From: Nanobdellota archaeon
GTDB lineage: Archaea; Nanobdellota; Nanobdellia; Pacearchaeales; GW2011-AR1
DNA: 37,172 nucleotides
Direction of reading: 5' to 3'
Assembly (NCBI GenBank): GCA_030641715.1
Contig: DAOWGX010000021.1
Span: 1-37,172, forward strand
The translations under genes and the position numbers were made by a program. Under the pieces are notes generated by a model. That model had not been told where the DNA came from. It saw only the letters and a program-made list of their open reading frames with translations, and searched no databases. Positions within the stretch are counted from its first letter, which is position 1, and each line of letters starts with the position of its first letter. Shown piece after piece: positions 1 through 37,172 of this stretch.

Positions 1-619
1 GTGAAGGGATTAATGAAGTGTGGACGAATGAGGGGACTTCATAGTTTATGTCTTTTAGATTTTCGACGGCAATCATGTGAATTTTTCGTTGTTCCATTCC
101 TGCAACGACAGCGTCTACGTTTAGTGCTTTCATGTCCGCGACTTGCATAAAAGGGTAAATAATTTGAGATACTTTTGCGTGGTCTACGTCTCTTGCGACA
201 GCCTGCATTGCTCTGATTCCCCGATTTAGCGTCGAGTTTGCGGCGAGTGAAAAAACATCTTCGATATACTCTGGCTTTTTTTGAAAGCTAGTTCCTACAA
301 TTACTTCAGGGTTCTTTAATCCAATTTTTTTAAAGGCTTTTTTCCAATTTTCTACTTGTTCATTGATGAAATCCCAATCGCCTTTTTTATTTAATAAGGC
401 GTGCCAATCTGCTAGTAATATTTTGACTTTGAACCCAGCGTCTTCGAAATCTTTTAGTTTTAGGATAGTTACATAGTGTCCGATATGTAAATCTCCTGAG
501 GGTTCGTAGCCACAATAAACGATTGGTTGTTTTTTTTCAAAAGATGATTTTAGTTTTTCTTCTCTTAAAACTTCTGCGGTGTTTTTTTTTATTAGTTCTA
601 ACTTCTTTTTTGAGTCCAT
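1..619 (-). CDS. tyrS: Tyrosyl-tRNA synthetase, N-terminal part (truncated by window start)
   Basis: Manual reverse-strand translation from ATG at 619: MDSKKKLELIKKNTAEVLREEKLKSSFEKKQPIVYCGYEPSGDLHIGHYVTILKLKDF...; class I HIGH motif and archaeal TyrRS-like YCGYEPSGDLHIGH. Not in the ORF track because it runs off the window. Confidence 0.9.
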   Translation of the reverse strand, partial: MDSKKKLELIKKNTAEVLREEKLKSSFEKKQPIVYCGYEPSGDLHIGHYVTILKLKDFEDAGFKVKILLADWHALLNKKGDWDFINEQVENWKKAFKKIGLKNPEVIVGTSFQKKPEYIEDVFSLAANSTLNRGIRAMQAVARDVDHAKVSQIIYPFMQVADMKALNVDAVVAGMEQRKIHMIAVENLKDINYEVPSFVHTSLIPS

Positions 620-691
620 ATGTTGGATTGGGAACGGAGTTATTTAAATGTTGTTGGTAAGATATAAAAAGTCTTTATATTTTAGGAAGGG

Positions 692-1600
692 ATGGTAGAA
701 GTTTATGATTTGTTGATTCTTGGAACGGGTCCTGCAGGGATGGCTGCTGCGATTTATGGTGGGCGTTATGATATGAAGACTTTGATTATTGGAAAGGAAA
801 TTGGCGGGACTACGAATCTTGCGGGAGAGTTGGAGAATTATCCAGGGTTTACGGGTTCGGGGGTTGATTTGATGAAGAAGTTTGAGGAGCAGGCGAAGAC
901 TTTTGGTGCTGTGTTTGAGATGGGAAATGTTGATAAGTTGGAGAAAGTTGATAGGGGGTTTAGTGTTAGCGTCGGAGATAAAAAATTTGTCGGTCGTTCG
1001 GTTATAGGTTGTCTCGGATCGGAGCGTCGGAAGTTGGAGATTCCTGGAGAGGACGAGTTTTCGGGAAAAGGAGTTTCGTATTGTGCGACTTGCGACGGGA
1101 ATTTTTTTAGAGGCAAGACTGTTGTCGTCGTCGGTGGTTCGGATTCGGCAGCGAAGGCGGCGATTTATCTTGCGAGTATTTGTGAGAAGGTTTATATCAG
1201 TTATCGGGGAGAAAAGATGAGGTGTGTTCCGATAAGTTTGGATAGGATTGAGGCTACGGAAAATATCGAGATTATTTATAATTCTAAACTTGTTGAGATT
1301 GTAGGAGATGGGAAGGTTAGTAATGTGAGGATGGAATCCTTGAATGGGAAAAAAATGGTTGATGTCGACGGTGTTTTTATTGAGATTGGTTTGATGCCAT
1401 CTACGAAGATTTTTGAGGGGCTTGGTGTTGAATTGGATAAGGGTTATGTTAAGGTTGATGAAGGTGGCCGGACTTCGGTTGAGGGTTTGTTCGCGGCGGG
1501 AGACGGGACGAATAATCCGTTTAAGCAGACGATAACAGCGACGGCGGATGGGGCATTGGCGGCGAAGTCGGCTTATGATTTTGTGAAGTTAGGGAAGTAA
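692..1600 (+). CDS. trxB: Thioredoxin reductase (FAD/NAD(P)-dependent)
   Basis: GTGPAGMAAAIY FAD motif, CATCDG redox motif, GGSDSAAKAA, C-terminal AAGDGTNNPFKQTITATADGALAA. Confidence 0.93.
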   Translation: MVEVYDLLILGTGPAGMAAAIYGGRYDMKTLIIGKEIGGTTNLAGELENYPGFTGSGVDLMKKFEEQAKTFGAVFEMGNVDKLEKVDRGFSVSVGDKKFVGRSVIGCLGSERRKLEIPGEDEFSGKGVSYCATCDGNFFRGKTVVVVGGSDSAAKAAIYLASICEKVYISYRGEKMRCVPISLDRIEATENIEIIYNSKLVEIVGDGKVSNVRMESLNGKKMVDVDGVFIEIGLMPSTKIFEGLGVELDKGYVKVDEGGRTSVEGLFAAGDGTNNPFKQTITATADGALAAKSAYDFVKLGK

Positions 1601-1675
1601 TTAACATTTGGGTAAATATAATACGATGTTTCTATTATAATAATATTTAAATAGAGAAGGGAGGATTTTAACTAT

Positions 1676-2137
1676 ATGGGGAAAAGAATCGTCTGTATGG
1701 AAGTTAGTGATAGGACTGTTGTAGACACAGATGGATTAAATGCTGGATTGAGAGGATTAGCAACAAAAACAGAGGATTCTTATGATTTTGAGGATATTCT
1801 AAGTAGTGCGATACAATCTCTTTATAGGGCACAGCCAGAAGGACAGGTTAACTATGGGGGAGAAAATCCTCGTGTGGGAGAAATTTGGCTATGTAGATTC
1901 AATAATGAGCAAGGAGCAGGAAATGCAAATATTGAGTATATTCTTGCTGGTGAATATAAAGAAAGATGGAAATATATTCAAAAAACAATCGGAACGATAA
2001 ATTTAAGGAAAAGAACTTATTCGGTAGAATGGAATGGGAGAGGGGGGGAAGATTGCTATCAAATACCAGAAGTTTTGATGAGGGATACTGGAAGGGTTAT
2101 GGAGTGTTTAGGGTTGGATAGAAAAAGTAGAGAATAA
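1676..2137 (+). CDS. Hypothetical protein (153 aa)
   Basis: ORF with upstream GGGAGG purine tract; no recognised domain. Confidence 0.6.
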   Translation: MGKRIVCMEVSDRTVVDTDGLNAGLRGLATKTEDSYDFEDILSSAIQSLYRAQPEGQVNYGGENPRVGEIWLCRFNNEQGAGNANIEYILAGEYKERWKYIQKTIGTINLRKRTYSVEWNGRGGEDCYQIPEVLMRDTGRVMECLGLDRKSRE

Positions 2138-2187
2138 TAGGGTAGGCACTTTTCTATAAAAGAGCACAAAAAATTATTATGTTAAAC

Positions 2188-3075
2188 TCACATCCTCTCT
2201 AATCGTGCAATCCTTTTTGGTAACGGTGGATGTGTCATAAACCATTCTCTTTCTTTCGTAGGTTTCGCCAAAAACAAAGGCGCTACTGCTCCGGAAACTT
2301 TCATAGGTTTATTATCTTGAATTTTCTTCAGGGCTCCGATTAATCCCGTCGGTGTTCGTATAAACTTAACAGCCGAAGAATCTGCGGCGTATTCTCGTTT
2401 TCTTGAAATAGCTAGTTGGACCAGTGCGACGATTATCGGAGCCAGGATTGCGAGTGCGATTCCGATGATCATGAAGATTGCGTTGTTGTTTCCTCTGCTG
2501 TTTCGTCCTCCCATCATTGAATTCCAGAATAAACTTCTTAGGAAAATTTGGGAGATGATTGCTATCATCCCGACGAGGACTGCGGTTAATGTCATGAATC
2601 TGATGTCGTAGTTTGCGATGTGCGAGAGTTCGTGAGCGAGGACGCCTTCGAGTTCTTGTTTTGTTAGTTTTTGTAAGGCTCCTGTTGTTACGCAGATGAC
2701 CGCATGTTGGGGATCTCGTCCTGAGGCGAATGCGTTGATTTGTGGATTATCCATAATGTAGAGTTTTGGTTTTGGAAGTCCTGATGCAAGACAGAGCCCT
2801 TCGACGATATCGTTGTATTGTCTGTATTCGGAACTTGTGGCTTTCTTCGCACCTACAGAGGCTATTGCTAGGTCTGCGGATTTGTAGTAGCCACCGACGA
2901 CGTAGATTAGGGAGAAAATTGTTCCGAAGATTATTATGAAGAAAAGGTAGTCTCCACCGAGGGCGAAACCTATTGTGTAGATTAAGGCAAGGAGGACTAC
3001 GAGGACTATTGTAATTAGAAAGATTGAGTTGATTTTGTTTTTTCGGATTTCTTCGTGGAATGAGAGTCTTTGCAT
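2188..3075 (-). CDS. htpX: HtpX-like M48 membrane zinc metalloprotease
   Basis: Two N-terminal TM segments, VLAHELSHIANYDIR (HExxH), later REYAADSSAVKF zinc ligand motif. Confidence 0.92.
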   Translation of the reverse strand: MQRLSFHEEIRKNKINSIFLITIVLVVLLALIYTIGFALGGDYLFFIIIFGTIFSLIYVVGGYYKSADLAIASVGAKKATSSEYRQYNDIVEGLCLASGLPKPKLYIMDNPQINAFASGRDPQHAVICVTTGALQKLTKQELEGVLAHELSHIANYDIRFMTLTAVLVGMIAIISQIFLRSLFWNSMMGGRNSRGNNNAIFMIIGIALAILAPIIVALVQLAISRKREYAADSSAVKFIRTPTGLIGALKKIQDNKPMKVSGAVAPLFLAKPTKEREWFMTHPPLPKRIARLERM

Positions 3076-3084
3076 TGTTGTGAT

Positions 3085-4503
3085 TTATATGTTTTTTCTT
3101 ATATAATCTTTTAATTCATCTTCATTATTTGAAATTTCGTAAAAATTGTTTGGATTAATGTTTTTTTCAATTCCAATAAATCTTTCTTCTCTTTCAGGCG
3201 TAAAACCTAAGGCTTTCTTTATAGTCTCTTCAAATTTTACTGGCAGAGCAGTTTCCATACATATCATCGGGATTCCGTCGTTAGTTTTATATTTTTTTGC
3301 GACTGTTAGAGCATCCGCACTGTGCGGGTCTATTATTTTTCCAGTTTCTTTATATAACTGTTTTATTGTGTTTATCCTATCTTGGTGAGTTGAAGAATCG
3401 CTATAAAACCCCTTCTGCCTAAATATACTGAAATCAACCCCGAAATCTTTGAAGTCTACTTTCCCAGTTTCCTTGAATTTTTTCATATATTCTATTACGG
3501 TTTCTGCGTTTCTATCTACAATGTCGAATAATAATCTTTCGTAATTTGATGCTTTTGATATATCCATCGAAGGGCTTGATGTAATTTGTGCAGGGGTAAT
3601 TTCATAAATTCCAGTTTTAATTAGATTATCAAGAACGTTATTTTCATTTGTTGCGATAATTAATTTTCTAATTGGCAGTCCCATCTTTTTTGCAATATAT
3701 CCTGAGAGAATATTTCCGAAATTTCCAGTAGGAACCACAAAGTCAATCTCATCTCCAATCTTTTTTATAACTTGCAAATATCCTGAAAAAAAGTAAGGGA
3801 TTTGTGAAGAGATCCGTCCCCAATTAATAGAATTTACTGCGCCTAATTTTGAAAATTCTGAATCTTGCTTTAATTTTTTTACCAAATCTTGACGATCATC
3901 AAATCTTCCGTTGACACCGATGTTAAAAATATTTCCGCCTGACAGTGAACCCATTTGAGCTTTTTGAAAGTCACTCATTCCTGTTTTTGGACTCAGCATA
4001 AATAGTGTAATATTTTTCAATCCCTTAACTGCAGCTTCGGCGGATGATCCGGTGTCTCCAGAGGTTGCTCCGAGAATTATTAATTTTTCATTTCGTTTAC
4101 TTAATTCATAATTCATTTCCTGTCCCAACTCTTGTAATGCCATATCCTTGAATGCTGCTGTTGGACCAAGAGAAAGATTTTGTATAAAAAGATCTTTTCC
4201 TATTTCCTGAACAGGAACTGTGTTTAAATTTTGTGAGTTAAATTTTGGTTCTACATAGGCGTTTTTTAAGAGAGTTTTTAAATCATCGTCGGGGATTGCT
4301 CCTCTAACTAATTTCTTTTTTATTTCAAAAGCTAACTCGGGATAAGACATTTTTTTCATTGCTTTTAATTCTTCTATAGAAATTTGCGGATATTTTGTTG
4401 GAACGTATAACCCACCATCTGGAGCAAGACCCTTCAGTAAAGCATCTGTATAAGAAATCTCTTTTTTATTTTCATCTCTTGCGCTAATTAATGTCCCTTC
4501 CAT
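3085..4503 (-). CDS. thrC: Threonine synthase
   Basis: SYTDALLKGLAPDGGLYVP, NLSLGPTAAFKDMALQ (PLP lysine), GATSGDTGSSAEAAVKG. Confidence 0.94.
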   Translation of the reverse strand: MEGTLISARDENKKEISYTDALLKGLAPDGGLYVPTKYPQISIEELKAMKKMSYPELAFEIKKKLVRGAIPDDDLKTLLKNAYVEPKFNSQNLNTVPVQEIGKDLFIQNLSLGPTAAFKDMALQELGQEMNYELSKRNEKLIILGATSGDTGSSAEAAVKGLKNITLFMLSPKTGMSDFQKAQMGSLSGGNIFNIGVNGRFDDRQDLVKKLKQDSEFSKLGAVNSINWGRISSQIPYFFSGYLQVIKKIGDEIDFVVPTGNFGNILSGYIAKKMGLPIRKLIIATNENNVLDNLIKTGIYEITPAQITSSPSMDISKASNYERLLFDIVDRNAETVIEYMKKFKETGKVDFKDFGVDFSIFRQKGFYSDSSTHQDRINTIKQLYKETGKIIDPHSADALTVAKKYKTNDGIPMICMETALPVKFEETIKKALGFTPEREERFIGIEKNINPNNFYEISNNEDELKDYIRKNI

Positions 4504-4536
4504 ATTGTTATATCTAATTCTAAGTTTTTAATTGTT

Positions 4537-5085
4537 CTAGAATTCAACTTTTGGAACTGCCTTCGCTGCTTCTGGAATTTTCAAATAGTCTCGTTTTTTA
4601 AATCCGTAGAGGGAGGCGAACCATTTTCCTGGAACCATGTTTGTCATGACATTGTAGGACATGATTCCGTCGTTGTAGTATTGTCTTGCGTATGCTACCT
4701 TGTCTTCGATAGCAGAGAGTTCTTGTTGTAGTTGTAGAAAATTAGTGTTTGCTTTTAGGTCGGGGTAACCTTCTGCGATTGCGAAGATTGATTTAAGCGC
4801 TGATTGTAATTGGTTGCCGGCCTTCATTTTGTTTTCGACGCCTGATGCCTGGACGAGAGCTTTTCTTGCGTTGGTGATCTCTTTGATTATGCCTTTCTCG
4901 TGTTTCATGTATCCTTTTACCGAGGATAATAAGTTGGGTATTAAATCTGAACGTTTTTTGAGTTGAACGCTGATTTGTGCTAGGGAGTTGTCGATTTGGT
5001 GGGATAGTCGGACGAAGTTGTTGTAGTAGCTAAAGAATATTATTATTGTGACTGCTACTATTCCGAGAGTTATCCAGAGTATCAT
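4537..5085 (-). CDS. lemA: LemA family protein
   Basis: N-terminal TM, YNNFVRLSHQIDNSLAQISVQLKKRSDLIPNLLSSVKGYMKHE, C-terminal YNVMTNMVPGKWFASLYGFKKRDYLKIP. Confidence 0.92.
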   Translation of the reverse strand: MILWITLGIVAVTIIIFFSYYNNFVRLSHQIDNSLAQISVQLKKRSDLIPNLLSSVKGYMKHEKGIIKEITNARKALVQASGVENKMKAGNQLQSALKSIFAIAEGYPDLKANTNFLQLQQELSAIEDKVAYARQYYNDGIMSYNVMTNMVPGKWFASLYGFKKRDYLKIPEAAKAVPKVEF

Positions 5086-5134
5086 ATTTTGTTAAAAGAG
5101 AATAAGTTTATAAATGTTATTGGGATAAAATATC

Positions 5135-5320
5135 ATGGCATATAAGGTAACTGTGGATAAAGAAAAGTGTGTTGGTTGCGGGGCTTGTTCTGCGACTTGT
5201 TCTGGTTCTTTTGAGATGAGGGATGGTATAGCGTTTGCTGTTAAATCTGAAGTCGAAGAGTTGACGTGCGAAAAGGATGCTGAGTCTACGTGTCCTGTTG
5301 ATGCGATTAGTGTTAGTTAG
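5135..5320 (+). CDS. Small ferredoxin (Fe-S)
   Basis: CVGCGACSATC followed by a later CPVDAISV; 61 aa. Confidence 0.88.
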   Translation: MAYKVTVDKEKCVGCGACSATCSGSFEMRDGIAFAVKSEVEELTCEKDAESTCPVDAISVS

Positions 5321-5393
5321 GTTAAGGTATTTCTGTTATTTTTTAGTAGTTACAAATAGGAAGTTTTAAAAGTGTGGTGGTGGTAGTGGTATT

Positions 5394-5762
5394 ATGGTAG
5401 AAATGGGTTTTAATTGTAATAAATCAGGGGAGAAAAGCTGTATTTATAGTGATTATGTTGGACGTGTAGGGCATTACAGCGTCGGTAGTGTGGGTGTTAC
5501 TGGAGTATTAAAAGAGATAAATTTTGATAAAGGATATGTGGCTGTTCAACCATCTCTTGTGGGGCGTGGAAAATATATAAGAATAGAAGAGGATAGTCCG
5601 ACAATTATAAGTATAACTCAAGGTAATCCTCTAGCAATAAGGCCGTTAAAGGATGGCGATCTTGTTAAAATGGTTGAAGAGAGTAATAATAATGTCACCA
5701 TATTAGAGACTAAGCAACATCCAAGTTTTTTTGCTCGTGTAAAGTATTTATTTTTCAAATAA
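5394..5762 (+). CDS. Hypothetical protein (122 aa)
   Basis: Intact ORF; no family recognised. Confidence 0.55.
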   Translation: MVEMGFNCNKSGEKSCIYSDYVGRVGHYSVGSVGVTGVLKEINFDKGYVAVQPSLVGRGKYIRIEEDSPTIISITQGNPLAIRPLKDGDLVKMVEESNNNVTILETKQHPSFFARVKYLFFK

Positions 5763-5783
5763 AAATTTATTTATCTTCCGTAA

Positions 5784-5814
5784 TTTTTATAAAGGGAAGT
5801 TAACTATAGTTAAC
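5784..5814 (+). promoter_or_regulatory. TATA-like box (TTTTTATAAA) plus perfect 16-nt palindrome GTTAACTATAGTTAAC directly abutting the start codon
   Basis: Direct reading: palindrome at 5799-5814 is its own reverse complement; ATG at 5815; TATA-like tract about 25 nt upstream of the ATG. Confidence 0.7.
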
Positions 5815-6183
5815 ATGTATTTATTGCCACAGGAGATTGAAGTTTGGTATATTATTCCAGCAGTTAGGAAGGAGTTAGCGAAGTTGTTGACTAAGCAACA
5901 TGGGATGAGTTATGAACGAGCTGGAGGTATTCTTGGAATTAGTAAGGCTGCGGTTTCGCAATATTTGTCGAATAAGAGGGCGAATAAGATTAAGTTTAGT
6001 TCTGAGGTGAAGAAGGAGATTGTGAGGTCGGTGAATGTTATTGTAAAGAATGAAAGGAATGTGTTGAGTGAGATGCAAAGAATTTTGAAATATATTAAGG
6101 ATAAGAAATGTTTGTGCGAGGTTTGTAAGAAATATAACAAAAGTGTATTAAATTATTGTGGCTGTGAGCCGAAATATCCATGA
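5815..6183 (+). CDS. HTH transcriptional regulator with Cys-rich C-terminus (putative Fe-S-sensing regulator of the ISC operon)
   Basis: HTH segment SYERAGGILGISKAAVSQYLSNKRANKI; C-terminal CLCEVCKKYNKSVLNYCGC; stop overlaps the start of the cysteine desulfurase gene (ATGA). Confidence 0.85.
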   Translation: MYLLPQEIEVWYIIPAVRKELAKLLTKQHGMSYERAGGILGISKAAVSQYLSNKRANKIKFSSEVKKEIVRSVNVIVKNERNVLSEMQRILKYIKDKKCLCEVCKKYNKSVLNYCGCEPKYP

Positions 6184-7337
6184 TAAAGAGAGTTTATTTA
6201 GATAATGCAGCGACGACGAAAGTTGATGAACGAGTTTTGAAGGCGATGCGACCATTTTTTTTGGAGAAATTTGGAAATGCTTCTTCGCAACATATTCTTG
6301 GGCAGGAGACTGGGATGGTACTTGAGGAAAGTAGGGGAATAATTGCTAGGTCAATTAAGGCTAGACCCGACGAGATATTTTTTACAGGTAGTGGAACGGA
6401 ATCGAACAATTGGGCGATTAAGGGAATTGGATTAGAGAATCTTGCTTCGGGGAAAAATCATATTGTTACGACTAAAATTGAACATGATTGTATTTTGAAT
6501 TCGTGTGGTTGGATGGGGGAGCAGGGTTTTAATATGACTTATCTCGACGTTGATGAGGAAGGTTTTGTGAATCCGGAAGAGGTTAGAAAGGCGATTACGG
6601 AGAAAACTATTCTTGTTTCTATTATCCATGGTAACAACGAAATTGGAACTATTCAGGATATAGAAAAAATCGGGGAGATTTGTCGAGCCTGCGGAGTTTA
6701 TTTTCATATAGATGCTTGTCAGAGTTATACGAAAGTTCCGATTGATGTGCGAAAACAGAATTTGGATCTTGTTACGCTTAATGCTCATAAGATTAATGGT
6801 CCGAAAGGTGTGGGGGCACTTTATGTTCGGAGAGGGACGAAGATAGCTCCTCTGATTCATGGGGGGAAGCAGGAATCGGGAATGAGGAGCGGGACGGAGA
6901 ATATTCCTGGGATTGTTGGTTTTGCTAAGGCTGTGAAAATTTCGGGATCTCGAGATATTCGGAAGATGACTAGACTTCGAGATAAGTTGATTTATGAAAT
7001 TTCGAAAATTCCTCATTCAAAACTTAATGGTCCTCGAGGAGATAAAAGACTTTGTAATAATGTTAATTTTTCATTTGAAGCGATTGAGGGAGAGGCGATC
7101 GGGGCGTATTTGGATGTGAATAAGATTTGCTCGTCGACGGGTTCTGCTTGTTCATCTCGTAGTCTTGCACCGAGTCATGTTCTTAAGGCGCTTGGTCTTT
7201 CTCCGTTGAATTTAAATAGTTCAATGAGGTTAAGTCTTAGTAAGGACAATACCGATGAGGAGATAGATTATGTTATTAAAACTCTTAGAAAAATTATTTT
7301 CAAACTTAGAAAAATTTCGCCGTTTAAATTAAAGTAA
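6180..7337 (+). CDS. iscS: Cysteine desulfurase (NifS/IscS family)
   Basis: YLDNAATTKVDERVL, FTGSGTESNNWAIKG, SLNAHKINGPKGVGALYVRRG-type PLP lysine motif, catalytic loop ICSSTGSACSSRS. Confidence 0.95.
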   Translation: MIKRVYLDNAATTKVDERVLKAMRPFFLEKFGNASSQHILGQETGMVLEESRGIIARSIKARPDEIFFTGSGTESNNWAIKGIGLENLASGKNHIVTTKIEHDCILNSCGWMGEQGFNMTYLDVDEEGFVNPEEVRKAITEKTILVSIIHGNNEIGTIQDIEKIGEICRACGVYFHIDACQSYTKVPIDVRKQNLDLVTLNAHKINGPKGVGALYVRRGTKIAPLIHGGKQESGMRSGTENIPGIVGFAKAVKISGSRDIRKMTRLRDKLIYEISKIPHSKLNGPRGDKRLCNNVNFSFEAIEGEAIGAYLDVNKICSSTGSACSSRSLAPSHVLKALGLSPLNLNSSMRLSLSKDNTDEEIDYVIKTLRKIIFKLRKISPFKLK

Positions 7338-7339
7338 TT

Positions 7340-7543
7340 ATGGAAAAAAATAAAAGGATTACGAAAAATATGACCTTCGCAGAGTTAATGGGGTTGGATA
7401 GTGGGGCTGCGAAGAAGTTGGCTGACCGTGGTTTGTTTTGCGGGGGTTGTCCGATGGCGCAGTTTGAGACTATTGAGAATGGTGCTTCGGCTCATGGCGT
7501 CGATGTTGATGAGCTAATTAAGGAATTGAATGGGGATGAGTAA
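7340..7543 (+). CDS. DUF1858-type redox disulfide domain protein
   Basis: FCGGCPMAQFETIENGASAHGVDVDELIKELN matches the CxxC-xHG-N pattern of this small family. Confidence 0.85.
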   Translation: MEKNKRITKNMTFAELMGLDSGAAKKLADRGLFCGGCPMAQFETIENGASAHGVDVDELIKELNGDE

Positions 7544-7904
7544 TTTAGTTTATAACAAGAAGGTTCTTGACCATTTTCAAAATCCTCGGAATATGGGGGT
7601 GATGAAAAATCCCGACGCTGAAGCGACTGTTGGAAATGTTACTTGTGGCGATGTTATGAAGATTATGATTAAGGTTGAGGATGACAAGATTAAGGATATT
7701 AAGTTTCAGACGATGGGTTGTGTTGCGGCGATTGCTACGTCTTCGATGGCGACGGAGATGGCGAAGGGGAAGAGTTTGGAGGAAGCGAAGAGGATTACTA
7801 ATAAGGATGTTGCGGAAGCGTTGGGTCAGTTACCGTCGATAAAGGTTCATTGTTCTAATCTTGCCGCGGATGCTTTGAACAAGGCGATTGAAAATTTTGA
7901 ATAA
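7530..7904 (+). CDS. iscU: Fe-S cluster scaffold IscU/NifU-like
   Basis: VLDHFQNPRNMGVMKNPDAEATVGNVTCGDVMKIMIKV, MGCVAAIATSSMATEM, VHCSNLAADALNKAI; three conserved Cys. Start could be the second Met at 7536. Confidence 0.94.
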   Translation: MGMSNLVYNKKVLDHFQNPRNMGVMKNPDAEATVGNVTCGDVMKIMIKVEDDKIKDIKFQTMGCVAAIATSSMATEMAKGKSLEEAKRITNKDVAEALGQLPSIKVHCSNLAADALNKAIENFE

Positions 7905-7908
7905 AAAT

Positions 7909-7946
7909 AATGAATCTCCAAGGCTCCCTAACCAAAGAGATTCATT
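7909..7946. terminator. 10-bp perfect inverted repeat (AATGAATCTC ... GAGATTCATT) between convergent genes; possible terminator or mRNA 3' structure
   Basis: Arms 7909-7918 and 7937-7946 with an 18-nt loop, 4 nt after the iscU stop. Confidence 0.5.
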
Positions 7947-7985
7947 GAATATGATTAAATTAAAAAATAATAATTTTTAGAAGAT

Positions 7986-8162
7986 TTATTTCTTCTTCTT
8001 TTTCTTCACGACTTTCTTTTTGACAACTTTCTTTTTGACAACTTTCTTTTTCTTTTTGCCCCCTCGTGCCATCTTAGCCTCACAAACGCTTCCCTTTCCA
8101 TCTACATAATATAGAAATCCAGATTTTCGTTTGATAACATTTTTTGCAATAACTTTTCCCAT
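7986..8162 (-). CDS. Small (58 aa) basic protein with Lys/Val repeat tail
   Basis: Manual translation: MGKVIAKNVIKRKSGFLYYVDGKGSVCEAKMARGGKKKKKVVKKKVVKKKVVKKKKKK*. Preceded by two Shine-Dalgarno-like GGAGGT motifs and a TATA-like tract. Absent from the supplied ORF track. Confidence 0.8.
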   Translation of the reverse strand: MGKVIAKNVIKRKSGFLYYVDGKGSVCEAKMARGGKKKKKVVKKKVVKKKVVKKKKKK

Positions 8163-8273
8163 TTTTTTACCTCCTTTTTACCTCCTTAGATTGAGATAGT
8201 TTTGTTAATTCAATTTTATATTTAAATGTTTCTATTGTCGATGAAATTGTTTATCGTCGATGATTTGTCATTT

Positions 8274-8573
8274 TTATGTAGTCCTTGGAATCTCGAGGAG
8301 GTATCTTCCATTGCCTGAAATATTAAGTTTCCAGTTTTTAACGTCGACGATTTTTGTTGAATGCATTTTCTCGTCGAGCCAGATTGCCTTGAATGGTTTA
8401 CAGAATAGTGAATGTATCGAGAGGGTTTTGTTTTTGTCGAAAGTAAATAAGAGTGGTGGAGAGTTTTTTTTAAACATTAATCCTAAAAACTTTTTGGAAG
8501 GAGTGTCGCAAATTTTTACATTTATCTTTTCACTTTTTCCGTCAATAAAATATTTTATTTCTTTTAGAACCAT
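8274..8573 (-). CDS. DUF192 family protein
   Basis: KICDTPSKKFLGLMFKKN, LSIHSLFCKPFKAIWLDEK pattern of DUF192. Confidence 0.75.
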   Translation of the reverse strand: MVLKEIKYFIDGKSEKINVKICDTPSKKFLGLMFKKNSPPLLFTFDKNKTLSIHSLFCKPFKAIWLDEKMHSTKIVDVKNWKLNISGNGRYLLEIPRTT

Positions 8574-8986
8574 CTTCTTTCCTCGTCATTTGATGTGGAT
8601 TTGATTTCTTTTTTTAAATTACAATAGTGATTGTAAACTTGTTCGACAGATTTGTTATGAACTTTGTTGTGGTGGATAAATCCTCCCCCGAAAGATTTTG
8701 GGATGTGCATGAGTTCATGGATGATTACTTTTAATTGTTCGTCGCTGGGAAGTTTGTCGAATTTTTCTGAAATGACTTCGATTAAATAAAATCCTTTTTT
8801 TCTTCCCATGCCGATTTGCATTGCTTTACCAAGGGCGTGACATCTTGCGATTGTTCTCCTCGCTGATGAGCCGAAACTTCTGATGAATGCGACGTGTTCT
8901 AGTAAGACGTGGTTCCATTCAAGTTTTTCTACGATTTCTTCGGAGATTTTTTGGATGTCAGGTGCGTGCGTGTATTTTATTCCCAT
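8564..8986 (-). CDS. Putative metallopeptidase (phage-metallopeptidase-like, HExxH)
   Basis: KVIIHELMHIPKSFGGGFIHHN; overlaps the neighbouring genes at both ends, suggesting an operon. Confidence 0.75.
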   Translation of the reverse strand: MGIKYTHAPDIQKISEEIVEKLEWNHVLLEHVAFIRSFGSSARRTIARCHALGKAMQIGMGRKKGFYLIEVISEKFDKLPSDEQLKVIIHELMHIPKSFGGGFIHHNKVHNKSVEQVYNHYCNLKKEIKSTSNDEERRWF

Positions 8987-9195
8987 TATATTATTTCTAT
9001 TGTTTTTCTTTTAGACGTGAAGCCTTTTATAATTTTAACTTGTTTTTTTAAATGTTTAGATAGGAATTTTTCTAATTCATTATTAGCCTTATTATCTTTA
9101 GGGGATTTTTTTGAGAAAACTTTATATTCGTCGTCGGAGATTTTTTGTATTTCTTGTCTTCCGGAATTAGGCTGGGCTTTTATTTTTAGTCTCAT
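8986..9195 (-). CDS. DUF167/YggU family protein (ORF open to 9267; internal Met start preferred)
   Basis: LKIKAQPNSGRQEIQKISDDEYKVFSKKSPKDNKANNELEKFLSKHLKKQVKIIKGFTSKRKTIEI, the DUF167 pattern (PKDNKAN, GxTSRxK). Confidence 0.8.
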   Translation of the reverse strand: MRLKIKAQPNSGRQEIQKISDDEYKVFSKKSPKDNKANNELEKFLSKHLKKQVKIIKGFTSKRKTIEII

Positions 9196-9285
9196 AAGAG
9201 AGTTAGGAAGAGGGGGTTTAAATTGGTTGTTGTGTGAAATTTTCCGTTGCAAAATATTTAAATACAAATAGAACGTCTGTAGATT

Positions 9286-9972
9286 ATGAAGGGATTGATT
9301 TTATTCGATATTGATAAAACATTAATTAAATGTTCAACAGAATATGCGACAGCGTTTTCTAAAGGATTTAAGAAAATTTATAAGATTGATAGTACTATTG
9401 ATATAATAAATTATCAAGGTATGACTGATCAGCAAATAATTATTGAAGTTCTCGAGAAGAATGGGTTAAAAGAATCCGAGATAGTTTCCAGGATTGAAGA
9501 GTGTATGAGGGTGATGGTAGATTATTTTGATGAAGTAAAAGATTCTGTTCAAATAAAAGTATTGCAGGGTGTGCCAGAATTGTTAAAAAAATTAGAAGAG
9601 CAAAATTTTCTTATTGGATTGGTTACGGGAAATCTTGAACCTATTGGAAGAATAAAACTAGAGAAAGTAGGACTGGGTAAATATTTTAAGTTTGGAGGTT
9701 TTGGAAGTGATGATGTTAGTAGGACAAAGTTGGTGAAATTGGCGATAAGAAGAGCTGAGGAAAATTTTGGTTTTGAGTTTGATGATAACGTTTTTCTTTT
9801 TGGCGATACTCCTAAGGATATGGAAGCTGGGAATGGGGCAGGAGTGGTAGCTGTTGGGGTTGCGACGGGAGAGTATTCTAAGGGGGAGTTGGAAGATGCC
9901 GATGCTGGTTATGTCGTCGATGATTTAGGGGATACGGAGAAGATTTTGGATTTGGTTTTGGGGAAGGAGTAG
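9286..9972 (+). CDS. HAD superfamily phosphatase (phosphoglycolate phosphatase-like)
   Basis: LFDIDKTLIK motif I, GLVTGN motif II, FGDTPKDMEAGNGAG motif IV. Confidence 0.88.
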   Translation: MKGLILFDIDKTLIKCSTEYATAFSKGFKKIYKIDSTIDIINYQGMTDQQIIIEVLEKNGLKESEIVSRIEECMRVMVDYFDEVKDSVQIKVLQGVPELLKKLEEQNFLIGLVTGNLEPIGRIKLEKVGLGKYFKFGGFGSDDVSRTKLVKLAIRRAEENFGFEFDDNVFLFGDTPKDMEAGNGAGVVAVGVATGEYSKGELEDADAGYVVDDLGDTEKILDLVLGKE

Positions 9973-9987
9973 TTGTTTTGTGGTTAG

Positions 9988-10764
9988 TTAGATTTCTATC
10001 ACTTTGTCAATAAGAGTTAAGGTTTCTTTTCTCGCAGGAATTTTCACATTCAGATTATGGTATCCTTTAGTGTCATAAGTTATGTTTGCGGAAACTTCGT
10101 CGTTAGGCCAAGGTTTGTACCCTGTAATTTTCTTGCTGAATTTTAGAGTTGCATAAGGCATATTCTCCGAAGTTCTTTTTTCTAAGATGCTTATTATGTC
10201 TGGGTGGATTGGCGGTAAGGACTGAAGTTCTTTGAAGGATGTGCCCCCCCATTTTAGTATGGATTCTAAGGGAATCATTCCTTCTCCAAGTATACTAGCT
10301 AAGAGAAATTGTTTTTTTACGATATTGTCAAGCGAAGAAATATTACATTCTCTAAGTTTGGGGTTTTCGTCTTGAATGTAACACCAATAGCCTCGTTCGT
10401 CTATCTTGTTGTTTCCTATGGCGATACCGTCAAATTCTAAGTTTCCTAATAGTTTTTTAATCTTTCCCAGTCCGATTGGTATGCTAAATTTAAAGTCATA
10501 ATATTTTTCAGGATCTGAATTGTTAAAGATGATATCTTTTCTGTCCTTCCCATCGCGATAAGTAAAATAAAATCTTCCCTTCTTAGATTTATCCTCTAAA
10601 TTAATAGATATCTTAGAAAATGAACAGATAGGATTTTCATGTATAGTTGCCTTGTCGTCTATTTGAATGCATTTAGATGCTAACGTTTTTTCTAAGTTAT
10701 AGAGGTCATTTTCATACTTGATAAAAATTGGCCGGATGTTTTCCCAAAGTTCTTTTGGTTTCAT
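9988..10764 (-). CDS. Hypothetical protein (258 aa)
   Basis: Intact ORF; no family recognised. Confidence 0.6.
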   Translation of the reverse strand: MKPKELWENIRPIFIKYENDLYNLEKTLASKCIQIDDKATIHENPICSFSKISINLEDKSKKGRFYFTYRDGKDRKDIIFNNSDPEKYYDFKFSIPIGLGKIKKLLGNLEFDGIAIGNNKIDERGYWCYIQDENPKLRECNISSLDNIVKKQFLLASILGEGMIPLESILKWGGTSFKELQSLPPIHPDIISILEKRTSENMPYATLKFSKKITGYKPWPNDEVSANITYDTKGYHNLNVKIPARKETLTLIDKVIEI

Positions 10765-10809
10765 GTTTTTTGAGAGTTTTAGAGGTTTAAATATATTCTT
10801 AATTTTATA

Positions 10810-11991
10810 TTAACCAGTCATAATTTCAATCCCGTCCCTATGTTTCAAAGCGTGGTCTTTTCCGACGGGCTGTTTTGTTCTGACGTCTATTGCTTTTATG
10901 AATTTGTTTCCGATGTCGGTGTGTAAGTGGTATGCGAAGTCTAATGCTGTCGAACCTCCCGGAAGGAGGAAGCAGTCGGGGAGGACGTTGCCTTTACTGT
11001 CTGCGAGTTTTGAACCTGCGGGGAAAATTGCGATGTATTTTAGAAGGTCGAAGACGGCTTTGTCGAGGACGTTTTGGACTCCTGTTGAACCGTAGGCATC
11101 TAAGACATTTTTCTGGATTGATTCCAAGGCGGTTTTCTGTTTTTCATTAATTTGGTCTTCGTTGATTGTAAATTTTGGCGAGCCTTGAATGTAATCTATT
11201 AGTCCTGTATTTGTTGCTTGTCTTAGTGAGAGTTCCGCATCTGCCGAACACGGGATGATTAAAATTTCTGGAAATTCTTTTTTTAATCGTTCTAAGTTTT
11301 CTTTTGCTGAGGGTTTGTCGATTTTATTTGCGACGATTAACATTGGTTTTGTTGTGTGTCTTAATGTTTTTGTGAAGTTCGCTAAATCTTCTTCGGACCA
11401 TGAGGTGGGTTTTTCTGGATCGAGTTTCAACTTTATTAGGACGGATTTTACATCTTCTTCTGAAACTTTTAGTCCTGAGAATTGTTTTGCTACGGCGTCG
11501 GGGAAGTTTTGTTTTGTTGATTGGATTGTCCGCGAAAATTTGCTCCAAACTTTTTCAAAAATTTCTCTATACCATTTATTCAATTCGTTTTCCAACATTT
11601 TCACGTCTTTTATCGGGTCGCCGTTTCCTTCTCTTCCTTCGATGTCTGTTGTTCCCGAGGTATCCACGATTTGGAGGAACATGTCTGCTTGTCTTAGGTC
11701 GTCGAGGAATCTGTTTCCGAGCCCTTTTCCTTCGGAAGCTCCTTCGACTAATCCTGCTACATCCATTAGTTCTACTGGGACGAATCGTGTCTCTCCGGTG
11801 CAGAACCCTGTTCGGGGATTGCATTTTACGTTGAGTTCCTTGCAGAGGGCTTTGACTCGAACGTATCCTATGCCGTGATTTGGTTTAATTGTTGTGAAGG
11901 GGTAGGATGCGATTTGAATGTCTGCTAGCGTCGCTGCCTTGAAGAATGTTGATTTTCCGCATGATGGTTTTCCTACTAGTCCTAGTAACAT
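10810..11991 (-). CDS. YchF/OBG-type translation-associated GTPase with C-terminal TGS domain
   Basis: MLLGLVGKPSCGKSTFFKAATLAD (G1), DVAGLVEGASEGKGLGNRFLDDLRQAD (G3 region), NKID (G4), TGS-like end. Start moved to internal Met at 11991; the track ORF extends to 12114. Confidence 0.9.
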   Translation of the reverse strand: MLLGLVGKPSCGKSTFFKAATLADIQIASYPFTTIKPNHGIGYVRVKALCKELNVKCNPRTGFCTGETRFVPVELMDVAGLVEGASEGKGLGNRFLDDLRQADMFLQIVDTSGTTDIEGREGNGDPIKDVKMLENELNKWYREIFEKVWSKFSRTIQSTKQNFPDAVAKQFSGLKVSEEDVKSVLIKLKLDPEKPTSWSEEDLANFTKTLRHTTKPMLIVANKIDKPSAKENLERLKKEFPEILIIPCSADAELSLRQATNTGLIDYIQGSPKFTINEDQINEKQKTALESIQKNVLDAYGSTGVQNVLDKAVFDLLKYIAIFPAGSKLADSKGNVLPDCFLLPGGSTALDFAYHLHTDIGNKFIKAIDVRTKQPVGKDHALKHRDGIEIMTG

Positions 11992-12006
11992 TTTTATTGG
12001 TTTATT

Positions 12007-12142
12007 TATGAGCCTGGGGGAATTTTGCTCGCACTTCACTCTAAAATTTTGCCTTATTTTCTTTAGGGCAAAATTCGAGCAAAGATGCTCGTCCCAGACA
12101 AGTCGGGTATTCAAATTTGATTCTATGAGCCTGGGGGAATTT
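12007..12142. repeat. 19-nt direct repeat TATGAGCCTGGGGGAATTT (12007-12025 and 12124-12142), duplicating the tRNA-Ile 3' end
   Basis: Exact repeat by eye; second copy is the 3' acceptor/T-arm end of the tRNA gene. Confidence 0.85.
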
Positions 12143-12244
12143 GAATCCCCGACCTCTGGCTTTCTTCGATTGAAGAAAAGTTAAAGTTCTAACGAACCTC
12201 AATCATATAAGACCAGCGCTCTAACCTGGCTGAGCTACAGGCTC
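12126..12244 (-). tRNA. tRNA-Ile(UAU) containing a ~44-nt intron after position 37 (intron about 12162-12205)
   Basis: Reverse strand: GAGCCTG-TA-GCTC-AGCCAGGTTA-GAGC-G-CTGGT-CTTATA-[intron]-A-GCCAG-AGGTC-GGGGA-TTCAAAT-TCCCC-CAGGCTC-A. Acceptor, D, anticodon and T stems all pair. Body resembles archaeal tRNA-Ile (GUAGCUCAGCC-GGUUAGAGCGCUGG). Confidence 0.85.
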
Positions 12245-12284
12245 ATGGAAATAGGGAATAAATGAAATATAAAAAGGTTTGGAG

Positions 12285-13250
12285 TTACTTTTTACAGAGA
12301 GCAACCACCTTGGACTTATCCTTGGAGAAGGTAATTTGAACTGAACTAAAATAGATATTCAAGTAAGATAATAAATCTTTATGGTCATATTTGTATGCAA
12401 CCGCGACAATTATTTGATCTCCTTTGTGGAATACAACTTCTTTTTTGTTGAAGTTTATTGTTTTATCTTTCTTTATCTCATAATAGAATTCCATTCTCTG
12501 GTTTTTGAATCGGGTGTTATATTCTAAATCTGTCTTGTTTAGTCCTAATTGTAATGGCATGTGGATAAGAAAATTATCTACAGCTTTATTTTCTGCTTGA
12601 GATTTTGTTCTTTCCTTTATTTTCTCATCTATAACTGCGGTGTCTATTAACAACAAGTCGTTTCCTTTCATGCTACTTCTAATTTCATATAGCAATTCAT
12701 TTATTTCGAAATTACCTAATGTGTTTCCAAGAAGTAAAATTAAATTTTTCTTATACTTGCCGATATTTAATAGATGTATTACGTTTTCTAAATTTTCAAA
12801 ATCAGAAATATTGTATTGAAATTCAATTACTTCTGCTATGTTTTCTTTTGAAAAGGTTTCTATAGCTTTTTTTACTAGGTAACTACTTATATCAATAGGA
12901 CAATATTTTATTTCTAATCTATTGCCACATGTTTTTATCAGACCTCCTGCTTTCTTGCCATCCCCACAACCTAGATCAATAATATTAATTGGTTCTTTTT
13001 TCGCCCAAGTAACTATTTCATCGGCCATATTCTCTATTAATTTTTGACCTTCATTTTCTCCTACGGCTTCATTGTAACTTTTAGAGTTTTCTAATTCTAA
13101 GTACGCTTGTGCTTGTTCGGGAGTTAGGTACCATAACTTGGAATCGGCGATGTTCCAGATTCGCGTGTTTCCTTCTAAAGAGTAGCCTCTTTTTATTAAT
13201 TCTCTAAAAATTAAATCGTTGATTTGTAGGCGATTAGTTTCTGTTGCCAT
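12285..13250 (-). CDS. EgtD-like SAM-dependent methyltransferase (Methyltransf_33/histidine N-alpha-methyltransferase family)
   Basis: YLTPEQAQAYLELENSKSYNEAV, IIDLGCGDGKKAGGLI, LILLLGNTLGNFE (family-typical LxxGxTLGN). Confidence 0.75.
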   Translation of the reverse strand: MATETNRLQINDLIFRELIKRGYSLEGNTRIWNIADSKLWYLTPEQAQAYLELENSKSYNEAVGENEGQKLIENMADEIVTWAKKEPINIIDLGCGDGKKAGGLIKTCGNRLEIKYCPIDISSYLVKKAIETFSKENIAEVIEFQYNISDFENLENVIHLLNIGKYKKNLILLLGNTLGNFEINELLYEIRSSMKGNDLLLIDTAVIDEKIKERTKSQAENKAVDNFLIHMPLQLGLNKTDLEYNTRFKNQRMEFYYEIKKDKTINFNKKEVVFHKGDQIIVAVAYKYDHKDLLSYLNIYFSSVQITFSKDKSKVVALCKK

Positions 13251-13589
13251 GAATATAAGGAGAATTTTCGCTTTTTATGTGTTTGTATTAATTGTTAGGA
13301 GGTAATGGTGGCGACAGAATTTGGGGTCGAATATTGTGTCGTGTTAGTTCGTGGTGACTCGACTTGAATCTAAATAACAACGTTTAAAAATTAAAATTCA
13401 TGTTTAAGTCCATGCTCCTATAGTCTGGTAAAACACAGACTATTTAAACTTCTTAAGAAATTAGTTGTTTTACTCTTTTGGTTGTTAACAAGTTAAAAGA
13501 CTATGAGGCTTATATATTTTCCTAAAACATCTATCCTTTTAGTCTACATTCCAACCGAGAGCGTGACATTTACGAACTATTTATGATAA

Positions 13590-15401
13590 TTATTGATCTT
13601 GTTTTTCTCTTATAAATTTTAATAGTTTTCTAAAATTATCTTTTGTTCTTTTTGTAATGGAAACAACTTTATTTTCTATTAATAACTTCATGAAGGCTGT
13701 AGCTAGGGTTTTCTTTAGAGCAGACTGCTTATGTTGTATTTTGGCATAAGTATTTTCCCCAAATACTGCGTCAATGACGGTCTTTTTGTCAGATTCCTCT
13801 ACCAAGTCTTCTATTGGCCCCCTAATCCCTAAAGCATCATCAAATGTATGTATTCTATCTTCAACATAACTTTCAAATTCTTTAACATAATTTGTCTTGG
13901 ATTTTCTCCCACCCCTATCCCCATCTAGTATTATTACAAAGTTGCTTCCCCATGCAAGATATAATCTAAGAATATCCCACAATTTATCACAACCTGCGCC
14001 TGGATAAAAATTATATTCAAATTTATCTCTAAGTATTGTTTTTACAAAATACTTTAACGCATAGAAATCATTTTTACCTTCTAATATCGTTATATTTGGA
14101 ATAGGTTCAAGAAAACTAGGTCTATAATCCAACCTGTCCAGAATAGGTTGAAAGTAAGAAATTTTATCGTCTCCCAATCCCTGTCCAACGTATCTAAAAT
14201 ACTTAATAACCTCTATTTTTGCATTATCCTCTTCATTTAAATTCCCAGAAAATTCTTCTTCGGTGAGACTTTCATTTATACATATATATGAGCCACTTAA
14301 CCATTTTGGATTAATTAGGTGGTGACTATGCGTGGAATAGATCACTAAAGACTCCTTGCTTAAATCCTCTATTGCCTCAATTATTTTGGATTGTGCAGAA
14401 GAATGTAAGTTTGAAGCTGGCTCATCTAATAGAAAAAGTATATTTCTTGTTCTGGTTTTTCTAAATTCTGTAAATAATAAAAATGAGAAAAACCATTTAA
14501 ATCCCTTACTTCGCTCGTTTACTGAAAATATCTTCCCAGTATTTGTTTTAATTTTAAAAGATACTTCAAGTATTTTGTTTGCATATTTTGTATTAATCTT
14601 AATTTCCTTAAAGTTTATTTTCTGTTCTCCAAATAAAGCGCTCCATCTTGAAGTTATTTTTTCATCCAAGATTCTTTCCATTGAAGATATACGATTTTCC
14701 GCGGGATCATTATCCGTCTCCCAAATATCAACAACATGTTCTTGGAAATTCAAATCTGGGTTTGAAGTTTTTAGTATGTCGTTCAAAACAGATTGCCAAA
14801 TCTTATTATTTTTCATTGAAATACTTTCACTTTCAACAGCCCCGGATACCGTGAAAAATATGTTCTCTGGAATTTCAAAAATAAAGTCATCATAATATAA
14901 AATTTCTGGAATTAGTTCTCCTTTTATGAAATCTATAAGTTTTTGCCAACTTTCATTGTCGGTTTTAGAGAGAGATTTTGACGATGATAATGTTTTTGCA
15001 TCAAAGCTACAGGATATATTTGTTTGTTGGAATTTATGTAATTTAAAATTAAATTTGAATGCATATGAAAATTCATTAGAAATTTCTAAAGACGTTCTTT
15101 TTCCTAACTCTTTTTTCCAATAATCATTAATTTTTTCTATATCTTCTTTCTCAAATACAAGATTGGACTCGACATAAATATCTCCCGTAAAATCAGTCCC
15201 TTTCGGTCTGAAGATATTTAAAGATTCTTCCAGTGGCTCGTTTCCTTTAATCATTTGATAAAATAGATTTATTGCTTCCATAACACTGGTTTTTCCACTT
15301 TCATTTAAACCAACCAAAGTAATAATTCGATCACTGTCCAAATCTACGCTAACTTTATGGATTCCCTTAAAATTTTTAACTACGAAATTCTTATATAACA
15401 T
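13590..15401 (-). CDS. OLD family ATP-dependent nuclease (AAA ATPase + TOPRIM)
   Basis: Walker A VGLNESGKTSVMEAI, Walker B NILFLLDEPASNLH, YSTHSHHLI, TOPRIM-like ILEGKNDFYAL and VIILDGDRGG. Confidence 0.9.
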   Translation of the reverse strand: MLYKNFVVKNFKGIHKVSVDLDSDRIITLVGLNESGKTSVMEAINLFYQMIKGNEPLEESLNIFRPKGTDFTGDIYVESNLVFEKEDIEKINDYWKKELGKRTSLEISNEFSYAFKFNFKLHKFQQTNISCSFDAKTLSSSKSLSKTDNESWQKLIDFIKGELIPEILYYDDFIFEIPENIFFTVSGAVESESISMKNNKIWQSVLNDILKTSNPDLNFQEHVVDIWETDNDPAENRISSMERILDEKITSRWSALFGEQKINFKEIKINTKYANKILEVSFKIKTNTGKIFSVNERSKGFKWFFSFLLFTEFRKTRTRNILFLLDEPASNLHSSAQSKIIEAIEDLSKESLVIYSTHSHHLINPKWLSGSYICINESLTEEEFSGNLNEEDNAKIEVIKYFRYVGQGLGDDKISYFQPILDRLDYRPSFLEPIPNITILEGKNDFYALKYFVKTILRDKFEYNFYPGAGCDKLWDILRLYLAWGSNFVIILDGDRGGRKSKTNYVKEFESYVEDRIHTFDDALGIRGPIEDLVEESDKKTVIDAVFGENTYAKIQHKQSALKKTLATAFMKLLIENKVVSITKRTKDNFRKLLKFIREKQDQ

Positions 15402-15554
15402 ACAAGGAGAGAAGATTACGAATGTTTATATATTTTCTCATGTACTTTTCATAGCTTGTGTAATTTTATATCCTACATATTTGGAAAATCTAATAAAATA
15501 TCTCACAAAAAACATTATGTGTAATTATTTAAACTAAAAAAATTAAATAATCTT

Positions 15555-16319
15555 ATGAATATTCCTTCGGCAGTTCTGAGTATAAAAAAGAATGCAAAGA
15601 TAATTGGAGATTTTTTTGCCAATAATTTCACAGAGATTGTATTTTGGATAATTCTCATTCTACTATTGTTCTTATTTTGGGGTTTTGTTGATTATAGGTT
15701 GGTAAACGGAGGGATTATACTTTGGATGATAGGCATAAAGCAATACATCTTGCCGGGGATTGGGGAGCAAAATGCTTCTAGATTACTAATAGGATCAATA
15801 CTTATTCTTACGGGAACCTTGGCCATCTTTACTAAGAATATTATGGCAATAGGGGGTGATGCCATGGTTCTTGTTATGTTAGTGATTGTAACGGGAGTAG
15901 TGGGTTTATATTTTCTCATGGAAAATTTCCTGGCAAAAAAGACAAAGATAATTTCTATTCCCACATTATTAATTATGACAATCGTCCTAATGTTTACAAT
16001 AGGGCCCCTCATTAACGCGATAAATTCGAATGGATTTTCCAATTTTTATTTTTATTTGGCTACAATTAATTTCATAATTTTGATAAATTTCGGGCTCTTT
16101 ATATTGATTAGAGAATTATTGTCATTATATGGTATAAAGAATAATAGCTTATCTCTTGGTGTTGCAGTATCAATTTTCGTTGTAGTCAGTGGTTATTTCT
16201 ACCTAGGAATCGTTCCAAAGGAATTAAAGCTAGAAAGATTTCTTATAATAGTTTCTATCGGTTTTGTAACTGTCTGGGGGGCTATAGCATCATTTAGAAA
16301 TATCTTTAACTGGAGATAA
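15555..16319 (+). CDS. Multi-pass integral membrane protein, unknown function
   Basis: 254 aa with several hydrophobic helices (FWIILILLLFLFWGF, AMVLVMLVIVTGVVGLYFLM, etc.). Confidence 0.7.
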   Translation: MNIPSAVLSIKKNAKIIGDFFANNFTEIVFWIILILLLFLFWGFVDYRLVNGGIILWMIGIKQYILPGIGEQNASRLLIGSILILTGTLAIFTKNIMAIGGDAMVLVMLVIVTGVVGLYFLMENFLAKKTKIISIPTLLIMTIVLMFTIGPLINAINSNGFSNFYFYLATINFIILINFGLFILIRELLSLYGIKNNSLSLGVAVSIFVVVSGYFYLGIVPKELKLERFLIIVSIGFVTVWGAIASFRNIFNWR

Positions 16320-16368
16320 AGGTTAATTTTTAGAAGTCCAAAATTCAAATCTTCTATTTTAAATCAAA

Positions 16369-16455
16369 CGCGGGTTCCATTCTACTACTCTAGTGCTTTG
16401 ACCTAGCCCAGTTATGGGCTGTTCGATGACTACAATTTGTCCCAACGGAACCGCG
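16369..16455. other. Candidate structured intergenic RNA/DNA element, 87 nt, strand unresolved
   Basis: Terminal arms CGCGGGTTCC (16369-16378) and GGAACCGCG (16447-16455) pair with one bulged nucleotide; internal hairpin AGCCCA-GTTA-TGGGCT. Confidence 0.5.
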
Positions 16456-16587
16456 CATTTAAACATGATCTCAGCGACGGCGCTATGATATAATCATGGT
16501 TTTTTAATTAAGTTCTGAAAGTTAACAACTTAATTTTTTAACATGTAAACAAAAGGCTTTTATATGCACATTAATTTCTTAAGAAGA

Positions 16588-16660
16588 GCTCCTGTAGTCT
16601 AGTGGCCAAGGATGCTGCCCTTTCACGGCAGTGACCCGGGTTCAAATCCCGGTGGGAGCG
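16588..16660 (+). tRNA. tRNA-Glu(UUC)
   Basis: GCTCCTGTAGTCTAGTGGCCAAGGATGCTGCCCTTTCACGGCAGTGACCCGGGTTCAAATCCCGGTGGGAGCG; anticodon loop CTTTCAC; TATA-like CTTTTATATG upstream. Confidence 0.95.
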
Positions 16661-16702
16661 TGTTAGTTTTTTGTGATTTTCATGGGACTGTTTAAGAGAT
16701 GT

Positions 16703-18817
16703 TTATGACTTTCTTCTATATTCCTCAACTATTTCCAAAATTCTCGCCCCGTATTTTATCAATTTTGAAGGACCAATACCGTCAATTTTTGAAAGTTCCT
16801 CCGCGGTTGTTGGTAATTTTTGTGAGATTAATTCTATTGTTTTGTTATTAAGAATTGTATAGGCTGGGACGTTGTTTTCGTGACTAAGGATGCTTCTCCA
16901 ACTGACTAATTCTTCTAAGATTCTAGGGTTAGTTGATTCTGATTTATCTTGCTTGGGCAGGGATTTTCCTTCAATCATTTTTAACATTTCGTCGTTGATA
17001 AAATAAGTTCTTTTCTTTCCCGAGTAAGTCAAATACAAAATTTCTTTTGCTCGCGAGATTGCGACGTAAAATAATCGTCTTTCTTCTTCGAGCTTGTTGT
17101 AATCGTCAGTTTTAATCATCTCGATTGCAGGATGATCTGAAGCTTTGCATGGGAAATTTTGTTCGTTACATCCAACAACGAAAATCTTTTTCGCTTCGAG
17201 ACCTTTAATGGCATGGATTGTTGCCAAGGTCACGTCGCTGATTGTTCCTTCTGTATGTTTTTGAATTTCATCAGTCTTGACAATATGAGAAATTCCTTGT
17301 TTTTTCATCAACTGTGAAATCTCCTGAAGCTGTCGATTTGTTCTTACCAATACAAAAATTTCTCCTCTTGTAACTTTGGACTCTAAAATTTTTTTAATTA
17401 TAAAATTTCTCTCAGTTTCTTCAGATTCGAAATCAATAATCTTAATTTTTACATCTTTTGATTCTTGATGATACTCCAAGTCTGGAAGTCCCATACTCTC
17501 GATAGAATGATTCATAAATTTTACAATGTCTCTAACGCTTCGGTAGTTTTTTGTTAGATGAATAATTTCCGAATTGGGATAGTCTTTTTCAAAATTAAGA
17601 ATATAATTGATGTTTGCGCCCCTCCATCCGAAGATAGATTGTCGTGGATCACCGACGGCAAAAAAATTCTTTGGTTTTAGAAGATGAATCAGTTCTACTT
17701 GCATTGCATTAACATCTTGATATTCATCTACGAGGATATATTCGAATTCTGGAATCTCTGGAATGTTGTTCTTTAAAAATTTCGTTGCATCGAGAATTTG
17801 ATCAGTGTAATCTCGAAGTCCTTGCATTAGCATATGCTCTTTCAAATACTTTATAATCTGATAAACTCTCTTAGCGTTATATCTATTTTTTATATCGACG
17901 TTTTTTGAAAAATCGTATTCTTCTTCGCCAGTTACTTTAAAGTAATCCATTACTGAAAAACAATCGTTCATAAAACTATTTGCTAACTGGTTCCCTGTTT
18001 TGAACTTTCTTTGCTGGGGTGTAAAATATGATTGTAAAGCATCTTCCATACCGATTCCTAAATTTTCAAGAGCCATATTCATCGCGAGAATTTTATCTGT
18101 GTAAGATTGAACTTTAGTTGGACGACCATAAATTTGATGACCATGTTTTTGTAAAATTTTTTCACAAAATGAGTTAAACGTGTGTACGTTTACACTATTA
18201 ATATTTAGTTCATAAAGTCTTTTTTCCATTTCTTGTCGAGCTTTTCGCGTGAATGTAATCGCTAGAATTTTTTCTGGAGACACTCCTTGATATTTGACCA
18301 AAAATTCTATTCTTTTAGTGAGAACGGTTGTTTTTCCAGAACCCGCACCTGCAACGCAAAGAATTTTTCCCGCTTCGGAAATTATTGCTTTTTTTTGTTT
18401 ATTATTATATTCTCCAAGAAAACTTTCGAGCGCTTTGAATTTTTCTTTATCTTCTTCGGTAACTTTAGTCTGTTTAAGTTTAATCCTGTTTTTTAGTTCC
18501 TTTTTTGACATAGTTGGATGTGTAATTTCGTTTTGTCCTTTAATCGTTAACCTTAAGATTTTTACAAATTGATTATAGTCACTTGTCGAAAGTTCTATCA
18601 TGCCATTCGTGATTAATTTATCAATTTCTTGATAAATCTTGTTTTTGTCCCAACATAGGCTGCCAAAATTGTATAATTCATCTAAATTATTTTTTACTAC
18701 AGATTTGTTTTTATAGTCTCCATTTAAAAAATCTGCAAGGAGAGTTTTTCCAACTTGAAATGGTAATTCCATTAATGCTTTGAGTATTTTAAGATATTCT
18801 AAATTTTCCTCTTCCAT
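16703..18817 (-). CDS. UvrD/Rep-type SF1 DNA helicase with C-terminal HRDC-like domain
   Basis: CVAGAGSGKTTVLTKRIEFL, ILVDEYQDVNAMQ, VGDPRQSIFGWRGA, YVAISRAKEILYLTYS; C-terminal LPTTAEELSKIDGIGPSKLIKYGARILEIV (HRDC). Confidence 0.92.
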   Translation of the reverse strand: MEEENLEYLKILKALMELPFQVGKTLLADFLNGDYKNKSVVKNNLDELYNFGSLCWDKNKIYQEIDKLITNGMIELSTSDYNQFVKILRLTIKGQNEITHPTMSKKELKNRIKLKQTKVTEEDKEKFKALESFLGEYNNKQKKAIISEAGKILCVAGAGSGKTTVLTKRIEFLVKYQGVSPEKILAITFTRKARQEMEKRLYELNINSVNVHTFNSFCEKILQKHGHQIYGRPTKVQSYTDKILAMNMALENLGIGMEDALQSYFTPQQRKFKTGNQLANSFMNDCFSVMDYFKVTGEEEYDFSKNVDIKNRYNAKRVYQIIKYLKEHMLMQGLRDYTDQILDATKFLKNNIPEIPEFEYILVDEYQDVNAMQVELIHLLKPKNFFAVGDPRQSIFGWRGANINYILNFEKDYPNSEIIHLTKNYRSVRDIVKFMNHSIESMGLPDLEYHQESKDVKIKIIDFESEETERNFIIKKILESKVTRGEIFVLVRTNRQLQEISQLMKKQGISHIVKTDEIQKHTEGTISDVTLATIHAIKGLEAKKIFVVGCNEQNFPCKASDHPAIEMIKTDDYNKLEEERRLFYVAISRAKEILYLTYSGKKRTYFINDEMLKMIEGKSLPKQDKSESTNPRILEELVSWRSILSHENNVPAYTILNNKTIELISQKLPTTAEELSKIDGIGPSKLIKYGARILEIVEEYRRKS

Positions 18818-18849
18818 AAGATAAAAATCTTAAATTAGTTTTTAAATTT

Positions 18850-19785
18850 TTAGAAACTCAAGATTGTCATCTGAATAACATTATTTTCTTCGTTTAGCTC
18901 TTCTACTTTGGATTCGTAGTCAAGGACAAAATCGATAGTTTCGATATTCATCGAGGGTAATTTGATATTTGTGGCGCTGAGAGTCCTTGTGTAACCAACG
19001 TCAATATAATTTAAATTAAGTGTTTCAATCACATCTCTCTTTGCAATTAATGTTAAACTGATATCTTCGATTTCAGTTAATCCCTCATTTAAAACTGTAA
19101 TATTAAAATCTAGATATCGTCCTTTCTTGACTGCAGAAAGTTTAGAGATTTTTGCGTCAGGTAATGGTTTTATCGAATAAAGTTTTTTAATAAGATCTAT
19201 CATGTCTTGGGTAATCTTTTGATCGCAGTTTGAGATGTTGTACATAATTTCGTTAGGGTTTAAGGTGTGGTCAAATCCAAAAACGTGGCAGAGTTCGTGA
19301 ATTTCTACGACGGGGCGTTCGCAACGAGAGTCTTCATATAAGAGAATTTTCCCTTCTTTGATTATTTTAAAATTAGTTGTATTCATGATTTTTGTGGGTC
19401 CTCCTTCTCCGGCTACAAAAATATTTTCTCCAAGCTCTATGAAATTCTCAGAACAACCCACTAAGATATCTGCTTTTTTATTGGCAATTTCATGAAACGA
19501 AATTATCTCCATTTTTTCTTGAAAAATTTGGAGGGCTTCTTTCATCGAGGATGTTCTGATGTTTGAACAAGAAGGTTCGATAAAATAAGAAATGTTGTTG
19601 TGGTCGAATCTTAAATTTTCTTCGAAGACTGGCGGGGGTCCGTAGTTGATTGTTGTGATGGGTTCGGAGGTGGTTTCGATAGGTTTCATTTCGATGGGTG
19701 CTTGTGGTAAATTTTGACATATCAGGGAGTAGGAAAATATTAATGTAGCTAATATGAACATTATCAGGACTATTTGTTTTATCAT
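18850..19785 (-). CDS. Secreted/membrane-anchored matrixin-like zinc metalloprotease with C-terminal CARDB-like domain
   Basis: N-terminal signal/TM, EIHELCHVFGFDHTLNPNEIM (HExxHxxxxxH with downstream Met), then a CARDB-like segment. Confidence 0.8.
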   Translation of the reverse strand: MIKQIVLIMFILATLIFSYSLICQNLPQAPIEMKPIETTSEPITTINYGPPPVFEENLRFDHNNISYFIEPSCSNIRTSSMKEALQIFQEKMEIISFHEIANKKADILVGCSENFIELGENIFVAGEGGPTKIMNTTNFKIIKEGKILLYEDSRCERPVVEIHELCHVFGFDHTLNPNEIMYNISNCDQKITQDMIDLIKKLYSIKPLPDAKISKLSAVKKGRYLDFNITVLNEGLTEIEDISLTLIAKRDVIETLNLNYIDVGYTRTLSATNIKLPSMNIETIDFVLDYESKVEELNEENNVIQMTILSF

Positions 19786-19938
19786 GTTTTGTTGAATGGG
19801 GAAGAGTATTTATTTGTTGTTGTAACTTGATTTTTTGGAGTAGTTAATCTTATAAATCTATTCGGGGGTTATATATTGTTGAACTCGTAGTTTAAAGTAA
19901 CTTTTTCAAGGTTTCATGGAAACGACGAGCCGAAAACA

Positions 19939-20010
19939 GAGCTCGTAGTTTAATGGATAGAATAACAGGTTTCGGCCCTGTGGATGGGAGTTCGATTCTT
20001 CCCGAGCTCG
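19939..20010 (+). tRNA. tRNA-Arg(UCG)
   Basis: GAGCTCG-TA-GTTTAATGGATAGAAT-A-ACAGG-TTTCGGC-CCTGT-GGATG-GGAGTTCGATTCTTCC-CGAGCTC-G; anticodon TCG. Confidence 0.93.
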
Positions 20011-20023
20011 TCGAACCCACAGG

Positions 20024-20046
20024 CGGTTCTATCAGAGCCGTTTCTC
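20024..20046 (+). terminator. Possible terminator hairpin downstream of tRNA-Arg
   Basis: CGGTTCT-ATC-AGAGCCG followed by TTTCTC. Confidence 0.4.
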
Positions 20047-20066
20047 ATTAATTTTAAATAGTCTTT

Positions 20067-20336
20067 TTGGTGGGATTGTTTATGTCGATACTTGATCTAT
20101 TTGTAACAAAAGAAAAGATACAGCGTAATATTGATACTCTTAAGGAAAGAAAGAAAAATTTACATTCTATTATCTCCAAAGAAGTTAATTCTGTTTTAAA
20201 AGAGCGTTATCCAGATTCTACGATTGAATACCTCCGAGAAAAATGTCGCAAAGAAATTTCTGCGATTGAAGAAGGACTTTATAAAAAGTATTATAATGAA
20301 ATTGACATGCGGTTGAACAATTTATATCTAATTTGA
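20067..20336 (+). CDS. Hypothetical coiled-coil protein (89 aa)
   Basis: Charged, helical ORF; Met starts at 20067, 20082 or 20085 are possible. Confidence 0.5.
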   Translation: MVGLFMSILDLFVTKEKIQRNIDTLKERKKNLHSIISKEVNSVLKERYPDSTIEYLREKCRKEISAIEEGLYKKYYNEIDMRLNNLYLI

Positions 20337-20536
20337 CTAAAACCAAAGGATTACGTTAATGGAATATCTGTGGCAACGTATTTGCAAATCGTAAGATTCT
20401 CTAGGAGTTTGATAAGTAGCGGAGGGCTTTATTCGTTATAAACTTTCTTATTTTTTCAGAGTCTATCTTATTTTATAGGGATTTTACTAGAACCGATTTT
20501 CATTAGTTTTAAATATGCTTAGGATTAATATTATTT

Positions 20537-21985
20537 ATGAGTAAAAAGAAAACGACATTTAATATTTCAAAAACAAATAATTTTTCCGAGTGGTACTCGG
20601 AGATTTTGAACAAGGCGGAGATTGTGGATTTGCGGTATGGGGTGAAGGGGTTTGTTGTGATTCGTCCTTGGGGTGCGAGGATTATTGATAAGATGTATCG
20701 GATTTATGAGTCGGCTCTTCGGTGTACGGGGCATGAGGCTGCGATTTTTCCGGCGGTGATTCCTGAGAAGAATTTTAAGAGGGAGTCGAGTCATGTTGAG
20801 GGTTTTGCTCCGGAAGTTTTTTGGCTGGATAAGAAGCAGGGTGATGAGAGGTTGGCTTTGAGACCGACGAGCGAGACGGCGTTTTATGAGATGTATAATT
20901 TGTGGATTCGGAGTTATCGGGATTTGCCGTTGAAGATTTATCAGAGGGCGAATGTTTTTCGGAATGAGACGAAGGCGACGAGGCCGTTGATTCGTTCGAG
21001 GGAGTTTCATTGGATTGAGTCTCATGATGCGTTTGCTACAAAGAAGGATGCGGAGGCGCAGGTTCGGGATGATATTGTTATGACTGAGGAGGTTATGCAT
21101 AAGATTTTTGGCGTTCCGTTTTTGCCGATGAGGAGACCGCAGTGGGATAAGTTTCCAGGGGCGGAGTATACTATTGGGAGTGATTCGATTTTGCCTGATG
21201 GAAAGGTGATTCAACAACCGTCGACGCATTTGATTAGTCAGCATTTTGTTAAGGCGTTTGATGTGAAATTTGTTAATGAGGTTGAAAAGGAGAGGACGCC
21301 GTGGCTGACTTGTTATGGTCCTTGTATGTCGAGAATTTTAGCGTCGGTGATTTCGGTTCATGGCGATGATAATGGTTTGGTTTTACCGTATACGATTGCA
21401 CCGGTTCAGGTTGTTGTGGTTCCGTTTTATGGTGAGGATTCTAAGAAAGTTAAGGAAATGGTTGAGAAAATTCAGAAGGATTTATTTGGGGAGCATATTG
21501 ATGTGAGGGTTGATGATTCGGATAAACGGTCTGGGGAGAAGTTTTTTTATTGGGAGATGAAGGGTGTTCCGTTTAGGGTTGAGGTTGGGGAGAAGGAACT
21601 AGCGAATGGTGAGGTGACGGTTTTTATTAGGGATAGTCGGGAGAGGGTTTCGGTTAAGGTTGGGGACTTGGTGGAGTCGATTAAGAATTTGGGGGCGGAA
21701 TATGATTCTAGGTTGTTGGCAAGAGCTGATGAGTTTTTTGAGGGGAAGGTTGTTGAGTGCAAGGACAAGGTTGGTGTTAAGAAGGCTTTGAATTCGGGGA
21801 AGGTTGTTAGGTTTGCTTTTTGTTCGGCTGATGTTGAAGGGGCTGAGTGTGCGGGGTTTGTTGAGAAGGAATTGGAGGCTCGGGTGATGGGGACGAGGGC
21901 GGATGTTGGGGAGAAGGTTGTTGGAAAGTGTGTTGTCTGCGGGAAGAAGGCGGGTGTTGTTGTTTATGTGGGGAAGAGTTATTAG
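20537..21985 (+). CDS. proS: Prolyl-tRNA synthetase (archaeal/eukaryotic type)
   Basis: FSEWYSEILNKAEIVDLRYGVKGFVVIRPWGARI, LRPTSETAFYEMYNLWIRSYRDLPLKIYQ, class II motifs. Confidence 0.96.
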   Translation: MSKKKTTFNISKTNNFSEWYSEILNKAEIVDLRYGVKGFVVIRPWGARIIDKMYRIYESALRCTGHEAAIFPAVIPEKNFKRESSHVEGFAPEVFWLDKKQGDERLALRPTSETAFYEMYNLWIRSYRDLPLKIYQRANVFRNETKATRPLIRSREFHWIESHDAFATKKDAEAQVRDDIVMTEEVMHKIFGVPFLPMRRPQWDKFPGAEYTIGSDSILPDGKVIQQPSTHLISQHFVKAFDVKFVNEVEKERTPWLTCYGPCMSRILASVISVHGDDNGLVLPYTIAPVQVVVVPFYGEDSKKVKEMVEKIQKDLFGEHIDVRVDDSDKRSGEKFFYWEMKGVPFRVEVGEKELANGEVTVFIRDSRERVSVKVGDLVESIKNLGAEYDSRLLARADEFFEGKVVECKDKVGVKKALNSGKVVRFAFCSADVEGAECAGFVEKELEARVMGTRADVGEKVVGKCVVCGKKAGVVVYVGKSY

Positions 21986-22019
21986 ATTAATTTATATATA
22001 TTAATTTGTTATATTATTT

Positions 22020-23594
22020 ATGAATAAGAAGGTGAGTCGTGAGCGACTTTCATGTTTTCCTCACGCTGTTCGGAAAAGGGGTATCTCTGCGGTTGTTGCT
22101 ACAGTTTTAATAATCTTAGTTACCGTTGCAGGTGTGGCTATTATTTGGACTTCGATTGTTCCAATGATTAAAGAAGGCTTGGAGTTTTCTGGCTTGGATG
22201 GGATGGTTAGTATAGTTAGTTCGGGAGGTTATACAACTTATGATCTTGAGAAGAAACTTGCAATGGTGCAGATTAAGCGAGAGGTTGATGATGGGGGGAT
22301 GAATAAAACTAGAGTTATCTTTTCTATAAATGGTTCGAGTTATGGGAGTATTGTCGTGGCTCCAGAATCTGGAATGACTAGGGTTTATATTTTTAATTTA
22401 AGTAAATATGGTAAGCCAGATTCGGTGAGTGTTGTACCGGTTTTTATCGTGGGGAGTAGTGAAAAAGAGGGGGCTGTGACTTCAGATATTATAATGCCTA
22501 TAGGAATAATTTCAACTGTTTCAGGGATTATTTATGAGTTGGAAAGTGATAACATTTCCGTTGTGACAGAATGCAATGATGGAATTGATAACGATGGAGA
22601 TGGTTTTATAGATTTAAGTGATAGTGGCTGTTCAAATAGTTCAGATGATGATGAGTTTACACCAATTATTGTAGAGTGCAATGATGGAATTGATAACGAT
22701 GGAGATAGTTTTATAGATTATCCGAATGATCCAGATTGTACGGCTAGTTCAGATAATAATGAGTCTACACTTGTATTGACTGAGTGTAGTGACGGGCTTG
22801 ATAACGATGGAGATAGTTTTATAGATTATCCGAATGATCCAGGCTGTATAGATAGTTCAGATGATAATGAGACTAATCCTGTTGTGACAGAATGTAACGA
22901 TGGAATTGATAATGACGGGAATACCTTTATAGATTATCCAAATGACCCGGGTTGTACGGCTAGTTCAGATGATAATGAATCTGGACCAGTTGGATGGTGG
23001 AAGTTTGAAGGCAATTATGATGATAGTTCAGGTTTTAATAATGATGGGGTGCAGAGTACTGCGGCATATGAACCAAGTTTAACAACCGGAATAGTGGGCC
23101 AGGCATATAATTTTGATGGAGTGGATGATTATATTGAAATACCTCAAGCTTTTTATTCTCCAAATGAGGTCACTTTTTTATTCTGGGTTTTTCAGGAGGA
23201 ATATGATCGTGGAAAGGAGCATATTGGCGGAGATTATAGAAGCGACCCTAGCCAGAGAGGTTTAGATTTTCTTTTTGTGAATAGTGATCGAATAAGAGTT
23301 GAATTTAGGGTTTCAGGAGAATATGTTGATACTCCGGTTGGTTCGGTTACCTTTGGAGAATGGTTCCATGTAGCTGTGACTGCATCACAGAGTACTGGAA
23401 GAGCTTCTATCTATGTAAATGGGAGTTTGGTGAGAGAATATTTTCCAACTTTTCCTGTGAGTACACAATTGGACCCCTACATATTTGGACGTAGAGGAAC
23501 TGATGGACCTTATTGGAAGGGCAAGATGGATGAAGTGATGGTTTTTGATCGGGCTCTTTCTCAAGGAGAAATAATTTCAATTTATGAGTTTTAA
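22020..23594 (+). CDS. Surface protein: pilin-like N-terminus, four ECNDGIDNDGDxFID repeats, LamG/concanavalin-like C-terminal domain
   Basis: KRGISAVVATVLIILVTVAGVAIIW (class III signal-peptide-like); repeats; GWWKFEGNYDDSSGFNNDGV...YNFDGVDDYIEIP...FGRRGTDGPYWKGKMDEVMVFDRALSQGEI (LamG_3). Confidence 0.85.
   Translation: MNKKVSRERLSCFPHAVRKRGISAVVATVLIILVTVAGVAIIWTSIVPMIKEGLEFSGLDGMVSIVSSGGYTTYDLEKKLAMVQIKREVDDGGMNKTRVIFSINGSSYGSIVVAPESGMTRVYIFNLSKYGKPDSVSVVPVFIVGSSEKEGAVTSDIIMPIGIISTVSGIIYELESDNISVVTECNDGIDNDGDGFIDLSDSGCSNSSDDDEFTPIIVECNDGIDNDGDSFIDYPNDPDCTASSDNNESTLVLTECSDGLDNDGDSFIDYPNDPGCIDSSDDNETNPVVTECNDGIDNDGNTFIDYPNDPGCTASSDDNESGPVGWWKFEGNYDDSSGFNNDGVQSTAAYEPSLTTGIVGQAYNFDGVDDYIEIPQAFYSPNEVTFLFWVFQEEYDRGKEHIGGDYRSDPSQRGLDFLFVNSDRIRVEFRVSGEYVDTPVGSVTFGEWFHVAVTASQSTGRASIYVNGSLVREYFPTFPVSTQLDPYIFGRRGTDGPYWKGKMDEVMVFDRALSQGEIISIYEF
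22569..22979 (+). repeat. Four tandem Asp-rich coding repeats (ECNDGIDNDGDSFIDYPNDPGCTASSDDNE type)
   Basis: Visible at protein and DNA levels (AATGATGGAATTGATAACGATGGAGATRGTTTTATAGATT). Confidence 0.9.
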
Positions 23595-23652
23595 AGGGAA
23601 GTCTAGAGAAGAGTTACTAAATCTTTATAAATTCTAAGAGCGTATTATTAGT

Positions 23653-23928
23653 ATGATGGAAATTAAAAAACGATCTAAGCCGATTGGGAAGTTGAAGGAA
23701 GGCGATAAGCTTTGGATTAATGAGAAGGAGATGAGGGTGGATAAGCATTTTTTGTTTCAGGATCATGGGGATACGAAGGAGATGATTGTGGAGGTTTTTA
23801 ATCCGGCGAATGAGCGGGAGTACCAGGTTCGGTATTTTGATGACCAGGTTGAGTCGTCGATTGAAGTTTATGAGTTGATGGATGAGTTTCAGTATGTTAG
23901 AAGGGAAGCGAAAATGATAAGTTGGTAG
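23653..23928 (+). CDS. Hypothetical protein (91 aa)
   Basis: Intact ORF with codon usage resembling the housekeeping genes here. Confidence 0.6.
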   Translation: MMEIKKRSKPIGKLKEGDKLWINEKEMRVDKHFLFQDHGDTKEMIVEVFNPANEREYQVRYFDDQVESSIEVYELMDEFQYVRREAKMISW

Positions 23929-23946
23929 TGTGGGATAGATATTTAT

Positions 23947-24495
23947 TTATCGAGGTTTTAGAAAGTTTACTAAGTCTTTTGATTTTTCGTGATACTCATT
24001 AACCTTAATTCTATTATATCTACGAATAATGCTTTCATCTTTTATTCCTTTGTCTAGTACATAAGAAGCAAGACCTGCATATAACTCATGATAATCTATG
24101 CTCTTTGTTTTTCCAATCTTATTTATTTTCTTGCCTATTTCCCATACGGGGGCACGACTAGTTTTATTATTGTGTGCCATATTTAGATAAAATGCACAAT
24201 CACAAAGATAATCTAAAAGTTGGAGATTAGATGTAGCATTTCTTGTCATAATGATAACAGGCAGATAATGCTTTTGCGTTAATTCTTCAAGATTAGTAAT
24301 TATGTTTCCTAAGTATTCATTTCCCTTGGAAGTCAAATGATATTTTTTGTCAATTAAGCCATGATCTATGGCATTGTCGAAGTGTTCTTTTTTGACAAGA
24401 TGTTTTGATAGGAATTTTCTTAAAGACCTGTCTTGTTGCCCGTTAATTATTATGTCTTCTTTCCAAACTCTTAGACGCCTGTTTATCTTTCCCAT
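23947..24495 (-). CDS. Unknown protein (182 aa), apparently paralogous to the C-terminal part of the adjacent 370-aa protein
   Basis: Aligns by eye with the neighbour: KKEHFDNAIDHGLIDKKYHLTSKGNEYL / HKKFLFEKAIKHDIVTNNYGVGNKGNGLL; ELYAGLASYVLDKGIKDE / ELFYSIASNMISKGISRGD. Confidence 0.7.
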   Translation of the reverse strand: MGKINRRLRVWKEDIIINGQQDRSLRKFLSKHLVKKEHFDNAIDHGLIDKKYHLTSKGNEYLGNIITNLEELTQKHYLPVIIMTRNATSNLQLLDYLCDCAFYLNMAHNNKTSRAPVWEIGKKINKIGKTKSIDYHELYAGLASYVLDKGIKDESIIRRYNRIKVNEYHEKSKDLVNFLKPR

Positions 24496-24514
24496 GTTAT
24501 TTTAGCATTTTCCT

Positions 24515-25627
24515 CTAATTTCCTCCAAATCTTTTTTGAGTTTCGCAGTTCTTTTCATCTTCGATATCTTTATTAATTTCCTTCAAGAAATCAATTTGTG
24601 GTTGTATATACTTATCATGCAATTTTTTACTTAGAGTGATAACTTCTTTGTTATTCTGAATATCTCCCCTACTTATTCCTTTAGAAATCATATTACTGGC
24701 TATACTATAAAATAATTCTTTAATTTGTAGATTTTCATTCTGTGATATTTTTCTGATGCTCTTTCCAATTTTTTCTCCTTTCTCACTTCCACCTAATTTG
24801 TCAGCAGACCCCGTAAAATAGTCGATAGTATCTCCTAACTCAAAAAAATAATCTGAAAAATCCATTTTAATTTTCTCATTCATAGGCATCATCATTGGCC
24901 GTGTAAGATAAAATTCTATATCTTTATCCAACTTGGGAAAAATATCTTTCAATAGTCCATTACCTTTATTTCCCACCCCATAATTATTAGTAACAATATC
25001 ATGTTTTATAGCTTTTTCAAACAAAAATTTTTTATGACCGTTTTTTCTTAATTTTCTTAAGTTTTTCTCTGCTTTCAAAATATCTCCTGGTTTTACTCCA
25101 AGATATTCTATTGATTCTACAATGTCTTTCAAAGACCCTTCAAACTTAAAATGGCTTGGAATAAATATCCTTCCCTTTTTCTTTGTTGCAAGAAGGTCGA
25201 CATACGCTCTTAATGTGCTGTTTATTCCTAGTTGATAAGATGATAACAAATCAGAACAAATAAAAGGAACTTTCCATAAACCATAATCTTTACTTACATC
25301 ATCCACCTTTTTCTTTAATATGTTAGGATCTAGTTTTAAATCTCCTGAAGGGAAACTATTATAGTAACCGGCACTTTCTATCGTAAAACGATGTCCTATA
25401 ATAGGACCATTTTCTTCTATATTTGGCTTAGCACTAGCTCTATTTCCACTATGTCTCTTTTTATAGAAATCATTTATCTTTTTTGCGTCCTCTTGAATTA
25501 TAGCTTCGAGAGGTTTCACAACTTTTTTATAATCGATTTTATCACGATCGACAATTACAAACAAATTAGAGTCATGTGAACATTCTATTTCTTTTTCAAA
25601 TCTGATATAACCATTAACTTCTTTCAT
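24515..25627 (-). CDS. Unknown protein (370 aa): unique N-terminal region plus C-terminal domain shared with the downstream gene
   Basis: Intact ORF, 19 bp upstream of the 182-aa ORF on the same strand; no known family recognised. Confidence 0.7.
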   Translation of the reverse strand: MKEVNGYIRFEKEIECSHDSNLFVIVDRDKIDYKKVVKPLEAIIQEDAKKINDFYKKRHSGNRASAKPNIEENGPIIGHRFTIESAGYYNSFPSGDLKLDPNILKKKVDDVSKDYGLWKVPFICSDLLSSYQLGINSTLRAYVDLLATKKKGRIFIPSHFKFEGSLKDIVESIEYLGVKPGDILKAEKNLRKLRKNGHKKFLFEKAIKHDIVTNNYGVGNKGNGLLKDIFPKLDKDIEFYLTRPMMMPMNEKIKMDFSDYFFELGDTIDYFTGSADKLGGSEKGEKIGKSIRKISQNENLQIKELFYSIASNMISKGISRGDIQNNKEVITLSKKLHDKYIQPQIDFLKEINKDIEDEKNCETQKRFGGN

Positions 25628-25690
25628 TTTATTTTAATAAGTAGTAGTTATTTAAAAATGTTACTCTCTTAAAATTAAAACTCTTTTAAA

Positions 25691-26731
25691 CTAATCCAAA
25701 ATCTTCGTCTCAAGTTTCTTGTACCCAAAAAAATCTGTCGTGTAATTGTATGCACCAGCGTTGAGAAAAATAACTTTATCTCCGATTTTTGGATTGCTTA
25801 ATTTTACTTTGTATCTAAATATGTCGTCCCGCGTCGGAGAGTTCCCCTTGATTAAATAATAATTTCCTTCTTGGTCGTCGGAGAGTTCTTGTTCGATTAG
25901 CATTTTTGTGTTTGTTAGCGTGTTGTCAAGGGCGCAGTTGTAGATTGTTGTGTTGATGATTATATTTTTATTTTGGATTTGAATTATTTTGGTTATTAAT
26001 TTTATTGAAGGGGCTGCTAGGAATCTTCCCGGTTCAATTATCGTTTTTATATTGTGTTGTTCGAGAAAGTTTTTTGTGTTAGTTATTTTTTGGAAGATGT
26101 AAGGAAGAACTTTTGAGGTATACGCGCGGTAGATTGTTGGGAGTCCACCCCCGAGGTTGATGGTGTTTATTTTTTCTAAAGATTCTTTTGTCAGGGAGTC
26201 TTCGAGTTCTTCTTGGATTTCCCATTCCGAAGTGTTTTGAGATTTTCGATGGATATGGATTCCTAAATTTTTTATTAGAGGGTTGTTTTTTATTTTTGAG
26301 ACTATTTCGTTTATTTTTTTCGAAGGCATTCCATAGACAAAATATTTCCCTGTCCCGATTCGATGTTCTTGGAATTTCATTCGGAGGGAGAGGTTTATCC
26401 CAACTCCTATTTCTTTTATTGCTTCGAGGATCCTTTCTAAGTCTGTTTCGTTGTCGATGACGAAGGTTTTAATTCCTTTTGAAATTATTTCTTTTAGCTC
26501 TTTTATTGATTCGGCTTGGGTGAAGAAGGAGATTTTTTCTTTGTCTTTTATCATTTCGATTTCTTCTTTTGCGTGGATTGAGAAGTTTATGTTTGGGCAG
26601 AGCTCTTGGAGGGAGTTGCCGATTTCTCTGTTTGTTTTATAGGAGTAAGAAATTTCTAAACCTAAATCTTCTAATGTTTTTACTTGTGTGAGAAGTTTTG
26701 ATTTTGAGAGGGTGAAGTGTGCGTTAGTCAT
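25691..26731 (-). CDS. PLP-dependent amino acid decarboxylase (Orn/DAP/Arg decarboxylase 2 family)
   Basis: YSYKTNREIG (PLP Lys), LGIHIHRKSQN, INLGGGLP, IIEPGRFLAAPS, AGAYNYTTDFFGY. Confidence 0.85.
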   Translation of the reverse strand: MTNAHFTLSKSKLLTQVKTLEDLGLEISYSYKTNREIGNSLQELCPNINFSIHAKEEIEMIKDKEKISFFTQAESIKELKEIISKGIKTFVIDNETDLERILEAIKEIGVGINLSLRMKFQEHRIGTGKYFVYGMPSKKINEIVSKIKNNPLIKNLGIHIHRKSQNTSEWEIQEELEDSLTKESLEKINTINLGGGLPTIYRAYTSKVLPYIFQKITNTKNFLEQHNIKTIIEPGRFLAAPSIKLITKIIQIQNKNIIINTTIYNCALDNTLTNTKMLIEQELSDDQEGNYYLIKGNSPTRDDIFRYKVKLSNPKIGDKVIFLNAGAYNYTTDFFGYKKLETKILD

Positions 26732-27666
26732 TCTATCAATCCCTCTTTTTTCATTTTATCTAAAGCCGAGACCATGATTAATGGGAAAGTAATACAGACA
26801 TCGCCATTTACTGTTGCAGCCTCTGCGTCGTCTTTTAGTTTCCCCCAAGATTTCGCTTCTTGAGTTGTTGCGCCTGAGAGCGAACCTGATGAGGCATGGG
26901 AAGTTGTTAGGTATACCGCGTAGTCAAATCCTCCTGAGAGAAGTGCGGCGAAGATTGCGTAGTGTTTTGATGTTGAGCCTCCCAATGAGATTAAACCTTT
27001 TTTTTCATCGAATGATAAATCTGTCGTGACTCTTTCCATGTCTTTGATTGTATCGACGATAAAGTCAGGGTTTTTTTGCTGGAACATGAAAAGTTGAAAT
27101 CCGAATGAGGAGTCTGCGATTCCAGGACAGTAGATTGGGATGTTGTTTTTTGCGGCTTGGTAAAGGATTGAGTTTTCATCTTTGATCATTAGTCCGATTT
27201 CCTTGAGTAAGTTTGATGTTGAGATCCTCTTTTGTTTTTGGTATACCCTCGTTAGATATTCTTTCATCAAGTCTTCAAATTTCATATAAGATTCATTTCG
27301 GATTATCAGATTGCCGACTCGGTTTTCTCCTTTCTCATGGAGAGCTGTGTCGTCTGCATTGAAATTTGTTATTTCGAATTCTTCTCCGAGAGATTTCATT
27401 ATGTCTTCTTCGATTGAGCCAGAGGTTGTTACGAGAATGTTTGGGATTTTTAATTTACATAATTGTGCGAAGAATCCTCTTAATCCAGATGTTACCATAT
27501 TTGAAGTGAAGGTTAGGAAAATTTTTGCACCGTTTCTTTTCATCTTGAGGATTACTTTCTCGGCTTCTGAGAGTTCAATTGCTTGATATCCCAAATTTCC
27601 AAATGCACTGACTAATTCTCCGACAGTCATATTTTGTTTCCATGTAAAATCTTTAACTTTTTTCAT
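26728..27666 (-). CDS. dys: Deoxyhypusine synthase
   Basis: FLTFTSNMVTSGLRGFFAQL, NILVTTSGSIEEDIMKSLG, NIPIYCPGIADSSFGFQLFMF, LGGSTSKHYAIFAALLSGGFDYAVYLTTSHASSGSLSGATTQEAKSWGKLK. Confidence 0.95.
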   Translation of the reverse strand: MKKVKDFTWKQNMTVGELVSAFGNLGYQAIELSEAEKVILKMKRNGAKIFLTFTSNMVTSGLRGFFAQLCKLKIPNILVTTSGSIEEDIMKSLGEEFEITNFNADDTALHEKGENRVGNLIIRNESYMKFEDLMKEYLTRVYQKQKRISTSNLLKEIGLMIKDENSILYQAAKNNIPIYCPGIADSSFGFQLFMFQQKNPDFIVDTIKDMERVTTDLSFDEKKGLISLGGSTSKHYAIFAALLSGGFDYAVYLTTSHASSGSLSGATTQEAKSWGKLKDDAEAATVNGDVCITFPLIMVSALDKMKKEGLIE

Positions 27667-28413
27667 TTACCAGTTGACCTCCTCGAATGTTTTGATTATT
27701 TCTTTTGCAAGCCTGATTGTCTGTTCTGCTCCCGGTTTTGAAGGATTTATTTCTACTAAATCTGCTGCTCGTACTTTTTTTGTTTGAAGGATATTTTTTA
27801 TTAGATTTAATCCTTGCTGTTTCGTGGCACCTTCTTTTTCTGGATAGCCTGTAGCAGGTGCGATAGTTGAATCGAAGAAATCTATGTCTATGGAGAGGTA
27901 GATGTTTTTGCCGGTTACGAATTCTTTTATCTTTTCGTTGTAATTAGATAGATCTTGGATTGCGATTGTTTTTATTGGGTATTCTTTTTCTGCAGAGTCT
28001 ATGTTTCTTGCTCCGATTAGAAGAATGTTATCAGGTTTAATTTTTGTTTCTTTGATTGTTGCGGAAAGCCATTCTTCATGAGTTGGATTTTGTGTAGGAG
28101 GCATGAGGTCTGGGTGGGCATCGAGAATTATGATTCCGGGATTTTCGGTGGATTCTATGAATCTTTTGGCTAAGGGGTAACTGATTGAATGGTCGCCTCC
28201 GATAAAGAAAGGTTTTTGGTTGATTATCTTTTCAGATTCCTTGTAAATTGTATTTTCTTGTTCTTCTATATCTGAGGGATTAAGTTTAATTTCTTTTATG
28301 TTGGAATATTCTTCTAGGATTTTGTTCGGAGCATCTTCTACGCCATCGGTCATTCCTAGACCATTTTTACCAGGTACTTTAATTAGCAACATTTTAGATA
28401 AGGGAGTTTTCAC
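27667..28413 (-). CDS. Ureohydrolase (arginase/agmatinase family)
   Basis: FIGGDHSISYP, IILDAHPDLMPP, YLSIDIDFFDSTIAPATGYPEKEG. Confidence 0.9.
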   Translation of the reverse strand: MKTPLSKMLLIKVPGKNGLGMTDGVEDAPNKILEEYSNIKEIKLNPSDIEEQENTIYKESEKIINQKPFFIGGDHSISYPLAKRFIESTENPGIIILDAHPDLMPPTQNPTHEEWLSATIKETKIKPDNILLIGARNIDSAEKEYPIKTIAIQDLSNYNEKIKEFVTGKNIYLSIDIDFFDSTIAPATGYPEKEGATKQQGLNLIKNILQTKKVRAADLVEINPSKPGAEQTIRLAKEIIKTFEEVNW

Positions 28414-28497
28414 TAGGAGAATTATTTAATTGGAATAGCTTGGGATTCTAGTGGATTCATAATTCTAGAAAGAGTTCTGAATGGTTTTTAATGTTTT

Positions 28498-29532
28498 CTA
28501 TTGGGTTATTTTTTTGATATTCTCTTTAAAATTTTCAAAGTCGTCTATTGGCACCATGGCACCTGTTGCGTTTTCGTGTCCGCCTCCAGTTGCGTTTTCG
28601 ATATTTTTGATTGCTTCTTTTGTTATCTTGAGGGCATTTTCTCCACGGATGGAGATGTTTACTTTTTCGGGTCGTTTAAATGCGACGATTATTAATTTGT
28701 CTTTGTGATTATAATAGAGTTTGTTTGAGATTTCAGAGGACATTGATGTGTCGCCTGAATAGGAGAAAAAAAGAACTGGAGATTTTGAATCGAAATTTGT
28801 TTCTGCTTTGTTAATCTGTTTGTTATAAAATTCGTTGAGTTGTGAATATCTTTTGTGGAATTGTTTTGTGTATTGGTTTTCTTCGAGAAGGTCGTATGCG
28901 TTTTTTGCTTTGAATAAATATTTAACTAGTTTGACGACGTTGGTTATGGAGTCCATCAATCCGAAGTTTAACATTTGAACCATTCTTCCGATTTCGCTAG
29001 AGTGGAGTGCGTTGAATGCTGAAAGTTGAGAATTTAATAACTCGGGATTTTCTTTTGAGAACTTTTCTGCGAAGTCAGGCATATAAACGTCTCCGATACA
29101 TCCGATTATTGCGAGCCATAAATCTTCTTGTTTATTGAAAATTTTTTGTGCGATGTAGGTTGTAGGTTCTGCTGAGGGCAGGGAATTAAAGTAAGATGTT
29201 TTTTTTATTATTTCTTTGGAAGTTTTAGTTTCGTGATGATCTATCCAAATGATAGGTATACTTTTTTCTTCTACGCCTTCTGCGAATTCTTTGCTTAATT
29301 CGGGCTTGTCTAGAATGAAGATTGCGTCAGGATTTAATTCTTCAACTTTTTTTAGGTATTGTTCTTTGAGGTCTGGAAACGATTTGATTGCAATGCCTCG
29401 TCCGCGTCCGATTGCTCGTTGCAAGATCAAGAAGGCGCAGAGTCCGTCCACGTCGTTGTCGAAGAAGAATAGAGGGTTTTGGGAGGCTTCAAGGTGGTCT
29501 CGAATTTCTTGGAGTTGTTCTAAGGAGAGCAT
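28498..29532 (-). CDS. DHH-DHHA1 family phosphoesterase
   Basis: FFFDNDVDGLCAFLIL, IIWIDHHET (DHH), C-terminal NATGGGHENATGAMVP (DHHA1). Confidence 0.9.
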   Translation of the reverse strand: MLSLEQLQEIRDHLEASQNPLFFFDNDVDGLCAFLILQRAIGRGRGIAIKSFPDLKEQYLKKVEELNPDAIFILDKPELSKEFAEGVEEKSIPIIWIDHHETKTSKEIIKKTSYFNSLPSAEPTTYIAQKIFNKQEDLWLAIIGCIGDVYMPDFAEKFSKENPELLNSQLSAFNALHSSEIGRMVQMLNFGLMDSITNVVKLVKYLFKAKNAYDLLEENQYTKQFHKRYSQLNEFYNKQINKAETNFDSKSPVLFFSYSGDTSMSSEISNKLYYNHKDKLIIVAFKRPEKVNISIRGENALKITKEAIKNIENATGGGHENATGAMVPIDDFENFKENIKKITQ

Positions 29533-30575
29533 TAGCAGATTACCTTCCCATTTAAAACTTGTTCTCGAAGATTTCTGATTTCTTCTATGATTATGCTTGT
29601 CCTGTTTTTTAATATGGGCTCAAGTTCGGAAGAATCTACTTTAAGGATATTTTTCAAATTTTTGAACTGTTTTACTATCAATGAATTTTCTTTTTCGGAA
29701 AGTGTTAGATGCGTGAGGAATCTGAATCCTTTTGGAGAAATACTTTCTTCGATTGGTTTTTCGAGAATGAGTCTTGCAATCGATTTTGTGTCGAGAAGTC
29801 CGTCAAAAGTTAGATTCGATAATAGTGTTTTGGATCGTTTGAGTGATAGGGTTGCGTAGTCTCTAATAATTTCCTCTCCGGTTTTTTCAACGCCCCGAAT
29901 AAGCTCTCGATATCTCATATGCATTATGTTTCCTTCCCTCCCGAGTTCTGTGAAGTTTCGTTTTATCGATTCTGATATTTTTAGTATCATTTCAGTTCTT
30001 TGGATTACCTTGCATACGTCGCTGATGGAAACTAATTCGGACATTTCAAGGATATTCAAGTTGTTGAGTTGTTCATTTAACATTTCTCTTTGTTTCTCGA
30101 GGACTTGAAGTGTTGAACTAAGACTTCTTATGATTTCGTCGGTTGATTTTAGATGATATCGGGATGAACCGTAGTAGAGCGTCGTTTTCTTTTTTCTTTC
30201 AGAGACTGCGATGACGAATGTGGGGGCTTGTTTTGCGGTTCGCTCTGCAGCTTTGTGTCTTGTTCCAGTTTCGGTTGAATGAATTGAGCTATCGGGTGTC
30301 ATAAGTATGTTTGCGTAAAGGATTCGTTTGAAGTCTTTGGAAATGACGATTGCCCCATCCATTTTACACAATTCGAAAAGTTTTTGTGGGGTTAAACGAC
30401 TGTTAATTCGAAAGCCACCCTCGATGATGTTCTGGGTATGGAGTTCTTTTGCGTCTAAGACAATCATCGCTCCGAGTCCAGATCTAACGACGTCTTCGAT
30501 AACAGTTCTCAATAGTGTTCCTGGTGAAACCATTTTAATAAAATCTCTGAATGATTTTTCTTTTTCAACAGCCAT
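29532..30575 (-). CDS. disA: DisA-type diadenylate cyclase (c-di-AMP synthase) with DisA-like linker and C-terminal HhH-like region
   Basis: GFRINSRLTPQKLFELCKMDGAIVISKDFKRILYANILMTPDSSIHSTETGTRHKAAERTAKQAPTFVIAVSERKK; helical linker; C-terminal RFLTHLTLSEKENSLIVKQFKNLKNILKVDSSELEPI. Confidence 0.92.
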   Translation of the reverse strand: MAVEKEKSFRDFIKMVSPGTLLRTVIEDVVRSGLGAMIVLDAKELHTQNIIEGGFRINSRLTPQKLFELCKMDGAIVISKDFKRILYANILMTPDSSIHSTETGTRHKAAERTAKQAPTFVIAVSERKKKTTLYYGSSRYHLKSTDEIIRSLSSTLQVLEKQREMLNEQLNNLNILEMSELVSISDVCKVIQRTEMILKISESIKRNFTELGREGNIMHMRYRELIRGVEKTGEEIIRDYATLSLKRSKTLLSNLTFDGLLDTKSIARLILEKPIEESISPKGFRFLTHLTLSEKENSLIVKQFKNLKNILKVDSSELEPILKNRTSIIIEEIRNLREQVLNGKVIC

Positions 30576-30653
30576 GATCTAGAGAAGTTGTTCTGGTATA
30601 TATAATTTTGTGCTTCGATTAGTTTTTTTAAACGTAATTTTATTGAACTTCTT

Positions 30654-31344
30654 ATGAAAATTGGAGTAGAGATATTTTATAATGCAGAATTTGCTGATTA
30701 TTTTAAAGATAAAGCGGATTTTTTGGAGGTGATGGCAATTGAGGGAAAGGATTATTCTTTTTTGGAAGATTATCCATTGCCGATTGTTATTCATGCTATG
30801 CATCATTCTTTTGGTATTAATGCAGCGGATAAAAACTTGTTTGAGAAAAATTTAGCGTCGATAAATTTAGCGATTAGTCTCGCTGATTGTTTTGATGCTA
30901 AGAAAATAATTTTGCATCCGGGAATTTTCACTTGAGCAGTCTGTAGGTTTCTTTCAGGACTTAGATAATAGAGTTATTTTTGAGAATATCCCTCCGAAAC
31001 CTTTTCTTTGTTCAGAGTTTTCTGACGTGAAGGATTTTGTTTCTAAGACTGGCAGAGGTCTTTGTTTTGATATTAATCATGCAATCCATACTGCGGAGGA
31101 ACTGGAGATTGATTTTATGTCTGTAGTAAGAAATTTTTTTATGTTGAGACCTGTTTTTATCATATTGGTGGGCAGAAAATTTGCGAAGAAAGCGAGACGC
31201 ATTTGTCTTTTGATGATTCGAATATTCCTCTGAAAGAGATTTTGGATTTGTTTCCTGAGGATGCAGAGGTTACTTTGGAAGTCACGGCTGATGTTGCAAA
31301 GACTGAAAGAGATTTAAGGTTAGTTAGAAGTCTTATTGCGTAGT
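30654..31344 (+). pseudogene. Frameshifted sugar-phosphate isomerase/epimerase-like (xylose isomerase-like TIM barrel) gene
   Basis: Three frame segments join: MKIGVEIFYNAEFADYF...ILHPGIF / SLEQSVGFFQDLDNRVIFENIPPKPFL...GRGLCFDINHAIHT... / FYHIGGQKICEESETHLSFDDSNIPLKEILDLFPEDAEVTLEVTADVAKTERDLRLVRSLIA*. Confidence 0.75.
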
Positions 31345-31373
31345 TTTTTAAATTTCTATTTTGTTGTTAATCT

Positions 31374-32438
31374 ATGGAAGATTATGTTTTGGGAATCGAA
31401 TCGACGGCGCATACTTTTGGCGTTGCTGTTGTGGATTGGGACGGCGTCCCAAATGGGCATACCCCGTTGGATTGGGCACGAGAACCTGCTAGGGCAGGTG
31501 ACTCTGCTGAGCCTAAAATTTTGTCGAATGTTAGTGATAGTTATGTTACGGAAAGTGGAGGGATGATTCCTATTGAGGTTAGGAAGCATCATAGCGAGGT
31601 TGCGGATGGGCTTTTTGAGAAGGCACTTAAGGAAGCTGGAATTGTTGAGAATCAGGTTAGGGTTATTGCTTTTTCGAATGCTCCGGGTTTGGCACCGTGT
31701 TTGCTTGAAGGTATGGAGTTTGTTAAGAAACTTGCGAGAAGATTAAATGTCCCTGTCGTCTGTGTTAATCATTGTGTTGCCCATCTTGAGATTGGTGACA
31801 GCGTCGGGGCGAAGGACCCTGTTATGCTTTATGCATCGGGGGCGAATACTCAAATAGTTGCCTATGAATCTGGGAGGTATCGAGTTTTTGGCGAGACTTT
31901 GGATTTGGGTGTTGGGAATTTTATTGATACGTTTGCGAGGTATGCGGGGCTGGGTTTTCCCGGAGGCCCGAAGATTCAGAAGTTGGCGGAGGCGTGTGAG
32001 AATAAATCTAAATTAATTGAGTTACCTTATTCGATTAAGGGAATGGATGTTGCGTTTTCTGGGTTGCAGACGAAATTGAAGAATTTATTGGATAAGGGTT
32101 TTGATATTAGGGATTTGTCGTATTCGATGCAGGAAGTTGTTTTTGCGATGTTGGTCGAGGCTGCGGAGAGGGCGTTGGCGCATACTGGGAAGAAAGAGTT
32201 GTTGCTGGGTGGGGGGGTTGCTTGTAATTCAAGGTTGCAGGAGATGTGTAAGATTATGTGCGAGGAAAGGGGGGTGAAGTTTTTTTGTCCTGATAGGTCG
32301 TTGCTCGTCGATAACGCGGGGATGATTGCGTATTTGGGATTGAAGATGTTTAAGGCAGGGATATTTGAGAAGGATTTGGGGATGGTGGATATTGCACCGA
32401 GGGAAAGGACTGATGAGGTTGAGGTTAGTTGGAAGTAA
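31374..32438 (+). CDS. kae1: Kae1/TsaD tRNA N6-threonylcarbamoyladenosine synthesis protein (with N-terminal insertion)
   Basis: LGIESTAHTFGVAVV, SGGMIPIEVRKHHSE, VNHCVAHLEIG, YASGANTQIVAY, GETLDLGVGNFIDTFAR, LLGGGVACNSRL. Confidence 0.95.
   Translation: MEDYVLGIESTAHTFGVAVVDWDGVPNGHTPLDWAREPARAGDSAEPKILSNVSDSYVTESGGMIPIEVRKHHSEVADGLFEKALKEAGIVENQVRVIAFSNAPGLAPCLLEGMEFVKKLARRLNVPVVCVNHCVAHLEIGDSVGAKDPVMLYASGANTQIVAYESGRYRVFGETLDLGVGNFIDTFARYAGLGFPGGPKIQKLAEACENKSKLIELPYSIKGMDVAFSGLQTKLKNLLDKGFDIRDLSYSMQEVVFAMLVEAAERALAHTGKKELLLGGGVACNSRLQEMCKIMCEERGVKFFCPDRSLLVDNAGMIAYLGLKMFKAGIFEKDLGMVDIAPRERTDEVEVSWK
31438..31513 (+). repeat. GC-rich hairpin-bearing insertion within kae1, in frame
   Basis: GGGAC-GGC-GTCCC and CCTGC-TAGG-GCAGG hairpins; encodes WDGVPNGHTPLDWAREPARAGDSAEP, not expected in Kae1 at this position. 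Confidence 0.6.
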
Positions 32439-32482
32439 AAAATTTTAGAAACATTTAAATTCAAGGATGAATATATCCCGAT

Positions 32483-32782
32483 ATGACTTTTGAAAAAAAG
32501 GTACAAGGGATTAGAGAAGGAGCAGGCAAATGGAAAAATTCAATTGATAAAATGGTTGATGATTACTCTAGGTTAGGAGAAAAATATTCTTTCTTGAGAA
32601 ATAAGGTGGAATCAGAGTTTGATAGATCTTATCGGGAGATTATGGATAAAAGGTATCATCCAGAAGTTGTGGAAAGACGGTTGGAAAAGGCAGAACCTTG
32701 GTTAAGACCTTCAATTCTCCGAAAAACAATACAAGTATACGATACTTTTCTTAAGAAACAAAATCTATTAATAGGGGGGTAG
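32483..32782 (+). CDS. Hypothetical protein (99 aa)
   Basis: Intact ORF. Confidence 0.55.
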   Translation: MTFEKKVQGIREGAGKWKNSIDKMVDDYSRLGEKYSFLRNKVESEFDRSYREIMDKRYHPEVVERRLEKAEPWLRPSILRKTIQVYDTFLKKQNLLIGG

Positions 32783-32793
32783 TTGGTTTTTTT

Positions 32794-33123
32794 ATGGACG
32801 ATGTTTTTATATTCAATGAGGGAATCTTTCCGAATAGGTATTTAGAGAAGCATTTGAACATTGATTTGGGGAAGTGTTCTTGGGGGGAATTTGTCGGTGC
32901 AAATAGGGATAAGATTGTACCAAGAAGAAATGATTTGGGAGATTGGGAGTATTTGTTGAGGGATAGGAAGTTGATTTTTTATTATGATTATTTTTGTTCT
33001 GGAGAGGTCGTTGAATCTTTGAAAAGTTCGAGGAGGGGAGAGGCGGTTTTAGGGGTTTCGGATTTTAGTTGGTTTTTTGATGAGTTTAAGAAGAGGTATA
33101 CTGGAAATTTAATAAAGGGTTAA
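32794..33123 (+). CDS. Hypothetical protein (109 aa)
   Basis: Intact ORF; its stop codon overlaps the convergent gene's stop. Confidence 0.55.
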   Translation: MDDVFIFNEGIFPNRYLEKHLNIDLGKCSWGEFVGANRDKIVPRRNDLGDWEYLLRDRKLIFYYDYFCSGEVVESLKSSRRGEAVLGVSDFSWFFDEFKKRYTGNLIKG

Positions 33124-33602
33124 TCTCTATCTTTGGTTGGTGCGTATTTTTCAAAAAACCATTGTGGATTGTAGATTTTTGATATTTTTTCTTCTAGAAG
33201 TTTGCCTTTTTCTATCTCCCATAAGTATAGCTTTGCTATTTCTACTTTTTTAAAGTACTTTTTACATTTCTCTGTGAATTCTGCGATATTTTCAGAGTTC
33301 ATAGCTTTTTTTAAGCTTATTGTATTCGTGCCTTTCTTGACTTTTGTTTTTAATATATCTTCTATCCTTTTGCGGACAGGAGGTCTTGAAATGAATAATA
33401 TGTCCTCGCCATCTGCAACACTTAGCTCGAATTTATCTTGATAATTAACATAGAAAAGACCATAGTTGCAACCGAGATATTTACTTTTAACATCTATTCT
33501 CGCAGCACTTATAAATTCTGCAGGTATTTCGGCTTGTCTTAGTTCGTCTGGTTTAAGATGTTCGTATGTAACTTGTTTTAGTGTTTTTTGATTTATCTCC
33601 AT
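33120..33602 (-). CDS. Hypothetical protein (160 aa)
   Basis: Intact ORF; no family recognised. Confidence 0.6.
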   Translation of the reverse strand: MEINQKTLKQVTYEHLKPDELRQAEIPAEFISAARIDVKSKYLGCNYGLFYVNYQDKFELSVADGEDILFISRPPVRKRIEDILKTKVKKGTNTISLKKAMNSENIAEFTEKCKKYFKKVEIAKLYLWEIEKGKLLEEKISKIYNPQWFFEKYAPTKDRD

Positions 33603-33723
33603 TACTTTTAAGATAGTGCGGGATTTATATAGTTATGAATGTGCTCGGAGGGATCTTTAGTTTTTGATTTCTAAATATTTCTCCGATAGTTTTATAAATC
33701 AAATTTTCACATTAATTATACCA

Positions 33724-33765
33724 ATGAAGGTAAATCCTGAGGGGCTTCTTGGAATTAAAATATAA
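33724..33765 (+). CDS. 13-codon upstream ORF (MKVNPEGLLGIKI*) ending 2 nt before the L7Ae start
   Basis: atgaaggtaaatcctgaggggcttcttggaattaaaatataa; TATA-like AGTTTTATAAATC about 30 nt upstream. Confidence 0.35.
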   Translation: MKVNPEGLLGIKI

Positions 33766-33767
33766 AA

Positions 33768-34064
33768 ATGGCATCCACATATGATATTGTTGAGAAAGCG
33801 GCTAAGACCGGGAAAGTTGACAAGGGTGTGAACGAGGTTACTAAGGCTGTTGAACGAGGTGTTGCTAAACTTGTTGTTTTTGCTAGTGATGTTGATCCAA
33901 AAGAATTGACACAACATTTACCGATTCTTTGCAAGGAGAAAAATATTAAGTTTGTCGAAGTTGATTCACGGGAGAAATTGGGAATCTCGGTTGGAATTAA
34001 TAGGCCTACGGCTGCGGTTGCTGTTATGCAAGAGGGCGAGGCTAAACTGGATTCTATAAATTAA
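33768..34064 (+). CDS. rpl7ae: Ribosomal protein L7Ae
   Basis: VNEVTKAVERGVAKLVVFASDVDPKELTQHLPILCKEKNIKFVEVDSREKLGISVGINRPTAAVAV. Confidence 0.96.
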   Translation: MASTYDIVEKAAKTGKVDKGVNEVTKAVERGVAKLVVFASDVDPKELTQHLPILCKEKNIKFVEVDSREKLGISVGINRPTAAVAVMQEGEAKLDSIN

Positions 34065-34085
34065 TTTACCCTTTCTATAATAAAA

Positions 34086-34394
34086 ATGGCTAAACCAGAT
34101 AAGAAGAAACCGGAAAAGAAACAAGAGAAGAAGTCGGGCGGGTCGAAGGGTTCGGAGAGGTTGACCGATGAGGGCGTTGTTCCTGCTATTGTCGAGGCTA
34201 TTCTTGGAAGGACTGGAACTCGTGGTGAGATTATTCAGGTTAAGTGTAAGATTTTGCAGGGGAAGAATCGTGGGAAGTCTATGAGAAGGAACGTTTTGGG
34301 TCCGATTAAGAAAAGGGATATTTTGATGTTGAGGGAAACGGAGATTGAGGCGAGGCGATTGTTTAAGAAGATAAATAAGGGGGGTAGGGACTGA
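34086..34394 (+). CDS. rps28e: Ribosomal protein S28e with Lys-rich N-terminal extension
   Basis: VPAIVEAILGRTGTRGEIIQVKCKILQGKNRGKSMRRNVLGPIKKRDILMLRETEIEARRL. Confidence 0.95.
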   Translation: MAKPDKKKPEKKQEKKSGGSKGSERLTDEGVVPAIVEAILGRTGTRGEIIQVKCKILQGKNRGKSMRRNVLGPIKKRDILMLRETEIEARRLFKKINKGGRD

Positions 34395-34582
34395 TGCCAG
34401 TTTGTTCGTTTTGTAAAAGCGCGTATAATTTTCCTAAGGGGACTACAGTGGTTCAGAAGGATAGTTCTGTGAAGTATTATTGTTCTTCGAAATGTCGGAA
34501 GAATTCGGAGATGGGTCGGCTTGCTAAGAAGACTGAGTGGGTGAAGAAGTCCGAGGTTGTTAAGGCTGGGAAGAAGAAGTAG
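34394..34582 (+). CDS. rpl24e: Ribosomal protein L24e
   Basis: MPVCSFCKSAYNFPKGTTVVQKDSSVKYYCSSKCRKN zinc-binding CxxC...CxxxC. Confidence 0.94.
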   Translation: MPVCSFCKSAYNFPKGTTVVQKDSSVKYYCSSKCRKNSEMGRLAKKTEWVKKSEVVKAGKKK

Positions 34583-34640
34583 TTGTTCAAATTTTATTTT
34601 TTATCTAAATATTTATAAATAATCCTTTTGTTTATGAGAT

Positions 34641-35975
34641 ATGGTGATGTTGTCTACTTTGGATTTTGTTTTGATTTTTGTTTATTTTGCTGTATTACTT
34701 ATTATTGGTTATTTTAGTTCAAGGAAACAGAAAGATGAAGATTATTTGATTGCCGAGAGGAAACTGGGAACATTGTCTACTATGGCTACGATTAATGCGA
34801 GTAAGACTGGAGCTATTTTGATGGCTTTTGTTGCACTTGTTTATCTTTGGGGTTTTTCAGCGATTTGGTATTTTGTTGGAATGGTTATTGGTATATTGAT
34901 GTTTCTTCCGTTTGCTTTAAAATTAAAGGAAAATTCCAAACAAAAATTTTATACTCTTGCAGATTATTTTAAGTATAATTATGGAAAGAAATCCGCGATT
35001 TTTGCATCTTTACTTTCTATTTTTATGATGTTTGGATTTTTTGTTATTAACTTAATTGCTGGAACAAAATTGTTTATGTTTTTTAGTGGTTGGGCATTTT
35101 GGTTATGCACGCTTATTATAATGTTTGTTATTTTGGCTTATCTTTTGATGGGGGGGTTTAAGGCAGTTGTTAAAACAGATGTTTTACAATATATCGCTAT
35201 AATTTTTATTCTTGTAATGCTAGCGTTATTGTTGTTTAATGGTTCTTTAATTCCTGTTTCCGAATGGAATATTTTTAGGGCGGATGTCGGCACTATTGTT
35301 GGGTTCTTTTTGATGGGATTATTATTTCCATTTGCGATGCCAGAGTTATGGCAGAGAGTTTATTCTTCGAAAAATAGAAAGACTTTGAGAAATGGATTAT
35401 TATTATCTTCAATTATGTTTGCAGTTGTTGCATTTTTCTTAGCTTTAATTGCATTGACTGTTAAGATTAAATTTCCAGGAGTTGATCCAGATTTGGCTTT
35501 GATACATGGGTTTGCTAATTTATTACCTACTGGACTATTAGGATTATCTGTTGTGTTATTGTTTGCGGCGATTATGAGTTCGTTGGATACCTATATTTTT
35601 ACTGGATCTTCGGCAATCGTGCAAGACTTTTTTGAGTGGGATAAAAAGACTATTGTGAAAAATATTAGGAAAGTTATTTTTATCTTTGCGGTTCTTGGTG
35701 CTATTATTTCTGTTTTGATTCAGAATTTAATAATTGGTTCGTATATTTTTGTAGCGGTTTTAGTAGTCTTAGCCGTTCCGGTAATTGCAACATGGATAAA
35801 TAAGAAAATTAAACAAAGAACTTTGCTTTGGGGATTTTCGGTTGGAACAATTGGGTTTGTGTTATTTTTGATTAAGACTATTTCAAATATTACACCAACG
35901 ATTGTTATTGTGGCACTTTTAGCAACTCTAGTTGGTCTAGGGATTGGGGGAGTTGTTTCTTTATTTGAAAGATAA
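34641..35975 (+). CDS. Sodium:solute symporter (SSS) family transporter
   Basis: Multi-TM; LIIGYFSSRKQKDEDYLIAERKLGTLSTMATINASKTGAILM, GGFKAVVKTDVLQ, FAAIMSSLDTYIFTGSSAIVQDFF. Confidence 0.9.
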   Translation: MVMLSTLDFVLIFVYFAVLLIIGYFSSRKQKDEDYLIAERKLGTLSTMATINASKTGAILMAFVALVYLWGFSAIWYFVGMVIGILMFLPFALKLKENSKQKFYTLADYFKYNYGKKSAIFASLLSIFMMFGFFVINLIAGTKLFMFFSGWAFWLCTLIIMFVILAYLLMGGFKAVVKTDVLQYIAIIFILVMLALLLFNGSLIPVSEWNIFRADVGTIVGFFLMGLLFPFAMPELWQRVYSSKNRKTLRNGLLLSSIMFAVVAFFLALIALTVKIKFPGVDPDLALIHGFANLLPTGLLGLSVVLLFAAIMSSLDTYIFTGSSAIVQDFFEWDKKTIVKNIRKVIFIFAVLGAIISVLIQNLIIGSYIFVAVLVVLAVPVIATWINKKIKQRTLLWGFSVGTIGFVLFLIKTISNITPTIVIVALLATLVGLGIGGVVSLFER

Positions 35976-36075
35976 TTTCTTTCTTCTTTTTTTATCAGCG
36001 TCGATAAATTTGATTTTTCACACCTAAATGTTTATAAAGGATAATCGTTTTTTGGTTGTATAAAGAGGATTAATT

Positions 36076-37172
36076 ATGACTAATAAAGATTATTCAGCAA
36101 AGGATATTACTGTTTTGGAAGGTCTCGAGGCGGTTAGAAAGAGGCCGAGCATGTATATTGGTTCTACTGATAAGTATGGGCTTCATCATCTTGTTTATGA
36201 GGTTGTGGATAATTCCGTTGATGAGCACATGGCGGGAGTTTGTTCTGTGATTGATATTAGGGTTAATAAGGATGGCTCTGTGACGGTTCGCGACGACGGT
36301 AGGGGGATGCCTGTCGATCTTCATCCTGTTTACAAAAGACCGGCGATGGAAATTATTGTTACGAAGTTGCATGCTGGAGGTAAGTTTGATAATAAGTCTT
36401 ATGCGGTTTCGGGAGGGTTGCACGGCGTCGGTATTTCGGTTGTTTCGGCTTTGTCTAAGGACATGACTGTTGAGGTGACTAAGGGTGGGAAGGTTTATGC
36501 TCAGTCTTATTCGGAAGGCAAACCTAAGGCGGATATGAAAATTGTTGGGAATGCTGATGCAGGAAGTCATGGAACTGTGGTTACTTTTATGCCGGATGAT
36601 TCGATTTTCTCGACGGTGGATTTTGATTATAAAACTTTAGCTATAAGATTCAGAGAGACTTGTTTTTTGAATGCGGGTTTGAAGATTATTTTTAGTGATT
36701 TACGGGGAGAGAAGGAAAAGAAGGAAATTTTTTATTATGAGGGTGGTTTGATAGAGTTTGTTAAGTGGTTGAATAAAACGCGGACTCCGATTCATCAGAA
36801 GCCGATTTATTTTAAGAGGGATGACAGCGGGACTGTTGCAGAGGTTGCGATTCAGTATTCGGATTCGTTTAATGAGAATATACAGGGGTTTGTTAATACG
36901 ATTAATACTATCGAGGGTGGGACGCATGTCGCGGGTTTGAAGTCGGCTTTGACGAGGGTGATTAATGATTATGGGACTAAAAAGGGAGTTTTAAAGAAGG
37001 GGCAGAAGTTGACGGGAGATGATGTTCGTGAGGGGATTACGGCGGTTATTTCTTTGAAGATGTCGGAGCCACAGTTTGAGGGTCAGACGAAGACAAAGTT
37101 AGGGAACGGCGAGATTAAGGGAATTATTGAGTCGATGGCGACTTCTGCTTTGAGTGATTTTCTCGAGGAGAA
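36076..37172 (+). CDS. gyrB: DNA gyrase subunit B, N-terminal part (truncated by window end)
   Basis: Manual translation: MTNKDYSAKDITVLEGLEAVRKRPSMYIGSTDKYGLHHLVYEVVDNSVDEHMAG...VRDDGRGMPVDLH...KLHAGGKFDNKSYAVSGGLHGVGISVVSALS...FVNTINTIEGGTHVAGLKSALTRVINDY. Confidence 0.96.
   Translation, partial: MTNKDYSAKDITVLEGLEAVRKRPSMYIGSTDKYGLHHLVYEVVDNSVDEHMAGVCSVIDIRVNKDGSVTVRDDGRGMPVDLHPVYKRPAMEIIVTKLHAGGKFDNKSYAVSGGLHGVGISVVSALSKDMTVEVTKGGKVYAQSYSEGKPKADMKIVGNADAGSHGTVVTFMPDDSIFSTVDFDYKTLAIRFRETCFLNAGLKIIFSDLRGEKEKKEIFYYEGGLIEFVKWLNKTRTPIHQKPIYFKRDDSGTVAEVAIQYSDSFNENIQGFVNTINTIEGGTHVAGLKSALTRVINDYGTKKGVLKKGQKLTGDDVREGITAVISLKMSEPQFEGQTKTKLGNGEIKGIIESMATSALSDFLEE

Follow-up and report, generated by a model that had tools for sequence, protein, structure and literature searches.

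Two genes on the minus strand occupy positions 23947 to 25627 of the window, the whole stretch of 37,172 nucleotides of archaeal DNA analysed here. Its archaeal character is read from the genes present (kae1, deoxyhypusine synthase and a gene order of archaeal type). The first gene of the pair (24515..25627) encodes a soluble protein of 370 aa (pI 9.1), in which a unique N-terminal region (residues 1 to ~180) is followed by a C-terminal module (residues ~186-349). The second gene (23947..24495) encodes a protein of 182 aa (pI 9.6), nearly all of which is the same module (residues 21-180). Both proteins are basic and have no membrane segments. The reading frames lie 19 nt apart (24496-24514), and an SD-like GGAGG/GAGG precedes the ATG of the 182-aa gene. 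Together, the common strand and the 19-nt gap give the two-gene operon layout of toxin-antitoxin systems; the operon is predicted from sequence alone. In the region upstream of the pair (25628..25700, minus strand), a possible archaeal TATA-like element, TTTTTAAATAA, was read by eye ~20 nt before the ATG, which makes this region compatible with leaderless transcription.

Both frames are intact and appear to be genuine genes. When 300 sequences of equal dinucleotide composition were simulated, the longest open reading frame reached 173 aa; chance is thus exceeded clearly by the 370-aa frame and narrowly by the 182-aa frame. The two copies of the module differ least at second codon positions (0.40), more at first positions (0.53) and most at third positions (0.63), a gradient that fits two coding sequences under purifying selection. 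The preliminary description had placed the genes 19 bp apart on one strand and had found their codon choice more AT-rich than that of trxB, proS or kae1, and both points hold: GC at third codon positions is 0.257 and 0.221 in the pair against 0.45-0.51 in those three genes. Further genes of the window are almost equally AT-rich (0.238, 0.245 and 0.255), so the codon choice of the pair is weak evidence for a foreign origin. Overall GC is 0.30-0.31 in the pair, compared with 0.36 for the window.

The two proteins were also said to share a C-terminal domain, beside which the longer one carries a region of its own, and alignment bears this out on both counts. BLASTP of the 182-aa against the 370-aa protein gives 49.7 bits (E=6e-12, 28% identity over 135 aa), and whole-genome searches recover the paralogous partner at E 2.3e-9 and 4.2e-10. 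The Smith-Waterman score of the pair is 135, against a mean of 37.7 (sd 6.1) and a maximum of 87 in 1000 shuffles; the other window proteins tested score at most 55 against the 182-aa protein and at most 67 against the 370-aa protein. The aligned stretch joins residues 21-180 of the short protein to residues 186-349 of the long one. At the level of sequence, these scores show the 182-aa protein and residues 186-349 of the 370-aa protein to be homologous, with the module common to both by duplication. The first ~180 residues of the 370-aa protein resemble neither copy, and a further repeat of the module inside this N-terminal half was rejected, its score being no better than those of shuffles.

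Comparison across the genus places the pair in a lineage-specific insert of 1762 bp (23929..25690) that contains just these two genes. The insert lies between a convergent 91-aa gene (23653-23928, plus strand) and a gene for a PLP-dependent decarboxylase (25691-26731). In the congener G004, only 6 bp separate the decarboxylase gene from the 91-aa gene, and the order kae1, 347-aa gene, DHH, agmatinase, deoxyhypusine synthase, decarboxylase, 91-aa gene, LamG protein, proS is kept, with the pair alone missing; the flanking proteins are 73-93% identical, except for the LamG protein (56%). A second congener, G012, likewise has an empty site, with ~1 bp between the flanks. Other relatives carry different contents at this spot, with the open reading frames here named by reading: ~0.5 kb in G003 (L055 7161-7690), with a ribbon-helix-helix-like frame and then a small one, and ~1 kb in G002 (L056 8265-9290), with a lysine-rich protein, a ribbon-helix-helix-like frame and a frame of 39 aa. 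In G015 and G010, the flanks are ~3 and ~13 kb apart. Because the site is empty in G004 and G012 and its contents vary elsewhere, the pair is most simply regarded as a gain in its own lineage, and on the genomes compared its two genes form a lineage-specific cassette in a place of variable content. What is new at this locus is the insertion site. At the boundaries of the insert there is no integrase and no tRNA, and its ends carry no convincing terminal repeats. Such a cassette-like site is generally compatible with accessory, conflict or mobile-element genes and does not single out a toxin/antidote pair.

Family searches agree with the preliminary description, in which no known family was recognised. 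Neither protein reaches the curated cut-offs of Pfam or NCBIfam; PADLOC defence models give zero matches to either even at E up to 10, PHROGs returns sub-threshold noise only, and a profile search of the PDB returns chance matches only. No known toxin or antitoxin family is matched by either protein in Pfam, NCBIfam, PADLOC or PHROGs. Below the cut-offs, two libraries point to the same part of the 182-aa protein, residues 20-75 (24271..24438, minus strand). PF24409 (wHTH-PRTase_assc) aligns weakly with residues 39-64 at profile positions ~31-57 (E 0.019 for the whole protein and 0.0052 for the segment; 17.2 bits against a cut-off of 27), and TIGR02719, the PadR-type repressor PhaQ, aligns weakly with residues 23-72 (E=0.068; 13.5 bits against a cut-off of 139). 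PF24409 matches one place in this genome, the 182-aa gene, below cut-off, and also matches weakly in all 14 of the 14 control genomes. The equivalent segment of the 370-aa protein (residues 185-245; 24893..25075, minus strand) is placed by alignment to the 182-aa protein and has no family match of its own. The stretch GLIDKKYHLTSKGNEYL looks like the wing of a winged helix and the helix that follows. Taken together, the weak but co-located matches in two libraries suggest that the shared module begins with a putative winged helix.

Structure prediction gave models of low confidence. AlphaFold2, run on two-row alignments for each protein, gave models that are unusable as a whole (mean pLDDT 34.3 for the 370-aa and 41.4 for the 182-aa protein). 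In the 182-aa model, residues 23-75 form a helix-turn-helix-strand-strand-helix with pLDDT of only 38-58, and the best part of the model, residues 41-60 (pLDDT 56-58), falls within this stretch; the arrangement would suit a winged helix but is no proof of one. Foldseek with these low-confidence models found no match below E 0.001, and the matches above that value carry no meaning. The likeness to PhaQ is a generic resemblance of fold, over the part read as winged helix. Compared with PF24409 proteins, the pair has no PRTase partner, and the match is a weak one to residues 39-64 of the 182-aa protein, the copy in the 370-aa protein being unmatched. A HEPN RNase was also considered and rejected: R-x4-6-H motifs are not conserved between the two copies where they would be expected, since in the helical part the 182-aa protein alone has them.

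No homolog of either protein was found in 16 genomes of the genus, 186 of the family and 206 of the order, in 377-378 genomes drawn from the phylum and class, or in collections of species genomes, viral contigs (IMG/VR), INPHARED phages and PLSDB plasmids. Viral contigs were queried by short peptide patterns with each protein, the N-terminal half and the module alignment; phages and plasmids were searched by tblastn with both proteins. The pattern-based scans reach close relatives only. The whole-genome profile searches extend beyond these, but their initial pass is a loose one, and distant relatives could have escaped them. The weak matches whose translations were read proved to be unrelated, among them a reverse transcriptase (L002), a ScpB-like protein (L003), a membrane protein (L007), a DHH protein (L010), an ATP:cobalamin transferase-like gene (L060) and a XerC-like recombinase (L063). 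One plasmid match (H1) runs antisense to an annotated CDS and is due to chance.

The reading that we tentatively favour, although we hold it to be less likely right than wrong, is that the paralogous pair, carried in a lineage-specific cassette, encodes accessory proteins that bind DNA, with the short protein as partner or regulator of the long one. The genes would be transcribed as a single unit, from the 370-aa into the 182-aa gene. The shared module would probably open with a winged helix-turn-helix and go on into a helical bundle, and both proteins may bind nucleic acid and oligomerise through this module. The unique N-terminal region of the 370-aa protein might provide an activity or the recognition of a target; the 182-aa protein, being the module alone, could then act as a partner or as a regulator in trans, either competing for the same DNA site or serving as a co-repressor. 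The cassette would have been gained at a spot that varies by species, with the convergent 91-aa gene on one side and the polyamine-gene operon on the other. The homology of the modules, the operon-like gap with its SD-like sequence, the empty syntenic sites and the differing contents of the spot in other relatives speak for this reading. So do the co-located winged-helix matches, the restriction of PF24409 to this one place in the genome, the appearance of GLIDKKYHLTSKGNEYL and the basic, soluble character of the proteins. Against it count the position of those matches below cut-off, with none in the 370-aa segment and PF24409 weakly present in the controls, as well as the unusable models, the empty Foldseek search and the failure to find homologs. 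Should the two genes act together, they would form a very small accessory system in an archaeon whose assembled genome measures ~0.7 Mb.

Next in standing, yet unlikely, is a remnant or cargo of a virus or mobile element residing in the chromosome, for example DNA-binding early proteins. Orphan genes of this kind account for up to ~20% in archaeal genomes and lie in dark matter islands, which often hold mobile elements and defence genes as well (Makarova et al. 2014, PMC4158269). Integrated viruses and mobile elements abound in these islands, and one of the most frequent genes there encodes a virus-associated wHTH regulator, arCOG01057 (PMC4158269). The pair resembles them in being made of narrowly spread, fast-evolving genes of no assigned function at a variable chromosomal spot; the islands, however, group roughly five or more such genes (PMC4158269), whereas only two are inserted here. 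The orphan status of the pair, its absence from syntenic relatives and its low GC all suit such an origin. On the other hand, the site offers neither integrase, convincing terminal repeats nor tRNA, and neither IMG/VR (by short peptide patterns), the INPHARED phages nor the PLSDB plasmids contain a match.

In a toxin/antidote pair, the N-terminal region would make the 370-aa protein toxic, and hetero-oligomerisation with the 182-aa paralog of the module would neutralise it. A two-gene operon with a shared module and one unique domain, present like a cassette at a variable spot, has the outline of such a system, as do the ribbon-helix-helix-like frames followed by a small frame in G002 and G003, a layout of antitoxin-type pairs. 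Here the likeness to toxin-antitoxin operons ends, since no toxin or antitoxin family or motif is matched, the R-x4-6-H (HEPN-like) motifs of the helical part are confined to the 182-aa protein, the larger gene comes first (the less usual order for such pairs), and the collections searched yielded no homologs. We regard a toxin/antidote pair as improbable. Equally improbable is that two quickly evolving orphan genes, with at most a small role specific to the host, have been retained by chance and that the duplication led to no functional pairing. Orphan genes are not rare in the window: a 258-aa protein and a 603-aa ATPase also had no match in the other 15 genomes of the genus at the thresholds applied. 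The intact frames and the constraint on second codon positions, as under purifying selection, argue against this reading. Least convincing is a two-protein anti-virus defence unit, for which the small accessory operon at a variable spot and an AAA/OLD-like ATPase with similarity to AriA and GajA ~8.5 kb away in the window might speak, but which has no recognisable effector, no PADLOC match at E=10 and several ordinary genes between the ATPase and the pair.

A broader proposal would make the pair the first example of an undescribed two-component system for conflict or regulation in small archaea. The effector would have as its antidote or on-off partner a truncated paralog of its own module, both being encoded by a cassette of just two genes in a place of variable content. 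We hold this to be very doubtful; one orphan pair for which no relatives were found does not yet support a wider claim. The conserved spot that separates the 91-aa gene from the polyamine operon differs in content by species and offers a handle for finding further accessory cassettes in the genus.

Several other genes of the window were observed in passing. The 603-aa AAA ATPase (13590-15401, minus strand) is similar to the OLD, AriA and GajA models of defence systems (PADLOC E 2.7e-25 for AriA), and its absence from the 15 other genomes of the genus refers to a threshold of E <= 1e-20. A UvrD helicase with an HRDC domain (16703-18817, minus strand) also matches GajB models; a Gabija pair is doubtful, because a membrane protein and a tRNA-Glu separate the helicase from the ATPase. 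The 258-aa protein (9988-10764, minus strand) has no Pfam match. The 91-aa protein (23653-23928, plus strand) has no assigned function, is present in 14 of the 16 genomes of the genus and is followed downstream by variable gene content; in G003 and G002, different small cassettes seem to exchange at the spot between it and the decarboxylase. The 347-aa protein (29532-30575, minus strand) reads by eye like a DisA-type diadenylate cyclase, with DGAIVIS and GTRHKAAER stretches.
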